A stretch of 64,000 nucleotides of DNA. Source: Acidimicrobiaceae bacterium. Lineage in GTDB: Bacteria > Actinomycetota > Acidimicrobiia > Acidimicrobiales > UBA8592. A program made the translations under genes and the position numbers. The number at the start of each line of letters is the position of its first letter. The first letter of the stretch is position 1. Of the stretch, positions 1 through 64,000 are shown piece after piece. Below the pieces are notes generated by a model that searched no databases, had not been told where the DNA came from, and saw nothing but the letters and a program-made list of their open reading frames with translations. The stretch covers positions 1-64,000 of the forward strand of contig JAHECR010000015.1 in assembly GCA_024641655.1 (NCBI GenBank), in the 5' to 3' direction.

Positions 1-27
1 CTCGGTTCAGGCGATGGTCACCCCGCC

Positions 28-1134
28 GTGACCACGACCTTGGTCGGTCGCCGAGGCGGTCGCGGCCGTGACGACGACCGCGAGAGCAGCGGTCGTGGGC
101 GCCGCGAGGGTGCCGGACGTGGCGACGCTGGCCGGCGCGAGGGTGCCGGACGCGGCGGCGCCAGGCGCGATGGTGGACGTGGCGACGGCGGTCGAGACCG
201 TCCCGAGGGCGGACGGCCCGACGGCGGGCGCGGTCGTGCCACCGGCGAGCGCGGCCGCCCTGGAACCGATCGCGACTCCCGTCCACGACCCGAACGAGCC
301 GAGCGCCCCGCTCGCCAACAGGAGCCCGTCAAACCCAAGGCGAAACGCCTGAGGCCGCGCCGAACCCATCGCGATGCCGCGCTCGCTGCTCTGCCGCAGA
401 TCCAGCATCCGCTCGCGAACGAGGTCATGCGCGGCGGCATCCCCGGACTTCGCAAGCTCATCGACGAGCAGAACGCCGAGCACCGGGCTGCCGGGCGCCC
501 CGAGGTCGATCCGAACCCGTTGCTCGAGCTCGGCGAAACGCTTCTCCCCCGGCTGAAGGGCGCAGAATGGCACGACCGTGCCGAGGCGGCGTTGGCCGGC
601 ATCGACGACGTGGACCTCCGGGACCTGCGCTCGGTCGTGGTGGCCGCCGAGTCCGCGGCTCGCTCCGAGGAGACACGCGCCCTCGCCGACCAGCTGCGCG
701 AGGCGCTCACCAAACGCGTGGACGACGAACACAACGCCTGGCTCGGCGACATCGCTTCGGCGCTCACCGACGACCGCACGGTACGCGCGCTGCGGATGAG
801 CAGCCGTCCCCCCAAAGCCGGCGCCCCGATGCCGCCTGATCTCGCCACCCGACTGGCCGAAGCTGCAGCCGCATCGCTGACCACCGAGACCGGCCCTCAG
901 CGATGGGGAACGGTCCTCGATGCCGTCGCCTTCTCACCGGTGCGTCAATCGGTGCAACCGCAGGGCATACCCAGCACCGTGAACGACGAGTTGCTCGACA
1001 CCGTCCGCCGGCTGTCCACCCGCGTTCCGCAGATCGCCGCCTTGTTCGGGATCGAGCCGACCGAACCACCGCGGAAGCGTCGCCGGGCCGGAGGCGGAGG
1101 CACGCGTCGCGGCGCCGCGGGCTCCCCGAGCTGA
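28..1134 (+). CDS. Arg/Gly-rich protein of unknown function
   Basis: I do not recognise the family. Residues 1 to about 100 are a low-complexity tract of Arg, Gly, Asp and Glu, largely RGG- and GRD-like units, which resembles disordered RNA- or DNA-binding tails. Residues about 115-340 look like an ordinary helical globular domain, and the tail is again basic (RKRRRAGGGG). The listed start is GTG at 28, but the frame stays open to base 1, so the true start may lie upstream and the gene may be truncated here. It is convergent with the Nudix gene, 18 bases away. A nucleic-acid role is inference from composition only. Confidence 0.7.
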   Translation: MTTTLVGRRGGRGRDDDRESSGRGRREGAGRGDAGRREGAGRGGARRDGGRGDGGRDRPEGGRPDGGRGRATGERGRPGTDRDSRPRPERAERPARQQEPVKPKAKRLRPRRTHRDAALAALPQIQHPLANEVMRGGIPGLRKLIDEQNAEHRAAGRPEVDPNPLLELGETLLPRLKGAEWHDRAEAALAGIDDVDLRDLRSVVVAAESAARSEETRALADQLREALTKRVDDEHNAWLGDIASALTDDRTVRALRMSSRPPKAGAPMPPDLATRLAEAAAASLTTETGPQRWGTVLDAVAFSPVRQSVQPQGIPSTVNDELLDTVRRLSTRVPQIAALFGIEPTEPPRKRRRAGGGGTRRGAAGSPS

Positions 1135-1152
1135 GCGCCGAAACGCAACAGG

Positions 1153-1566
1153 TCAGGTGATCACGGCCACGATGCCGTGTTCGGCGAGGAAGTCCAGCAG
1201 GCCCTCGACGAGCGGGAGATCGCTCACCTCCCACCGCGGTACCCAGCGCACACTGGCCGCGTCGCCGCCGGCCATGGGATCGACGCGGTCCAAGGTCACC
1301 GCATCGAACGACACGATCACGTAGTGGGCATCGTCGTCGATGCGCTCGACCCAGCCCACCGATGCCTCCGGAACCACCGAGATCGAGGTCTCCTCGGCGG
1401 TCTCGCGCACCACGGCCTCGCGTAGGGTCTCCCCCGGCTCGACCCGCCCGCCGGGGAGCGCCCATCGCCCCACATCGGGCGCGGTGGCGCGCTCGACGAG
1501 CAGGAGGCGATCATCGAGGTCGAAGACGATCGCGCTGACACACAGCTCGACGGCAGAAGGGCTCAT
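1153..1566 (-). CDS. Nudix hydrolase
   Basis: A single-domain Nudix hydrolase of 137 residues, expected to cleave a nucleoside diphosphate linked to another group using Mg2+. The Nudix box is visible around residues 40-62 (GGRVEPGE, then RETAEE), with the usual REXXEE metal ligands. The Gly normally following the second Glu pair is replaced (EETSI instead of EEXG), which is a mild deviation. The start ATG overlaps the stop of the upstream acetyltransferase by four bases (ATGA), so the two are translationally coupled. It is the last gene of a four-gene minus-strand cluster. The substrate cannot be told from sequence. Confidence 0.85.
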   Translation of the reverse strand: MSPSAVELCVSAIVFDLDDRLLLVERATAPDVGRWALPGGRVEPGETLREAVVRETAEETSISVVPEASVGWVERIDDDAHYVIVSFDAVTLDRVDPMAGGDAASVRWVPRWEVSDLPLVEGLLDFLAEHGIVAVIT

Positions 1567-2039
1567 GACGGGTCGAGGCTCCGGTAGACCTCGATGGAAC
1601 GCGCGACCAGGCCGTGACGCTCGAAGAAGTTCTTCGCTGCCCGGTCGCCGGGCAACGCCCGGCCGGTGAGCGCAACCATCTCGTGGGCCGCGGCCCAGTC
1701 CAAGGCAACGCGCATCATCACCTCACCGACGCCCACGCCGCGCGCCCCCTCGATGACGTACACCTCGGCGACATCAGCGGCGCGCCCGCCGGGCACGGCT
1801 CGAGCCACGACCGTCAGCAGACCGACGATCGTGTCGTCCACGGTCCCCACCACCACGGCGCAATGCGCTGGGTCCTCCACGAAACCCCTGTAGGTGTCGT
1901 CGAGCGGCTCCGGCGGCGCCTCGCCGAACAACCACAGTGCCGCGCCGCGCGCGTCCTCGATGGCTCGACGCCCTTCGCGGGCCAGCTCGACGACTGCCGG
2001 CACCTCCATGGCGACGGCGACGTGGGCGTCGACCTCCAT
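1563..2039 (-). CDS. GNAT-family N-acetyltransferase
   Basis: A 158-residue GNAT-fold acetyltransferase, which would move an acetyl group from acetyl-CoA to an unknown amine. The core strand and acetyl-CoA loop are visible as VAEVYVIEGARGVGVGEVMM (about residues 88-107), a version of the Q/RxxGxG/A pyrophosphate loop. The C-terminal part (GDRAAKNFFERHGL) is the typical last helix-strand of the fold. It follows the 183-residue protein gene with a one-base gap and overlaps the Nudix gene by four bases, so it sits in one operon. The acceptor is unknown. Confidence 0.8.
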   Translation of the reverse strand: MEVDAHVAVAMEVPAVVELAREGRRAIEDARGAALWLFGEAPPEPLDDTYRGFVEDPAHCAVVVGTVDDTIVGLLTVVARAVPGGRAADVAEVYVIEGARGVGVGEVMMRVALDWAAAHEMVALTGRALPGDRAAKNFFERHGLVARSIEVYRSLDPS

Positions 2040-2040
2040 G

Positions 2041-2592
2041 TCAGCCCTGGAGCCGGGCGATCTTGTGCAGGATGGTCCGACGATCGCGCGTCGCTGCCTC
2101 GTAGCGCCGGACCGCCTCGAGCTCCTCGGGCGTCAGCGCGTCGAGGCGCTTCACGACCTGTGAGGCGGCCAGCAGGTCGTAGTCGGAGATCGCGAGCGTC
2201 TCCACGGACGGGACCGGCTCCGCGGTGTCGCCGACGCCGGGTTCCTCGAGAGCACTGCCCTCGGGGGAACGGCCCTCGACCGCAGCGCCCTCCGTTTCCT
2301 CGCCGACGGAGTCGACAGTCACATCGGTGTTCGCTGCCTCGGCCGCCGAGCCCGATGCTTGCCCGGCGCGGTCGCCCGATGCAACGAAGTTGGCGATCGC
2401 GACGTCGAGCCGCCGCATCCCGGCACGCACCGCGAACTCACCGATCTGGCGAGCCGCCGCCGCGTGCTGGCGTCCGCGCCGCGCCAGATCCGGACCGACC
2501 GTCGCAACGTCGAGGGTCAACCCGATGGGCGCGTAGACCAACAGGTCGAGGAGTCGGTCGACCGGCGCTGCGTTGGTCGGTCGCTCAGCCAT
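2041..2592 (-). CDS. Putative lipid droplet-associated type protein
   Basis: A 183-residue protein in three parts. Residues about 10-70 form an amphipathic helical region with hydrophobic patches (LLDLLVYAPIGLTLDVA). Residues about 75-125 are an acidic Glu/Gly/Ser-rich linker. A conserved C-terminal helical module starts at about residue 133 (ISDYDLLAASQVVKRL, then LTPEELEAVRRYE). This C-terminal module is common in actinobacterial proteins annotated as lipid droplet-associated (DUF8129-like); I recall this from the family and could not search. The start ATG lies nine bases after the stop of the acidic zinc-ribbon gene, in the same operon. Function is unproven. Confidence 0.65.
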   Translation of the reverse strand: MAERPTNAAPVDRLLDLLVYAPIGLTLDVATVGPDLARRGRQHAAAARQIGEFAVRAGMRRLDVAIANFVASGDRAGQASGSAAEAANTDVTVDSVGEETEGAAVEGRSPEGSALEEPGVGDTAEPVPSVETLAISDYDLLAASQVVKRLDALTPEELEAVRRYEAATRDRRTILHKIARLQG

Positions 2593-2601
2593 CGCCGAGG
2601 T

Positions 2602-3120
2602 TCACAGCTCGATCGGTTCGCCGCAGTGCGGGCACTCGCCCTGCGCCCGGACGACGGACTCGTGGACGAGCAGGAAGCAGTTCGGGCAATTGATCTCATC
2701 GTCCTGGCGCGCAACGACACCTTCGAGTTGGCCGGTGTTGCCCGCGGAGGGATCGGCGCCTTCCTCCTCGTCGTCTTCCTCTTCCTCGTCGTCGCTGGCC
2801 GCGATGCGATCCTTGAGGATGGTGTCGAGGTCGGCTTCGACGTCGTCGGGATCGGCCTCCTCGTCGTCGTCGTCGTCGTCCTCGCCTTCTTTGCGACGGC
2901 GACGTGCGGGCGCCTCGGGCTCTTCGTCTTCCTCTTCGGCCTCGTCGTCGACCTCGATCTCGTCCTCGAGGCCGAGATCGTCGTCATCGAGGTCGAGCTC
3001 GTCGTCGAGTTCGAGATCGGCGACATCGTCCGGGGCGTCGACGAGCTCATCGTCGAGATCCAACTCGTCGTCGAGGTCCTCGGTCTCGAGGTCCTCGTCT
3101 TTGATGTCGTCGTCGGCCAT
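2602..3120 (-). CDS. Acidic protein with C-terminal zinc ribbon (DUF4193-like)
   Basis: A 172-residue protein whose first 130 residues are almost entirely Asp and Glu with short hydrophobic breaks. One basic patch (ARRRRK) lies near residue 75. The last 40 residues carry two CxxC pairs (CPNC and CPHC, 15 residues apart) that should bind one zinc. The arrangement of an acidic N-terminus followed by QxDEfxCxxCFLvxH resembles the actinobacterial DUF4193 family, but that family is usually near 100 residues, so this one is longer. It heads a minus-strand operon and has a strong TATAGT box upstream. The role is unknown. Confidence 0.7.
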   Translation of the reverse strand: MADDDIKDEDLETEDLDDELDLDDELVDAPDDVADLELDDELDLDDDDLGLEDEIEVDDEAEEEDEEPEAPARRRRKEGEDDDDDDEEADPDDVEADLDTILKDRIAASDDEEEEDDEEEGADPSAGNTGQLEGVVARQDDEINCPNCFLLVHESVVRAQGECPHCGEPIEL

Positions 3121-3152
3121 TGTCGTCCTCGGGTTGTCGACCTCAGCGGCGG

Positions 3153-3158
3153 ACTATA
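3153..3158 (-). promoter_or_regulatory. -10 box TATAGT of the acidic zinc-ribbon operon
   Basis: On the minus strand TATAGT lies 32 bases upstream of the ATG at 3120. It is the closest match to a vegetative -10 in this GC-rich region. I see no clear -35 element. Confidence 0.5.
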
Positions 3159-3251
3159 CGCGCTCGGCGAGCTGTTGGGGCGCGTTCAACGACACGAATC
3201 CAACACAGCGTCAACCCGACGCACCGCCTGCGGGACGAGCCCGCGGATCGT

Positions 3252-4361
3252 TCAGCCGAAGCGTGATCGAAGCGAGAGGATCCCGTCCACGTAGAACTGG
3301 CTCGATCGATAGATGCCGTGCTGCCGCGTCGCCGTGAGGCCTTGATAGTACGACGCCACCGCGAGCCGGGGATCGCCGGTGTTGTCGAGGAGGTACCGGA
3401 GGTACCGCGCACTGATCTGGATGTTGTCGCTCGCGACGAATGGGTCGAGCGTGGCGCCGATCAAGTGCTCGGAGACGAAATCGGCGGTGATCGGCAGGAT
3501 CTGACCGATTCCGATCGCTTCGGCAGACGACACCTTGGTGTTGTTCCAGCCCGACTCGAACCAAGCGAGCGACTTGAGAAGGTCTGCGGGCACGCCGTAC
3601 TCGGCCGCCCAGTGGTCGAACACGGGCACGAGCGCGAGGCGTCCCGGGTCGGCGGCCAGGTCGGCGGGAAGGTTCGCCAGATTCACCGTCGCCGTCGGAA
3701 CGACGAGGCGTTGCCCGACCAGGATCGGCTGGGCCTCGGTGAGCCCATTGGCCGACAGCAGGTCCGCGACGGGCACGCCGAGGCGGTCACCGATCGCCCA
3801 CAGCGTGTCACCGGCCACGACGACGTAGGTGCGGGGCGCGCTCACCACAGCGCCGGCACCCGTCGCCGAGTCAGAGGGCGTCGTGTCGCCGGCTCCAGGG
3901 GTGATCACGAGCTCCTGGCCCGGGTGGATCACCGGGTCCGAGCCGGCGAGCCCGTTCTGCCGGGCCAGCTGACCGAGTCCGATGCCGTAGTGCGCGGCGA
4001 TCCCCCACAGCGTGTCACCCGGGACGACGATGTGGACGTCGGGATCTGCGCCCGAACCCTCCGGGTCCGGGATGACGATGATGGTGCCGATCTTGATCAG
4101 ATCGGGGTTGAGCAACCCGTTGGCCTCGGCGATCGCCGCAACCGACACGCCGTTGGCCTTGGCCAGCGCCCACAGTGAGTCACCGGGCTGCACCTTGTGC
4201 TCCGAGGACGCGTACGCGGGCGTGGACGTTGCCGTCACCAGGGCACCGACCAGCAAGGCGCCGGCGATCTGGCGACGCGACGCACCCCAGCGTTCGAGGA
4301 GCTCAGGGTTGCTTGCGTGTCGGGGGACATGACGTCCATACCGGGCATGAGAAAGCTGCAT
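3252..4361 (-). CDS. Secreted triple-LysM lytic transglycosylase-like protein
   Basis: A cell-wall protein of 369 residues. After a signal sequence (SRRQIAGALLVGALV, ending near APAYA/SS) come three LysM repeats recognised by PGDSLWALA, PGDTLWGIA and AGDTLWAIG, at about residues 50-100, 110-160 and 180-225. A C-terminal goose-lysozyme-like or SLT domain follows. Its likely catalytic Glu lies in AWFESGWNN, and IGIGQILPIT and ARYLRYLLDNTGDPRLAVASY follow. It should bind and cleave peptidoglycan. The SRRQI sequence is weakly Tat-like, and tatBC lie in this window. I chose ATG 4361 over TTG 4382 because AGGAA lies five bases upstream. A promoter is visible at 4391-4420. Confidence 0.85.
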   Translation of the reverse strand: MQLSHARYGRHVPRHASNPELLERWGASRRQIAGALLVGALVTATSTPAYASSEHKVQPGDSLWALAKANGVSVAAIAEANGLLNPDLIKIGTIIVIPDPEGSGADPDVHIVVPGDTLWGIAAHYGIGLGQLARQNGLAGSDPVIHPGQELVITPGAGDTTPSDSATGAGAVVSAPRTYVVVAGDTLWAIGDRLGVPVADLLSANGLTEAQPILVGQRLVVPTATVNLANLPADLAADPGRLALVPVFDHWAAEYGVPADLLKSLAWFESGWNNTKVSSAEAIGIGQILPITADFVSEHLIGATLDPFVASDNIQISARYLRYLLDNTGDPRLAVASYYQGLTATRQHGIYRSSQFYVDGILSLRSRFG

Positions 4362-4390
4362 GTGCGTTCCTGCCGCCCGCAAGCGGCCTC

Positions 4391-4420
4391 ACTCTACAGC
4401 AGCCCCTCCACGCAAAACAA
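4391..4420 (-). promoter_or_regulatory. Promoter of the LysM gene
   Basis: On the minus strand TTGTTT (4415-4420) and TAGAGT (4391-4396) are separated by 18 bases, in a locally AT-rich island. This predicts a leader of about 23 bases carrying the AGGAA site before ATG 4361. Confidence 0.5.
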
Positions 4421-4456
4421 GCACTATTTCAACAATACGCACACGAGCAACATCAG

Positions 4457-4469
4457 TCCCGTCGGGACC
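4457..4469 (-). terminator. Short hairpin after the ThyX-like gene
   Basis: GTCCC and GGGAC are paired across a three-base loop, seven bases after the stop codon at 4476. There is no T-tract, so termination is only a possibility. Confidence 0.25.
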
Positions 4470-4475
4470 CGATGC

Positions 4476-6086
4476 TCACGACGACGCGCTGCGGCGCCCT
4501 TCGGCGCGTCGTTCGGCCTGCAGACGTTCGAGATCGGTCTCCGGTGAGTGATCGACGAAGCGCATCATCTCGGCCACCGCGTGGTGGCCCGCCTCCTCGG
4601 CGATCAGACGATGCATCTCCTGGCCGACCTCTCGATAGCTCGGGTGTCCCTGAGGGGTGGTACGCAGTTCCAGCATGTGCATGGCGGCGCGCGCATTGAT
4701 GTTCATGGAGAAGCGGATCTTGTACGCCAGGCTGATCGCGTAGGGCGCCTGATCGGGGAAATCCTCCGCGAGGACGTCGTGGAGGGCCGCCGAACGACGC
4801 ATCGCCTCGTCGAAGGGGTCGGCCATGCCCGCGGCGTCGACCAACGCCGGTCGCGTGTAGCCGTGATAAGGGCTCAGCGACTGCCAGTCGATGGTGAGCA
4901 TCCGGTGCCGCTGGAGATCACGGAACGCCCCGTAGTCGACGAGCACGTCGAACTTGTAGAACGGCTGCTCGAGCGCCCGACCAGGCTTGTGCCGACGGTT
5001 CCGGCGGTCGCCGACGTACGCCCGGACCACGGCCATGCGGTCGTCGTGACCCATGGACGCGACCGTTCGCTCGATCTGTTCCTCGGGCAAATGGGTGTGC
5101 GGGTAGATCATCGATGCGATCATCTTGATCTCGGCATCGGGGTCGAAGTCGACGAGCCGGACGAGGGGCGCCGGATCGGCGATCGTGCCCTCGGGGAACA
5201 GGGCGGCGACCACGTCGCTGGTGTCCTCGGCGGTGGCCTGGAGGTATTCGCTCCACTGGACCCCGCGGTCTTGGCGGTCGACACGCTCGACGAACGAAGG
5301 GATCACCTTGCGGAGTTCTCCGAGCATGAGGTCGGCGTAGTACCGGGCCTCCGGCAGCGGATGCGCCCGCATCCGCATGAGCAGGGCCTCGTAGGCCTGG
5401 CCGGTGCCGTAGATCCCGACGTTGGAGATCGACGCCGCCGGGAGGAGGCCACGGAGCGCATCGAAGGCCTTGGCTTTCACCGCTTGGCGGTAGACCAGGT
5501 CGGAATCGTCCGGGTGTTTGGGGAACTGCGCCCGCACGAAATCCTGCATCCTGGGCACGAGATCGGCGTAAGTGTCGAACAGGCGGTCCATGTCGCCGAC
5601 GTAGCGGGTGCCGTGCACCGAGTTGAGCACTGCGGGGTCGCGGTAATAGCGGTAACGCCCGCCGATGCGCGTGTCATAGGCGATGTAGCGCGTCGACTGT
5701 TCCAGGTAGCTCATGAGCCGACCCCACTCGAGCACTTTGGTGAGCAGGTTCGACGCCTGCTCGCACGCCAGATGGACCCCACCGAGCTGGGCCACCGAGT
5801 CGTCGCCGTATTCGAAAAAGATGCGGTGATAGAGGCGCTCGGCATGGGAGAGGCCGACGGTCGCGTCGATCGAGGCATCGCCGGAAACGTCGAGGTCCGA
5901 CAGGAACTCATCGAGGAACAAGCGCCGCAGGCTCTTCGGCGAGCGGCTGTAGCGCGCGAAGAGCGCGCCCTTCACCACCTCGGGCAGGTTGACGAGAGCG
6001 AAGACCGGCTGGTCGAGGTTGGTGAAGTAACGACGTAGCACGTCGGCTTCGTCGTCTGTCCACTGTTCGGCGACGTAGACGGTCAC
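4476..6086 (-). CDS. Tandem ThyX-like (FAD-dependent thymidylate synthase-like) protein
   Basis: A 536-residue protein built from two ThyX-like halves. The first (about 1-250) contains the FAD/dUMP-site remnant EQSTRYIAYD. The second (about 265-510) contains RHRMLTIDWQS, a degenerate form of the ThyX signature RHRxxSxNxxSxRY. Canonical ThyX is about 220-250 residues and works as a tetramer with active sites between subunits, so this is a fused duplicate. In the second motif Ser is replaced by Thr and Asn by Asp, and the final RY is missing. Thymidylate synthesis is therefore uncertain and a related flavin-dependent reaction is possible. The start is GTG 6086 with a poor ribosome site, just downstream of an 18-codon ORF. 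Confidence 0.75.
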   Translation of the reverse strand: MTVYVAEQWTDDEADVLRRYFTNLDQPVFALVNLPEVVKGALFARYSRSPKSLRRLFLDEFLSDLDVSGDASIDATVGLSHAERLYHRIFFEYGDDSVAQLGGVHLACEQASNLLTKVLEWGRLMSYLEQSTRYIAYDTRIGGRYRYYRDPAVLNSVHGTRYVGDMDRLFDTYADLVPRMQDFVRAQFPKHPDDSDLVYRQAVKAKAFDALRGLLPAASISNVGIYGTGQAYEALLMRMRAHPLPEARYYADLMLGELRKVIPSFVERVDRQDRGVQWSEYLQATAEDTSDVVAALFPEGTIADPAPLVRLVDFDPDAEIKMIASMIYPHTHLPEEQIERTVASMGHDDRMAVVRAYVGDRRNRRHKPGRALEQPFYKFDVLVDYGAFRDLQRHRMLTIDWQSLSPYHGYTRPALVDAAGMADPFDEAMRRSAALHDVLAEDFPDQAPYAISLAYKIRFSMNINARAAMHMLELRTTPQGHPSYREVGQEMHRLIAEEAGHHAVAEMMRFVDHSPETDLERLQAERRAEGRRSASS

Positions 6087-6097
6087 AGCGTCCGAGA

Positions 6098-6154
6098 CTA
6101 GGCGCCGGCGACCGCGCGCACGCGGACGGAAGAGGGACGAGGAGCGCGACGCAT
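6098..6154 (-). CDS. Possible 18-residue Arg-rich leader peptide
   Basis: A short ORF (MRRAPRPSSVRVRAVAGA) ends at TAG 6098-6100, 11 bases before the GTG of the ThyX-like gene. Its ATG lies exactly seven bases after a TACGAT -10 box, the arrangement of several other genes here, so it would be the first codon of a leaderless transcript. Five of 18 residues are Arg. It could couple translation to the downstream gene, which lacks a good ribosome site, or it could act as an attenuating leader. It is too short to be certain of translation. Confidence 0.35.
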   Translation of the reverse strand: MRRAPRPSSVRVRAVAGA

Positions 6155-6161
6155 GGCCGGA

Positions 6162-6167
6162 ATCGTA
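6162..6167 (-). promoter_or_regulatory. -10 box TACGAT upstream of the ThyX leader ORF
   Basis: TACGAT on the minus strand is followed by seven bases and then ATG 6154, which matches the leaderless spacing seen elsewhere in the window. Confidence 0.45.
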
Positions 6168-6210
6168 GCGTGCCCGAACCGCACACCCCCGGAACGCGCA
6201 GGGTGGGCGC

Positions 6211-6804
6211 TCAGACCACGACCTGCACCTGTTCGGGCCGGAGTCGGGCGCGCAGCCGGCACACCCGACCGAGCATCACCCCGTCGACGCGCACGAGACG
6301 TGGCCGCTCGAAGGTGAGGTCGACGTGCTCCACCCGTCGCATGTGTAGCGCCGGATGGGGGACATGATCGCCCGTATGGCTGCGACGACGCGCCTGGAGT
6401 CGGGCGCGAAACGGCAGCCGACCGGTCGTCACGTCGAGCAGGCCGTCGCCGGGGTGAGCGCGCGGGCCGAGGCGAAAGTCCCCGAACCACTCCGCGTTCA
6501 TGATCGCGGCACCCTCGCCGGCGCCGAACCGACCGGCGGCCACGACATGGGCCAGGAACAGGTGCGACGTGTCGTCGACTTCCGCGACGCCGACATCGAC
6601 CGGACACAGGATCGCTTCCCGACCCCGTCGATCGCGGACGTCACCACGGCCTCCCAAGGTACGACAGAGGTCGCCCGCGGCGAGCCCGACGATGCGGTGA
6701 CCCTGGCCTATCAGACCCACGGCCTCTGCATCGCTGTGCGCCACCGCCAGGTCACGGGGCACGACCCCGGTCGCGCCCCACGCATCACCGGGTCCGAGCC
6801 TCAC
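6211..6804 (-). CDS. YegS/diacylglycerol-kinase-like protein lacking a clear catalytic domain
   Basis: A 197-residue protein whose second half matches the C-terminal beta-sandwich of YegS/DgkB-type lipid kinases. It carries HPGDGLLDVTTGRLPFRARL (about residues 116-135), TGDHVPHP and a final RPRLVRVDGV strand. The N-terminal part shows only a remnant (GLAAGDLCRTLGG) where the kinase ATP site GGDGT should be, and the protein is 90-100 residues shorter than the family norm. Catalysis is therefore doubtful, and lipid binding is a possible retained function. GTG 6804 overlaps the helY stop by four bases, so it is the last gene of the tat-helY operon. Confidence 0.7.
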   Translation of the reverse strand: MRLGPGDAWGATGVVPRDLAVAHSDAEAVGLIGQGHRIVGLAAGDLCRTLGGRGDVRDRRGREAILCPVDVGVAEVDDTSHLFLAHVVAAGRFGAGEGAAIMNAEWFGDFRLGPRAHPGDGLLDVTTGRLPFRARLQARRRSHTGDHVPHPALHMRRVEHVDLTFERPRLVRVDGVMLGRVCRLRARLRPEQVQVVV

Positions 6805-9401
6805 GAGGCTGCCGCCGGCGCGTCGGGATCGCGATCGGTGCCGGTGGTCGCGACCACCACCCCTCGGCGGAGCGCGTCCGCGGCGCGGTCGGCGGCCGCC
6901 CGGGTCGCAGCCACCGGGGCGGCGACGGCAATCTGGCCCAGCACGTCAATCAGCTGGCGAACCTGGCGCACGAAGTCCCCGCCGGTGATCTCCTCGTCAT
7001 CGAGGAGATCACCGAGGTCGCTTCCTGCAGCCCATCCCGTCGCGATGCGCACGAACCCGGTGTCGAGCTCTCCGGTGAGTCGCAGCCCCACGGAAGCCTC
7101 GTCGCCGCGAATGCCGTCCACGAGGTCCTCGAGTCGCGCGAATCGTTCCCGCAGCGCTGCCGAGCGCAGCCGGGGGCTGGGGGCCCCGACGGGACCGCGG
7201 TGTTCATAGGTGACGCAGGAAACCAGCCCCGCAAGCTCCGGGGCACGCAGATCGTCGAGCAGCCCGGTCCGCAGCGCCTCGGCGATCGCGAGATCGGACT
7301 CGTTGTAGATCCGACGAAGCATCTCGCCGTGGGAGGTCAGCTGCCAGTTCGAGACGTAGCCGCGGGCCTGGAGGATCCCCACGATGTCGTCGAACTGTCG
7401 CGCCAGTCGACTCCCGCTGACGCCGATGCGATCGTCGATGCGTCGGAGCTGGGCTCGTCGATCCGCAAGTTGGTGAGCCCGCCGGCGTTGGTCTGCCGTG
7501 AGGATCGGCCCGCCGCCGTCGCCACCGCTCTCGGGCATCGTGGGGGTACGGCGCCGCGCGTTGCGCAACCGGGTTCGCTGCAGGCGGCGTACGACCTCGT
7601 GCTGGAAGCTGCCGTTGTTGGGCTGGTACGGCGTCGGGAGATCGACGGTTCCCAGCACCGCCGGTGGCACGCTGAAGTCACCGATGCCGAGGGTGTAGCG
7701 CTTGTGCGACCGCCCGACCAAACGCACCTTCACTGCGCCTCCCGAGCGGTACCCGACCGACAAGACCGCGGCAGGCTCGGCGTGGTCGCCGACCGACACC
7801 GTGACCACGTGGCCCGGCTGCAGCCGTGCGATGGCCTGCTCGATCAGCTCGGAGGTGGCGGCATCGACGCGCGCCGCGACGCGACCGACCGAGGCCGGGT
7901 CGACGCCCTCGCTGCGCAGCGCCGCCTCGATCTGTTCGATCTCACCCACGACCCGACGGCGACGCCGATCGAGCCGCTGCTGACCGCGATCGGCCTGGAA
8001 CTGCGCGAACGAGCGGTCGAGGAGCGCGTGGGCGCCCTCGCGTTCGTGCATACGCACCAGGTTCGCCGCCATGTTGTAGGTCGGCCGGAACGCCGACTGG
8101 AGGGTGAAGTTCTTGGAGGTGGCCAGCTGCGCGACCTGCTCGAAGCGCACGAACGGTGACCACAGCACGATGGCATAGCCGACGTCGTCGATACCGCGGC
8201 GCCCGGCGCGCCCGGTGAGCTGCGTGTACTCGAGCGGCGTGAGGAATTCGTGGGTGTCGCCGTTGAACTTCGTCAGACGCTCGATGACCACGGCGCGCGC
8301 CGGCATGTTGATGCCGAGAGCGAGCGTCTCGGTCGCGAACACCAGCTTCACGAGCCCACGGACGAAACACGCCTCCACGGCCTCCTTGAACGACGGCACC
8401 ATGCCGGCATGGTGGGCCGCGATGCCACGCTCGAGCTGGGCGACGAAGCGGTCGTGTCGCAGGACGTCCCGCTCGGCCGCGTCCAGGTGACCCGTGTGCT
8501 GCTCGACGATGGAGCCGATCTCGGCGCGCTCGGCCTCCTCGGTGAGCAAGACCCCGTCGTCGGCGAGGCGGGCCGCGGCCTCGTCGCAGCCGGCGCGACT
8601 GAACACGAACACGATGGCCGGAAGCATGTCGCGATCGGCCAGCACGTCGAGCACCTCGAGCCGACGAGGGGTGGCGAATCGGTTCCGGCGTTCCCTGCGA
8701 CCGCCCCGGGCGGGGGTGGCCGGCTCGGTGAAGCGGTGGCCCTCCGGGTTGGGCCGATCGTCGACGAGCGTGTCGATGAGGTGGGTGCGGTGGGTCTCGG
8801 TGTCGGTGCTGAGGAACAGGTTGGTCAGCTCGACCGGCCGGATCTGCGAAACGACCAGCTCGGTCGGTCCCCGCACCGAACTGATCCAGTCGGTGAGCTC
8901 GTCGGCGTTGGACACCGTGGCCGACAGCGCCACGAAACGCACGTCGGGGGCCGCGTGGATCAGCACCTCCTCCCACACAGGGCCGCGATACTGGTCCTGC
9001 AGGTAGTGGACCTCGTCGAGAACGACGTACTCCAGGCCGCGCAAGGTCGGCGACCCGCCGTAGATCATGTTGCGGAGCACTTCGGTGGTCATCACCACGA
9101 TGCGCGCCTCGCCGTTGATGGAGCTGTCGCCGGTCAACAGGCCGACCTCGGCTTCGCCGTAGCGCGCCACGAGATCGTGGTACTTCTGATTCGAAAGTGC
9201 CTTGATCGGCGTGGTGTAGAACGCCTTTCCGTGACCGCGATACGCCAGCTCGATCGCATGGTCGGCCACGACCGTCTTGCCCGAGCCCGTCGGCGCCGCG
9301 ACGACCACCGAGTGACCGGCGAGCAGGTGGTCCACCGCTGCCACCTGGAACGGGTCGAGCGCGAACGGCAGGTCCAACAGCGGCGACACGGACCCGGTCA
9401 C
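6801..9401 (-). CDS. helY: HelY, Ski2/Mtr4-like DEVH-box RNA helicase
   Basis: An 866-residue ATP-dependent RNA helicase of the Ski2-like superfamily 2 group, probably involved in RNA turnover. Visible motifs are Walker A APTGSGKT (near residue 32), the DEVH box in VLDEVHYLQD, SAT in ALSATVSN, and motif VI in QLTGRAGRRGID. A long C-terminal region typical of HelY follows. I set the start at GTG 9401, where it forms a GTGA overlap with the tatC stop; the 158 codons upstream in frame are only the shadow of tatC. It sits in one operon with tatB, tatC and the YegS-like gene. The tat-helY linkage is also found in mycobacteria. Confidence 0.93.
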   Translation of the reverse strand: MTGSVSPLLDLPFALDPFQVAAVDHLLAGHSVVVAAPTGSGKTVVADHAIELAYRGHGKAFYTTPIKALSNQKYHDLVARYGEAEVGLLTGDSSINGEARIVVMTTEVLRNMIYGGSPTLRGLEYVVLDEVHYLQDQYRGPVWEEVLIHAAPDVRFVALSATVSNADELTDWISSVRGPTELVVSQIRPVELTNLFLSTDTETHRTHLIDTLVDDRPNPEGHRFTEPATPARGGRRERRNRFATPRRLEVLDVLADRDMLPAIVFVFSRAGCDEAAARLADDGVLLTEEAERAEIGSIVEQHTGHLDAAERDVLRHDRFVAQLERGIAAHHAGMVPSFKEAVEACFVRGLVKLVFATETLALGINMPARAVVIERLTKFNGDTHEFLTPLEYTQLTGRAGRRGIDDVGYAIVLWSPFVRFEQVAQLATSKNFTLQSAFRPTYNMAANLVRMHEREGAHALLDRSFAQFQADRGQQRLDRRRRRVVGEIEQIEAALRSEGVDPASVGRVAARVDAATSELIEQAIARLQPGHVVTVSVGDHAEPAAVLSVGYRSGGAVKVRLVGRSHKRYTLGIGDFSVPPAVLGTVDLPTPYQPNNGSFQHEVVRRLQRTRLRNARRRTPTMPESGGDGGGPILTADQRRRAHQLADRRAQLRRIDDRIGVSGSRLARQFDDIVGILQARGYVSNWQLTSHGEMLRRIYNESDLAIAEALRTGLLDDLRAPELAGLVSCVTYEHRGPVGAPSPRLRSAALRERFARLEDLVDGIRGDEASVGLRLTGELDTGFVRIATGWAAGSDLGDLLDDEEITGGDFVRQVRQLIDVLGQIAVAAPVAATRAAADRAADALRRGVVVATTGTDRDPDAPAAAS

Positions 9402-10174
9402 GCCGTTGCCGCTCGTCTCCGCTTGCGGGCGCGAAGACGTCCGAAAACGATCGACAACTCGTAGAAGAGGTACATCGGGCCGGCGAGTGCCAACAACGAG
9501 ATCGGATCGCCGCTCGGGGTGATCACGGCCACGAGGATGACGATCCCGACGATCGCGTACCGTCGGAACCGGGCGAGCGTCGAGTAGTCGAGCACGCCGA
9601 GGATCTGCAGGAACACCAGTACCAACGGGAACTCGAAGCCGAGGCCGAAGGCCATCATCATCTTGATGATGAACTCGACATAGGCCCGCCCCCGGTACTG
9701 GGTGACGAGATCCTCGCCGCCGATGTCGATCAGGAACTGCAGCGCCCGGGGCAGGGTCCAGTACGCCAGTCCGGCGCCCATGACGAACAACGCCACACCG
9801 ATGACGACGAACGAGAGGCCATGGCGCCGCTCGTGTGGATACAGGCCAGGACTGATGAACCGCCATGCCTGCCACAGCCAGATCGGAACGGCCAGCGCAA
9901 CGCCGATGTAGCCAGCGACCATCATCCGCAGGCTGAGGCCCTCCAAGGGCTCATACAGCACCAGGACCGCCCCATCGGCGGGACACTTGTCGCCGAGCGC
10001 CTCGCAGTAGGGCTCGACGATGGCGCGCAGGGCCGGTTTGTACAAGAACCAGCCCACGACGGCGCACACCCCGATGGCCAACACGCTGCGGATGATCCGG
10101 GTGCGAAGCTCGGTGAGGTGCTCGATCAGGGTCATCCGGCCGTCGTCGAGGCTTCGGGTGCCGCTCGTCGTCAC
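9398..10174 (-). CDS. tatC: Sec-independent protein translocase TatC
   Basis: A 258-residue multispanning subunit of the twin-arginine translocase, which exports folded proteins and binds the RR signal peptide. Six hydrophobic segments can be seen, beginning at VLAIGVCAVVGWFLY near residue 32. The family N-terminal motif IEHLTELRTRI and the conserved membrane Glu in MMAFGLGFEFPLVLVFL are present, as is PSGDP before the fifth and sixth helices. It overlaps tatB by four bases upstream and helY by four bases downstream, so the three are translationally coupled. The C-tail is short and basic (RARKRRR). Confidence 0.96.
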   Translation of the reverse strand: MTTSGTRSLDDGRMTLIEHLTELRTRIIRSVLAIGVCAVVGWFLYKPALRAIVEPYCEALGDKCPADGAVLVLYEPLEGLSLRMMVAGYIGVALAVPIWLWQAWRFISPGLYPHERRHGLSFVVIGVALFVMGAGLAYWTLPRALQFLIDIGGEDLVTQYRGRAYVEFIIKMMMAFGLGFEFPLVLVFLQILGVLDYSTLARFRRYAIVGIVILVAVITPSGDPISLLALAGPMYLFYELSIVFGRLRARKRRRAATA

Positions 10175-10716
10175 CCCCCCACCTCGGGCTGCTCGTTCGG
10201 TGGCACGGGAGTACCGGCGACGTCGTACATCCCCGCCGCGGCGGCCGGACTCGCGCGCCAGGGCTCCTCGGGCTCGACCGGCTCAGGCTGCGCTGCCACG
10301 AGACCGCCGTTCGCCTCATCGCTCGGGCCTTGGGGTTCTGTGGTCTCGATCGTGGCCGGTTCGTCGGCATCGGCGGGGACACCGGGACCAGGGTTCGGGT
10401 CCACCGGCGTCGCTGGCTCCGCCTGCGCCTCGACCTCGGCCTGGGCCAGCTTCGCGACGGCGGCGGCCGCCTTCCGGGCGTTCTCGGCAGCCCGGTTGTG
10501 CGATGCGACCGCCTTTGCACCGCGCGCTCGAGCCTCGTCCTCGACGGGTTCGTCGAGCGCGTCGCGAAGTTCCTGCTGGAAGCCGTTGCTGATCTTTCGG
10601 AGCTCGCTCATGACCCGACCGATCTGACGTGCGGCTTCGGGGAGCTTCTGCGGGCCGAGCACGATCAGTCCCACGAGGAGAATCACGAGGAACTCGCCTC
10701 CACCGACGTTCAGCAT
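10171..10716 (-). CDS. tatB: Sec-independent translocase subunit TatB/TatA
   Basis: A 181-residue single-span protein. The N-terminal helix GGEFLVILLVGLIVLGPQKLPE is followed by an amphipathic helix and a long acidic Pro/Ala-rich tail from about residue 90. The hinge GPQKLP and the Glu at the start of the span are typical of TatB, whereas TatA usually has FG at the hinge. The pairing with tatC and the length also favour TatB. No separate tatA is in this window, so this protein may serve both roles or tatA lies elsewhere. The ATG is nine bases after a small membrane-protein gene and the stop overlaps tatC. Confidence 0.93.
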   Translation of the reverse strand: MLNVGGGEFLVILLVGLIVLGPQKLPEAARQIGRVMSELRKISNGFQQELRDALDEPVEDEARARGAKAVASHNRAAENARKAAAAVAKLAQAEVEAQAEPATPVDPNPGPGVPADADEPATIETTEPQGPSDEANGGLVAAQPEPVEPEEPWRASPAAAAGMYDVAGTPVPPNEQPEVGG

Positions 10717-10725
10717 GAGCGCAGC

Positions 10726-10890
10726 CTACTCAGGGGGTTCGTCGGTATTGGACCACCGACGGGTTGTGCTGTGCAGCGCGACTCGCGCGCCATCGAGCTC
10801 GGTCAGCGCACGGCGGAGCCCGCGGACCGCCACGGCGGCGAGACCCAGACCGAGCAGGACCAGCGAGCCGAGAGCGAGCAACAGGGTCAC
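10726..10890 (-). CDS. 54-residue single-span membrane protein upstream of tatB
   Basis: A small ORF starting at GTG 10890 and ending at TAG 10726-10728, nine bases before tatB. The product begins with a strongly hydrophobic helix (VTLLLALGSLVLLGLGLAAV), then a basic stretch (RGLRRAL) and a short hydrophilic tail with SNTDEPPE. This gives an N-out, C-in topology by the positive-inside rule. A purine-rich GGGGAA precedes the start. Its orientation and spacing place it in the tat-helY operon. I know of no named family for it. It might be a small Tat partner or an unrelated membrane peptide. Confidence 0.55.
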   Translation of the reverse strand: MTLLLALGSLVLLGLGLAAVAVRGLRRALTELDGARVALHSTTRRWSNTDEPPE

Positions 10891-10958
10891 GATTCCCCAG
10901 CCTAACGGTGCGGTTGGTGCCGGCCGCTCATCGCCGACGCCCGCGACCGCCCCATGGC

Positions 10959-11285
10959 TCAGGAGAGATCGGCGAAGAACGCGGCGATCGCGTCGTCGTT
11001 CTGCAACGACGCATGGAAGTCGATCAGGTCATCGTGGCTGATGGGGGCACCGTCGCGAGCTTCGAAGAGCTCTGCGGGCAGCGACCAGGTCGTGAGGGCC
11101 ACACCAGCGGCCAGCAACAGGTCGATGGTCCGCTGTTCGGCGTGTCGAACCACCAGATCGGCGCAGCTGGGGCACTCGAAACGGTATTCACCCTCGTCGG
11201 TCGTCACGCACATGCGAACCGTGACGTCACCGGTCGTGAGCTGGACGTCACCGCAATTTCCGCAGCTGGCCCGAATCGTGGCCAT
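10959..11285 (-). CDS. Small zinc-ribbon protein
   Basis: A 108-residue protein of unknown function with a four-Cys zinc ribbon formed by Cys8, Cys11, Cys38 and Cys41 (CGNC and CPSC). It is followed by a helical acidic C-terminal half. I chose ATG 11285 because a strong AGGAGGGG site sits directly upstream; the upstream in-frame codons to 11516 have no support. It is the first minus-strand gene ahead of the small membrane protein and tatB, 68 bases away, and may belong to that operon. Its only visible feature is the ribbon. Confidence 0.75.
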   Translation of the reverse strand: MATIRASCGNCGDVQLTTGDVTVRMCVTTDEGEYRFECPSCADLVVRHAEQRTIDLLLAAGVALTTWSLPAELFEARDGAPISHDDLIDFHASLQNDDAIAAFFADLS

Positions 11286-11465
11286 GACCCCTCCTGGGTG
11301 GGTTGAGCAACGCACCTTCAATCGGACCTGGGCGTCGCGACTTGAGGGGATTGGGCGACTGCACCCGGTGGCGCCGGGCACCTCTGGGTCGAGCGAACCG
11401 GTGGATCGACCGGATCGGCGACGCTGAACTGCCCCAGCACGCAGCGTTGCTGCGAGGATGGGGGC

Positions 11466-12167
11466 ATGGGACTCGACCCACCGATCGCTTTCGCCCACCA
11501 CGGGGCCCCTGCGCACGAAAGGCCCTCGTCGGCGGCAGGGTTCGAGCTCGCGCTGCGCCTGGGGGCGTCGGGCCTCGCGGCCTCAGTCTGGGAAACCCGC
11601 GACGGCGTGCCCGTGGCCGCCGCAACCGCGGCGATCCGTCGCGGCCTCCGACGTCGCGCACTCGCCAACTCGACCTTCGCCGAGCTCGACACCGAGGTGC
11701 TCTCGCTCGACGCGCTGTGTGACATCGCACGCGGCGCGCACCTGAGCCTCGACGTCATGGATGTCAACGCTTTCGAGGCCTGCGCCGACCGGGCTCGCGC
11801 GTCGGGGAGCGGAGCCGATGCGAGCGTCTGGATCTGTCACCGCGACTGGGACACGCTGCTTCGTTGGCGGTCGTCGGAACCCGACGTGGCACTCGTTCAT
11901 GTCGCTGAACTCGAGACGCTCCCGCACGGCCCGGAACGTCATGGCGCCGATCTGGCAGCAGCTGGCATCGACGCGATGGCGCTTCCCTACCGGAACTGGT
12001 CCAGGGGCCTCGTCACGCTATTCCATCGGTTCGAGCGCCTGGCCTTCGGCCGCGACGCGATCCACGAACGCATGCTCGACGATCTGCTCGCGATGGGTGT
12101 CGACGCCGTGTATTCGGCGCATCCTGATCGGATGACCGACGCATTCCAGCGCGCCGGGAAGGCCTGA
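11466..12167 (+). CDS. Degenerate glycerophosphodiester phosphodiesterase-like protein
   Basis: A 233-residue protein with the overall layout of a GDPD TIM barrel but without its catalytic residues. The usual AHRG is AHHG (residues 10-13). The ENT segment is altered to ERPS. The metal-binding IExDVxxTxDG region reads LAASVWETRDG, so both the Glu and the Asp ligand are lost. The HD pair is missing. The C-terminal GVDAVYSAHPDRM still matches the family's GVDgixTDxP end. It should not hydrolyse glycerophosphodiesters; a binding or scaffold role is possible. A true GDPD is present at 47608. It is convergent with lepB. Confidence 0.65.
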   Translation: MGLDPPIAFAHHGAPAHERPSSAAGFELALRLGASGLAASVWETRDGVPVAAATAAIRRGLRRRALANSTFAELDTEVLSLDALCDIARGAHLSLDVMDVNAFEACADRARASGSGADASVWICHRDWDTLLRWRSSEPDVALVHVAELETLPHGPERHGADLAAAGIDAMALPYRNWSRGLVTLFHRFERLAFGRDAIHERMLDDLLAMGVDAVYSAHPDRMTDAFQRAGKA

Positions 12168-12188
12168 GCGGGCGACGGCCGCGCCAGG

Positions 12189-13331
12189 TCAGAGGAAGCC
12201 GATGTCGCCGAGCGGCCAGACGCGCAGGAATGCACGGCCGACGACGAGATCCTCCGAGATCGGGCCGAAGAACCGGGAGTCCTTGGAACCAGGGCGGTTG
12301 TCACCCATGACGAAGATGTAGCCGTCGGGGATCGTGCAACTGGTCTCGGTCGCCGCGGCGCAGTTGTCGGTGTTGACGAAACCACCCGTGGTGATCCCCT
12401 CGGGGAGGTACGGCTCGGTCAGCGCCCGCAGTTCGGTCTCACCCACCGGCAGGATGTAGATGCGGCCCTCATGGATCTCGATGGTCTCACCGGGCAGCCC
12501 GATGACCCGCTTGATGAGGTCGTCCTCGCCCTGGAGTTGATCTTCGGGGCGGTGGAACACGATCAGATCGCCACGTCCGATGTCGCCGAACTGGTAGCTC
12601 AGCTTGTTGACCAACACCCGATCGTCGATCTGCAGCGTCGGCTCCATCGATGCCGACGGGATGTAGTACGCCTGCATGAGGAACGTCTTGATGAGAAGGG
12701 CCACGGCGAGCGCGCCAACGATCACCGCGCCCCACTCGAGGATGCCCCGGACGCGGTGCGCGATCATGTCGTCGTCGCCATCGGCGTCGGGTTCGAGGTC
12801 CCCGACAGCGGTGCCGAAGAGCTCGTCGTCGGGATAGCCGCCGTCCTCGGTGCCCGTCAGGTCGACGTCGTCCCAAACGCCGGCGGTGGGCGACGAGACG
12901 ATCGCGCGGGGAGGACCCTCGGGATCACCACCGATGGGCACGGGCTCGAAGGCGAAGAGGTCACTCGTCGCCGCCGGAGGCGGTGGTGCCGGTGCCGGCG
13001 CAGGTGGAGACGGCTGCGTCGTCGGTGGCGAGGGTGCGAACGGGGGCCGCTGGTCCGCCGGCGACCGTGGGGGTGAGGTGGCGGGTGCGGTGGGTGGGGT
13101 TGTCGGTGAGGAGACAACCGGCGCCTGTGGCGCCGACGGAGCGGGAGAGGCGGGGCCCGAAGGAGTGGGAGCCGGCGCTGCGGCAGAGGGTGGCGATGCA
13201 GCCGCCGGCGAGGCAGCCGTCGGGGCTGTGGGAGGCATCGGCTCGGCCGTCGAGCGCTCCACAGCTCTCGCCACGATGGCGTTCACCCAGTCGGGATCGT
13301 CAGGTGACGTGGGGGTGTTGGAGGAAGGCAC
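12189..13331 (-). CDS. lepB: Signal peptidase I with long Pro-rich cytosolic N-terminus
   Basis: A 380-residue type I signal peptidase, which removes signal peptides from exported proteins at the outer face of the membrane. The catalytic Ser228 lies in PSASMEPTL and the general base Lys274 in DLIKRVIGLPGE, and box E GDNRPGSKDSR is intact. One membrane span (about residues 198-216, AVIVGALAVALLIKTFLM) precedes the active site. The first 190 residues are disordered and rich in Pro, Ala and Ser, then acidic, which is far longer than the typical short cytosolic segment. Translation probably begins at GTG 13331 on a leaderless transcript, with TAACCT seven bases upstream. Confidence 0.93.
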   Translation of the reverse strand: MPSSNTPTSPDDPDWVNAIVARAVERSTAEPMPPTAPTAASPAAASPPSAAAPAPTPSGPASPAPSAPQAPVVSSPTTPPTAPATSPPRSPADQRPPFAPSPPTTQPSPPAPAPAPPPPAATSDLFAFEPVPIGGDPEGPPRAIVSSPTAGVWDDVDLTGTEDGGYPDDELFGTAVGDLEPDADGDDDMIAHRVRGILEWGAVIVGALAVALLIKTFLMQAYYIPSASMEPTLQIDDRVLVNKLSYQFGDIGRGDLIVFHRPEDQLQGEDDLIKRVIGLPGETIEIHEGRIYILPVGETELRALTEPYLPEGITTGGFVNTDNCAAATETSCTIPDGYIFVMGDNRPGSKDSRFFGPISEDLVVGRAFLRVWPLGDIGFL

Positions 13332-13338
13332 TTGTCGC

Positions 13339-13344
13339 AGGTTA
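13339..13344 (-). promoter_or_regulatory. -10 box TAACCT of lepB, leaderless spacing
   Basis: TAACCT on the minus strand is followed by exactly seven bases and the lepB GTG at 13331, so the transcript would start at or next to the start codon. Confidence 0.45.
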
Positions 13345-13382
13345 CCTCAGCACGCGCGGTTGTCCGTGACCCCCCTGCGCCA

Positions 13383-14339
13383 TCAGGCCTGGTAGCGAGC
13401 AAGGACCCGTGCGGCCGCCGAAGCGGCCAGGTCGGGAGGGAGCCTGGGGTCCTGCGACTCGACCTCGGCGCTCGCCCCGAGGCGGAGCAACAAGCGTTCC
13501 AGCCAGGGGGTGGCGCTGACTGCGAGCACGACCCGCTGGCGGCCGTCGTCGAGCGGTTCGACCGAATCGACGGGGAACGCTTCGGCAACCCACGTCGCCG
13601 AGCCGTCGAGCAGCAGCGTCACCCGCGGGTCCTCGGGCCGTGGATCGAAGATCGACACGTGGAGCTCCTCGGCAGGCGGCTCGAAGGTCGAGTCGAGCTG
13701 GGTGAACGAACGGATCCGGTCGAAGCGGAACAACCGCTCGCCCTCGGCCGCAGTGCAGTACGCGAGCAGGTACCACTGCCCCTGGTTGTGGGTGACCCGG
13801 TAGGGCTCGACGACCCGCATGGTGGTCTCGTCGCGCGCGTAGCTGTAGTAGTCGATCTCGCAACGGGCGCTCGCGGCCACCGCAGCGCGCACGCGCGCGA
13901 GCAGGTCGACCGGCGCCCGACCGAGATCGACCTCGAGGTCATCGCCGGGTCGCACGCCGAGGCTGGCCCCGAGCTTCGCCAACCCGCGAGCGAGCGGACC
14001 GTCGGGATCGGCACCGGGCACCGACAAGAGTCCTGAGGACGACGCGACGAGCGCAAGTGCCTCCTGGGGTGCCAGGCGCAACGGACGGGAGAAGTACTCC
14101 GCGTAGTGGATCCAGACCCGGTCGTCGTCGACCACGACCTCGACGAGCTGGTCGGGCGTGTAGGGATAGGTCCCGACCATGAACAGCACATCGGTGAGAT
14201 CGGCGAGCAGGTTCTTCTCGGGATAGTCGAAGCGAGCGGCGATCTCGGCCAGGGTGGGGCCGTCGTTGGCCACGACCCACGGCACGATCGACAACAGCCG
14301 CTCGAGGCGATCACCGGCGCTGAGCCGCGTGGCGCTCAC
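13383..14339 (-). CDS. pafC: PafC, WYL-domain transcriptional regulator
   Basis: A 318-residue regulator with an N-terminal winged-helix region and a WYL domain in the middle (IDYYSYARDE, then QGQWYLLAYCTAAEGERLFRFDRI, about residues 170-220), ending in a WCX-like C-terminal part. In mycobacteria PafB and PafC form a complex that activates DNA-damage genes independently of LexA; that role is known of the family and not shown here. I set the start at GTG 14339, which overlaps the pafB stop as GTGA. The 86 codons upstream in frame are a shadow of pafB. It is the last gene of the proteasome-associated block. Confidence 0.92.
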   Translation of the reverse strand: MSATRLSAGDRLERLLSIVPWVVANDGPTLAEIAARFDYPEKNLLADLTDVLFMVGTYPYTPDQLVEVVVDDDRVWIHYAEYFSRPLRLAPQEALALVASSSGLLSVPGADPDGPLARGLAKLGASLGVRPGDDLEVDLGRAPVDLLARVRAAVAASARCEIDYYSYARDETTMRVVEPYRVTHNQGQWYLLAYCTAAEGERLFRFDRIRSFTQLDSTFEPPAEELHVSIFDPRPEDPRVTLLLDGSATWVAEAFPVDSVEPLDDGRQRVVLAVSATPWLERLLLRLGASAEVESQDPRLPPDLAASAAARVLARYQA

Positions 14340-15247
14340 GACGCCGTGCCCGCGATGGCCTCGAGCCAGGCGACCAGGTCGTCGCGCAGGTCCTGGGGTT
14401 CGAGGATCTCGGCGTGCTCGAGGAAGCCCAGGACGGTGCTGCGGAAGGCGTCGTCGTTGGTGACCGGGAACTCGACCACAATCGACCCGTCGTCGAGGGC
14501 GGTGACCGGGAGATCGAGATGCTGTTCGGCCCATGCAGCCTGGGGACCGTCGATGCGGACGCGCGCCGTGCGCGGCGACGCGTCGCCGAGCTCCCAAGGC
14601 TGGAGCCGGATGCCCTTCGCCGGTTCGGTGCGCACGTAGCCGCCGGGCGGTCCGACGGTGACCGCCCCGTCTATGCGGTCGAGGCGAAAGTGGCGGTCAT
14701 CGTTGCGCGAGCGGTCGAAGCCGCTGAGGTACCAGCGCCCCCGCTGCATGTCGAGGCGGGCCGGCTCGACCTCACGCCGGGAACCCCGATAGTCGAACGT
14801 GGTCACGCAGCGCCCCGACAACGCCTGGAACAGCGAGCCAAGGCGAGGATCAGCGGGGACGGTCAGCAGCTCCTCGCCGACGGGATCGGCCGCTCCGCCG
14901 AGCTTGCGGATCGCCTGCGCGCCCGACAACCCTTCGACTCGCACGGCACTCGCGGCGAGATGAAGCGCCGCCAACTCGTCGGGTTCGAGGCCCGGGTCGG
15001 GAAGGTAGTACTCGTCCTTGCGGATGCGATAACCATCGACGGGAGGGTCACTGCCGGGCACCGGCTCGAGCGAGATGGGCACCCCCATCTCGCGCAGGTC
15101 GTCCTTGTCGCGTTCGAACGCTCGCCGGAACGACGGCCCGGCCTCGGGATACCCCTCGATGCGGGCGCGCAGATCTTCGGCAGTCAGGGGCCGCTCGGTC
15201 TCGAGCAGCTCCGCCATCAGTTTCAACAACCGTTCAAGCTTGGCCAT
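14336..15247 (-). CDS. pafB: PafB, WYL-domain transcriptional regulator
   Basis: A 303-residue partner of PafC. The N-terminal helix-turn-helix (MAKLERLLKLMAELL, then FRRAFERDKDDLREMG) is followed by a WYL domain containing FDYRGSRREVEPARL and RGRWYLSGFDRSRNDDRHFRLDRI. The two proteins are distant paralogues and normally act as a pair. ATG 15247 is preferred over the upstream in-frame start at 15289, because MAKLERLLKL is the family's usual beginning. A TACGAT box nine bases before it suggests an own promoter, besides read-through from pafA 112 bases upstream. It overlaps pafC by four bases. Confidence 0.93.
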   Translation of the reverse strand: MAKLERLLKLMAELLETERPLTAEDLRARIEGYPEAGPSFRRAFERDKDDLREMGVPISLEPVPGSDPPVDGYRIRKDEYYLPDPGLEPDELAALHLAASAVRVEGLSGAQAIRKLGGAADPVGEELLTVPADPRLGSLFQALSGRCVTTFDYRGSRREVEPARLDMQRGRWYLSGFDRSRNDDRHFRLDRIDGAVTVGPPGGYVRTEPAKGIRLQPWELGDASPRTARVRIDGPQAAWAEQHLDLPVTALDDGSIVVEFPVTNDDAFRSTVLGFLEHAEILEPQDLRDDLVAWLEAIAGTAS

Positions 15248-15359
15248 GGGCCGTCCATCGTAACTCGAACACCTGTTTGGCCGGCGCACCTGCTCGGCAC
15301 CACGGCGCGGGCCTGGGCAGACAACGGGCGCTCGGGCGGGGGGAACCGGCCCGGGGGTG

Positions 15360-16718
15360 CTACAGACTCTCGATCAGCTTCTCGACCCGTTCGTCGTAGG
15401 CCTTGAAGGGGTCCTTGCACAGCACGGTGCGCTGGGCCTGGTCGTTGAGCTTGAGATGCACCCAGTCGACGGTGTAGTCACGCTTGCGTTCCTTGGCCCG
15501 GCGGATGAACTCGCCCCGCAGGCGCGCCCGGGTGGTCTGTGGGGGGTATTCCACCGCCTGGGCGATGTCGGCATCTGCGCACATGCGCTCGACCATGCCG
15601 CGGTTCTGCATCTTGTAGAACAGGCCCCGCTCGCGATTGACGTCGTGGTACTGCAGGTCGAGCAGCCCCACCCGGGCATCCGCGAGCTCGAGGCCATGCT
15701 TGTTCCGGTAGGCCTCGACGAGGTGGTACTTGTTGACCCAGTCGCACTCCCGCTGGAGCAGCAGCGGGTCCTTCTCGATCTGGGAGACGCAGTGCTCCCA
15801 CATCTGCAGGGACTGCTTCTCCTGCGGCGACAGCTCGCGATGCTCCGCGTACTTCATGGCCCGTTCGAGGTACTCGCTCTGGATGTCGAGTGCGCTGACC
15901 TCTCGCCCGTTGGCGAGGCGTACCCGGCGCCGACAGGTGATGTCGTGGCTGATCTCACGGATGGCCCGAATGGGGTTCTCGAGGGTCATGTCGCGCAACA
16001 CGACGCTCGGCTCCTCGAGCATCCGCAAGATGAGCGAGGTCGTCCCGATCTTGAGGTACGTGGAGTACTCGCTCATGTTCGAGTCGCCGACGATGACGTG
16101 CAGGCGCCGGTACTTCTCGGCGTCGGCGTGGGGCTCGTCGCGGGTGTTGATGATGGGACGGCTGCGTGTGGTGGCACTGGAGATGCCCTCCCACACGTGC
16201 TCGGCGCGTTGGCTGATGCAGTACATCGCGCCTCGTGCCGTCTGGAGGATCTTGCCGGCGCCGGCATAGATCTGCCGACTGACGAGGAACGGAATCAGCA
16301 CCTCGGCGTAGTTGCTGAGGTCGTCCTTGCGACTCGTGCAGTAGTTCTCGTGGCAGCCGTAGGAGTTTCCCGCCGAGTCCGTGTTGTTCTTGAAGAGATA
16401 GATCTCGCCGCGGATACCTTCCTCCTCCAAGCGCTGCTCGGCGCTGGCCAGCAGCTGCTCGAGAATCCGTTCGCCGGCCTTGTCGTGGGCGACCAGGTCA
16501 TAGATCGAGTCGCATTCCGGCGTTGCGTATTCCGGGTGCGAACCCACGTCGAGGTACAGGCGCGCCCCGTTCGCGAGGAAGACGTTGGAACTGCGACCCC
16601 ACGAGACCACGCGTCGGAACAGGTAGCGAGCGACCTCGTCGGGGCTGAGACGACGCTGACCCCGCAACGTGCAGGTGACCCCGTATTCGTTCTCGATGCC
16701 GAAGATCCGTCGTTCCAT
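15360..16718 (-). CDS. pafA: PafA, Pup-protein ligase
   Basis: A 452-residue ligase that uses ATP to join the C-terminal Glu of Pup to a lysine of the target protein. It has the carboxylate-amine ligase fold shared with Dop and glutamine synthetase. Visible are the Mg-binding GIENEYG (Glu9), the likely catalytic Asp57 in [16 protein letters not shown], and the shared motifs SYGCHENY and [16 protein letters not shown]. Unlike Dop it lacks the 30-40 residue insert after the first helix, which separates the two enzymes. It starts at ATG 16718 and lies 109 bases downstream of prcA in the same direction. Confidence 0.96.
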
Positions 16719-16827
16719 CAGAACGCCCGCCGTCTACCCATGACCCAACCGTAGTGCCTGTGCTGGGCGAACTCGCACCACAATGGCCGGAGCCATTGCG
16801 GCCGGCTGCGGCCGCCGGTGGCGGCGC

Positions 16828-17511
16828 TCAGGCCAGGAGGCCGGCGAGCTCATCGCCGTCGATACGCCGGAAGGTCCGTCGCTCGGGGCCGTGCGCGAGG
16901 ACCGCCACCTCCAGATCGTCGGAGGTGAAGGTGCGCTCGGTGCCCGAAAGTGCAGCCACGGCGGCGCGGATCGCAGCGCCGAGCTCCATGTCGGGCTCGT
17001 ACGCGGCCTCGAAACGTTCGTGGATCGCGTCGGCTTCGCCGCCTAGGACTGCGAAGTCGTGCTCGTCGTTGACGGTTCCGTCGTAGAGGATGTGGAACAT
17101 CTGGTCGTCACCGGCGTTGGGGCCAGGGGCGATCTCGGCGACCAGGATCTCCACCTCCATCGGCTTCATCTCGTGGGTGAAGACCTGACCGAGAATCTGG
17201 GCGTACTGGTTCGCGAGGCTGCGGGCATCGACATCGTCGCGGCTGAAGGAATACCCCTTCATGTCGGCGTGGCGGACGCCCGCGATGCGGAGCTGATCGA
17301 ACTCGTTGTACTTGCCGACACCGGCGAAGGCGATGCGGTCGTAGATCTCGCTCACCTTGCGCAGGGTGTTGGACGCGTTCTCCGCGACGATCAGGATGCC
17401 GTCGGCGTAGGTGAGGGCGATGAGGGCACGACCGCGTGCGATGCCCTTGCGGGCGTAGTCGGCGCGGTCCTTCATCACCTGTTCCGGCGCAACGTAGAAC
17501 GGCATGTTCAT
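16828..17511 (-). CDS. prcA: Proteasome alpha subunit PrcA
   Basis: A 227-residue alpha subunit that forms the outer gating rings of the 20S core. It begins MNMPFYVAPEQVMKDRADYARKGI, the actinobacterial alpha N-terminus that closes the pore, and has the family's conserved central strands (NASNTLRKVSEIYDRIAFAG). Its catalytic Thr is absent, as expected. ATG 17511 overlaps the prcB stop as ATGA, so the two subunits are made in stoichiometric coupling. Upstream in-frame codons to 18192 are a shadow of prcB. Its C-terminal end (LAGLLA) has no conserved tail motif I can see. Confidence 0.96.
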   Translation of the reverse strand: MNMPFYVAPEQVMKDRADYARKGIARGRALIALTYADGILIVAENASNTLRKVSEIYDRIAFAGVGKYNEFDQLRIAGVRHADMKGYSFSRDDVDARSLANQYAQILGQVFTHEMKPMEVEILVAEIAPGPNAGDDQMFHILYDGTVNDEHDFAVLGGEADAIHERFEAAYEPDMELGAAIRAAVAALSGTERTFTSDDLEVAVLAHGPERRTFRRIDGDELAGLLA

Positions 17512-18326
17512 CGCGCCACTCCCCCGTCGGATTCGCCGAGGAGTCGCCGGCGGTCCGCCATCACTACACCGAACAGCTCGGCCACCTCCTCCTGAGCGAG
17601 TCGTTCGAATCCATTGACGTCGATGGTTGCGATGATGGGATACACCTCGCGGATCAGGTCGGGCCCACCGGTCGCCGCGTCCTCGTCGGCTGCTTCGTAG
17701 AGCGCGTGCGCGGCCAGCGCAACCGCGGCGGCTCGGCTCTGGCCCTCGTTGTAGCCGAGCTTGATCACCGTCGTGGCGTGCATACTGCCCGACCCGGTGG
17801 TGGCAAAGAGCCGGTCCTCGTAGCGACCCCCGGTGATGTCGTACTCGAACAGGCGCCCGCGCCCACGGCGCAGGTCGTAGCCCGCGAAGATCGGGACGAC
17901 GGCGAGTCCCTGCATCGCCGCGGGCAGGTTGCCGCGGATCATCTGGCTCAGCTGGTTCGCCTTGCCTTCCAGGCTGAGCGCCTTGCCTTCGACTTTTTCG
18001 TAGTGTTCGAGCTGCAGCTGGAACAGCTTGACCATCTCGACGGCAGGCCCGGCCGCGCCGGCGATGGCAACGCCCGAATGCCGATCGGCCTGGAACACCT
18101 TCTCGATGGTGCGTTGACTGATCTGGTGACCGCTGGTCGCCCGGCGATCGCCGGCGATCACGACGCCGTCGGCGTATTTGACGGCGACGCACGTGGTGCC
18201 GTGAGGCACGTCAGCTGCAGAGAGCGCGTAATCGGCGAAGCCCCGCCGGCCCGCCGCCGACAGCAGGGCAGAGAAGTTCGGGCCCGGGTCGTTGTCGGGC
18301 GTGAAGCTCGGAAGCGATGGGAACAC
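17508..18326 (-). CDS. prcB: Proteasome beta subunit PrcB
   Basis: A 272-residue catalytic subunit of the 20S proteasome. A 43-residue propeptide ends at VPHG, after which Thr44 (TTCVAVKYADGV) becomes the N-terminal nucleophile on self-cleavage. The GSGSMHATTVIKLGY segment and the conserved RRATSGHQIS are present. The start is GTG 18326, five bases after the pup stop, with only a weak ribosome site, so it is probably expressed by coupling to pup. The pup-prcB-prcA order matches mycobacteria and streptomycetes. Confidence 0.96.
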   Translation of the reverse strand: MFPSLPSFTPDNDPGPNFSALLSAAGRRGFADYALSAADVPHGTTCVAVKYADGVVIAGDRRATSGHQISQRTIEKVFQADRHSGVAIAGAAGPAVEMVKLFQLQLEHYEKVEGKALSLEGKANQLSQMIRGNLPAAMQGLAVVPIFAGYDLRRGRGRLFEYDITGGRYEDRLFATTGSGSMHATTVIKLGYNEGQSRAAAVALAAHALYEAADEDAATGGPDLIREVYPIIATIDVNGFERLAQEEVAELFGVVMADRRRLLGESDGGVAR

Positions 18327-18331
18327 AGCTC

Positions 18332-18529
18332 TTACTGCCCGCCCTTTTGGATGTACGACTTGACGAAGTCCTCGGCGTTGGTCTCGAGCACCTCGTCGAT
18401 CTCGTCGAGAAGGTCGTCGAGTTCGGCCTTGAGCTTCTCGCCACTCTCGCTCGTCGTCGGGGCTTCGGTGACTTCGGCCTGTTCCTCACGGGCCGGAGCC
18501 GGCTTGCGGACGTGTTCGCGCTCAGCCAT
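18332..18529 (-). CDS. pup: Prokaryotic ubiquitin-like protein Pup
   Basis: A 65-residue modifier with the family's acidic helical C-terminal half (LKAELDDLLDEIDEVLETNAEDFVKSYIQKGGQ in part) and a disordered N-terminus. It ends in GGQ, so Dop must first deamidate the terminal Gln to Glu before PafA can ligate it. ATG 18529 is chosen because GGAGG lies six bases upstream; the upstream in-frame start at 18601 is not supported. It leads the pup-prcB-prcA operon, with a TACCAT -10 box at 18566-18571. Confidence 0.96.
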   Translation of the reverse strand: MAEREHVRKPAPAREEQAEVTEAPTTSESGEKLKAELDDLLDEIDEVLETNAEDFVKSYIQKGGQ

Positions 18530-18565
18530 CTGCTGCCTCCCTTGCTTGGGTTTCGATCCTGGCCG

Positions 18566-18571
18566 ATGGTA
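18566..18571 (-). promoter_or_regulatory. -10 box TACCAT of the pup-prcBA operon
   Basis: TACCAT on the minus strand lies 36 bases before the pup ATG, leaving a leader of about 30 bases with the GGAGG site. No convincing -35 is seen. Confidence 0.4.
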
Positions 18572-18721
18572 CCGACTTCGCCCGGTGAAGGCGTGGCGCA
18601 CCAGCCATCGGCCGACGTTACGGGCCCGACGACCGGCGCGGGTGCATGGTCGAGAGCCAGACGGACAACCTGGGTCCTCCCCCTGTTCGGTGTCCGAACG
18701 GGTGGCTCCGTCGACCCGGGT

Positions 18722-20233
18722 TCAGCCTCCCAGCGCTGCCAGGAGCTCACGAGGGGTCTCGCAGCGCGCGAACAGCTCCTCGACGTGGGCTCGGGTCCCC
18801 CGGGTCGGCTCCATCATGGGCACGCGACGAAGCGGCTCTCCCCCGATGTCGAACACGATGGAGTCCCAGTTGGCGGCGACGATGTCCTTGGACCACCGCT
18901 GCAGACAGGTGCCCCGGAAGTAGGCCCGGGTGTCGTCGGGTGGTGAGTAGACCCCCGACTCTGCGTCCCCGGGGTCGACGAGGCGCTCCACACCGAGCCG
19001 CGGGAACACGGCGCGTTCGGGACGGATGTCGTGGTACTGCACTGCCAGCGCCCTGACCTTGGCATCGGTGTACTCGAGCCCGTGTCGCTCGCAGTAGCCG
19101 TCGAGCAGGCGCTTCTTGGCGACCCAGTCGACCTGATCGGCAAGCGTCATGGGATCGGTCTCCAACCCGTTGAGCAGGTGTTCCCAGCGATCGAGCACCT
19201 CGCTGCCGACCGTCTCGCCCACCGCCTCGAGCCCCCCGCCGTCGGCGTACTTGCGGGCGCGGTCGAGAAGCTCCCATTGCACCTCGAGCGCGGTGACCTT
19301 CGATCCGTCGGCCAGCTCGAGCGGCCGGCTCAGGGTGAGATCGTGCGAGACATGGTGCATCGCCGCGACCGGCGCCTTGAACACGAACTGCCGTGGGAGG
19401 AACTCGTCTTCGACCATGGCGAGCACGATCGCGGTCGAGCCGACCTTCACGAACGTGGCGACCTGGCTCATATTGGCGTCGCCGCAGATCACGTGGAGGC
19501 GTCGGTACTTCTCGGCGTCTGCGTGGGGCTCGTCGCGCGTGTTGATGATCGGGCGCTTCAGCGTGGTCTCGAGCCCGACCTCCTCTTCGAAGAAGTCCGC
19601 CCGCTGCGTGATCTGATACGCGATCGCGGAGCCGTCCATACCCGGGAGCTCGCAGCCGACCTTGCCCGATCCGGTGAACAGCTGCCGGGTGACGAAGTGC
19701 GCCGTGGCGTGGGTGACGATCCGACCGAACGGGGTGGTGCGGTCCATCAGGTAGTTCTCGTGGCAGCCGTAGGAGTTGCCCTTGCCGTCGGAGTTGTCCT
19801 TGTAGACGATGATCTCCTCGCCCGGCGGCAGGATGCGCCGTGCCGCCTCCATCGCCCGCTGCATGATGATCTCGCCCGCGGCGTCGAAGCGGGTGACCGA
19901 GAGCGCATCGGCGCATTCGGGCGTCGACATCTCCGGGTGCGCGTGATCGACGTAGAAGCGGGCGCCGTTGGTGAGCACGGCGTTCACCAGATGGGTCTCG
20001 ATCTCCGGTGCCATCGCCCCGACGGGGGTGTACCCACGCGCGTCGTTCGCAGGACGTTCGTCCTCGAAGTCCCACGTCACCCGCGGCGCGGGACCCGCGG
20101 CCCCCGTGCGTTGGGTCTCGCTGATGTAGGCGTTGATCAGCATCGAGGAGGCCGTGATCGGGTTCGAGTCAGGGGTGCCCCGATGGAAGATCGCGTACTC
20201 GGTCTCGATGCCGCAGATCTTCGGGATCGCCAT
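18722..20233 (-). CDS. dop: Dop, deamidase/depupylase of Pup
   Basis: A 503-residue PafA-like enzyme that deamidates the C-terminal Gln of Pup and removes Pup from substrates. Motifs are CGIETEY near residue 7 and the catalytic-site Asp96 in [33 protein letters not shown] and [16 protein letters not shown] follow. An insert at about residues 40-77 (between ISETQRTG and APEIETHL) corresponds to the Dop loop that distinguishes it from PafA. It starts at ATG 20233 with GGAG upstream and follows arc by 22 bases. The depupylase role is established for the family. Confidence 0.96.
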   Translation of the reverse strand: MAIPKICGIETEYAIFHRGTPDSNPITASSMLINAYISETQRTGAAGPAPRVTWDFEDERPANDARGYTPVGAMAPEIETHLVNAVLTNGARFYVDHAHPEMSTPECADALSVTRFDAAGEIIMQRAMEAARRILPPGEEIIVYKDNSDGKGNSYGCHENYLMDRTTPFGRIVTHATAHFVTRQLFTGSGKVGCELPGMDGSAIAYQITQRADFFEEEVGLETTLKRPIINTRDEPHADAEKYRRLHVICGDANMSQVATFVKVGSTAIVLAMVEDEFLPRQFVFKAPVAAMHHVSHDLTLSRPLELADGSKVTALEVQWELLDRARKYADGGGLEAVGETVGSEVLDRWEHLLNGLETDPMTLADQVDWVAKKRLLDGYCERHGLEYTDAKVRALAVQYHDIRPERAVFPRLGVERLVDPGDAESGVYSPPDDTRAYFRGTCLQRWSKDIVAANWDSIVFDIGGEPLRRVPMMEPTRGTRAHVEELFARCETPRELLAALGG

Positions 20234-20255
20234 GCGGCAGTGTCTCCTGGGAGTG

Positions 20256-22073
20256 CTAGAGGTATTGGCCGGTGGCGACCCGTTCGATGGAACGGCCGCC
20301 TTCGGCTTCGGTGTCGCCCTGGAGCAACGTGCGGATGAAGACGATGCGCTCGCCCTTCTTGCCCGAGATCTTCGCCCAGTCGTCAGGGTTGGTGGTGTTT
20401 GGCAGATCCTCGTGCTCGCGGAACTCCTGACGAATCGACTGCAGCAGATCGTCGAGCACGAGACCGTGGAGACCCCCGTCGATGACCCGCTTGATGGCGA
20501 GCTTCTTGGCGCGCCGCACGATGTTTTCGATCATGGCACCCGAGGAGAAGTCCTTGAAGAACATGACCTCCTTGTCGCCGTTCTGGTAGGTCACCTCGAG
20601 GAACCGGTTGCGCTCCTCGACCGCATACATCTCCTCCACCGTCTGCTCGATCATGACGCGCAGAGCCTTGTCGATGTCGCCACCGCCGAGCTCGTCGATC
20701 GCCGAGCGGGCGATGGGGATCTCCGAGGTGAGGTAGCGGCCGAAGATCGACGCAGCGGACTCCTCGTTGGGGCGTTCGATCTTGATCTTCACGTCGAGGC
20801 GCCCCGGCCGCAGGATCGCCGGGTCGATCAGGTCTTCTCGGTTCGATGCCCCGATCACGATCACGTTCTTCAGGGTCTCCACCCCGTCGATCTCCGCCAG
20901 CAGCTGAGGCACGATCGTCGACTCCATGTCGGAGCTGATCCCGCTGCCACGGGTGCGGAACAGGGACTCCATCTCGTCGAAGAAGACGATGACGGGCCAG
21001 CCCTCCTCGGACTTCTCGCGAGCCCGCTCGAACACCAATCGGATCTGGCGCTCGGTCTCGCCCACGTACTTGTTGAGGAGCTCGGGACCTTTGATGTTGA
21101 AGAAGTAGCTCTTCGCCTCACCGTCACCCGACACCGCCTGCACCTTCTGGGCGAGGGAGTTGGCCACGGCTTTGGCGATGAGCGTCTTGCCGCACCCGGG
21201 AGGTCCGTACAACAGGATCCCCTTCGGAGCGGGCAGCTGGTACTGGGCGAACAGCTCCTGGTGCAGGAACGGCAGCTCCACCGCGTCGGTGATCTGCTCG
21301 ATCTGAGCGTCGAGGCCGCCGACGTCGGTGTAGCTCACGTCGGGTATCTCGGCGAGTACGAGCGCGTCGACCTCGGGGCGGGGCAGCTCCTCGACGAGCA
21401 GGTCGGCCCGGCTGGCGAGGAGCATCGTGGCGCCCGACCGGAGCGGTCGCCCGATGAGCTCGTCGACGAGCTCAACCACTCGTTCCTCTTCGGCGCGTCC
21501 GATGATGACGGCGCGCGCCCCGTCGGCGAGGACCTCTTTGAGGGTCACGATCTCGCCGGTCCGCTCACCCGAGCGCGCCAGCACTACGTTGAGCGATTCG
21601 TTGAGCACGACCTCCTGGCCGCGCTGCAGGTCGGTCCGGGTCAGGTCGGGATGCAGCGCCACGCGCATCTTGCGCCCGGAGGAGTGCACGTCGATGGTGC
21701 CGTCGTCGTTGTGGCCGAGGAACACGCCGTAGGCCGATGGGGGCTGAGTCAGCTTCTCGACCTCCTCGCGCAGCGCAGCGATGTGATCGCGTGCCTCCCG
21801 CAGGGTGTAGGTGAGCTTCTCGTTCTGGCTGACGGCCTGCGCGAGCTGCCCCTTGGTCTCGAGAAGGCGTTCCTCGAGGGTCCGCACCCGCTTGGGTGCG
21901 TCGTGCATCCGTCGACGCAGCGCGGTGAGTTCCTCCTCGAGGAGGCGCGCTTGTCCTCGCAGATCCGCGATCTCGGCCTCTGACGCCCGCAGTCGCTGCT
22001 CGAGCTCTGGCTGGTCGATGGGACTCACCTCCTCGATCGGGGTATGGGCGAACCCTACACCGGGGGCCGTCAC
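20256..22073 (-). CDS. arc: ARC/Mpa proteasomal AAA+ ATPase
   Basis: A 605-residue hexameric unfoldase that binds pupylated proteins and threads them into the 20S core. A coiled coil (about residues 20-90) captures Pup and is followed by an OB-fold region ([14 protein letters not shown]). The AAA domain carries Walker A GPPGCGKT and Walker [11 protein letters not shown]. The C-terminus ends GQYL, which matches the proteasome-docking tail of Mpa. The start is uncertain: GTG 22073 is listed, but a TAGGGT box at 22052-22057 lies downstream of it. GTG 22028, beside a GAGGAG sequence, may be the real start and would not affect the coiled coil. Confidence 0.95.
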
Positions 22074-22327
22074 AGTCAGCGGTCAATCCGGTTCCCTTCG
22101 GAGGTCGTGTCGGCAGCTGCGCCCCGAAGCTGAAGGAGAACCGCACCCGGGAAACTTCGGGCCCTTCGACACCCGATCCCGGCCGATCTCAACCTAGGCT
22201 GCAAACGGCCGATACTGGCTGGGAGCAAGCGGTCCACCTCACCGTCGTGTGCACCTGGAGTGCGCGTCCGATCGGGTCCGGCGGCGTACACTGCTCGCTC
22301 GTACTGACGCTCGACGGAAAGGCAAAC

Positions 22328-22561
22328 ATGAAGGTCTGGATCGATCAAGACCTCTGCACCGGAGACGGCCTCTGCGAAGAGATCGCCCCCGACGTGTTCA
22401 CGCTTCTCGACGATGGCCTCGCCTACGTCAAAGAGGGCGGCAAGATCTTCTCCGACCCGGGTGGCCCCGAGGGCCTCGCCAACATCCCGGACGGCCAGGA
22501 AGAAGCCGTCATCGAGGCGGCCGAGGAGTGCCCCGGCGAGTGCATCTTCATCGAAGTCTGA
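22328..22561 (+). CDS. Small ferredoxin, probably [3Fe-4S] or [4Fe-4S] type
   Basis: A 77-residue acidic electron carrier. Cys10 and Cys16 flank a Gly where a fourth ligand would be (CTGDGLC), and Cys68 and Cys72 lie in CPGEC, a layout typical of the [3Fe-4S] ferredoxins that feed actinobacterial cytochrome P450s. No P450 is in this window, so its partner is unknown. ATG 22328 has GGAAAGG just upstream; the earlier in-frame start at 22247 lacks support. A TACACT -10 at 22287-22292 fits. It is divergent from arc and convergent with trmI, with a strong hairpin in between. Confidence 0.88.
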   Translation: MKVWIDQDLCTGDGLCEEIAPDVFTLLDDGLAYVKEGGKIFSDPGGPEGLANIPDGQEEAVIEAAEECPGECIFIEV

Positions 22562-22588
22562 TACGGCGTACGCGCAATCGACGGTGAC

Positions 22589-22615
22589 CGATGCCCGCCT
22601 TCCCGGCGGGCATCG
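22589..22615. terminator. Hairpin between ferredoxin and trmI
   Basis: CGATGCCCGCC pairs perfectly with GGCGGGCATCG over a five-base loop, an 11-base stem in the 76-base gap between convergent genes. There is no U-run, as is common in high-GC genomes, so it may end transcription in both directions. Confidence 0.6.
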
Positions 22616-22637
22616 TCGCGTCGACCACTCCGCTCGG

Positions 22638-23408
22638 TCACTCCACGCGACGCGCGTGGGTGAGGAACCCGGTGTGAGCGACCATGCGGTGATCGGGCCG
22701 CACCGCGGCGCCTTCGATGTGCCAACCCCGTTGGAGGATCTCGGTCGTGGCCGCGAGCTCATAGGGCCCCGCCGCGAGGACCTCCCGCACCTGAACCGCC
22801 TGAGTGATGCTCGGCGTGTAGGCGACGACGACCCCGCCGGGCAACAACACGTCGGCGAGCCGAGGGATGACGTTCCACGGCTCGGGGAGGTCGAGCACGA
22901 CGCGATCGATGTCGCGAGCGTCGATGGCCTCGTAGCTGTCACGGATCTCCACGTGGTACCGATCGAGCGCGGACTCGCCGAGGAAGCTCGCGACGTTCTT
23001 CTGCGCCCGCGACGCGAAGTCCTCGCGTAGCTCGTAGCCCACGATGTCGGCGCCGGCACGCAGCAACGCCATCGACAACGCACCGGACCCCAACCCGGAC
23101 TCGAAGACCCTCGCCCCCGGAAAGATGTCCGCGAGCATCAGGATCGGACCGATGTCCTTCGGGTAGATGACCTGTGCGCCCCGGGGCATCTTGAGCACGA
23201 CGTCTGACAGCGTGGGTCGGATCACCAGGTAGTTGGCGCCTTGGGAGGACGAGACCCGAACCCCTGCCGGGCCGCCGATGAGCGAGTCGTGGGTGATCAG
23301 ACCGGCGTGGCTGTGGAACTCCTTGCCCGGCTGCAGCGCGAAGAGATAGCGACGATCCTTGCGGTCGACGAGGAGCACGAGCTCCCCGGCTTCGAGGGGA
23401 CGGGACAT
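22638..23408 (-). CDS. trmI: tRNA (adenine-58 N1) methyltransferase TrmI
   Basis: A 256-residue SAM-dependent methyltransferase that makes m1A58 in the T-loop of tRNAs and normally works as a tetramer. An N-terminal beta domain (MSRPLEAGELVLLVDRKDRRY) is followed by a Rossmann domain whose SAM site is VFESGLGSGALSMALLRAG, and by DLPEPW, the catalytic-site motif of this family. I chose ATG 23408, with AGGAGA three bases upstream; the 75 codons upstream in frame are shadow. It lies close to arc/dop, a linkage also known in mycobacteria. Confidence 0.93.
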   Translation of the reverse strand: MSRPLEAGELVLLVDRKDRRYLFALQPGKEFHSHAGLITHDSLIGGPAGVRVSSSQGANYLVIRPTLSDVVLKMPRGAQVIYPKDIGPILMLADIFPGARVFESGLGSGALSMALLRAGADIVGYELREDFASRAQKNVASFLGESALDRYHVEIRDSYEAIDARDIDRVVLDLPEPWNVIPRLADVLLPGGVVVAYTPSITQAVQVREVLAAGPYELAATTEILQRGWHIEGAAVRPDHRMVAHTGFLTHARRVE

Positions 23409-23457
23409 CGTTCTCCTGGACTCGGGTCTGGGTGATTCGCGCCGAAGCTTCGAGACG

Positions 23458-23733
23458 TCAGCGGCTGGCACGGCGACGCGCCCGCCGCGCCGCCTTCTTC
23501 GTCGCCAGTGGGCTCTCGGACTCGTGCACGACGAGCAGGCGTTCGCCGGGCTCGAGGGTGCGGATGTACTTGGCCTCGGGCTGCCCGGTGCCCAAGAGGC
23601 CACCGATCCAGTGCAGCACCCACGCGGCACCACCCCAGTAGAGCCACTTCCGGTTCCCTCCGAGAAGGCCCGACAGGACCGCCTTGCGGCGCAGGAACGC
23701 CATCGGCCGCAGGAACCGCAGGAACGAACGCAT
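23458..23733 (-). CDS. Small basic membrane-associated protein
   Basis: A 91-residue protein of unknown function. It has a basic N-terminus (FLRFLRPMAFLRRKAVL), a short hydrophobic segment with aromatics (KWLYWGGAAWVLHWIGGLL, about residues 29-47) and a strongly basic end (KKAARRARRRASR). It starts at ATG 23733, one base after the stop of the 70-residue gene, which supports an operon with trmI. The segment around ERLLVVHES is soluble-like. I do not recognise the family. Confidence 0.65.
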   Translation of the reverse strand: MRSFLRFLRPMAFLRRKAVLSGLLGGNRKWLYWGGAAWVLHWIGGLLGTGQPEAKYIRTLEPGERLLVVHESESPLATKKAARRARRRASR

Positions 23734-23734
23734 G

Positions 23735-23947
23735 TCAGAACCGGCGGATCTCGACGATCGTCTTGGCGAGCTTGCCGCGCCGGCGACCGAGGAAGAAGAC
23801 GAGGAGCAGCAGCAGCACCCCAGCGACGATGCCCAGCTTCTTACCGAGGTCCTTCGCCGAGTGCGCCGCGGCATCGATGCCGGTCTGCAACTCGACGAGC
23901 TTGGACTCGAGGTCGTCGCGGGTGATCTTGGAATCAGTGGTGCTCAC
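23735..23947 (-). CDS. Small single-span membrane protein
   Basis: A 70-residue protein with an amphipathic N-terminal helix (ITRDDLESKLVELQTGID), one membrane span (LGIVAGVLLLLLVFFLG, about residues 38-54) and a basic C-terminus (RRRGKLAKTIVEIRR). It starts with GTG 23947, seven bases after the stop of the Holin-X-like gene. It forms a tight cluster with that gene and with trmI. The family is not recognised with certainty. Confidence 0.65.
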   Translation of the reverse strand: MSTTDSKITRDDLESKLVELQTGIDAAAHSAKDLGKKLGIVAGVLLLLLVFFLGRRRGKLAKTIVEIRRF

Positions 23948-23954
23948 GACTGTC

Positions 23955-24284
23955 TCAGTCCCGTCGCTCGTCGTCGAAGGTTCGCATCGCGCCCCAGACC
24001 GCCAACGCGATGGCCACGAGCAGCACGAGCGCAGCGAACCAGTAGTTCAGGAAGGTCAGGCCGTCGTCGAACGCGCCGACCTCGGCTTGCAGGAGCCGCA
24101 GCACCCCGAAGGCCAGGTAGGCGACCCCTATGCACACCAGGACCGCGCCGGCGAACCCGTAGGCGACCCACTTCCCGAGCGCGACGAGGGGGTCCTTGAC
24201 TTCCTGGACCGCATACTCCTGCACGAGCTGCTTGAGCTCGCCGGCCGTCTGGCCGGGTGACTTCGGTCGCTGATTGTCGGTCAT
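23955..24284 (-). CDS. Two-span membrane protein, Holin-X/DUF1469-like
   Basis: A 109-residue protein with an N-terminal helix (SPGQTAGELKQLVQEYAVQEV) followed by two membrane spans: about residues 40-64 (WVAYGFAGAVLVCIGVAYLAF) and 80-100 (NYWFAALVLLVAIALAVW). This architecture is that of actinobacterial phage-holin-family superfamily III or DUF1469 proteins, named for their topology rather than for a phage role. It is the first of three small membrane genes before trmI, with a GAGGA ribosome site next to the ATG. Confidence 0.7.
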   Translation of the reverse strand: MTDNQRPKSPGQTAGELKQLVQEYAVQEVKDPLVALGKWVAYGFAGAVLVCIGVAYLAFGVLRLLQAEVGAFDDGLTFLNYWFAALVLLVAIALAVWGAMRTFDDERRD

Positions 24285-24359
24285 GTCCTCGCTGCTCGAG
24301 TCGGGTTCGGCCGGTTCGGGCCCACCGTACTCGCTGGGTAGGGGCGCGCGTCGGGTCGG

Positions 24360-24977
24360 TCAGCCGAGCGAGAGCCGCTGGCGCAGGACCTCGACCTCCT
24401 CGGCGAGGAGCGCCTCGAGCAGATCGAAGCGAGCCTCGACTGATGGCGCGCTGAGGAGTCGGTGGCGGTCGAACGCGCCGACCGGCGACAGGGCCGAAAC
24501 CTGGTAGGACGCAATGGTCGCGTCGGCGTCGATCTCGATGTTCGCGGGCGGCGCGGGCTCGTTCAGCTCGGCCTGCAGGACCAGGCCACTGCGGAGGAGC
24601 TGCACCACCCTTTCCCGGCGCGGCGCGAGGTCCCCCTCTGGTTCGGGGTCGCGCCAATCGGTCACGGCGGCGCGTGGGAACGGATCGTCGTCGAGCCACT
24701 GCTCGACGACGATCCGGCGCGTGCCCACCGTCGCCAGCGCCCACCGTCCGTTGTCGGACTGTCTCGCGTCGATGATCTGCGCGACGGTGCCCACCGACGC
24801 GCGTTGGTCGCCACCGCCGACCTCGCTGCCCCGCTCGATGAGACAGACGCCGAACTCGAGGTCGGAGTCCAGGCAGGTCCGCACGAGTAGCTGGTAGCGG
24901 GGTTCGAAGACCCGCAGCGGCAGGATCATCGTCGGGAACAACACCATGCCCAACGGAAACATCGGCATCTCAGCCAA
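24360..24977 (-). CDS. LON substrate-binding-domain protein
   Basis: A 205-residue stand-alone version of the N-terminal domain of Lon protease. It starts with the typical MFPLGMVLFPTMILPLRVFEPRYQLLV and keeps FGVCLIERGSEVG and VGTVAQI. No ATPase or protease domain is attached. Such proteins are widespread in actinobacteria and their exact role is unknown; protein binding is assumed from the domain. The listed start is TTG 24977, and ATG 24968, three codons later, is an equally good choice. Neither has a clear ribosome site. Confidence 0.85.
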   Translation of the reverse strand: MAEMPMFPLGMVLFPTMILPLRVFEPRYQLLVRTCLDSDLEFGVCLIERGSEVGGGDQRASVGTVAQIIDARQSDNGRWALATVGTRRIVVEQWLDDDPFPRAAVTDWRDPEPEGDLAPRRERVVQLLRSGLVLQAELNEPAPPANIEIDADATIASYQVSALSPVGAFDRHRLLSAPSVEARFDLLEALLAEEVEVLRQRLSLG

Positions 24978-25049
24978 GGGAGCGACCGCCGGCGCAACGA
25001 CACCCGCGGGGGAACCGAGACGCGAGGGAGAAATCAGGACCGTGCCCGC

Positions 25050-26537
25050 TCACCCCTGCGGCTCCTCGTCGGCGACCACGCCCTTCGGGCCGAGCTCGCT
25101 GATCGGCGGGCCCTCGGGGTACGACGCAAGCAGCGCGGGAAGCGGCGCCTGCCAGGTCGTGATGTTCTCTTCGCTGATGTCGGCGTCGGCGTTGATGATC
25201 AAGGCGAACGTGACCTCGACGCCGCGCGTGGTGAGGAAGTACCCCGAAAGTGCCGATGCCCGGTTGAGGAAACCGGTCTTGGCCCGGAGCTTGCCCTCGA
25301 ACGGAGTACCGAGGAACGAGTCGGCGAGGGTCCCGCTCTCACCGGCAACCGCCATCGCCGCCCGGAGGGCGTCCTTGTGGGCGGGGTCCTCCAGCGCTCC
25401 GTGGACGAGCCCACAGGTGACCGTGTTCTGGTCGCCCAGCCCGGAACCGTCCCAGGGGAAGAAGTTCGTGGTGTCAAGCCCGGCGTCGTCGAGAGCTCCG
25501 CTCAGCGCCAGCCGACCCGAACCGGTGCTCCCCGTCTGGCCGTCGGCGACGGCGAGCTCCTTGAGCAGCATCTCCGCGGTCGTGTTGTCGGAGTTCACGA
25601 GCATCTCGGCGATGATGTCCTCGAGCGGGGGCGACTTGATCGACGCGAGCTCGATCAGCCCGTCGGGCACCTCGGTGGCGGCAGCGGCCGCTCCGAAGAT
25701 CCGGACACTGCGGGCTTCGAGCAGGTCGTCGAAGTTCGAACCGAACAGCGCGGCCGGGTCGGCCGAACGCGGCAGGGGTGGCGGGTCTGCGAGGCCGACC
25801 TGGCTCGCGTACCCGTCCTTGAGGCCCTCGAGCCCGTCGTCGAGCAGCGCCGCGCTGAGCGATCCCGCCTGGGTCTGGGCGAACCGTTCCGGCCAACCGG
25901 TCACCGAGCGCTCGGTGTCGTACCGGCTCTCGTCGACAAGGACCGAACCGTTGATGTCGATGATGTTCGCGGCGACGGTCTGGTCGGCGAGCTCCTCGGC
26001 GCTCGTGAACACCGTGTTCAGGTCTTCGGGGGCCAAGACGTCACGGTAGGCCTTCGTCATCAGCACGGGGTCCCCGCCACCGATGACGTAAAGGTCGCCT
26101 TCGAGCAGACCCTCGCTGTCGGGCTCCTGGGCCGCTTCGACGGTCGTGGTGAAGCGGTAGTCGGCGCCGAGCATCTCCAGGGCACCGTAGGCGGTGAGGA
26201 TCTTCATGTTCGAAGCCGGCACCACCCCGAGCGCCGGCTGGTGCTCGAAGATCACCTCGCCGCCGGCGGAGATCACGAAACAGCTGTTGGTCGGCAGCGT
26301 CGCGGCCCACGCCGTGAGCGCGACCCGTAGCTCCTCGTTCGCCTTGGGTGAGGTGAGCAACGTCGGGGCCCGGCGAATGGAGAAGACCGGCGTGTCGACA
26401 CTCGGCGCGCCCTGATCGCCCGCGACGGCGATCGGTGGCAATTCGTCGTTGCCGACGCGTCCGATGGCGATGCTGACACCGATGATCGCGGCGAGCAGGA
26501 CGAGCGGGATCCCGAGTCGTTGGAGAAAGTCGATCAC
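25050..26537 (-). CDS. dacB: D-Ala-D-Ala carboxypeptidase/endopeptidase, PBP4 (DacB) type
   Basis: A 495-residue class C penicillin-binding protein that trims peptidoglycan stem peptides and is inhibited by beta-lactams. A membrane anchor or uncleaved signal is at residues 9-26. The three active-site motifs are in order: Ser109-x-x-Lys112 in PASNMK, SDN in NSDNTTAEMLL, and KTG in RAKTGFLNRAS. A large insert between the first and second motifs is typical of PBP4. It starts at GTG 26537 with TAAGGT six bases upstream, which suggests a leaderless transcript. Confidence 0.92.
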   Translation of the reverse strand: MIDFLQRLGIPLVLLAAIIGVSIAIGRVGNDELPPIAVAGDQGAPSVDTPVFSIRRAPTLLTSPKANEELRVALTAWAATLPTNSCFVISAGGEVIFEHQPALGVVPASNMKILTAYGALEMLGADYRFTTTVEAAQEPDSEGLLEGDLYVIGGGDPVLMTKAYRDVLAPEDLNTVFTSAEELADQTVAANIIDINGSVLVDESRYDTERSVTGWPERFAQTQAGSLSAALLDDGLEGLKDGYASQVGLADPPPLPRSADPAALFGSNFDDLLEARSVRIFGAAAAATEVPDGLIELASIKSPPLEDIIAEMLVNSDNTTAEMLLKELAVADGQTGSTGSGRLALSGALDDAGLDTTNFFPWDGSGLGDQNTVTCGLVHGALEDPAHKDALRAAMAVAGESGTLADSFLGTPFEGKLRAKTGFLNRASALSGYFLTTRGVEVTFALIINADADISEENITTWQAPLPALLASYPEGPPISELGPKGVVADEEPQG

Positions 26538-26543
26538 GGTGTC

Positions 26544-26549
26544 ACCTTA
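26544..26549 (-). promoter_or_regulatory. -10 box TAAGGT of dacB, leaderless spacing
   Basis: TAAGGT on the minus strand is followed by six bases and then the GTG start at 26537. Confidence 0.45.
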
Positions 26550-26705
26550 GGACGTCGAGGACCGTCGGCACCGCCTCGGGGGGCGATCAACCCGTGTCCG
26601 CGGGGCGAAACAAACCGTAACCAATCGTCGCCGCCGATGGTCCCAACCTCGGCCCGCCAGGCGCGGCCGTGTCGACGTTGCCCGAGCCCCCGGAGTGCCA
26701 CTGCC

Positions 26706-27452
26706 ATGCTCGTCTCTGCCCTGATCGTCGCCGTCGCGGCGTTCGTCCTCACGCAGATCGCCATCTTCACGACGACGATCTACCTCCACCGGTCCCTCAC
26801 CCATCGTGCCGTGACGTTCCATCCGCTCGTGGCGTTCGTCTTCCGGGCTCTCACCTGGGTGAGCACCGGCATCCGACCCCGCCAGTGGGTCGCGGTGCAC
26901 CGGAAGCACCATGCCCACACCGACACGACCGAGGACCCGCACTCCCCCGTCGTGCTCGGCTGGGGCACGGTTCAGCTCAAGAACGTGTTCCTCTACCGGA
27001 CCGCGGCCAAGGACCCTGCGATCGTAGCGAAGTACGCGAAGGACCTGCCCGCCACGCGGTTGGACCGCCTGTTGTTCGACCACGCGCTGGTGGGGTTGGG
27101 TGTGCTCTTCGCGCTCACCATGGCGGTGATCGGCGTGGTGCCCGGCCTGATCGCCGCCGGCCTGCACTTCGTGCTCTACATCGCACTGAGTGGGTCGGTG
27201 AACGGGCCCGGCCACCACTTCGGGCGCAGGACCTTCGCCGGCCACAGCGCGACGAACCTGCGCTGGCTGACGGTGCTCACTGCCGGCGAAGGCCTGCACA
27301 ACCACCACCACGCGGCCCCGACCTCGGCGCGCTTCGCTCGCCGGTGGAGTGACCTCGACTTCGGGTGGTGGGTGATCCGGGGACTGCGCACCGCGCGGGT
27401 CGCCCACGTCCGCTTCGACGACGTCGACGCCCTCGCCCGCCGCGCCGCGTGA
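26706..27452 (+). CDS. Acyl-CoA/acyl-lipid fatty acid desaturase
   Basis: A 248-residue di-iron membrane desaturase that puts a double bond into acyl chains. The three histidine clusters that hold the iron are visible: HRSLTH (near residue 29), HRKHHAH (near 64) and HNHHH in GEGLHNHHHAAP (near 201). Hydrophobic helices at the N-terminus and at residues about 125-165 supply the membrane part. It is shorter than most desaturases because the N-terminal extension is minimal. I chose ATG 26706, with GGAG upstream; the in-frame start at 26520 overlaps dacB and is unsupported. The electron donor is not evident from context. Confidence 0.88.
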   Translation: MLVSALIVAVAAFVLTQIAIFTTTIYLHRSLTHRAVTFHPLVAFVFRALTWVSTGIRPRQWVAVHRKHHAHTDTTEDPHSPVVLGWGTVQLKNVFLYRTAAKDPAIVAKYAKDLPATRLDRLLFDHALVGLGVLFALTMAVIGVVPGLIAAGLHFVLYIALSGSVNGPGHHFGRRTFAGHSATNLRWLTVLTAGEGLHNHHHAAPTSARFARRWSDLDFGWWVIRGLRTARVAHVRFDDVDALARRAA

Positions 27453-27493
27453 ACGCCCCCGGGCCACGGGCCGGGCTCACGGTCGCGTACCGC

Positions 27494-27499
27494 TAGGGT
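27494..27499 (+). promoter_or_regulatory. -10 box TAGGGT, leaderless spacing
   Basis: TAGGGT is followed by six bases and then the ATG of the 133-residue gene at 27506. No ribosome site is present in between. Confidence 0.5.
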
Positions 27500-27505
27500 C
27501 GCTCC

Positions 27506-27907
27506 ATGGAAATCATCGCTGCGGTCTTCATGGACGACATCTCGCTGCGCGAAGTGGCCGGCCCCTCGACCCGTATCGATCTGACCGGGATCCAGTTCTC
27601 GGCTGCGGCCCCCCAACCGGTACCGGTGACCATGGCACCGCATCTCGTCGTCATCGTCAGGTGCGCACCCGGCGAGGGCGACACCGCCGCTCTCGAGGTG
27701 CGCTACCTCATGAACGGCGAGCAGGTCGCCCGGAACCTTCAACCGCTGCAGGTCGAACCCGGGAAGTTCAGCTACCGCCTCGTGCGCGGGGAGATCGACT
27801 TCGCCGACTACGGCACGGTCGAGGCGCACTGCCGCATCGACGGCGGCCACACCGTCGTCGTGCCCTTCACCTTGCTCCCACCGACCGAGGCCACACCGCC
27901 GGACTGA
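27506..27907 (+). CDS. Beta-rich protein of unknown function (DUF6941-like)
   Basis: A 133-residue protein of mostly beta-strand character. Its opening MEIIAAVFMDDIS and the later alternation of strands ending in DGGHTVVVPFTLL resemble a small actinobacterial family that I recall as DUF6941; this could not be searched. No catalytic motif, signal or Cys pattern is seen. The ATG follows a TAGGGT box by six bases, so translation is probably leaderless. The stop is six bases from the stop of the convergent acyl-CoA ligase gene. Confidence 0.65.
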   Translation: MEIIAAVFMDDISLREVAGPSTRIDLTGIQFSAAAPQPVPVTMAPHLVVIVRCAPGEGDTAALEVRYLMNGEQVARNLQPLQVEPGKFSYRLVRGEIDFADYGTVEAHCRIDGGHTVVVPFTLLPPTEATPPD

Positions 27908-27913
27908 GTCGGC

Positions 27914-29425
27914 TCAGATCCCGCGGTCGCGGATGAGCTCGCCGAGCTCGCGTTTGCGGACCTTGGTCGACGGGGTCGTCGGGACCTCGTCGAGGGTGTC
28001 GAGGAAGGCCACCAACCGGGGCACCTTGTAGCTGGAGAGCCGGGCGCGAATCGCCTCCCTCACCGCGTCGGCGTCCCGGTCTGCGCCCGCTTCCATCACG
28101 AGCGCGGCGCCGACGACCTGACCCCGGCGCGGATCGGGAACCGCGACGACGTGCGCCGAGACCACCCCGGGCAACGACACCAGCTCCCGCTCGACCTCAG
28201 CAGGTGCGACGTTGGCCCCGGAGGTCTTGATCATGTCGCCGAGGCGACCGAGCATGATGATCTGATCGCCGAGCACGAGCCCTTCGTCCCCGGTGCGGTA
28301 GAAGCCGTCGGCGTCGAACGCGTACGTCCGATCGACCTTGTGCAGCCCCTTGGTGACCGACGGGCCGCGGATGATGATCTGGCCTGTCTCGCCGTCACCG
28401 ACCGGCTTGCCGTCGTCGTCGACGACCTTGACCACATAGTCCGTCTCGAAGAAGTCGAGCGGCGTACACAGGGGGAACTCGGGCAACGGTGGCCCGTATC
28501 CCCAGGAGTACATCGCGAACGTCTCGGACATGCCGAGACCCGCACGCAGGTTGGTGTTCGGCAATGGTGAATGATCGCGATTGACCGAGCCGATGATGCC
28601 CCGGTCACCGACGCTGGTCCGGGCCTCCGAGCACACCGAGGTCCCGCCGACCTCGAACGGGCACAGCAGCTGCAGCGCGTAACCCCCCACCCAGAAGTAC
28701 GGCATCGTGGCCGCGATCTGGGCGCCGTCGGGATGGTGCAACATGTCGACGAGGTAGTGGACCTTGTCGATGATCCCGCCCTGGGAGTGCAGCACGCCCT
28801 TGGGATCGGCGCTCTGACCCGACGTGTAGATCATCGTCGCGATCTCGTCGCGATGGACCTCGCGCTCGGCCGCGTCCAAAACCGCGCCGGGGATCGTGCC
28901 GACCACCTCGGGGGCGGTGAGCCAGTCCATCGGATGGGCCCAGGGCGGGGTCTCCCCGCCGTCGAACACGACCCAGCGCAGGAACGGGGCCGACGGCAGG
29001 ACCAGGCCCGGTCCGTCGGTCTCGCCTGCGGTGACGGCCTCCGGCAGGGCGAGCCCCAGGTGATGCACGAAGTCCTGGCCGAGGAAGTGCGGCGTGGCGA
29101 TGATTCCCGCGAGGTCGCCGTGGCGGATGACCCGGGCGAACTCCGGGGGCTTGTAGAACGTGGACAGCGGGACGGCAACGGCGCCGATGCGGGCGATGGC
29201 CGAGCAGGCGACGATCCACTCGGCGCTGTTCGAATACACGAATCCGATCCGCGTCCCCTTCGCGACGCCCCGGGCCAACAACCCTCTCGCCAGCGTCGTC
29301 GACCGATCCTCGATTTCGCGGTAGGTCGTGACCACTCCGTCTTTGGTGACGGCGGGTCGCTCGCCGTAGGCGACGGCAATGGCCCGGAAGAAGTCGGGGT
29401 AGGTGTGTGCCTCCGAAGGCTTCAT
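27914..29425 (-). CDS. AMP-forming acyl-CoA synthetase-like ligase
   Basis: A 503-residue member of the adenylate-forming superfamily. It should activate a carboxylate as acyl-AMP and pass it to CoA. The motifs are A5-like GLGMSETFAMYSWGYG, A8 FYRTGDEG (about residue 390), and A10 with the catalytic Lys in STKVRKREL. The phosphate loop is unusual: it reads YTSGQSADPKG instead of YTSGSTGxPKG. The ATG has AGGAGG upstream. Several ligases tolerate loop changes, so activity cannot be excluded. The substrate is unknown, and the neighbouring acyl-CoA dehydrogenase genes hint at a fatty or branched acid. Confidence 0.85.
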   Translation of the reverse strand: MKPSEAHTYPDFFRAIAVAYGERPAVTKDGVVTTYREIEDRSTTLARGLLARGVAKGTRIGFVYSNSAEWIVACSAIARIGAVAVPLSTFYKPPEFARVIRHGDLAGIIATPHFLGQDFVHHLGLALPEAVTAGETDGPGLVLPSAPFLRWVVFDGGETPPWAHPMDWLTAPEVVGTIPGAVLDAAEREVHRDEIATMIYTSGQSADPKGVLHSQGGIIDKVHYLVDMLHHPDGAQIAATMPYFWVGGYALQLLCPFEVGGTSVCSEARTSVGDRGIIGSVNRDHSPLPNTNLRAGLGMSETFAMYSWGYGPPLPEFPLCTPLDFFETDYVVKVVDDDGKPVGDGETGQIIIRGPSVTKGLHKVDRTYAFDADGFYRTGDEGLVLGDQIIMLGRLGDMIKTSGANVAPAEVERELVSLPGVVSAHVVAVPDPRRGQVVGAALVMEAGADRDADAVREAIRARLSSYKVPRLVAFLDTLDEVPTTPSTKVRKRELGELIRDRGI

Positions 29426-29593
29426 TCGTGCAGTCCTCCTGGCTCGCGGCGAACGCAGCGGCTCGCATCATCGCATATCGACCCCGTCAACCGTGGTGGT
29501 CGACCGGCTGCGAGCGGGGCGCCGAACATGCGAGGTCCCACGTCGGCGACCCGTTAGGGTGTCGCCGAACCAGCGCAGCACCGAGGAGAACAC

Positions 29594-31564
29594 GTGGCTG
29601 ACCAGGCGACCGTGACCGACATCGAGAAGCTCGGGATCGCGACGATCCGGGGACTCGCGATGGACGCCCCGAACGCGGCGCGTTCGGGCCACCAGGGCAC
29701 TGCGATGGCACTCGCGCCACTCGCTCACGTGCTGTACACGCGCATCATGAAGTACGACGCGGCCGAGCCGCTCTGGCCCGACCGCGACCGTTTCGTCCTG
29801 AGTGCCGGCCACGCCTCGATCCTCCAGTACTCGCTGTTGCACCTGACCGGTTTCGGACTCACGCTCGACGACCTGCGCGCCTTTCGCCAATGGGGAAGCG
29901 CGACACCGGGCCATCCCGAGGTCGGCCACACCGCCGGCGTCGAGGTCACCACCGGCCCGCTCGGCCAGGGCATCTCCAACGCGGTCGGCATGGCCGTCGC
30001 CGAACGTTGGCTGCGCAAGCGCTTCGGCACCGACATCGTCGATCACCACACCTTTGCGATCTGCGGCGACGGCGACCTCTCCGAGGGTGTCAGCCACGAG
30101 GCGGCGTCCTTCGCCGGCCACCAGCAGCTCGGTCGCCTGGTCTGCGTGTACGACGACAACCACATCACCATCGACGGCCCCACCGAGCTCTCGCTCACCG
30201 ATGACGCCGCCGGGCGATTTCGTGCGTACGGATGGCACGTCATCGAGCTGGGTGAGGCCGGCGAGGACCTCGACGCGCTCGAAGGTGCGATCCGCGAAGC
30301 CATGGCGGTCGAGGACAAGCCGTCATTGGTGATCGTGCGAACCCACATCGCGTTCCCCTCGCCGGGCCAGACCGACAACCCGCACGCGCACGGCTACTCC
30401 CTCTTCGACGAGGAGATCGCGGCCACCAAGGAAGTCCTGGGTCTCCCGCAGGACCAGACGTTCTTCGTGCCCGACGAGGTCCTGGCGTACTACCGGGCGG
30501 CGGGTGCGCTCGGCGCCGAGGCACGGATCGCATGGGACGAACGCTACGAGTCCTTCGAGGAGCAGCAAGCCTTCGAAGCCTGCATCTTCGGTGTGGGCCT
30601 CGACGACGACTGGGCAGCGGGGCTTCCCGTCGCCGATGTGGGCGCCTCGATCGCGACCCGCAAGGCCAGCGGGAACTGCCTCAGCGCGGCCGTGCTCACC
30701 GTACCCGGCCTCGTCGCCGGCGGTGCCGACCTCACCGGGAACACCGGCACCGCGCTCTCGTCGATGGCCCCGATGTCGGCGGCGGAGCCCGCGGGCCGCC
30801 AGATCCACTTCGGCGTCCGCGAGCACGCCATGGGCTCCATCATGAACGGGATGGCGATGCACGGCGGGCTCCTCCCCGTCGGGGGCACGTTCCTCGTCTT
30901 CGCCGACTACATGCGCCCGTCGGTGCGCCTCGCGGCCCTCACCGGCGCGAAGGTGATCTACTCCTTCACGCACGACTCCGTGGCCGTCGGCGAGGACGGC
31001 CCGACCCACCAACCCGTCGAACAGGTCATGTCGCTTCGCGCCATACCGGACCTGCGCGTCATCCGACCCGCCGATGCCAACGAGACCGCCGGTGCATGGC
31101 GCGTCGCGGTCGACAGCGACGGGCCCACTGCGCTCATCTTGACCCGCCAGGACGTGGCGGTGCTCGAGGGCACGTCGAACGCTCCGGTCGATCGCGGCGC
31201 CTATGTCCTCCACGACACCGAAGACGCGGAGCTGACGCTCATCGGCACGGGCTCCGAAGTGCAACTCTGCGTCGCGGCCGCGCAACGTCTCGCCGAGGAA
31301 GGCATCAACGCCCGGGTCGTGTCCATGCCGTCGTGGGAGCTCTTCGACGAACAGGACGACGACTACCAGGCCTGGGTGCTCCCCGACGACCTCCCCACGG
31401 TTTCCATCGAGGCCGGTGTCACCCTCGGGTGGCACCGCTACGCCGACATCGCCCTGGGTATCGACGACTTCGGAGCCTCCGCTCCCGGCGACGAGGTGAT
31501 GCGGGAGTACGGGATGACCGTTGACGCCGTCGTCGCTGCAGCCACGTTCCTGATCGGAGAATGA
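29594..31564 (+). CDS. tkt: Transketolase
   Basis: A 656-residue thiamine-diphosphate enzyme of the pentose phosphate pathway, which transfers two-carbon units between sugar phosphates. The cofactor-binding CGDGDLSEGVSHEAASFAGH (about residues 156-175), the pyrimidine-domain catalytic Glu in GVREHAMGSIMNGMA, and HDSVAVGEDGPTHQPVEQ are intact. The N-terminal His loop reads SGHQGTAMAL where most enzymes have SGHPGxPMG, a modest variation. The start is GTG 29594 with GAGGAGA upstream, and a TAGGGT box lies about 45 bases before it. It is followed one base later by the transaldolase gene. Confidence 0.95.
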   Translation: MADQATVTDIEKLGIATIRGLAMDAPNAARSGHQGTAMALAPLAHVLYTRIMKYDAAEPLWPDRDRFVLSAGHASILQYSLLHLTGFGLTLDDLRAFRQWGSATPGHPEVGHTAGVEVTTGPLGQGISNAVGMAVAERWLRKRFGTDIVDHHTFAICGDGDLSEGVSHEAASFAGHQQLGRLVCVYDDNHITIDGPTELSLTDDAAGRFRAYGWHVIELGEAGEDLDALEGAIREAMAVEDKPSLVIVRTHIAFPSPGQTDNPHAHGYSLFDEEIAATKEVLGLPQDQTFFVPDEVLAYYRAAGALGAEARIAWDERYESFEEQQAFEACIFGVGLDDDWAAGLPVADVGASIATRKASGNCLSAAVLTVPGLVAGGADLTGNTGTALSSMAPMSAAEPAGRQIHFGVREHAMGSIMNGMAMHGGLLPVGGTFLVFADYMRPSVRLAALTGAKVIYSFTHDSVAVGEDGPTHQPVEQVMSLRAIPDLRVIRPADANETAGAWRVAVDSDGPTALILTRQDVAVLEGTSNAPVDRGAYVLHDTEDAELTLIGTGSEVQLCVAAAQRLAEEGINARVVSMPSWELFDEQDDDYQAWVLPDDLPTVSIEAGVTLGWHRYADIALGIDDFGASAPGDEVMREYGMTVDAVVAAATFLIGE

Positions 31565-31565
31565 C

Positions 31566-32657
31566 GTGACCCGACTCCACGACCTGTTCGAACAGCAGGG
31601 TCAGAGCCCGTGGCTCGACAACCTCCGTCGTGGCTGGATCACTTCGGGCGAGCTGGCGCAGTGGGTCGAAGAGGGGGTGCGCGGGCTGACCTCGAACCCG
31701 TCGATCTTCGAGAAGGCAATCGGCGGATCCGACGACTACGACGAGCAGTTCGCAGACCTGGTGCGGTCGGGCGCCGCCATCGAGGACTCGTACTGGGAGC
31801 TCGTCGGCGCCGACATCACCGCCGCCCTCGCGATCTTGCGACCGGTATACGACGCGAGCGACGGCGTCGACGGTTTCGTCTCGGTCGAAGTCGACCCCGG
31901 CCTGGCTCGCGACACTGCGGGAACCATCGCCGCGGCCCGTGCACTCAGCGATCGCCTGGCAGCGCCGAACCTCTACGTGAAGATCCCCGGCACCGCCGAG
32001 GGCATCCCGGCCATCACCCAGATGATCGCGGAGAAGCGTTCGGTCAACGTCACCTTGTTGTTCTCACTCGACCGCTACACCGAGGTCATGGAGTCCTATC
32101 TCGCCGGGCTCGAGCTTGCCGAGGGCGACCTGTCGACGGTGTCGTCGGTTGCGTCGTTCTTCATCTCCCGCACCGACACTGCCGTCGACGGACGTCTCGA
32201 CGCCATCGGCACACCCGAGGCGACCACCCTGAAGGGCCGGACCGCCGTGGCCCAAGGTCAGCTCGCCTACGCCCGTTTCCGTGAGGTCTTCAGCGGGCCG
32301 CGGTGGGACGCGCTCGTGGCTCGTGGCGCGCGCGTCCAGCGACCGCTGTGGGCATCGACGTCGACCAAGAATCCCGCCTACCGCGACACGCTCTACGTCG
32401 ACGAGCTCATCGGTCCCGACACCGTCAACACCCTTCCCGACGCGACCCTGGAAGCCTTCGTCGACCACGGCACGGTGGCCCGGAGCATCGACCGCGATCT
32501 CGAAGGGGCGAGCGCGGTGCTGGCCGCGGTCGAAGCGGTCGGCGTCGACCTCGCCGACGTGGCGACGACTCTCGAGGCCGAAGGGGTCGCCAGCTTCGAG
32601 AAGAGCTTCGGCGACCTCCTCGGCACCCTCGCGGGCAAGGCCGAGCGCCTGCGCTGA
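31566..32657 (+). CDS. tal: Transaldolase
   Basis: A 363-residue enzyme that transfers a dihydroxyacetone unit between sedoheptulose 7-phosphate and glyceraldehyde 3-phosphate. The Schiff-base Lys is Lys139 in NLYVKIPGT. Family signatures LTSNPSIFEKAI (about residue 41) and RPLWASTSTKNPAYRDTLYVDELIG are present. The length matches the long bacterial type. GTG 31566 follows the tkt stop by one base, with GGAGAA inside the end of tkt. Tkt and Tal therefore form a two-gene operon for the non-oxidative pentose phosphate branch. Confidence 0.95.
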   Translation: MTRLHDLFEQQGQSPWLDNLRRGWITSGELAQWVEEGVRGLTSNPSIFEKAIGGSDDYDEQFADLVRSGAAIEDSYWELVGADITAALAILRPVYDASDGVDGFVSVEVDPGLARDTAGTIAAARALSDRLAAPNLYVKIPGTAEGIPAITQMIAEKRSVNVTLLFSLDRYTEVMESYLAGLELAEGDLSTVSSVASFFISRTDTAVDGRLDAIGTPEATTLKGRTAVAQGQLAYARFREVFSGPRWDALVARGARVQRPLWASTSTKNPAYRDTLYVDELIGPDTVNTLPDATLEAFVDHGTVARSIDRDLEGASAVLAAVEAVGVDLADVATTLEAEGVASFEKSFGDLLGTLAGKAERLR

Positions 32658-32801
32658 GCGGTCGCGACGGCTGCGAGACGCATTGCCCCTCGGCGATACC
32701 GCACCGACGGGCGCGGAATGGTAGAAGTTGAGCTGCGGGAAACCCGGCGCGTACGCCGTGGCCCCGCTCTTTGCCCATCCTTCACCCACACGAGACGGTT
32801 A

Positions 32802-33947
32802 ATGGAACTGCAACTCACCGACGATGAACAGCTGTTCCTCGAGACGACACAACGCTTCCTCGAGGACAAGTCACCCGTAGCCGAACTGCGCGCTCGGCGC
32901 CACGACCCCATGGGATACGACCCGACCTTCTGGGAGCACGGAGTACAGCTCGGCTGGACTGCGCTGCTCGTGAGCGAAGACGACGGTGGTGGCAGCATCA
33001 GCGGCAACGGCATCAAAGATCTGGCGCTCGTCGCGCATGCCTTCGGCAATGCCGCCGCACCGGGGCCGTTGCTCACCACCAACGTCGTGGCTGCGGCCCT
33101 GTCGCGTTCGGGCAACGCCGCCCAGAAGGCCTCGGTGCTCAACGGTCTGCTGATGGGCGAGCTCGTCGCCTCGTGGGCCCACAGCGAACCCCACCCCAAC
33201 GACGCGCTGGGCACGATCACCGCGACGCTGACCGCGGCCGGCGACGGCTACACCCTCAGCGGCGTCAAGTCGCCCGTCGAGCAAGGCAGCGATGCCTCTC
33301 ACTTCCTCGTGAGCGCGCTCGTCGACGGTCAACCCACACAGGTCCTGGTGGCCGCCGACGCCGCAGGCGTGTCGATCAAGCCCATGCACACCGTCGACCT
33401 CACCCGCCGCTTCGCGGAAGTGCGCTTCGACAACACCCCGGTGGCCGCCGACGACGTCGTCGGCACCATCGGTGGCGCTGCGGGCGACATCGAGTACCAG
33501 ACCCAGATCGCCGGGGTCATCCAGGTCAACGAGATGGTCGGAGCGATGGACAAGGCACTCGACATCACCATCGAGTGGGCCTTCGACCGCTACTCCTTCG
33601 GTCGCCCGCTGGCGTCCTACCAGGAGCTCAAGCACCGCTTCGCCGACATGAAGATGTGGCTCGAGGCGAGCCACGCCCTGGCCAACGATGCCGCCACCGC
33701 GGTTCAGTCGGGTCGTTCCGACGCCGCCGCGGCCGTCAGTGCCGCCAAGGCGTACATCGCCGAGTACGGCCCCGAATTGTGCCAGGACTGCGTCCAGATG
33801 CACGGCGGCATCGGCGTGACCTACGAGCACGACATGCACCTCTACCTGCGCAGGGTCACGCTGAACGCGGGCCTGCTCGGTACTGCCACCGACCACCGCC
33901 TCCGCATCACCGATCTGCTCGAGGCCGCACAAGGAGACGCAGCGTGA
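32802..33947 (+). CDS. Acyl-CoA dehydrogenase, short (beta-like) subunit
   Basis: A 381-residue acyl-CoA dehydrogenase-fold protein. N-terminal helices start at MELQLTDDEQLFLE, and the C-terminal signature QMHGGIGVTYEHDMHLYLRR is present. The mid-domain FAD-binding motif TEPxGGSD is degenerate (AHSEPHPNDA). This is what is seen in the smaller partner of heteromeric actinobacterial FadE pairs. Its stop overlaps the next dehydrogenase gene as GTGA, so the two products probably assemble together. I chose ATG 32802, with a GAGACGG sequence upstream, because MELQLTDDEQ is a family beginning. The substrate is unknown. Confidence 0.85.
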   Translation: MELQLTDDEQLFLETTQRFLEDKSPVAELRARRHDPMGYDPTFWEHGVQLGWTALLVSEDDGGGSISGNGIKDLALVAHAFGNAAAPGPLLTTNVVAAALSRSGNAAQKASVLNGLLMGELVASWAHSEPHPNDALGTITATLTAAGDGYTLSGVKSPVEQGSDASHFLVSALVDGQPTQVLVAADAAGVSIKPMHTVDLTRRFAEVRFDNTPVAADDVVGTIGGAAGDIEYQTQIAGVIQVNEMVGAMDKALDITIEWAFDRYSFGRPLASYQELKHRFADMKMWLEASHALANDAATAVQSGRSDAAAAVSAAKAYIAEYGPELCQDCVQMHGGIGVTYEHDMHLYLRRVTLNAGLLGTATDHRLRITDLLEAAQGDAA

Positions 33948-35206
33948 GCAACACCACCGAAGAGATGGAACCGGTCGAGGACTTCCGCGTCCGCGTCCGT
34001 GCCTGGCTCAAGGACAACATGCCCGTGGCCGGCCCGGACTTCAGCCAGGGCATGGGCGGCCACCTCGCCGACGACGAAGAGCTCGAGATCGTCCAGCACA
34101 ACCGCGATCTCCAGAAGAAGCTGTTCGACGCCGGCCTGGCCGGCATCGCCGTCCCCAAGGCCTACGGGGGAGCCGGCCTCACCCCGGCCCACATGCGGGT
34201 CTTCAACGAAGAGATCGTCGGCTACGAATACCCCTCGCGCATCCAGGTGCCAACCATGACCCCCTGCATGGCGGTCCTGTTGGACTTCGGCAGCGAGGAA
34301 CAGAAGAAGAACCACATCCCGAAGATGCTCAGCGGCGAGGAGATCTGGATGCAGTTCCTCTCCGAGCCCTCCGGCGGCTCCGATGTGGCCGCGGCGCTCA
34401 CCACCGCCACGCGCGACGGCGAGGAATGGGTCCTCAACGGATCGAAGATCTGGACCACGGGTGCGTGGTGGTCCGACTGGGGCCTCTGCTTGGCCCGCAC
34501 GAACTGGGACGTCCCCAAACACCGGGGCCTTTCGGTGTTCATCCTGCCGATCCACCAACCCGGCATCGAGATCAACCGCATCGAGATGCTCAACGGGTCC
34601 AAGGAGTTCTGCCAGGAATACATCGACGACGTCCGCATCCCCGACTCCGACCGCGTCAGCGAGGTCGACGACGGCTGGACCGTGGGCATCCGCTGGATGT
34701 TCCACGAGCGCAGCCTCAGCATCTCGCCGTACCCGATTCGCCCCGTCGGCCAGGGACGCGGTGGGCAGCCTTCGAGCCTCCTGCCACTCGCCCGGCGTTC
34801 GGGCCGGGACCGGGACCGGCGCGGCCGCGAGCTCGTCGGCGAGGCGTACGCGCTCGCGATGGCACAGGACCGTCTCGGCCAGCGCATTCCCGAGGCGATG
34901 GCCACCGGCCACATGAACGACCAGGCCGCGTCGATCGGTCGGCTGATGGCCGGCTCCACCGCCGTGCGTCAGTCGACCATCTCCCACGAGCTCGCCGGCA
35001 GCGCCGGCGTGGCGTGGACCGACGACGACGAGTCGCTGGGCTCCCGCGGCGAGGGCTTCCTGATGCGCCAGTCCGCGTGCATCGGCGGCGGCACCACCGA
35101 GATGGCCCGCAACGTGATCAGCGAGCGTGTCCTCGGCATGCCGCGCGAGCGCGCCGCCGACCGGGACATCCCGTTCCGCGACGTGGAACGCTCCGCGAAG
35201 AAGTAG
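33944..35206 (+). CDS. Acyl-CoA dehydrogenase, large subunit (first copy)
   Basis: A 420-residue FAD enzyme that oxidises an acyl-CoA to the enoyl-CoA. It carries FLSEPSGGSDVA and NGSKIWTTGAWWSDWG for FAD binding (near residues 143-175) and GGTTEMARNVISERVLGMPRE at the C-terminus. It starts at GTG 33944, which overlaps the stop of the short dehydrogenase by four bases; AAGGAG lies upstream. The next gene is a near twin of exactly the same length. The upstream partner suggests a heteromeric complex as known for mycobacterial FadE pairs. That is an inference here. Confidence 0.9.
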   Translation: MSNTTEEMEPVEDFRVRVRAWLKDNMPVAGPDFSQGMGGHLADDEELEIVQHNRDLQKKLFDAGLAGIAVPKAYGGAGLTPAHMRVFNEEIVGYEYPSRIQVPTMTPCMAVLLDFGSEEQKKNHIPKMLSGEEIWMQFLSEPSGGSDVAAALTTATRDGEEWVLNGSKIWTTGAWWSDWGLCLARTNWDVPKHRGLSVFILPIHQPGIEINRIEMLNGSKEFCQEYIDDVRIPDSDRVSEVDDGWTVGIRWMFHERSLSISPYPIRPVGQGRGGQPSSLLPLARRSGRDRDRRGRELVGEAYALAMAQDRLGQRIPEAMATGHMNDQAASIGRLMAGSTAVRQSTISHELAGSAGVAWTDDDESLGSRGEGFLMRQSACIGGGTTEMARNVISERVLGMPRERAADRDIPFRDVERSAKK

Positions 35207-35224
35207 CGCAGAGTCGAGTCGAGC

Positions 35225-35259
35225 GACGCCCCCGCCTCCGCCGAGGAGACGGGGGCGTC
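35225..35259 (+). terminator. Stem-loop after the first large dehydrogenase gene
   Basis: GACGCCCCCG pairs perfectly with CGGGGGCGTC around a 15-base loop that can pair again (CTCC with GGAG). It starts 19 bases after the stop codon. There is no U-run. It could separate the two duplicate genes. Confidence 0.55.
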
Positions 35260-35411
35260 GGCGTTCTCGCCCACGAGCGCACCTCAGCACGTCGACGCAA
35301 CGGCCGACGTGCCATGATGGAATCCGAGTTCGCGTCCGAACACGATTCGTTTTCCGACGACCGCGGCTGTCCCGACACCCGCACGTCGGCCGATCCAGGG
35401 GTGAGACAACA

Positions 35412-36674
35412 GTGAGCGACACCGTCGAGATGGAGCCCGTCGAGGACTTCCGCGCCCGGCTCAGAGCATGGCTGAAGGACACCATGCCCGTGGCCCCGCC
35501 GGGGTTCGGGCAGGGTCACGGCCAGGAATCCGACGAGGAAGAGCTCCGGCAGGTCCAGCGCAATCGCGACCTGCAACGCATGCTCTTCGACGGCGGGTTC
35601 GCCGGCATCGTGATCCCCAGGGAGTACGGCGGTCAGGGCCTGACGCCGGCGCACATGCACGTCTTCAACGAGGAGATCGTCGGTTACGAGCATCCGAACC
35701 GCATCCAGATCCCCACCTTCACCCCGTGCGCAGCGGTGCTGCTCGACTTCGGTACCGAAGAACAGAAGAAGGCGCACATCCCGGCCATGTTGAAGGGCGA
35801 CGAGATCTGGATGCAGTTCCTCTCCGAACCCTCCGGGGGTTCCGACGTCGCCAGCGCCCAGACCACCGCGGTGCGCGACGGCGACGAGTGGATCATCAAC
35901 GGGTCGAAGATCTGGACCACGGGCGCCTGGTGGTCGGACTGGGGTCTCCTGCTGGCACGGACGAACTGGGACGTCCCCAAGCACCGGGGGCTCTCGGTGT
36001 TCATCCTGCCGATCCACCAACCCGGCATCGAGATCAACCGTATCGAGATGTTGAACGGCTCCAAGGAGTTCTGCCAGGAGTACCTGACCGACGTGCGCGT
36101 CCCGGACTCCGACCGCGTCAGCGAGGTCGACGACGGCTGGACCGTGGGCATCCGCTGGATGTTCCACGAGCGCAGCCTCGGCCACTCCCCGTACCCGATT
36201 CGGCCTGTGGGCCAGGGGCGCGGCGGCCTGGGCGGCAACCTGCTCGGCCTGGCTCGGCGCTCCGGACGCGACCGTGACGCTCGCGGGCGCGAGCTCGTCG
36301 GTGAGGCCTACGCACTGTCGCGGGCCCAGCAGCTGCTCGGTCGCCGCATCCCGGAGCTGATCGCCACCAAGACGACGACGGACCAGGCTGCGGCGCTGGG
36401 CAAGCTGAGCGGCGGTTCCACCGGCGTCCGCATGGCGACGATCACCAACGAGCTCGCCGGGTCCGCCGCGGTGGCCTGGACCGACGAGGACGAGCAGCTC
36501 GGGCGCCAGGGCGTCGGTTTCGTGATGCGGCAGACCGCCTGCATCGCGGGGGGCACCACCGAGATGGCTCGCAACGTCATCAGCGAGCGAGTGCTCGGCA
36601 TGCCGCGTGAGCGGGCCGCGGACCGCGACATCCCGTTCCGCGACGTCGAGCGAACTGCGCCGCACAAGAAGTAG
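35412..36674 (+). CDS. Acyl-CoA dehydrogenase, large subunit (second copy)
   Basis: A 420-residue paralogue of the preceding gene, with the same length and long identical blocks. FLSEPSGGSDVA and NGSKIWTTGAWWSDWG are kept, as is a stretch of more than 40 identical residues after it. The N-terminal 80 residues and the region around 275-320 differ most. The start is GTG 35412, with GGGGTGAG upstream. A separate transcript is plausible because a strong stem-loop lies between the copies. It arose by tandem duplication; the two copies may have different acyl preferences. Confidence 0.9.
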   Translation: MSDTVEMEPVEDFRARLRAWLKDTMPVAPPGFGQGHGQESDEEELRQVQRNRDLQRMLFDGGFAGIVIPREYGGQGLTPAHMHVFNEEIVGYEHPNRIQIPTFTPCAAVLLDFGTEEQKKAHIPAMLKGDEIWMQFLSEPSGGSDVASAQTTAVRDGDEWIINGSKIWTTGAWWSDWGLLLARTNWDVPKHRGLSVFILPIHQPGIEINRIEMLNGSKEFCQEYLTDVRVPDSDRVSEVDDGWTVGIRWMFHERSLGHSPYPIRPVGQGRGGLGGNLLGLARRSGRDRDARGRELVGEAYALSRAQQLLGRRIPELIATKTTTDQAAALGKLSGGSTGVRMATITNELAGSAAVAWTDEDEQLGRQGVGFVMRQTACIAGGTTEMARNVISERVLGMPRERAADRDIPFRDVERTAPHKK

Positions 36675-36692
36675 CCCGACGAGCCGAGTGAG

Positions 36693-36720
36693 TTGCACTT
36701 CGCAACCGACCTGCTAGGGT
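36693..36720 (+). promoter_or_regulatory. Promoter and palindrome in front of hxlR-fbiC
   Basis: TTGCAC (36693-36698) and TAGGGT (36715-36720) are spaced 16 bases, the best -35/-10 pair I see in the window. A perfect palindrome GTTGC/GCAAC with a five-base centre (GTTGCACTTCGCAAC, 36692-36706) covers the -35 and the start of the spacer. A protein bound there would block the promoter. The start codon GTG 36731 follows after ten bases. Confidence 0.5.
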
Positions 36721-36730
36721 GCGGGGCGCT

Positions 36731-37231
36731 GTGGCCCGCTCGACCGTTCCCCAACCAGTGCCTGACACCGTCGAGTGCTCGATCGCGGCAACGCTGTCGG
36801 TCATCGGTGACCGCTGGACGCTGCTGATCCTGCGCGACGTCTTCCGCGGTGTCCGGCGCTTCGGCCAACTCCACGACGATCTCGGCATCGCCAAGAACAT
36901 CCTCAGCGACCGGCTCCAGAAACTCGTCGAGTCCGGCGTGCTCGAGCAGGTCCAGTACCAGCAGCGACCCGCGCGCCACGAATACCGGCTGACCCCGAAG
37001 GGGCTCGACCTCTCGCCTGCCCTCGTGGCCCTCATGCACTGGGGCGACCGCTGGTACGCCCAGAGCGGACCACCGACGGTGCTCGTGCACGACGCCTGCG
37101 GCACACCGCTCGAACAGGTCACCCGGTGCCCCCGATGCACCGAGGAGATCTCCCCCATTCACATCGGCAGCCGTCCCGGTCCTGGCGGAGAGCCGGACCT
37201 CGACGCAGCCCACCACCTGAAGGCACGATGA
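36731..37231 (+). CDS. HxlR-family transcriptional regulator
   Basis: A 166-residue winged-helix regulator. Residues about 15-105 are the HxlR domain: Cys16 in VECSIAATLSVIGDRWTLLILRD, then FGQLHDDLGIAKNILSDRLQKLVESGVLE and a wing with HEYRLTPKG. Many HxlR proteins sense oxidants or aldehydes through an N-terminal Cys like Cys16; this is known of the family and not shown here. The C-terminus has a CPRC pair and may bind metal. I chose GTG 36731 because the in-frame GTG 36719 lies inside the -10 box. The stop overlaps the fbiC start as ATGA. Self-regulation through the palindrome at 36692 is a reasonable inference. Confidence 0.85.
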   Translation: MARSTVPQPVPDTVECSIAATLSVIGDRWTLLILRDVFRGVRRFGQLHDDLGIAKNILSDRLQKLVESGVLEQVQYQQRPARHEYRLTPKGLDLSPALVALMHWGDRWYAQSGPPTVLVHDACGTPLEQVTRCPRCTEEISPIHIGSRPGPGGEPDLDAAHHLKAR

Positions 37232-39642
37232 CCCAGACCGAAGCCCGACGACGCCGATACGATCCGCGCCGGCCACTGCCAGAGCTCTTCGCCGAGGCGG
37301 CGGCGCGCCGCAACGCGTCGTTCTCCACGCGGGTCACGTACTCGCCGAAGGTGTTCATCCCGCTGACGATGCTGTGCCGCGACAAGTGCGGCTACTGCAC
37401 GTTCGCCCAGCCGCCGGCCAGGCTCGACTCGCCGTATCTCTCACCCGAGCAGGTGCTCGACATCGCCCGGTCGGGTGCTGCGGTCGGCTGCCACGAGGCG
37501 CTGTTCACGCTCGGCGAGCAGCCCGAAGCACGCTACGGGGCAGCCCGGGACTGGCTCGCGACCCACGGCTACACGTCCACGGTGGCGTACCTGCGGGCAA
37601 TGGCCGAGCTCGTGCTGGTCGAGACCGGCCTGCTCCCCCACGCCAACGCCGGCGCGCTCTCGCGGTCCGAGCTTGCCCTCCTGCGTGAGGTCTCCCCGTC
37701 GCAGGGGATGATGATCGAGTCCCTCAATCCTGACCTCGAATGCCACCGAGGCGCACCTGACAAGGCGCCCCAGCGGCGCCTCGCGACCCTCGAGGCGGCC
37801 GGGGAGCTCGCGATCCCGTTCACGACCGGGATCCTCGTCGGCATCGGCGAGAGCCGGAACGACCGCATCGACGCACTCGAGGCGATCGCGGCCAGCCATC
37901 GTCGTCACGGCCACGTCCAGGAGGTGATCGTCCAGAACTTCCTCCCGAAAGCCGGCACGGCGATGCACCGCGCCCCACGCTGTCCAGATGACCAGTACCT
38001 GGAAGCGATTGCCCTCGCCCGGCTGATCCTGCCCGACGACGTCCACGTCCAGGCGCCACCGAACCTGTCCGACGACTTCGGTGTACTGCTCGACGCCGGC
38101 ATCGACGACTGGGGCGGCGTGTCCCCGCTCACCGCCGACCACGTCAACCCCGAGCGGCCGTGGCCATCGCTCGAGCGTCTACGGGCAGTCACCGAGGCCC
38201 GTGGCCACGTCCTCGCTCCCCGATTGACCGCGCACCCCTCCTACGTCGTCGACCCCGACCGGTGGATCGACTCGGCGCTGCACTTCGCGGTGATGGACCG
38301 CAGCGACGCCGAAGGCCTCGCGCGCGACGACCCCGGTGCCGTGTTCCCCGAGAAGGTGGAGTTCGTCGCGAAATCCGACGACGGCGCCGACGTCGAGATC
38401 GTGGGCGACCGGTCGACCCAGTGGTACTCCGGCGCCGACGTCGAGCCGACAGTGCTCGTCCCCGGTCGGGCCCGCGCTGGAGGCGCCGTCGGGGAGGTGC
38501 TGCAGGGCGTACGCGCGGGCCAGGAGGTCGGCATCGACGAGATCGTCACCCTCTTCGGCGCCCGGGGCCCCGAAGTCGCCGCCGTGGCCGAGGTCGCCGA
38601 CCAGCTCCGACGCGAGGTCAACGGCGACACCGTCACCTACGTCGTCAACCGGAACATCAACTACACGAACGTCTGCACGTTCAAGTGCAAGTTCTGCGGG
38701 TTCTCCAAGGGCCCCCTGTCGCTGAACCTTCGGGGCAAGCCCTACCTGCTCACCCTCGAGGACATCGCCGCACGATCGGCCGAGGCGGCCGCGGTGGGGG
38801 CAACGGAGGTGTGTCTCCAAGGCGGCATCCATCCCGACTTCGACGGCGACTACTACCTCGACGTCTGCCGAGCGGTGAAGGAGGCCGTCCCCGACATTCA
38901 CGTGCACGGGTTCACGGCGCTCGAGGTCACCGAAGGGGCCCGTCGACTGGGTGAACCGCTCGAGTCCTACCTTCGCCGCGCCGTCGATGCCGGGTTGCGA
39001 TCGCTGCCGGGGACCGCAGCGGAGATCCTCGACGACGAGATCAGGGCCACCCTGTGTCCCGACAAGATCGACACCGAGCAGTGGCTCGACGCTCACCGGA
39101 CCGCGCACCGTGTCGGCCTGGCGTCGAACGTGACCATCATGTTCGGATCGATCGAACAGCCCGTCCACTGGGCCCGCCATCTCGTGCGGACCCGTGACCT
39201 CCAGAAGGAGACCGGCGGGTTCACCGAGTTCGTCGGGCTCCCCTTCGTCCACATGGCCGCCCCCATCTACCTCCGCCGTATGGCCCGCCGTGGCCCGACG
39301 TTTCGTGAGACCCTGCTCATGCACGCCGTCGCCCGCATCGCGTACCACGGCTACATCGACAACATCCAGGGCTCCTGGGTGAAGATCGGGTTCGCCGGGA
39401 TGCGGCAACTCCTGCAGGCCGGTGCCAACGACCTCGGCGGAACGCTGATGAACGAGAACATCTCTCGGGCTGCAGGAGCCAGTCACGGCCAAGAAGTCGG
39501 CCCCGACGATTTCGCTTCGCTGTGCGCGCCACTCGGCCGCACGGTGCGGCAGCGCACCACGACCTACGGCCTGCTGGACCAGCCGACTCGGCCACCCTCC
39601 CCCTTCGACGGCCGCCGCCGCATCGCCGTGGTGGCCGAATGA
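37228..39642 (+). CDS. fbiC: FbiC, 7,8-didemethyl-8-hydroxy-5-deazariboflavin synthase
   Basis: An 804-residue fusion of two radical SAM enzymes (CofG and CofH) that builds the deazaflavin chromophore of coenzyme F420 from tyrosine and a flavin precursor. The first half has the cluster-binding CRDKCGYC (Cys50, Cys54, Cys57) and the second half CTFKCKFC (Cys483, Cys487, Cys490). GGIHPDFDGDYYLD and the MNENISRAAG end are typical of CofH. I chose ATG 37228, which overlaps the hxlR stop by four bases; upstream codons are in the regulator's frame shadow. Presence of F420 metabolism fits Actinomycetota. Confidence 0.97.
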   Translation: MTQTEARRRRYDPRRPLPELFAEAAARRNASFSTRVTYSPKVFIPLTMLCRDKCGYCTFAQPPARLDSPYLSPEQVLDIARSGAAVGCHEALFTLGEQPEARYGAARDWLATHGYTSTVAYLRAMAELVLVETGLLPHANAGALSRSELALLREVSPSQGMMIESLNPDLECHRGAPDKAPQRRLATLEAAGELAIPFTTGILVGIGESRNDRIDALEAIAASHRRHGHVQEVIVQNFLPKAGTAMHRAPRCPDDQYLEAIALARLILPDDVHVQAPPNLSDDFGVLLDAGIDDWGGVSPLTADHVNPERPWPSLERLRAVTEARGHVLAPRLTAHPSYVVDPDRWIDSALHFAVMDRSDAEGLARDDPGAVFPEKVEFVAKSDDGADVEIVGDRSTQWYSGADVEPTVLVPGRARAGGAVGEVLQGVRAGQEVGIDEIVTLFGARGPEVAAVAEVADQLRREVNGDTVTYVVNRNINYTNVCTFKCKFCGFSKGPLSLNLRGKPYLLTLEDIAARSAEAAAVGATEVCLQGGIHPDFDGDYYLDVCRAVKEAVPDIHVHGFTALEVTEGARRLGEPLESYLRRAVDAGLRSLPGTAAEILDDEIRATLCPDKIDTEQWLDAHRTAHRVGLASNVTIMFGSIEQPVHWARHLVRTRDLQKETGGFTEFVGLPFVHMAAPIYLRRMARRGPTFRETLLMHAVARIAYHGYIDNIQGSWVKIGFAGMRQLLQAGANDLGGTLMNENISRAAGASHGQEVGPDDFASLCAPLGRTVRQRTTTYGLLDQPTRPPSPFDGRRRIAVVAE

Positions 39643-39809
39643 GGACGTGAGCCGGCGGGGTTGCGAGAGCCATTCGCGCGACCCGATCGGCATCTGGCAC
39701 CGCTCGGCCTCGCCGGGCTGCCACAATGGCGGAGCCATGCTCTGCCCCCGCCGCCGCTCGTCTCGCCACTTTTCGTCGGACCCGAGCCGGAACACCGCCA
39801 GGGGATCAC

Positions 39810-40520
39810 GTGGGTGACGACGCACACCAGTGGGTCTCCTTCGACCACGACGACGAGACCTGGTTGTTCGACGTGACGTTCCTCATGAGCAACTGGACGT
39901 GCATCTGGGACGCGGGATGTCCCGGTATCCGGTCGACGCCGACACCCGAACAGGCGCAGGGCTGCTGCTCCTTCGGCGCCCACTTCAGCGACGACGCCGA
40001 CCTCGAAGGGGTCCGTGCGGCCGCCGGCCGCCTCACCGCCGAAGACTGGCAGCACCATGGCGTCGCTGCCGAGATCGTGGAGCGGGACGACGACGGCGAT
40101 GCGCGCACCGCGCTCGTCGACGACGCCTGCGTGTTCTTGAACCGGCCGGGCTTCGCCGGTGGCAACGGGTGCGCGCTCCACCGTGCCGCGTTGCGCGCGG
40201 GTGAGCCGATCACGCAATGGAAGCCCGAGGTCTGCTGGCAGCTCCCGCTGCGCCTCGAACACCACGAGGACGACAACGGCCACATCGTGAATGTGCTACG
40301 CGAGTGGCGACGCCGAGACTGGGGCGAGGGAGGCCAGGACCTCCACTGGTGGTGCACCGAGGACGATCGGGCCTTCATCGGCCACGAACCGGTCCATCAG
40401 CACCTGCGCCACGAGATCCAGACGCTCGTCGGCGACGACCTGACCGCGATGTTGGTCCGGCACCTGGCGACCCAGCCCAACGAGCAGCTCCTCCCCCACC
40501 CGGCGGTCCGCCGGCCATGA
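39810..40520 (+). CDS. Cys/His-rich protein of unknown function
   Basis: A 236-residue soluble protein with many Cys and His residues. They include TCIWDAGCPGI, GCCSFGAHF, DDACVFLNRPGFAGGNGCALH, EVCWQLP, DLHWWCTEDD and GHEPVHQHLRHE. The spacing suggests a metal-binding, possibly iron-sulfur or zinc, protein. It resembles a conserved actinobacterial family that I cannot name. The start is GTG 39810 with AGGGGA six bases upstream; an in-frame ATG at 39726 lacks a ribosome site. It lies between fbiC and the ClC gene, and its stop overlaps the ClC start by four bases. The link with fbiC is one of order only. Confidence 0.6.
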   Translation: MGDDAHQWVSFDHDDETWLFDVTFLMSNWTCIWDAGCPGIRSTPTPEQAQGCCSFGAHFSDDADLEGVRAAAGRLTAEDWQHHGVAAEIVERDDDGDARTALVDDACVFLNRPGFAGGNGCALHRAALRAGEPITQWKPEVCWQLPLRLEHHEDDNGHIVNVLREWRRRDWGEGGQDLHWWCTEDDRAFIGHEPVHQHLRHEIQTLVGDDLTAMLVRHLATQPNEQLLPHPAVRRP

Positions 40521-42190
40521 GGACTCGACTCTCCGACGAAGTCCGGGTCACCGGCGCCCGATTGCCCCGAGTGGTTCTCGCCTCCGCGGCCGTCGGCATC
40601 CTGACCGGTGCCATCGTGTCGTTGTTCGAGTACCTCACCGTCGACGTCTTCTTGGATCACGTCCTGAGCCTCCCCCTGTGGGCGCAGACCATCGCGCCAG
40701 GGCTTGGCCTGGTCCTCGCTGCAGCCGCGCTCCGCTGGCCCGGTCGCAAGGCCACACCGGGCACCTCTGACGAGTACATCCGGGCGTTCCACGAACGACG
40801 ACCGGACATCCCCCTGCGCCAGCTGCCCGGCAAGCTCATGGCCGGTGTGGCCACTATCGGCCTCGGTGGCTCGCTCGGCCTCGAAGGTCCCTCGATCTAT
40901 GCCGGCGCGACGGTCGGTCACCGACTCCAGCGCTCACTCGGCGGCATCTTCCGTCGCGACGAGTCCAAGGTGCTCCTGACGGCAGGCGCCGCGGCGGGCG
41001 TGGCCGCCATCTTCCGCGCGCCGGCGACCGGCGTGATGTTCGCGCTGGAGTCGCCCTATCGCGACGATTTCGCCCGTCGGGCCCTGTTACCTGCGCTGCT
41101 CGCGAGCGCCTCGGGCTATCTCGCGTTCGCGGCGATCTTGGGAACCGAACCCGTCTTCCCCCGACTCGGCACGACCGAGCGGAACCTCAACCTGGCCGCC
41201 CTCATGGGCGGTGCGATCATGGGCCTCGTCGCCGGTCTTGCCGCCCGGGGCTACGCCTGGCTCGTGAGGGAGGCCAAGGGACTCGGACGCCGGGTTCCGC
41301 TTTCGTGGCGACTCGTCGGCGCCGGCATCGTGCTCGCCGGCCTCGTGGTCCTCTCGAACGGCCTCTTCGACGATCCGGTGACGCTCGGCCCCGGCCTCGA
41401 GGCCGTGACCTGGCTCACGAGCAGCGATCACAGCGTCTGGCTGATCGCCGCGATATTCGCCATACAGCTGACGGCCACGATGACCACGATCGCCGGCGGG
41501 GGCACGGGAGGCCTCTTCATCCCCCTCGCCGTCCAGGGCATCATCATGGGCTCGTTCATCGGTCAGCTGGTCGGCGAGCCGTCGACATCGCTGTACCCCA
41601 TCCTCGGTCTTGCCGCCTTCCTGGGTGCTGGGTATCGGGCTCCGATCGCCGCGGTGATGTTCGTCGCCGAGTCGACCGGAGCCTCGCCCTACGTGGTGCC
41701 TGCTCTCATTGCTGCCGCGATGTCCCAGCTCGTGGCCGGAACGAGCTCGGTCGCCAGCTACCAGCGCTCGGAGCGTCTGGGTCATGTCGAGAGCCGCCTG
41801 CAGCTACCGATCACCTCGGCGCTGTCGACCGACGTGCTCACGGTGCCAAGCGACGCGACAGCGGCGGAGTTCGTGTACGTCCACGCCCTCGGCACGCGAG
41901 AACGAGCGGTAGCGGTCGTCGACAACGGGGTCTACGTCGGGATCTGCGCGTTGGACCATCTCAGTGGGATCGACCGCGAGGCCTGGGACACGACGTTGGT
42001 GGGCGACATCATGGCCACGGATCTGCCGACCGGGCGGCCATCGTGGACCTTCCGGGACGCGATGGAGGCCATGGACTCCGCCGCCGTCGACCTGTTGGCG
42101 ATCACCGACCGCGATGGCGGCTTCATCGGGGTCATCCGCGCCGACGACATCGTCAAGCTCGATGAGATCCTCGACGAGACAGGCGGCTGA
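40517..42190 (+). CDS. ClC-family chloride channel/transporter with CBS domains
   Basis: A 557-residue anion channel or H+/Cl- exchanger. The membrane part (residues about 15-425) shows GSLGLEGPSIYAG, in which Glu123 corresponds to the gating glutamate, and GGLFIPLAVQG near residue 333. The usual GxGIP and K/REGP motifs are modified: Leu stands before Glu instead of Lys/Arg. Two CBS domains follow (ALSTDVLTVPSDATAAEF and IMATDLPTGRPSWTF) at about residues 435-550 and may bind adenine nucleotides to regulate the pore. ATG 40517 overlaps the upstream stop as ATGA. Whether it is a channel or an exchanger cannot be told. Confidence 0.9.
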   Translation: MRTRLSDEVRVTGARLPRVVLASAAVGILTGAIVSLFEYLTVDVFLDHVLSLPLWAQTIAPGLGLVLAAAALRWPGRKATPGTSDEYIRAFHERRPDIPLRQLPGKLMAGVATIGLGGSLGLEGPSIYAGATVGHRLQRSLGGIFRRDESKVLLTAGAAAGVAAIFRAPATGVMFALESPYRDDFARRALLPALLASASGYLAFAAILGTEPVFPRLGTTERNLNLAALMGGAIMGLVAGLAARGYAWLVREAKGLGRRVPLSWRLVGAGIVLAGLVVLSNGLFDDPVTLGPGLEAVTWLTSSDHSVWLIAAIFAIQLTATMTTIAGGGTGGLFIPLAVQGIIMGSFIGQLVGEPSTSLYPILGLAAFLGAGYRAPIAAVMFVAESTGASPYVVPALIAAAMSQLVAGTSSVASYQRSERLGHVESRLQLPITSALSTDVLTVPSDATAAEFVYVHALGTRERAVAVVDNGVYVGICALDHLSGIDREAWDTTLVGDIMATDLPTGRPSWTFRDAMEAMDSAAVDLLAITDRDGGFIGVIRADDIVKLDEILDETGG

Positions 42191-42201
42191 GCCGGCGGTC
42201 G

Positions 42202-42408
42202 TCAGGAGGGGAACAGGTCGGCCTCGTCCGGTTCCTCGTCACCGGCGCTGGCTGCACCGAGAAGACACCAGGACTTGTGATCTTGACCGGGAAGGGCCTC
42301 GCACTCTTCGCACGGCTTTTCGTTGTCGCCGAACAGACCGTCGAGCTCATCGCTCGTGTGCTTGAGCGCTCGGGCTTCAACGTAACGGCGGTGTCGTCCC
42401 TTTTTCAC
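42202..42408 (-). CDS. Small conserved-looking Cys-containing protein
   Basis: A 68-residue protein, very basic at the start (MKKGRHRRYVEARALKH), acidic at the end (AGDEEPDEADLF), with three Cys residues (CEEC and a later WC). It could bind a metal, but three Cys are too few for a full site on one chain. The start is GTG 42408 with GGAG seven bases upstream. It is convergent with the ClC gene and has a palindrome in the upstream region. The coding call rests on the ribosome site and the amino-acid pattern. Confidence 0.55.
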   Translation of the reverse strand: MKKGRHRRYVEARALKHTSDELDGLFGDNEKPCEECEALPGQDHKSWCLLGAASAGDEEPDEADLFPS

Positions 42409-42434
42409 GGGTCGGCTCCGGGGAAAGGTTGGAT

Positions 42435-42449
42435 TGTGAGAGGTTCACA
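42435..42449. repeat. Inverted repeat TGTGA/TCACA with 5-base centre
   Basis: TGTGA and TCACA form a perfect palindrome 27 bases upstream of the GTG at 42408, in the promoter region of the 68-residue gene. The half-sites equal those of CRP/GlxR but the centre is five bases, not six. Confidence 0.35.
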
Positions 42450-42614
42450 CGGAGTGTAGCTGCGGAAACCGGGTGCAGGTTGACCCCGATCCGTTCCGTG
42501 CGGTACACCCAACCTTAGCGCGTTCGGATGCCACTCGGCACGCGTTCGGCATCCCCCGTATTTCTGGCGAATTGCTCACGCATATCGGTGGCTTTGCATG
42601 GACTTCGACTGCCC

Positions 42615-43769
42615 TCACGCACGCGGTTCGAGGACCAGGCGTCCGGCATCGAAGGCGAGCGTCGCGTCACCGCCCACGAGACGGCGCACCGGCTCACCCA
42701 CCTCGGCGGCCCGCCAGCCCTCGGCCAGACGGGCTTCGGGGTCCTGGCGCAGCACCGCTTCGATGTCGGCACGGGTGCCGAGCAGCGCGGGATCGATCTC
42801 GATGTCCTGGGCATGCTGGGCCATCCAGGCCGAGACGAGGGTCACCGCGGGGCGGAGCTCTTCGAGCAGCGCCTTCTTGCCCGAGCGTTCGGGCAGCTCG
42901 ACGGTGCGCTCGAGCCCGGCTTCGATGACCCCGAGCAGCGCTTGGCCGTGCTCGCCTTTCACATGGCGATCATCGATGCCACGTACTTTGCGCAGCTCGT
43001 CGATCGAGGTCGGTGGCCGCTGCGCAATTCCCACGACGCCGAGATCGGGCAGGATGAATCGGGGTGGCTGGTCGAGTTCCTGCGCCCGGAGCTCTCGCCA
43101 CTCCGCGACGGCTTGCGCAACGCCGCGGGAGCGGCGGCCCAGGTGGCGAGTTTCCTTGATCTTCAGCCACGCGGTCGCGGGGTCGCGCTCGACGCGATCG
43201 TGTGCGAGGACCCGGGCACACTCGTCTTCTGCCCAGGAGAGCCGACCGCGTGCGGCCAGGTCCGTCTCCAGGATTCGATGGATCTCGAGGAGGTGCTCGA
43301 CGTCGGAGGCGGCGTATTCGAGCTGGGTGTCCGACAGCGGCCTGCGGAGCCAGTCGGTGAGCCGATCGCCTTTCGGGAGGCGAATGCCGAGGAGTTTGTC
43401 GTGCAACGCTGCGAGCGACGGGCTCCGCATGCCGGTGAAACCGGCGGCGATCTGGGTGTCGAAGATCCTCCCGGGAACGGTGCCACATCCACGAGCCATC
43501 ACCTCGAGGTCCTGCGCGCACGCGTGCATCACCGCCAGGCCGGGGCCGTCGAGGACCTCGGCGAACGGCCCGAGCGACACTGCGAGGGGGTCGACCAACG
43601 CCACCCCCCGACCCCAGTTGATCTGGACGAGGGCGACTTTCGGGTAGTAGGTCCGTTCCCGGTGGAACTCGGTGTCGACGGCGTAGACCGGTGCCTGCGC
43701 GGTCTCGGCGATGACCTCTGCGAAATCCTCGTCGGTGTCGACGTAACGGAACGTAGCCTCGTCGGTCAT
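42615..43769 (-). CDS. rnd: Ribonuclease D
   Basis: A 384-residue 3'-5' exonuclease for RNA (tRNA and other stable RNA 3' ends). The DEDD catalytic motifs are visible as VDTEFHRERTYYPKVALVQ (Exo I, near residue 30), HACAQDLEVMARGCG (Exo II) and DTQLEYAASDVEHLLEI (Exo III, DEDDy Tyr). One HRDC-type helical region follows (about 210-290, LRELRAQELD, RKVRGIDDRHV) with a second divergent one towards the C-terminus. I chose ATG 43769, as the upstream in-frame codons to 43865 overlap the next gene's end region. It has no strong ribosome site. Confidence 0.93.
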   Translation of the reverse strand: MTDEATFRYVDTDEDFAEVIAETAQAPVYAVDTEFHRERTYYPKVALVQINWGRGVALVDPLAVSLGPFAEVLDGPGLAVMHACAQDLEVMARGCGTVPGRIFDTQIAAGFTGMRSPSLAALHDKLLGIRLPKGDRLTDWLRRPLSDTQLEYAASDVEHLLEIHRILETDLAARGRLSWAEDECARVLAHDRVERDPATAWLKIKETRHLGRRSRGVAQAVAEWRELRAQELDQPPRFILPDLGVVGIAQRPPTSIDELRKVRGIDDRHVKGEHGQALLGVIEAGLERTVELPERSGKKALLEELRPAVTLVSAWMAQHAQDIEIDPALLGTRADIEAVLRQDPEARLAEGWRAAEVGEPVRRLVGGDATLAFDAGRLVLEPRA

Positions 43770-43803
43770 GGCGACTGGTCCGCAGCCCTGGTGGCCGGAG
43801 CCC

Positions 43804-44127
43804 TCACGAACCCTGCAGCCCGGTCTCGACCGGGTGACCACCAGCCACCCAGGCCTTGGTGCCACCCGCGATGTTCACCACGTCGAGACCCTGACCGGAG
43901 AGAAACTCCGCGGCGCGCATCGATCGGCCGCCGACCGCGCAGATGAGGTGGATGGTGCGATCCGTGGGGAAGTCGTCGAGGCGGTCGGCAACAGTGGCCA
44001 ACGGGACCAGCAGCGCGCCCGGTACGTGACCGTCGACGTACTCCGCGAACTCGCGGACATCGACCAGATACACGTGCTCAGGCCCGACCTCCTGCAGTTC
44101 CTCGACGTCGATCTCGCGTAGCGGCAA
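43804..44127 (-). CDS. Single-domain rhodanese
   Basis: A 107-residue rhodanese-fold protein that would move a sulfane sulfur through Cys63 in HLICAVGGRS. The structure motif LVDVREFAEYVDGHVPGA and the end GGTKAWVAGGHPVETG are typical. The usual CRSGxRS active loop is CAVGGRS, one residue altered. I place the start at TTG 44127 with AGAAGG nine bases upstream, because no ATG or GTG lies close to the domain; GTG 44235 is the next upstream possibility and would add 36 residues. It lies 34 bases from rnd. Confidence 0.8.
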   Translation of the reverse strand: MPLREIDVEELQEVGPEHVYLVDVREFAEYVDGHVPGALLVPLATVADRLDDFPTDRTIHLICAVGGRSMRAAEFLSGQGLDVVNIAGGTKAWVAGGHPVETGLQGS

Positions 44128-44254
44128 CCGGACAACCCTTCTCTCGAACTGGCCCGAGCGTAGTTGCCGCGGCGTCAGGGTGCGCGCTACAGCCGCCGAA
44201 TCCCGTCGGCCGCTGCCGGGTCCCCGGGGGCACACGGCGGGCCGCTCGGGGCAC

Positions 44255-44818
44255 TCAGGGGAGATCGGCGGGTGTGTCTGCGTCAGCGAAGTCCCCCGGG
44301 GCGAGACCCGACACCCGTACGAGCGTCAGTCCCTCCACACCCGCGACGACGGAGCGCTCCCCCGCATCGAAGCGTTGCCGGAGATGCCCGACTGCCTCAC
44401 GGCGCCAGGCCGCGTGCAAGACCTGATCGAAGCCGCCGGCAACGGGAATCGCCACGTCGGATTGTCCGAGCGCTTCGACGACCGCCCGCACGGTTGCGGC
44501 AGACGGCGTGATCAGATCGCAGGCCAAGATGACCACGACCGGGTTGCGACCGGCGTCGAGCGCGGCGACGATGCCGCCGAGCGGGCCGGCGCCGGGCGCG
44601 AAGTCCTCCACGATTTCGACCGATCGCCGCTCGGCGGCCTCGGGCGGACCGCCGACCACGACGAGCTGGGAGGCACCCGCCTCGATCAAGGCGTCGATCG
44701 CCAACTCGACGAGTCGTCGGCCGTCGGGGAGCTCGATGGTGGCCTTGTCGCGCCCCATTCGACGCGACGCTCCACCTGCGAGCACCGCGCCGGTGAACTG
44801 CGGCAGGGACGGGGACAC
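44255..44818 (-). CDS. mobA: Molybdenum cofactor guanylyltransferase-like (MobA) nucleotidyltransferase
   Basis: A 187-residue NTP-transferase that would transfer GMP to molybdopterin, or a related nucleotidyl transfer. The N-terminal GAVLAGGASRRMGRDKA is the characteristic nucleotide loop, and GPLGGIVAAL and the metal-binding Asp in ILACDLITP are present. No other molybdenum gene is near, so a MobA-like role in another pathway remains possible. The start is GTG 44818, as the upstream in-frame codons overlap the DUF3151 gene. It is 22 bases after that gene, in the same direction. Confidence 0.8.
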   Translation of the reverse strand: MSPSLPQFTGAVLAGGASRRMGRDKATIELPDGRRLVELAIDALIEAGASQLVVVGGPPEAAERRSVEIVEDFAPGAGPLGGIVAALDAGRNPVVVILACDLITPSAATVRAVVEALGQSDVAIPVAGGFDQVLHAAWRREAVGHLRQRFDAGERSVVAGVEGLTLVRVSGLAPGDFADADTPADLP

Positions 44819-44840
44819 GCGCTGGCGCCGGAACCGGCTC

Positions 44841-45287
44841 TCAGCGCTCAGCGAGTTCCGGGGGAGGCCACGACGGATCGAGCTGGCGGAGGAACATCGC
44901 GCAGCGTTCGTCCTCGTCGCGCTCACCGATGGCCGCGGCCATGCGTTGGAGACCGTCGAGGGCCCGGAGGAACCCCCGATTGCCGCGATGGCGCCACCGA
45001 ACGAATCCCGAGCCCCGCCAGCCGTTGTGACGGAGGCGGTCCAGGCCGCGGTGGTAGCCCACGCGATAGGCGGCGTAGGCATCGATGCGACTGGGCGCGA
45101 GGTCACCGAGAATCGCCCATCCTTCGAGACACGTAGGGTGATCGGCCACGATGTCGGCGACCACCCGACGGCGCTCGGCCGTATCGGTGATCGTCCCCGC
45201 GGCGGCCAAGCGCTCGAGGACGTCGGCGGGCTCGTCGGGCAGGATCGTGTCGGGTGGGCCATTGCGGCTGATGAACACGTCGGACAT
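44841..45287 (-). CDS. DUF3151-family protein
   Basis: A 148-residue protein of a conserved actinobacterial family of unknown function. It is recognised by DAYAAYRVGYHRGLDRLRHNGWRGSG and PNRGFLRAL-like NRGFLRALDGLQRMAAAIGE (about residues 68-120), followed by DERCAMFLRQLDP. It is mostly helical with no signal or membrane segment. ATG 45287 lies six bases after TAGCCT (45294-45299), so it is probably transcribed from its own leaderless promoter, nine bases after the hydrolase stop. Confidence 0.8.
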   Translation of the reverse strand: MSDVFISRNGPPDTILPDEPADVLERLAAAGTITDTAERRRVVADIVADHPTCLEGWAILGDLAPSRIDAYAAYRVGYHRGLDRLRHNGWRGSGFVRWRHRGNRGFLRALDGLQRMAAAIGERDEDERCAMFLRQLDPSWPPPELAER

Positions 45288-45293
45288 GCCCCG

Positions 45294-45299
45294 AGGCTA
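45294..45299 (-). promoter_or_regulatory. -10 box TAGCCT of the DUF3151 gene, leaderless spacing
   Basis: TAGCCT on the minus strand precedes ATG 45287 by exactly six bases, although the upstream hydrolase gene ends within it. Confidence 0.4.
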
Positions 45300-46049
45300 G
45301 TGGCGCGTTGCGGCCACGAGGTCGACGATCCACCGGGCGAAGCGATCGGGATGACGGAGATGGATCCCGTGACCGGCCCCCTCGATGTGGTCGACCCGAC
45401 TGTCGGGGAGCAGCCCGGCGAGGCGGCGGGCGCCGGGCCGGTACCGGCCGGTGCCATCGTCTCCGTGTGCGATCCACACGGGCTGCAGCACCTGAGCGGG
45501 AGACATCCCGGGGCCCTCGGCGGCCATGATCAGATCAGCGATGATGGCTGCACCCTCGGCTCGGCGCGCCGCTCGGACCGGCTCAGGCGATCTCCTCCAC
45601 GCACGCGCTCCCACCGTCGCGACGAAGAACGCCTCGGCTACCTGATCGGGCGGTCGGCTGATGTCGACGATGGGTCCCAGTGGGTCCACGCCCTCGACCC
45701 AACCGACGGGCGGTTCGTACAGTCCGAGCGCCTCCACAAGGTCGGGCCGCTCTGCGGCGGCGCGCAACGCAACCAGGCCGCCGAAGCTGTGACCGATCAC
45801 GACACACCGGCGGTCACCCATCACCGCGACGGCGTCCCCTGCGTGTCGCGAGAGGTCATCTGCAGGCCCGAGGCCCACCGAATCGCCGTACCCGCGCCTA
45901 TCGAAGCTCACGACATCGAAACCCGACAGCCGCCGCATCGTTCGTCGGAAGCTCGACGCCCGGTCCATCACGCCATGGATGAGCATCACCAGGGGGCCGT
46001 CGCCGTCACCTGTCCCCGATCGCGCAACCACGAGCCCCGGCGGGATCAC
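45297..46049 (-). CDS. Alpha/beta hydrolase
   Basis: A 250-residue alpha/beta hydrolase. The nucleophile Ser is in GHSFGG (near residue 87), the oxyanion region is MLIHGVMD near residue 23, and the catalytic His is in GAGHGIHL (about residue 227). The central lid region is short. The start GTG 46049 overlaps the pyk stop as GTGA, so it is translationally coupled to pyruvate kinase. The substrate cannot be deduced; epoxide or ester hydrolysis and haloperoxidase-like reactions are all compatible with the fold. Confidence 0.85.
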   Translation of the reverse strand: MIPPGLVVARSGTGDGDGPLVMLIHGVMDRASSFRRTMRRLSGFDVVSFDRRGYGDSVGLGPADDLSRHAGDAVAVMGDRRCVVIGHSFGGLVALRAAAERPDLVEALGLYEPPVGWVEGVDPLGPIVDISRPPDQVAEAFFVATVGARAWRRSPEPVRAARRAEGAAIIADLIMAAEGPGMSPAQVLQPVWIAHGDDGTGRYRPGARRLAGLLPDSRVDHIEGAGHGIHLRHPDRFARWIVDLVAATRH

Positions 46050-47476
46050 GGCACGCGCATGATCCGCAGCACGTCGGTCGAGCGGGAATCACCGGTCATG
46101 CCGGCCAACGCCCCGATGAGATCTCCGGAGCGGAGCAGGCCTTGTTCGCGCGCGTGGGTGACGGCCTTGTTGACCCGGAACTCGTAGGACCACTCCGGGT
46201 CGATGCGAACCGGGGTGACGCCCCAGCTCAGGGTCAGCTGCTGGGCCGTGCGCTCGGAGGTCGTCATGCCCAAGATGGGCATGGGCGGCCGGAATCGTGC
46301 CATCGACCGGACGGTGAAGCCCGAACCCGAGATGCAGACGAGCGCAGCCAGGTCGAGCTGTCGAGCAGCACGCCAAGTGGCCAGCGTCATGGCGTCGGTG
46401 ATGGCAGCCGCTTCGACGTCGTCGGCCTCGTGACGAAGCTTGGCGAGGCGCTCACCCCAACCGTCGTAGTCGAATTCCTCGTCGGCGCGGTCGGCGATGC
46501 GCGCCATCGTGGCGACCGCAGCGACCGGGTAGTCGCCGATTGCCGTCTCGCCCGAGAGCATCACCGCCGACGTGCCGTCGAACACCGCGTTGGCCACGTC
46601 GGAGGCCTCGGCCCGAGTGGGCGTCGGGGTGTGGATCATCGAGTCGAGCATCTGGGTCGCGGTGATGACCGGTCGGCCTGCCGCGACGCACGCAGCGATG
46701 ATCCGCTTCTGGAGGTGCGGCAACTCCGCGAGATCGCACTCGGTGCCGAGATCGCCACGAGCGACCATGACCGCTGCCGAGGCGTCGATGATGCCCGCCA
46801 GGTTGTCGATGGCGGCTCGGGTCTCGATCTTCGCGATGACGAGGGGGCCACGGGGGTGCGGCTCGGTTCCGACGCGACGGACGTCGTGCGCGGAACGGAC
46901 ATAGGACAGCGCGACCATATCGACGCCCTCGTCGACGAACGCGTCGAGCTTCTGCAGATCGTCGGTGGTGGGCGTGGTGAGGCTGAGGCGCTCCGACGGG
47001 ATGCGCATACCCGGTCGACCCTTCAGGACACCACCGGTGGTGACCGTGGCGAGGGCGGCATCGCCGGTGATCTCATCGACTCGGACCGCGACCTGACCGT
47101 CACCGAAGGGAAGTACGTCGCCAGGGCGCAGGTCGGCGAGGGTGTTGTCGTACTCGATCTCCACCACCTGCCCGTTGGACCCCGTGTAGCCCGGGACGAT
47201 CTTGATGCGAGAGCCGTCGACGAGCGCTGCACCCTCTTCGGGAAAGCTTGCGGCGCGGATCTTCGGGCCGGGCAGGTCGACCATGATCCCGACTCGCCGA
47301 CCGGAATCCGCGGCCACCTTTCGGATGCGGCGGTAACGCTCGATCGAGTCGTCGAGCGACCCGTGAGCGAGGCCCAGCCGCGCCACGTCCATGCCCGCAT
47401 CGACGATCTTGCGCAGGGTGGATTCGGACTCGCTCGCCGGGCCAATCGTGGCGATGATTTTCGTGCGTCGTTCCAT
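46046..47476 (-). CDS. pyk: Pyruvate kinase, K+-independent type
   Basis: A 476-residue glycolytic enzyme that makes pyruvate and ATP from phosphoenolpyruvate and ADP. Catalytic-site blocks are intact: PLVIAKIETRAAIDN, VARGDLGTE, and ATQMLDSM...PTRAEASDVANAV. The potassium pocket is not. The usual Asn-x-Ser is Gly35-x-Ala37 in ARLGLAHG. Asp67 stays, and the following Thr is Leu68. The position that is Glu117 in the K+-dependent rabbit enzyme is Lys72 (GPKIR). A Lys there is known to give K+ independence. It starts at ATG 47476 with TACCGT eight bases upstream. The C-terminal domain is complete. Confidence 0.93.
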   Translation of the reverse strand: MERRTKIIATIGPASESESTLRKIVDAGMDVARLGLAHGSLDDSIERYRRIRKVAADSGRRVGIMVDLPGPKIRAASFPEEGAALVDGSRIKIVPGYTGSNGQVVEIEYDNTLADLRPGDVLPFGDGQVAVRVDEITGDAALATVTTGGVLKGRPGMRIPSERLSLTTPTTDDLQKLDAFVDEGVDMVALSYVRSAHDVRRVGTEPHPRGPLVIAKIETRAAIDNLAGIIDASAAVMVARGDLGTECDLAELPHLQKRIIAACVAAGRPVITATQMLDSMIHTPTPTRAEASDVANAVFDGTSAVMLSGETAIGDYPVAAVATMARIADRADEEFDYDGWGERLAKLRHEADDVEAAAITDAMTLATWRAARQLDLAALVCISGSGFTVRSMARFRPPMPILGMTTSERTAQQLTLSWGVTPVRIDPEWSYEFRVNKAVTHAREQGLLRSGDLIGALAGMTGDSRSTDVLRIMRVP

Positions 47477-47594
47477 TGCGGACCACGGTATCGGTATCGG
47501 CTCGCGCCACAGCCGATGATCCTCACGTCGTCTCGCCGCACCTGCGGTGCCGCGAACGCCGTTGTGACTTCACCGGCGTTTCACCGACCTCAAC

Positions 47595-47600
47595 TAGGCT
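47595..47600 (+). promoter_or_regulatory. -10 box TAGGCT of the GDPD gene, leaderless spacing
   Basis: TAGGCT is followed by seven bases and ATG 47608, with no ribosome site in between. Confidence 0.5.
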
Positions 47601-47607
47601 TGCCACC

Positions 47608-48366
47608 ATGACGAGCTGGGCCTTCCTGGACCACGCCGGGCCCCTCGCGATCGCGCACCGGGGCGGGGCGCTCGACGCCCTGGAGAACTCGCTCGAGGCC
47701 TTTGCCGCTGCTGCGGCTATGGGATATCGCTACGTGGAGACCGACGTGCACTGCACCGTCGACGGCCACGTCGTGGCCTTCCACGATGATCGCCTCGACC
47801 GTGTCACCGACCGGACCGGACGGCTGGACCGCCTTCCGCTCTCCGAGGTGCGTCGCGCCCGCATCGGCGGATCGGCGCGCGTCCCCCTCCTCGAGGAACT
47901 CCTGGAGGAGCTGCCCGACGTGCGGTTCGCGATCGATCCCAAACACAACACCGTGGTCGAGCCGCTGGCCCGGCTCATCGCCCGGATGGGGGCGATCGAT
48001 CGGGTCTGCATCGGCTCGTTCTCCTCGCGGCGCATCGAGCGCGCCGTCTCGCTGCTCGGGCCGCGGCTGTGCACCGGCATGGGCCCACGTTCGGTTGCAC
48101 GCCTCTGGAGTGGCGTGGGCCTGCGCTCAACGCACTCCGTGGCCGGGGTCTGTGCACAGGTACCCACTCGCCGCGCCGGCGTGGAGATCGTGACCGAGCG
48201 ATTCGTCGAACGAGCCCATGCGCTCGGCAAGGTCGTGCACGTGTGGGTCGTCGACGATGCGGTGGAGACCGAACGGCTCCTCGATCTCGGCGTCGACGGC
48301 GTGATGACCGACCGACCGAGCATGCTCCGCGACGTGATGGTGGCCCGGGGTCACTGGGTCGCGTGA
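47608..48366 (+). CDS. Glycerophosphodiester phosphodiesterase
   Basis: A 252-residue GDPD that splits glycerophosphodiesters into glycerol 3-phosphate and an alcohol. The catalytic set is complete: AHRGG (residues 15-19), ENS near residue 27, ETDVH for the metal ligands, and FHDDRLDRVTD. FAIDPK and the C-terminal GVDGVMTDRPSML are as in the family. No signal peptide is present, so it acts in the cytosol. I chose ATG 47608 over an in-frame start at 47476 because the leaderless -10 spacing fits and the extra codons overlap the pyk start. Confidence 0.9.
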   Translation: MTSWAFLDHAGPLAIAHRGGALDALENSLEAFAAAAAMGYRYVETDVHCTVDGHVVAFHDDRLDRVTDRTGRLDRLPLSEVRRARIGGSARVPLLEELLEELPDVRFAIDPKHNTVVEPLARLIARMGAIDRVCIGSFSSRRIERAVSLLGPRLCTGMGPRSVARLWSGVGLRSTHSVAGVCAQVPTRRAGVEIVTERFVERAHALGKVVHVWVVDDAVETERLLDLGVDGVMTDRPSMLRDVMVARGHWVA

Positions 48367-48421
48367 CGCCGCGCCCGCGTTGACGGGCCGGGCACTTCGG
48401 GGCTCCCGGCCGGCTGACATC

Positions 48422-48430
48422 TGTGGACGA
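48422..48430 (-). promoter_or_regulatory. DnaA-box-like motif TCGTCCACA
   Basis: One mismatch to TTGTCCACA. A second weaker copy (TCGCCCACA) follows at 48433-48441 in the same orientation, giving a tandem pair spaced 11 bases. Confidence 0.35.
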
Positions 48431-49034
48431 CCTGTGGGCGAACCAGGTCGAATCTGGGGATTTCCCCGGTATCGGTCGGATAACCCTGGGGATTTCCCAA
48501 AGGCCCTTGACCAGGGCTTTCGGCGGCGCGAAGGTGACGACACGCCAGCGACAACGGCAGGCAAGACAACCTCGCAGAGAACCCAGCGGATGCGGTGGCA
48601 GCATCGACACCCGGGACGGAACGAGCGGGACCATTGCTCTTGCTTGTGCGGCCGCTGGAACAGGTTCAGTGGCGGGTGGCGCATTCGTGTGGCACCCAGC
48701 CCGGCAAGAGTCGGACTCCGGTCCGGTTCCGGTCGGGACTGTCACGTGGGAAGGTCGGCCTCCGGGTTCGGCACGAGCACGGGGCAGCCGCATCCACTCG
48801 GTCCTTCGGGTCCGGGTGGACGGGAGACGTCAGGCAATCGACGGCGGCCTTCGGGTCACGGCGGCGGCAGGGCGACCCGACGGTTCGGCGCTCTCGGGCG
48901 ACAATCGTTGTGGAACCGCCGGCAGGCGAACGGTCCCTCGGGAACAGCGCCCCCGGCACCCTGAACTGCACCGGCCCCGAAGTGCCGACCCGGTTCGCCG
49001 GGCGGCGTTCGGGGCCTTCGTGTTTTCCCGATGG

Positions 49035-49067
49035 TGTTCCTCTCGCCGGTGCTGTTCCTCTCGCCGG
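49035..49067. repeat. Direct repeat with 18-base period
   Basis: TGTTCCTCTCGCCGG occurs at 49035-49049 and again at 49053-49067, with a degenerate third part after it. The period of 18 bases would preserve a reading frame. Confidence 0.6.
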
Positions 49068-49104
49068 CGTTCTTCAGCGGACACACCGCCGCAGTCGGTC
49101 GAAG

Positions 49105-49113
49105 TTGTCCACA
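49105..49113 (+). promoter_or_regulatory. DnaA-box-like motif TTGTCCACA
   Basis: Exact match to the high-GC actinobacterial DnaA box, in the gene-free region. Confidence 0.45.
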
Positions 49114-49293
49114 GGGAGCGCCCGTGCACTCCGGGGCGCCGGCCCATCGCCACCATCGGTCCCCGGGCCGGCGCGGACGTGGTCGCGCTCGATGGGACTC
49201 AAGGGGGTAGTGTCTGCACATCCACATCATTGCCCCCATTGGCCACAGGATTTCCCCAGGATTCCCTTCTGGCTCCTCACAGGCCCCCCGACG

Positions 49294-49299
49294 TAGGTT
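49294..49299 (+). promoter_or_regulatory. -10 box TAGGTT, leaderless spacing, overlapping a DnaA-type motif
   Basis: TAGGTT is followed by seven bases and ATG 49307. The exact motif TTGTCCACA (49298-49306) overlaps the end of this box and touches the start codon. Confidence 0.5.
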
Positions 49300-49306
49300 G
49301 TCCACA

Positions 49307-49594
49307 ATGCAGGTCGACGAGCGAACTGCGACGACGTCGGGAGATGAGGCAACGATGGCCATGTTCGAGATCACGATGACCGACCGCACCACCGAGTGCC
49401 TCGTCGAGGCCGAGGCGTACCAGCAAGAGGGACCGATGACCACGTTCTTCCGCAGCGACGGCGGGCGGGGGACCCTCGACTCGTGGGCGACGCGCCTGGC
49501 CAGCTTCCGCTCCGCCGACGTCCTCATGATCCGACGCCGCAACGACTCCATGGCCGACCGTCCGATCCTCGACCTGGTCGTCAACAGCGCGTGA
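49307..49594 (+). CDS. Small protein of unknown function
   Basis: A 95-residue protein with a short beta-rich core (MAMFEITMTDRTTECLVEAEAYQQEGPMTTFFRSD in outline) and a later segment LASFRSADVLMIRR. No known motif is seen. ATG 49307 fits a leaderless transcript (TAGGTT seven bases before it). A second possibility is ATG 49355, which has GGAGATGAGG upstream and would give 79 residues; both may be used. It is the first gene to the right of the DnaA-box region. Confidence 0.6.
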   Translation: MQVDERTATTSGDEATMAMFEITMTDRTTECLVEAEAYQQEGPMTTFFRSDGGRGTLDSWATRLASFRSADVLMIRRRNDSMADRPILDLVVNSA

Positions 49595-49730
49595 GAACCG
49601 ACCAGGGTCGGCGACGGCGTCCTCCTTGCGGCCCGGTGATCCGACGACACGGGTCGGGACGGCACCTCCCGAGGTCGTGCGCTACCTTCTGCCCAGCGCA
49701 GCAACCGGTGCGGCGCTGAAGGGAGACACC

Positions 49731-50411
49731 GTGCCACCGATCGTCCTCGTCCACGGGATGGCGACCTCGAACGCCCGAACCTGGGGGGAGACCGGCTGGC
49801 TCGATCTCCTCGCCGACGCCGGCCGCGAAGTACAGCCGATCGACCTCCCCGGCCACGGAAGCGCCATGGACCTCGACGACCAGGCGGCCTACGACGACGT
49901 CGAGGGCTTCGTCCTCGACCAGTTCCCCGACGAGCCCGTCGACGCCATCGGCTTCTCGATGGGCGCGCGGATCCTGCTCGCTATCGCCGCAGCGCACCCC
50001 GAGCGCTTCCACCGGCTCATCGTCGCGGGCGTCGGGAAGAACCTCTTCGAGAGCGACCCTGAACGGGGCAAGGCGATCGCGGCAGCGATCGCCGGGGAAG
50101 AGAACCCCGAGGACCCCGAGGCCCGGCACTTCCACGCCCTCGCCGACGCACCCGACGTCAGCCGGGAGAACCTCCAACGGTTGATGCAGCGACGGGGCAC
50201 GCCGCTGACCCCGGACATGCTCGGGTCGATAACCTGCCCGGTCCTCGTCGTGCTCGGCGATCACGACTTCGCCGGTCCGGCAGACCCCCTGATCGACGCG
50301 CTCCGCGACGGGCGTCTCGTGACGCTTCGCAACGTCGACCACTTCGCCACGCCCAAGGACTTCGCCTTCATCGACGCAGGCCTGGAGTTCCTCGACGCTG
50401 CGCCGATGTGA
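49731..50411 (+). CDS. Alpha/beta hydrolase
   Basis: A 226-residue alpha/beta hydrolase. The strand IVLVHGMATSNARTW (about residues 5-19) leads to the oxyanion hole, the nucleophile Ser sits in GFSMGARI (about residue 77), the Asp is in VVLGDHDFAGPAD, and the catalytic His is in NVDHFATPKD. I chose GTG 49731, with GGGAG five bases upstream; 35 in-frame codons before it are unsupported. The stop overlaps the next gene by four bases (GTGA). The substrate is unknown. Confidence 0.85.
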   Translation: MPPIVLVHGMATSNARTWGETGWLDLLADAGREVQPIDLPGHGSAMDLDDQAAYDDVEGFVLDQFPDEPVDAIGFSMGARILLAIAAAHPERFHRLIVAGVGKNLFESDPERGKAIAAAIAGEENPEDPEARHFHALADAPDVSRENLQRLMQRRGTPLTPDMLGSITCPVLVVLGDHDFAGPADPLIDALRDGRLVTLRNVDHFATPKDFAFIDAGLEFLDAAPM

Positions 50412-50710
50412 CACCTTCGGCGGTCCTCGGTCTGCTCGATGACGCTCCGCTCGTCGTCGAACTCGTTGCCGTCGCCGTCGGGATCGTCGTCGTGAGCATC
50501 CCCCTCGCAGCTTCGATGTGGGCGTTCCTGGATTGCGCGAGGCGGCCGGCGTGGGTTTGGGCAATGGCGCGCCGCGGCCAGGTGATCTGGTTGTGCATCC
50601 TGGGCTTCGGCACGATCACCATCGTCGGCGGGCTACTGACCGCAGGCTGGTACCTCGCCCGGGTCCGTCCTGAGCTCGCCCGCGTCGAAGACGGCGACAT
50701 CGGGGCCTGA
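50408..50710 (+). CDS. DUF2516-like two-span membrane protein
   Basis: A 100-residue membrane protein with two hydrophobic helices: about residues 15-40 (VVELVAVAVGIVVVSIPLAASMWAFL) and 58-82 (VIWLCILGFGTITIVGGLLTAGWYLARV). The DCARRPAWVW loop and the VRPEL end match the actinobacterial DUF2516 family, which has no known function. GTG 50408 overlaps the hydrolase stop. It is convergent with gltD. Confidence 0.75.
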   Translation: MTPSAVLGLLDDAPLVVELVAVAVGIVVVSIPLAASMWAFLDCARRPAWVWAMARRGQVIWLCILGFGTITIVGGLLTAGWYLARVRPELARVEDGDIGA

Positions 50711-50734
50711 GCCCGCTGCACCGCTCGCGATCGG

Positions 50735-52195
50735 TCAGCGGAGCTGTTGGGTCGTCGGGCTCAACGGCGCCGGCAGCAAGGTGTTGCCTTCGAGCCATTG
50801 ATCGACGGCGGCGGCGCATGCGCGGCCTTCTGCGATCGCCCACACGATGAGACTCTGCCCACGTCCCATGTCGCCGGCGACGAACACGCCGTCGGCGCAG
50901 GACCGCCAGTCCGCGTCACGAGCGACGTTGCCGCGACCATCGAACTCGACGCCGAGCCCCTCGAGGAGCGGCGAGCGATCCGGACCGACGAACCCCATTG
51001 CGAGCAGCACGAGGTCGGCCGGGTAGACCCTCTCGCTACCCGGAACGGGCACGAAACTCATGCGACCGTCCTCGAACACCTGCTCGACCTCGACCGTGGA
51101 AAGGCCCGAGAGCGAGCCGTTCTCGCCGATGAACTCTGTGGTGTTGATGGAGAACACCCGCTCGCCCCCCTCCTCGTGCGCCGACGAAACCCGGTACACC
51201 AGCGGGTAGGTCGGCCAGGGGGTGCCGGCGTCACGCGTGTCAGGTGGGCGGGGCATGATCTCGAACTGGTGGATCGATGCCGCGCCGTGGCGGTGCGCGG
51301 TACCCAGGCAGTCCGCACCGGTATCGCCACCACCGATGATGATCACGTGCTTGCCGTGCGCGGAGAACGGGTGGTCGGCGAGATCGCCCTCCTGCACCCG
51401 GTTCGCAGGGGGAAGGAACTCCATCGCCTGGTAGACGCCTTCGAGCTCTCGTCCGGGAATCGGAAGATCGCGCCACTGCGTGGCGCCGCCGGCCAGCACA
51501 ATCGCGTCGAAGCTGTTGCGGAGCTCCTCGACACCGACGTCGACACCGACCTCGGTGTTGACGCGGAACTCGGTCCCTTCGGCGCGCATCTGGTCGAGGC
51601 GGCGTTCGAGGATCCGCTTCTCCATCTTGAACTCCGGGATGCCATAGCGCATCAACCCACCGATACGGTCGGCTCGCTCGAACACGACCACCGTGTGACC
51701 GGCGCGGGTCAGCTGCTGGGCCGCGGCCAGGCCCGAGGGGCCCGACCCGACGACCGCCACGCGCTTGCCGGTCTTCACCTCGGCGACGACGGGCTGCACC
51801 CACCCCTCACGCCAGGCGCGTTCGATGATCTCGACCTCGACCTGCTTGATCGCGACGGGATCCTCGTTGATGCCGAGCACGCAGGCGGCCTCACATGGCG
51901 CCGGGCAGAGCCTGCCGGTGAACTCGGGGAAGTTGTTCGTCGCGTGCAGACGGTCGATGGCGTCTCGCCAGTGATTGCGGTAGACGAGATCGTTCCAGTC
52001 CGGAATGAGGTTGCCCAAGGGGCAGCCGTTGTTGCAGAACGGAATCCCGCAGTCCATGCACCGTGAGGCCTGGGTCTCGAGCGCCTCGGTCGAGAACGGC
52101 TCGTAGACCTCCTTCCAGTCGCGCAGACGCACCGGCACGGGTCGCCGGGAGGGCAACTGGCGCCCATGATGCATGAACCCCTTCGGATCTCCCAT
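50735..52195 (-). CDS. gltD: Glutamate synthase small subunit GltD
   Basis: A 486-residue NAD(P)H-dependent subunit that supplies electrons for glutamate synthesis. Cysteine clusters for two [4Fe-4S] centres are visible (CMDCGIPFCNNGCPLG near residue 46 and CPAPCEAACV near residue 98). The FAD motif VVGSGPSGLAAAQQL (about residue 148) and the NADPH motif IIGGGDTGADCLG (about residue 290) follow. It starts with ATG 52195, eight bases after the gltB stop. Operon order gltB-gltD is typical. Confidence 0.96.
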   Translation of the reverse strand: MGDPKGFMHHGRQLPSRRPVPVRLRDWKEVYEPFSTEALETQASRCMDCGIPFCNNGCPLGNLIPDWNDLVYRNHWRDAIDRLHATNNFPEFTGRLCPAPCEAACVLGINEDPVAIKQVEVEIIERAWREGWVQPVVAEVKTGKRVAVVGSGPSGLAAAQQLTRAGHTVVVFERADRIGGLMRYGIPEFKMEKRILERRLDQMRAEGTEFRVNTEVGVDVGVEELRNSFDAIVLAGGATQWRDLPIPGRELEGVYQAMEFLPPANRVQEGDLADHPFSAHGKHVIIIGGGDTGADCLGTAHRHGAASIHQFEIMPRPPDTRDAGTPWPTYPLVYRVSSAHEEGGERVFSINTTEFIGENGSLSGLSTVEVEQVFEDGRMSFVPVPGSERVYPADLVLLAMGFVGPDRSPLLEGLGVEFDGRGNVARDADWRSCADGVFVAGDMGRGQSLIVWAIAEGRACAAAVDQWLEGNTLLPAPLSPTTQQLR

Positions 52196-52203
52196 GACGC
52201 GCT

Positions 52204-56853
<4,650 letters not shown>

Positions 56854-57063
56854 CTACGTCCTCGTGCGCGTGGTGCCGGGGCAAGCGGAACCGCAGCACT
56901 GGGGCGACATTGGCCCAGCAAGCGGGGAAAGCGAAGCCTACCGATCCGTGCTGGTCATAGGCCACTTGACAGCCCGGGGGCTGTCGCAGGTCGACACCGA
57001 CGGGGCCCGGCAAGGCGCCGTGGCCAGACGGTTTCCGCTGACGTCGTTGTCTCGGACCTGCTG

Positions 57064-57087
57064 CACCGGTCAGGTGCGAGACCGGTG
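57064..57087. repeat. Inverted repeat CACCGGT/ACCGGTG in the gltB-pepD divergent region
   Basis: Seven-base perfect arms are separated by 10 bases. It sits between the divergent gltB and M18 aminopeptidase genes and is a candidate operator. Confidence 0.35.
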
Positions 57088-57137
57088 AACTCCACCATGT
57101 CCCGCGCGCCGCACGGCTGGCGGCCATCATAGACCCC

Positions 57138-58427
57138 ATGCGCCCAGCCGAACCCCAGATTTCCGACGATCTCGCCGCGTTCATCGACACCGCACCCTCC
57201 CCGTTCCATGCTGTCGCCGAAGTGGCACGGCGCCTCACCGGCGGGGGCTACCGGGAGCTCCACGAGAACGAGGCCTGGGGCGGCGACGACGTGGCCGGCG
57301 GTCGGTTCATCCGCCGGGGCGGGAGCATCGTCGCCTGGCACCTCTCGCCTGACCGCCCCCTGCGCTCGGGCGTAGCGATCGTCGGCGCGCACACCGACAG
57401 CCCTAACCTGCGGGTCAAGCCGCAACCCGACACCGGCGCCGCCGGCATCCGTCAGCTGGGCGTGGAGGTCTACGGCGGCGCCCTGCTGAACTCCTGGCTC
57501 GACCGTGACCTCGGCCTGTCCGGGCGCATTGTCGTCGACGACGCCGGAAGCCTGCGCGAGCAGCTCGTCCTCGTCGACCGGGCGGTGCTTCGCGTCCCGC
57601 AGCTGGCGATCCACCTCGACCGCGAGATCAACACGAATGGTCTCCAGCTCAACGCACAGCAGCACCTGAAGCCCATGTGGTCCCACGGTGAGCCCAAGGC
57701 GGGCGCGTTCATCTCGTGGCTCGCGGACGAGGCCGGCTTCGATGCCGACGCCGTGCGGGGTTGGGACCTCATGGTGCACGATCTGCAGCCGAGCAGCAGA
57801 CTCGGCGCCGATAGCCAGTGGCTCGCGGCGCCGCGCATCGACAATCTCGCCTCGTGCCATGCAGCGGTTCACACGCTCCTCGATGTCGACGTGGAGGCCG
57901 GTCGCACGCCGCTCGTGTGCCTGTTCGACCACGAGGAGGTCGGGAGCAACTCGGCGCGGGGCGCGGCGGGCTCGCTCCTGCCCACCGTGCTGCGTCGACT
58001 CGCCGCGGCCACGGGCGAACCACTCGAGCCGGCCCTCGCCCGATCGACGTGCATCTCTGCCGACGGCGCGCACGCGACGCATCCGAACTACGCAGACCGT
58101 CACGAGCCCGGCCACCACATCGCGCTGAACGGCGGGCCGGTGATCAAGCGCAACAGCAACGAGCGGTACGCCACCGACGCCGTGGGCCAGGCCGTCGCCG
58201 AGCGCGCCTGCCGCGATGCCGATGTGCCGTTCCAGCGCTTCGTCGTTCGGACCGACATGGCCTGCGGTTCCACGATCGGTCCGGTCACCGCCGCCCAACT
58301 CGGAGTCACCACCGTCGACGTCGGTATCCCCCAGCTCTCGATGCACTCGGCACGCGAGGTCTGCGGCGCAGATGACCCGGGGTACTTCGCCGCGTTCCTC
58401 GATGCATTCATGAGGGCTCGAGAGTGA
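57138..58427 (+). CDS. M18-family aspartyl aminopeptidase
   Basis: A 429-residue di-zinc aminopeptidase that removes N-terminal acidic residues. Metal ligands are recognisable: GAHTDSP (about residue 90), RIDN and DHEEVGS (near residues 234 and 262), and LSMHSARE near the C-terminus. Length and order match the DAP/ApeB group. The ATG lies eight bases after a CATCAT box, which is a weaker but similar leaderless arrangement. No signal peptide is seen, so it is cytoplasmic. It is divergent from gltB. Confidence 0.93.
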   Translation: MRPAEPQISDDLAAFIDTAPSPFHAVAEVARRLTGGGYRELHENEAWGGDDVAGGRFIRRGGSIVAWHLSPDRPLRSGVAIVGAHTDSPNLRVKPQPDTGAAGIRQLGVEVYGGALLNSWLDRDLGLSGRIVVDDAGSLREQLVLVDRAVLRVPQLAIHLDREINTNGLQLNAQQHLKPMWSHGEPKAGAFISWLADEAGFDADAVRGWDLMVHDLQPSSRLGADSQWLAAPRIDNLASCHAAVHTLLDVDVEAGRTPLVCLFDHEEVGSNSARGAAGSLLPTVLRRLAAATGEPLEPALARSTCISADGAHATHPNYADRHEPGHHIALNGGPVIKRNSNERYATDAVGQAVAERACRDADVPFQRFVVRTDMACGSTIGPVTAAQLGVTTVDVGIPQLSMHSAREVCGADDPGYFAAFLDAFMRARE

Positions 58428-58487
58428 GCGGTGACGCAGGCGGCGTGACACAGGCGGTGTGAGGTCCCGCAGGTTGGTAGAGGGCGA

Positions 58488-59831
58488 TCAGCCGAAGAGG
58501 ATCCGGACCTGGCCGATGGTCTCGGGTCGAGCGAACATGACGACGTGGTCTCGATACCGCAGCTGGCTGCGACCGCGACCGATCTGCGCCTTTCCATCAC
58601 GGACGAACGCCCCGACGAGGACGTCCTTCGGCAGGCCGAGCTCGCTGATGGTCGACCCGTCTGCAGCACTCTGATAGGCGACCTCGAACTCGACCACCTC
58701 GAAATCCGCGGCCAGGAACGTCGCCACTGCGGCGACCCCGCCGCGCACGAAACGGAGCACACCGTTCGCACTGGCCGTGCGCGGTGACAACGCCACGTCG
58801 ATCCCCACGTCCTCGAGGAGCTCACGCAGCGAGAGCCGGTGCAGGACGGCGATCGTCTCCTCGGCCCCGAGCGACTTGGAGAACAGGCATGCCAAGATGT
58901 TCGCATCGTCCTTGCCGGTGAGTGCGACGACGGCGTCGTAGGAGCCTGCATCCTCGGCTGCGAGGAGCTCTGCGTCGGTGATGTCGCCGTTGATGACGAG
59001 GACGTTGTCGAGCGTCTCGGCCAGCTCGCGGGCCCGCTCGGCTCGCTGCTCGATGAGCGCGACCTCGGCGTGGCGGTTCGAGAGGCTGCGGGCCACGAGC
59101 TCGGCGGTGCGGCCGCCGCCGAGCAGCAGCACCCGTCGATGTGAACCCCGTCGCAGCCCGAGCAGCCGCAGGACCTCGCGGCGTGCGCCCCGCTTGGCCA
59201 GCACCCAGATGTGATCATGGGCCTGGAGCCGTTCGTTGGCTCGGGGGATGATCGTGTCACCGTCGCGTGTTCGGGCCGCGACGAGGAAGTCCCAGTCGGG
59301 TTCGTACTGCGCACCGAGCTCGGAGAGCGTGACATTGCAGAGCGGGGCGCCCTCAGCCAGGGTCGTCCCGATCACGATGACCTCACCGTCGGCGAAGCTG
59401 GCGGTCTCGGTGGCGCCGGGCGCCTCGAGCAGATCGAGGATGTCCTTGGCGGTCTCGGCGTCGGGGTCGATGACGAGGTCGGCGCCGATGGCCTCACGCA
59501 GCGCCGAGGCGTCGCGACCGCGCAGGCAGTCGGCCTCGATACGCACCACCGTACGCTCCACCCCGGCCTGGCGGGCGAGCAGCGCGCCGATCAGGTTGAC
59601 CTCGTCGTTGGACGTCACGGCCACGAAGAGGTCTGCCTTCTGCAGGCCGGCCTGTTGCAGCACGTGGGGATTCGTCCCGCTGCCTTCGACGACGAGCACG
59701 TCGAGGCTCTCGTCGATCGCCCGGAGTCGTTCCCGGTCGGTTTCCACCACGGCGACATCGTTGCCGTGCTTGGTGAGCAGCTCGGCGACATAGGACCCGA
59801 CTTCGCCTGCTCCGACAACGATGACGTGCAC
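58488..59831 (-). CDS. trkA: TrkA-type potassium uptake regulatory protein
   Basis: A 447-residue cytoplasmic subunit that binds NAD(H) and gates a TrkH/KtrB-type K+ channel. Two RCK-N nucleotide domains are seen (IVVGAGEVGSYVAELL at the start and VLLLGGGRTAELVARSL near residue 219). Each is followed by an RCK-C domain. The channel subunit is not in this window. The start is GTG 59831, which brings the protein directly to the Rossmann motif; ATG 59867, 12 codons upstream, is an alternative. A TTACGAAT sequence just before GTG 59831 could serve as a leaderless -10. Confidence 0.93.
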   Translation of the reverse strand: MHVIVVGAGEVGSYVAELLTKHGNDVAVVETDRERLRAIDESLDVLVVEGSGTNPHVLQQAGLQKADLFVAVTSNDEVNLIGALLARQAGVERTVVRIEADCLRGRDASALREAIGADLVIDPDAETAKDILDLLEAPGATETASFADGEVIVIGTTLAEGAPLCNVTLSELGAQYEPDWDFLVAARTRDGDTIIPRANERLQAHDHIWVLAKRGARREVLRLLGLRRGSHRRVLLLGGGRTAELVARSLSNRHAEVALIEQRAERARELAETLDNVLVINGDITDAELLAAEDAGSYDAVVALTGKDDANILACLFSKSLGAEETIAVLHRLSLRELLEDVGIDVALSPRTASANGVLRFVRGGVAAVATFLAADFEVVEFEVAYQSAADGSTISELGLPKDVLVGAFVRDGKAQIGRGRSQLRYRDHVVMFARPETIGQVRILFG

Positions 59832-59913
59832 GGCTCCATTCGTAACAGCTCGGGGAGCGAATTCCATACACCGGAGCGCACAAGTCGCGACGAGGCGCCT
59901 CGCGCCGTGACGA

Positions 59914-60522
59914 TCAGGTCGAGCAGCGGTGCAGCCTCGACGGTGTGAGCACGGCGTCGAGCGCCACGTCTCCGTCATGTTGAGCCACTTCGGCCACCTC
60001 GTCCTCGTCGTCGGCGATGCCCAACAGGATCGGTCGCGCAGCGGCCACCGAGCCGGTCTCGAGCCGAGCCAACGCCCGGTCGTAGTAGCCCCGACCCCTA
60101 CCGGCGCGATGGCAGTAGGCATCGAACACGAGCAACGGCACCAACACCAGGTCAAGCCGGCCGAGCTCCACCGGGCGGTGCCGCACCGGCTCGAGGATCC
60201 CCATGGTCGCGGCGACGACGTCGGTGCGCCCGTCGACGAAGTGGAAGCTGAGCTCGTCGCCGTCGATGCGTGGCAGCGCGACCTGGCGACCTTCAGCCAG
60301 GTGATACCAAGGCCTCGGGTCGGGCTCGCCGGGCATCGCCACGTACGCCGCGAGCGACCCGACGCCGTCGAGCAGACCCGACGCTTCGAGGAGGGTGAGT
60401 CGGGCATCGTCTCGACGGACGCGTTCTCCCGGGTCGATGTCCACACGCCGCGTCAGCGCCGCGTCTCGCGCTCGGGCGAGCGCCTCGAACGACGGCGCCA
60501 GTCGCCGGCGCTTGGAACCCAT
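59914..60522 (-). CDS. 5-formyltetrahydrofolate cyclo-ligase
   Basis: A 202-residue ATP-dependent enzyme that converts 5-formyl-THF to 5,10-methenyl-THF and recycles folate. The family signature is VLVPLLVFDAYCHRAGRGRGYYDRALAR (about residues 135-160), containing the phosphate-binding G-x-G-x-G-Y-Y-D. The N-terminal SLAAYVAMPGEPDPRP is the substrate-binding part. ATG 60522 lies six bases after TACGGT, so translation is probably leaderless; the 65 codons upstream are unsupported. It is divergent from the pyrophosphatase gene. Confidence 0.92.
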   Translation of the reverse strand: MGSKRRRLAPSFEALARARDAALTRRVDIDPGERVRRDDARLTLLEASGLLDGVGSLAAYVAMPGEPDPRPWYHLAEGRQVALPRIDGDELSFHFVDGRTDVVAATMGILEPVRHRPVELGRLDLVLVPLLVFDAYCHRAGRGRGYYDRALARLETGSVAAARPILLGIADDEDEVAEVAQHDGDVALDAVLTPSRLHRCST

Positions 60523-60528
60523 TTCCGC

Positions 60529-60534
60529 ACCGTA
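60529..60534 (-). promoter_or_regulatory. -10 box TACGGT of the cyclo-ligase gene, leaderless spacing
   Basis: TACGGT on the minus strand precedes ATG 60522 by six bases with no ribosome site. Confidence 0.5.
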
Positions 60535-60680
60535 GGCACCAACGCGCGCCGCACGCACGCGGGCGGCCGCACCCGGCGGGCGCGGTCGGGGTCCACGGGC
60601 CGGAAACCGGCGGGGCCATCGAGTACCGCAGCGCGACATCCGACCCGCCGCGGCCCTAGCATGCCAGACTGCTACGTCCA

Positions 60681-60723
60681 CGTCGGGGCGGATTGTTCGC
60701 CCCGACGCGCTGCGCACTACGGT
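60681..60723 (+). promoter_or_regulatory. Palindromic operator-like promoter of hppA
   Basis: CGTCGGGGCG (60681-60690) and CGCCCCGACG (60698-60707) form a perfect 10-base inverted repeat with a 7-base centre. TTGTTC (60693-60698), a possible -35, lies mostly in that centre, and TACGGT (60718-60723) is a likely -10, 19 bases after it. A leader of about 35 bases with AGGAGA leads to TTG 60764. The palindrome would let a dimeric regulator block the promoter. Confidence 0.45.
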
Positions 60724-60763
60724 CGAACGGCCGTTCCGCGCTTCTCAACGAGGAGAAACCACT

Positions 60764-62878
60764 TTGGATGCGATCCCCTATCTGGCCTTTGCCAGCGCCC
60801 TCGCTGCGCTGGTCCTGGCCGGCTACTACTACAAGCTCGTGGAGGCCGCGCCGCCGGGCAACGAGCGAATGGTCTTCCTCATGGAGGAGATCCAAAAGGG
60901 CGCCAAGGCGTTCCTGAAGGCCGAATACACCTGGGTCGCAGGCTTCGTGGTCGCGATGATGATCCTCCTGGGGATCGTCATCGACCCCCTGGCGCCGATC
61001 ACCTACCTCCTCGGTGCCTGCTTGTCCGGCGGTGCCGGCTATGTCGGCATGACCGTGGCGACCAAGGCCAACGCCCGCACCACCGAAGCCGCCCGCACCG
61101 GCCCTGGCCCGGCGCTCGCCGTCGCGTTCCGCGGCGGTGCAGTCATGGGCTTCTCGGTCGCCGGCCTCGCCCTCCTCGGGTTGAGCGCGGTCTACCTGGT
61201 GTTCGTGACCTGGCTCGAGGTCGACGATGCATTCAACATCGTGACCGCCTTCGGTCTCGGCGCCAGCTCGATCGCCCTGTTCTCCCGCGTCGGTGGCGGC
61301 ATCTACACCAAGGCCGCCGATGTGGGCGCCGACCTCGTCGGCAAGGTCGAAGCCGGGATCCCCGAGGACGACCCGCGCAATCCCGCAACGATCGCCGACA
61401 ACGTGGGCGACAACGTCGGCGACGTCGCCGGCATGGGCGCCGACCTGTTCGAGTCCTATGCGGGCTCGATCATCGCTCCGATCTCACTGGTCGCCTTCGC
61501 CACGGCGGGTCTCACCGCTGCTGATGCCGGCCAGACCGGCGTCGTCGAGCTGCTCATGTTCCCGCTCGGCATCGCGTTCGTCGGCATGGTGGCCTCGATC
61601 ATCGGCTCGTTCTTCGTCCGCGGCGGCACCTCCACCGACTCCCATGCGTTGAGCCGGGCCCTGCACATGGGCACCAACGTCGCTATGGGCCTCACGGTGC
61701 TCGCCACCATCGGCATGGCGTACTGGATGTTCGGCGACGACGCCGTATTCGCCGAGGGCAAGCCCTGGGGCCTGGCGGTGGCGGTCGTCGGCGGTCTCGC
61801 CGTCGGATGGGCCCTCGGCAAGTCCGCCGAGTACTACACGTCGGCCGACTTCAGCCCCGTGAAGAACATCGCCGATCAGGCCGAGACCGGGCCGGCCACG
61901 ACCGTGCTCGGTGGCATCAGCACCGGCATGGTGTCGGTGGCCGCCTCGGTCGTGCTCATCCTCATCGGGGTCGGCGTCGCCTATTGGGGCGGCGAACAGG
62001 CCCTCGGCACCGGCGAAGCGGGTGGCATTCCCGGCGGTATCTACGGCATCGCGGTGGCTGCCATCGGCATGCTCGCCACCACCGGCGTCGTCGTCGCCGT
62101 CGACGCCTATGGCCCGATCGCCGACAACGCCGGCGGCATCGCGGAGATGGCCGAGCTCGACCCCTCCGTGCGACAGGTCACCGACGCCCTCGACAGCCTG
62201 GGCAACACGACGGCTGCAATTGCCAAGGGCTTCGCCATCGGTTCGGCGGCACTGACCGCGCTCGCGCTGTTCAAGAGCTTCCAGTACGCCATCATCGACG
62301 CCGACCCGACCGCAGCCCTGAACCTCAACATCGGCGAGGTCGACGTCTTCATCGGGTTGTTCCTGGGCGCGGGTCTTCCGTTCCTGTTCGCCGCGCTCAC
62401 CATCGATGCCGTCGGTCGAGCCGCACAGAAGATGATCGAGGAAGTTCGCCGGCAGTTCCGTGAGATCCCGGGTCTGCGCGAAGGGCTTCCCGGCGTCGTG
62501 CCCGACTCGGCGCGCTGTGTCGCGATCTCCACCGAGGCCTCTCTCAAGGAGATGGTCGTGCCCGGGGCGCTCGCCATCGTGGTGCCGCTCGTCACCGGCT
62601 TCATCAGCACCGATGCGCTGGGCGGCCTGCTCGCCGGAGCGCTGGTCACGGGCTTCGCGCTCGCCATCTTCATGGCCAACGCCGGCGGCGCGTGGGACAA
62701 CGCCAAGAAGTACATCGAGGCCGGCAACCACGGCGGCAAGGGCTCTGACCCCCACAAGGCCGCCGTCGTCGGCGACACCGTGGGCGACCCCTTCAAGGAC
62801 ACGTCCGGCCCGGCGATGAACATCCTGCTCAAGGTCATGACGATCGTGAGCCTGGTGTTCGCCTCCGCCTTCGTCTGA
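60764..62878 (+). CDS. hppA: Membrane-bound K+-type proton/sodium-pumping pyrophosphatase
   Basis: A 704-residue integral membrane enzyme that couples PPi hydrolysis to ion pumping. PPi/Mg-binding motifs are DVGADLVGKVE (about residues 186-196), DNVGDNVGDVAGMGADLFES, and the C-terminal GNHGGKGSDPHKAAVVGDTVGDPFKDTSGPA. The GNTTAAIAKGFAIGSA segment has Ala at the two positions that are Lys and Thr in K+-independent forms, so K+ dependence is predicted. Whether H+ or Na+ is pumped cannot be told reliably. The start is TTG 60764 with AGGAGA six bases before it. Sixteen or so hydrophobic helices are visible. Confidence 0.96.
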   Translation: MDAIPYLAFASALAALVLAGYYYKLVEAAPPGNERMVFLMEEIQKGAKAFLKAEYTWVAGFVVAMMILLGIVIDPLAPITYLLGACLSGGAGYVGMTVATKANARTTEAARTGPGPALAVAFRGGAVMGFSVAGLALLGLSAVYLVFVTWLEVDDAFNIVTAFGLGASSIALFSRVGGGIYTKAADVGADLVGKVEAGIPEDDPRNPATIADNVGDNVGDVAGMGADLFESYAGSIIAPISLVAFATAGLTAADAGQTGVVELLMFPLGIAFVGMVASIIGSFFVRGGTSTDSHALSRALHMGTNVAMGLTVLATIGMAYWMFGDDAVFAEGKPWGLAVAVVGGLAVGWALGKSAEYYTSADFSPVKNIADQAETGPATTVLGGISTGMVSVAASVVLILIGVGVAYWGGEQALGTGEAGGIPGGIYGIAVAAIGMLATTGVVVAVDAYGPIADNAGGIAEMAELDPSVRQVTDALDSLGNTTAAIAKGFAIGSAALTALALFKSFQYAIIDADPTAALNLNIGEVDVFIGLFLGAGLPFLFAALTIDAVGRAAQKMIEEVRRQFREIPGLREGLPGVVPDSARCVAISTEASLKEMVVPGALAIVVPLVTGFISTDALGGLLAGALVTGFALAIFMANAGGAWDNAKKYIEAGNHGGKGSDPHKAAVVGDTVGDPFKDTSGPAMNILLKVMTIVSLVFASAFV

Positions 62879-62899
62879 TCCGCACCCGCATCTTCGTGC

Positions 62900-62936
62900 C
62901 CGGACGGGACCCTTCGGGGTCCCGTCCGGTGGTTTT
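62900..62936 (+). terminator. Strong terminator after hppA
   Basis: A perfect 13-base stem (CCGGACGGGACCC with GGGTCCCGTCCGG) closed by a TTCG tetraloop, followed by TGGTTTT. It is the clearest terminator in the window and lies 22 bases after the stop codon. Confidence 0.85.
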
Positions 62937-62961
62937 CCCGCCTGTACGCGGGTCAGCGTGA

Positions 62962-63930
62962 TCAGGCGACGATGAGGAGGGGGAACAGCACCGCGTAGCA
63001 GCCGACCAACAGCACCCCCGTGCGTCGATGGTGATCACGTCGTCGCAAGAGGATGAGCACCACCAGCGCGATCACCCCGGCGGTGACGAGCGTCCCTGAG
63101 GCCGCAGCATCGGACACGGTCGTCGGGAAGCACAGCGGCCCGATGCCGAGCGAAAGCGTCGAGTCGACGAGCGACGAACCGAGGATGTCCCCGAGCGCGA
63201 TCGCGCCGGCGCCGCGGCGGACGGCCCGCCCGTCGACGAGGAGTTCGGGCAACGAGGTTCCGATCGACAAAACGAAGAAGCTCGTCGCGTATTCGGGAAC
63301 GTCGAGGCGTTCGGTGATCTCGCCGAACGCGGTCACCGCACCGACGGCGCCCACCGCCACGACCGCGAGTGCCGCCATCATGAGCGTCAGCTCCCGGCCC
63401 ACTCCCTGTCCGAACAGGGTTGGTTGCGCCGTGCGGGAACGGCGGGCGGTACGACTGACGGCATAAGTCGTGACCAGCCACACCACCAGCAGCATTCCGC
63501 CGTCGATCCGCGACAGGTGGCCGTCACGCATCAACGAGGCGGCGAGCAGCAACGCCGCGACGATGAACACTCCCGCAGACGCCACGAAGGTGCGTTCGGC
63601 GCGCACGGGCCGCAACAAGCAGAGCAGACCGAGGACGAAGGTGACCTGGGTTGCCGCCGAGCCCGTCGAGTCGCCGACGTTGAGGTCACCACGGCCGGCG
63701 GCCGACGCCACGATGCTGTTCGCGATCTCAGGCAGATCGGTGCCGACTGCCATCACCGTCAGGCCCACGACGAACGGGGAAACCCGCGCCGCTTCGGCGA
63801 GGGCCTGTCCGGACTCGAGTGCCTTCCCGGCTGCGAGCCCGGAGGCGGCGAGGCCACCCACGAGGACCACGATCCAAAGAGCGAGCGTGACGCCGCTCAT
63901 CGGGTCCCCGGCTGCCACGAGGCCGAGCAT
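62962..63930 (-). CDS. Sodium/calcium exchanger-family membrane protein
   Basis: A 322-residue cation antiporter with two alpha repeats: GTDLPEIANSIVASAAGRGDLNVGDSTGSA (residues about 63-92) and GTSLPELLVDGRAVRRGAGAIALGDILGSS (about 224-253). Their acidic and Ser/Thr residues coordinate the ion. Ten or so hydrophobic helices are visible. I list ATG 63930; ATG 63900 is equally possible and would give 312 residues. Neither has a convincing ribosome site. The transported cation cannot be told from sequence. It is convergent with hppA, with the terminator between them. Confidence 0.88.
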   Translation of the reverse strand: MLGLVAAGDPMSGVTLALWIVVLVGGLAASGLAAGKALESGQALAEAARVSPFVVGLTVMAVGTDLPEIANSIVASAAGRGDLNVGDSTGSAATQVTFVLGLLCLLRPVRAERTFVASAGVFIVAALLLAASLMRDGHLSRIDGGMLLVVWLVTTYAVSRTARRSRTAQPTLFGQGVGRELTLMMAALAVVAVGAVGAVTAFGEITERLDVPEYATSFFVLSIGTSLPELLVDGRAVRRGAGAIALGDILGSSLVDSTLSLGIGPLCFPTTVSDAAASGTLVTAGVIALVVLILLRRRDHHRRTGVLLVGCYAVLFPLLIVA

Positions 63931-64000
63931 CGACCTGGGTCGGTCTCCATGGCTCTGATGGTCGCCGCTGCCGGCGGGACCCGCCAGGGACGAAGTGCCC

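Follow-up and report, generated by a model that had tools for sequence, protein, structure and literature searches.

A stand-alone structured RNA gene with a predicted DnaA-box array ahead of its promoter in Acidimicrobiaceae

Analysis of a 64,000-nucleotide stretch of Acidimicrobiaceae DNA (hereafter the window) indicates that the segment 48367–49306 carries a stand-alone, large structured non-coding RNA gene with its own predicted promoter and terminator; that this promoter would be controlled by DnaA is the reading that we favour, by a modest degree. Computationally, the segment was resolved into a five-site array, a promoter-like site, a structured RNA and a terminator, all in a position away from oriC. 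The original prediction had taken the segment for a possible replication origin or DnaA-titration site. Its origin reading was refuted and its DnaA site outside oriC was supported at motif level, while the RNA and the phased array at the promoter had been missed.

The RNA gene and its fold

A sigma-A-like promoter was predicted on the plus strand at 48507–48535, with the −35 box TTGACC, a 17-bp spacer and the −10 box GAAGGT. The −10 box itself is weak, and its A2 and T6 are kept across the aligned homologues; from this promoter we infer the position of the transcription start site. Downstream of it lies a structured non-coding RNA of ~487 nt (48540–49026, plus strand), which takes up half of the segment and was recognized by homology, covariation and folding, and on these models a stand-alone non-coding RNA gene at these coordinates is near certain. 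The segment can therefore not be called gene-free, as had been claimed, and a protein gene found no support in it. Because the homologues (window excluded) carry 2–12 stops per frame in all frames, the open frames that run across the segment in the window were ascribed to its G+C content.

Homologues of the RNA were found in 16 of the 20 family genomes, 15 by the covariance model and one more by a DNA search, and in the DNA search of the family a conserved block was seen directly after the array. The RNA is 381–507 nt long in the relatives, whose loci share one plan: a glycerophosphodiester phosphodiesterase (GDPD) gene, at 47608–48366 on the plus strand in the window, followed by the array, a TTGAC −35 box, a 17-bp spacer, a weak −10 box and the RNA, with an additional short gene between the GDPD gene and the array in several relatives. 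The homologous RNAs end in a GC-rich hairpin with a T-run, and these terminators are kept. The named carriers are Acidimicrobiaceae or Acidimicrobiales assemblies, and nearly all of the genomes compared are draft assemblies, mostly incomplete ones from metagenomes. Outside the family, the RNA model (R1) matched nothing in 397 genomes of the order and 395 of the class (overlapping draws), aside from a match inside the smc gene of one genome (G278) that was taken as chance. Exact-pattern matches in Mycolicibacterium and Cupriavidus failed a tighter pattern and were likewise treated as chance, and the viral contigs of IMG/VR held no match to the conserved-block pattern. One contig titled Myxococcales (L049) holds the Acidimicrobiia RNA locus and is probably mis-binned. 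One 1.4-Mb assembly (G009) has two very similar copies of the locus (L041 and L051), one of them with many N, which probably reflects a strain mixture.

The fold is laid out by a helix in the 5′ domain (P1), a long-range closing helix and the terminator, all on the plus strand. In P1, CCAGCG (48545–48550) pairs with CGCTGG (48653–48658), and among the homologues CCRRYG pairs with CRYYGG, with both sides varying. In the structure tested, 96.9% of cells were paired, and none of 500 shuffles scored as high on pairing or covariation. The closing helix joins GGTTCAGTG (48663–48671) to CCCTGAACT (48959–48967) around a variable multi-hairpin domain, its strands reading GGUUUAACG with CGUUAAACU in the low-GC species, GGAAUACGA with UCGUAUUCC in the relative G001 and GGUUCAGUG with CCCUGAACU in the window. 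Six of its nine pairs have changed on both sides, with 97% paired; this count comprises four distinct sequence versions and is not blind, the partners in G001 and the window having been sought at an anchored spot just before the terminator. Shifting the partner by 1–3 columns destroyed the pairing. The intrinsic terminator follows at 48972–49026, a GGCCCCGAA...TTCGGGGCC hairpin and then TTCGTGTTTT.

The same plan of P1, closing helix and terminator emerged when the sub-groups were folded apart and when G001, whose alignment is poor except at P1 and the closing helix, was folded alone. The minimum-energy fold of the window RNA itself departs from the consensus plan; this RNA folds only slightly better than its shuffles (z −1.5), where a low-GC homologue reaches z −6.6. 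In the window and several relatives, YNMG tetraloops cap the hairpins far more often than shuffling would predict; GNRA loops, which take over at some hairpins of the low-GC sub-group, show no clear enrichment. With its many predicted stable hairpins and closed, multi-branched layout, the RNA looks more like a scaffold or a binding partner of proteins than a simple antisense RNA.

Among the covariance models of Rfam 15, the window had no match at the gathering score and eight homologues had none at E ≤ 1; the single match obtained was at chance level (E 4) and lies outside the RNA. RNase P RNA and tmRNA were set aside, the genome's own copies being elsewhere (on contigs C74 and C32, respectively). 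The synteny of Ms1 RNA with a HAD hydrolase and an oxidoreductase is not seen here, the neighbours being the GDPD gene, an alpha/beta hydrolase gene and a gltD-like gene. By this modelling the RNA constitutes a structured family, supported by covariation, that has not been described before.

The five-site array and its reading as DnaA boxes

The array consists of five direct repeats (CTGTGGA / CTGGGGATTTC) on the plus strand at 48421–48496 and ends ~10 bp before the −35 box. Site 1 (48421–48431, CTGTGGACGAC) is DnaA-box-like, reading TCGTCCACA on the minus strand, and is followed at 11 bp by site 2 (48432–48442, CTGTGGGCGAA). Site 3 (48454–48464) reads CTGGGGATTTC; site 4 (48475–48485) is degenerate in the window (GTCGGATAACC), with CTGTGGA or CTGGGGA at the same place in relatives; and site 5 (48486–48496) reads CTGGGGATTTC, with CTGAGGATTTC in relatives. 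The tandem minus-strand pair of the original prediction, TGTGGACGA at 48422–48430 and TGTGGGCGA at 48433–48441, is present, as are its three GGATTTCCC motifs at 48458, 48490 and 49248. The only YTGTGGR-N5-TGTGGR tandem pair in the 3.9-Mb assembly is the one at 48421, and in the relatives' genomes the 11-bp pair pattern matches a few other places too.

Across 18 homologues the sites are largely kept at about −84, −73, −53, −32 and −21 from the −35 hexamer, so that DnaA-type boxes stand in fixed register to a predicted promoter, as at DnaA-regulated promoters. All sites share one orientation, and their spacings are near whole turns of 10.5 bp, which places them on one helical face; some sites in some species fail the simple text pattern used for them. 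This fixed register and helical phasing fit DnaA molecules assembling cooperatively ahead of RNA polymerase. In the mechanism that we propose, DnaA would oligomerise on the array in a cooperative manner, along one face of the helix, and the bound DnaA would set transcription of the RNA, from the presumed start site, according to its level or nucleotide state, by which the RNA would be tied to replication or growth rate. Control of the RNA promoter by DnaA is, like the binding, inferred from the sequence.

That the array sites are DnaA boxes is likely from their motifs. Sites 1 and 2 are of the TGTGGA/G type and in some relatives are perfect TGTGGATAAC boxes, as in the family's oriC. A DnaA-box matrix built from the relatives' oriC boxes alone gave 2–4 matches per array against 0.1–0.4 in shuffles, recovered the dnaA flanks on both dnaA contigs, and in all three genomes tested put the array first by density among the 120-bp clusters of its contig (187, 115 and 77 kb). 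Such a scan had been suggested with the original prediction, and it lends motif-level support to a DnaA site outside oriC.

The array pattern was also searched in the 397 order genomes, where it was found at this locus in 12 family genomes and in one genome of another family (G065), while reversed-pattern controls gave zero throughout; ~0.05 chance matches are expected over all searched genomes by a rough estimate from base composition. In G065 (L117:1501-1800) the sites and a TTGAC box are spaced nearly as in the window, and the neighbouring genes differ, being of ABC-permease and DNA-ligase type. Downstream of this array a terminator-like hairpin follows a stretch of ~165 nt, a short GC-rich putative RNA to which no Rfam family matched. 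The matching fourth and fifth sites make a chance match in G065 less likely, on the thin evidence of a single genome. In the GDPD-adjacent gap of other families the neighbours differ, and the array is absent from the stretches read.

Among E. coli loci, datA and DARS are clusters of DnaA boxes outside oriC. A comparable titration or reactivation site, in which the array would lower or reset DnaA activity and the RNA gene would be concerned only indirectly, is an unlikely but serious alternative, to which we assign roughly one chance in several. The box density of the array equals that of oriC on the contigs compared, and the window genome has a second box group at 49105–49306. Against this, the distance between the boxes and the −35 box of the RNA promoter is fixed in the 18 homologues, and the G065 array also precedes a promoter-like site, both of which speak against a pure DnaA sink, since such a sink needs neither. 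As the left-hand boxes form a phased array before the RNA promoter, control of transcription by DnaA is no less likely than titration.

To a similar, low degree we credit another transcription factor acting on TGTGGA/TGGGGATTTC repeats, with the likeness to DnaA boxes partly coincidental. Sites 3–5 are in part TGGGGATTTC and TGAGGATTTC, weak by the usual DnaA-box consensus, from which they stray in several species; several sites are TGGGGA or TGAGG, poor boxes compared with TGTGGA, so another regulator is possible, and any activator that oligomerises would be served by the phased spacing. However, the matrix derived solely from oriC boxes puts the array on top, some arrays hold perfect TGTGGATAAC boxes, and the upstream region of dnaA in G001 has a tandem pair of the same form.

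Downstream neighbours and the replication origin

The alpha/beta hydrolase gene downstream (49650–50411, plus strand) follows the RNA in most relatives, in several of them a few tens of bases after the terminator. We nevertheless regard it as very improbable that the RNA serves this gene as a cis-acting leader (riboswitch or attenuator), as a different gene follows the RNA in G001, a 98-codon ORF and ~600 bases separate the RNA from the hydrolase gene in the window, and an alternative anti-terminator pairing is not evident. The ORF occupies 49298–49594; for its core (49361–49591), neither a Pfam match nor a homologue among the other 19 genomes of the family was found.

After the terminator and immediately ahead of this ORF stands a second, looser DnaA-box-like group, oriented opposite to the array (49105–49306, minus strand in the sense of the array), with TTGTCCACA at 49105, TTGGCCACAGGATTTCCCC at 49239 and TTGTCCACA at 49298 at a similar but looser spacing. 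It includes the two exact boxes first reported, TTGTCCACA at 49105–49113 and 49298–49306 (read on the plus strand), and the one-mismatch copy TTGGCCACA at 49239, all of which are present. No equivalent of the group was seen in the relatives' loci read. Since the exact boxes lack a counterpart there, the right-hand boxes are probably a local addition outside the conserved module.

Over the 64-kb window, TTGTCCACA-type boxes with at most one mismatch are not enriched (8 against 6.05 expected), and four of the eight are concentrated in the segment 48367–49306, with a binomial P of ~3e-6 for one chosen 940-base stretch and ~2e-4 for all stretches, values that are post hoc, the stretch having been picked on account of its boxes. 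Exact TTGTCCACA occurs seven times in the 3.9-Mb assembly, twice in this segment and twice on the contig that carries dnaA (C102). On C102 two exact TTGTCCACA boxes face each other (L017:1853-1874, G000:C102:14352-14373), between a peptidoglycan-binding-type gene and parB, ~7 kb from dnaA.

The order on C102 is a box-rich gap, dnaA, a second box-rich gap, dnaN, recF and gyrB, and genes of parA/parB, jag and yidC type flank dnaA on the opposite side (gene names taken from translations). Cumulative GC skew, calculated contig by contig, drops to a minimum beside dnaA on C102 and rises after it. At the RNA locus the sign of the skew is unchanged on the window contig and on the corresponding contigs of two relatives (G004:C20, 187 kb; G003:C121, 115 kb). 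On a second dnaA contig used as control (G004:C35) the local switch is shallow and lies <10 kb from dnaA; as a guide to the origin, skew is clear in the window genome and weaker in the relatives. Of the two observations named beforehand as telling against an origin, a skew minimum beside dnaA was found and a box density at background level was not: the segment holds a DnaA-box cluster, and it lies neither beside dnaA/dnaN nor at a skew minimum. A chromosomal origin detached from dnaA, for which the intergenic box cluster would speak, is thus refuted to near exclusion, because a canonical oriC with clustered boxes and the skew minimum is found beside dnaA on C102 and none of the three genomes switches sign here; the oriC identity was dropped on these grounds.

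Relation to known systems and biological meaning

The genes that DnaA is known to regulate code for proteins. Where DnaA boxes are arrayed beside promoters, DnaA activates or represses depending on its bound nucleotide, and such promoters, including those of nrdAB, dnaA and sda, have clusters of strong and weak boxes (PMC8203912). The locus described here is alike in its cluster of strong and weak boxes beside a promoter and differs in having a large structured RNA as its target and an array built of five in-phase direct repeats; small or non-coding RNA is not mentioned in the main text of that article (PMC8203912). CcnA of Caulobacter crescentus, which is presumably activated by CtrA, is likewise a non-coding RNA tied to replication control with its gene near DnaA boxes, but it lies inside the origin (PMC8959179), whereas the present locus is away from oriC. 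Ms1, a stand-alone actinobacterial RNA of several hundred nt (PMC9130861, PMC4191392), resembles the RNA in type and size; it is flanked by a HAD hydrolase and an oxidoreductase, Acidimicrobiia being unmentioned in PMC9130861, whereas the flanking genes here differ and the RNA is multi-branched. The ornate bacterial RNAs OLE, GOLLD and ROOL share the large multi-branched form (PMC12286853), and in contrast the present RNA has neither a match in Rfam nor its conserved-block pattern in IMG/VR. From datA and DARS, which it resembles in having a box cluster outside oriC, the locus differs by the fixed register of its boxes to a promoter.

More tentatively, and with less confidence than in DnaA control itself, DnaA assembled on the five-site phased array may switch the multi-branched, stand-alone RNA in step with replication; the RNA would then serve as a regulator of cell cycle or growth rate, or as an RNP scaffold, of a type so far undescribed. 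On this reading the array module would be more ancient than the RNA sequence in its recognisable form, given that in the family of G065 the array stands before another, short putative RNA. If true, replication control would gain an RNA output in a lineage of actinobacteria represented here almost entirely by assemblies from the environment. The low-GC homologues of the RNA give a defined, testable fold.
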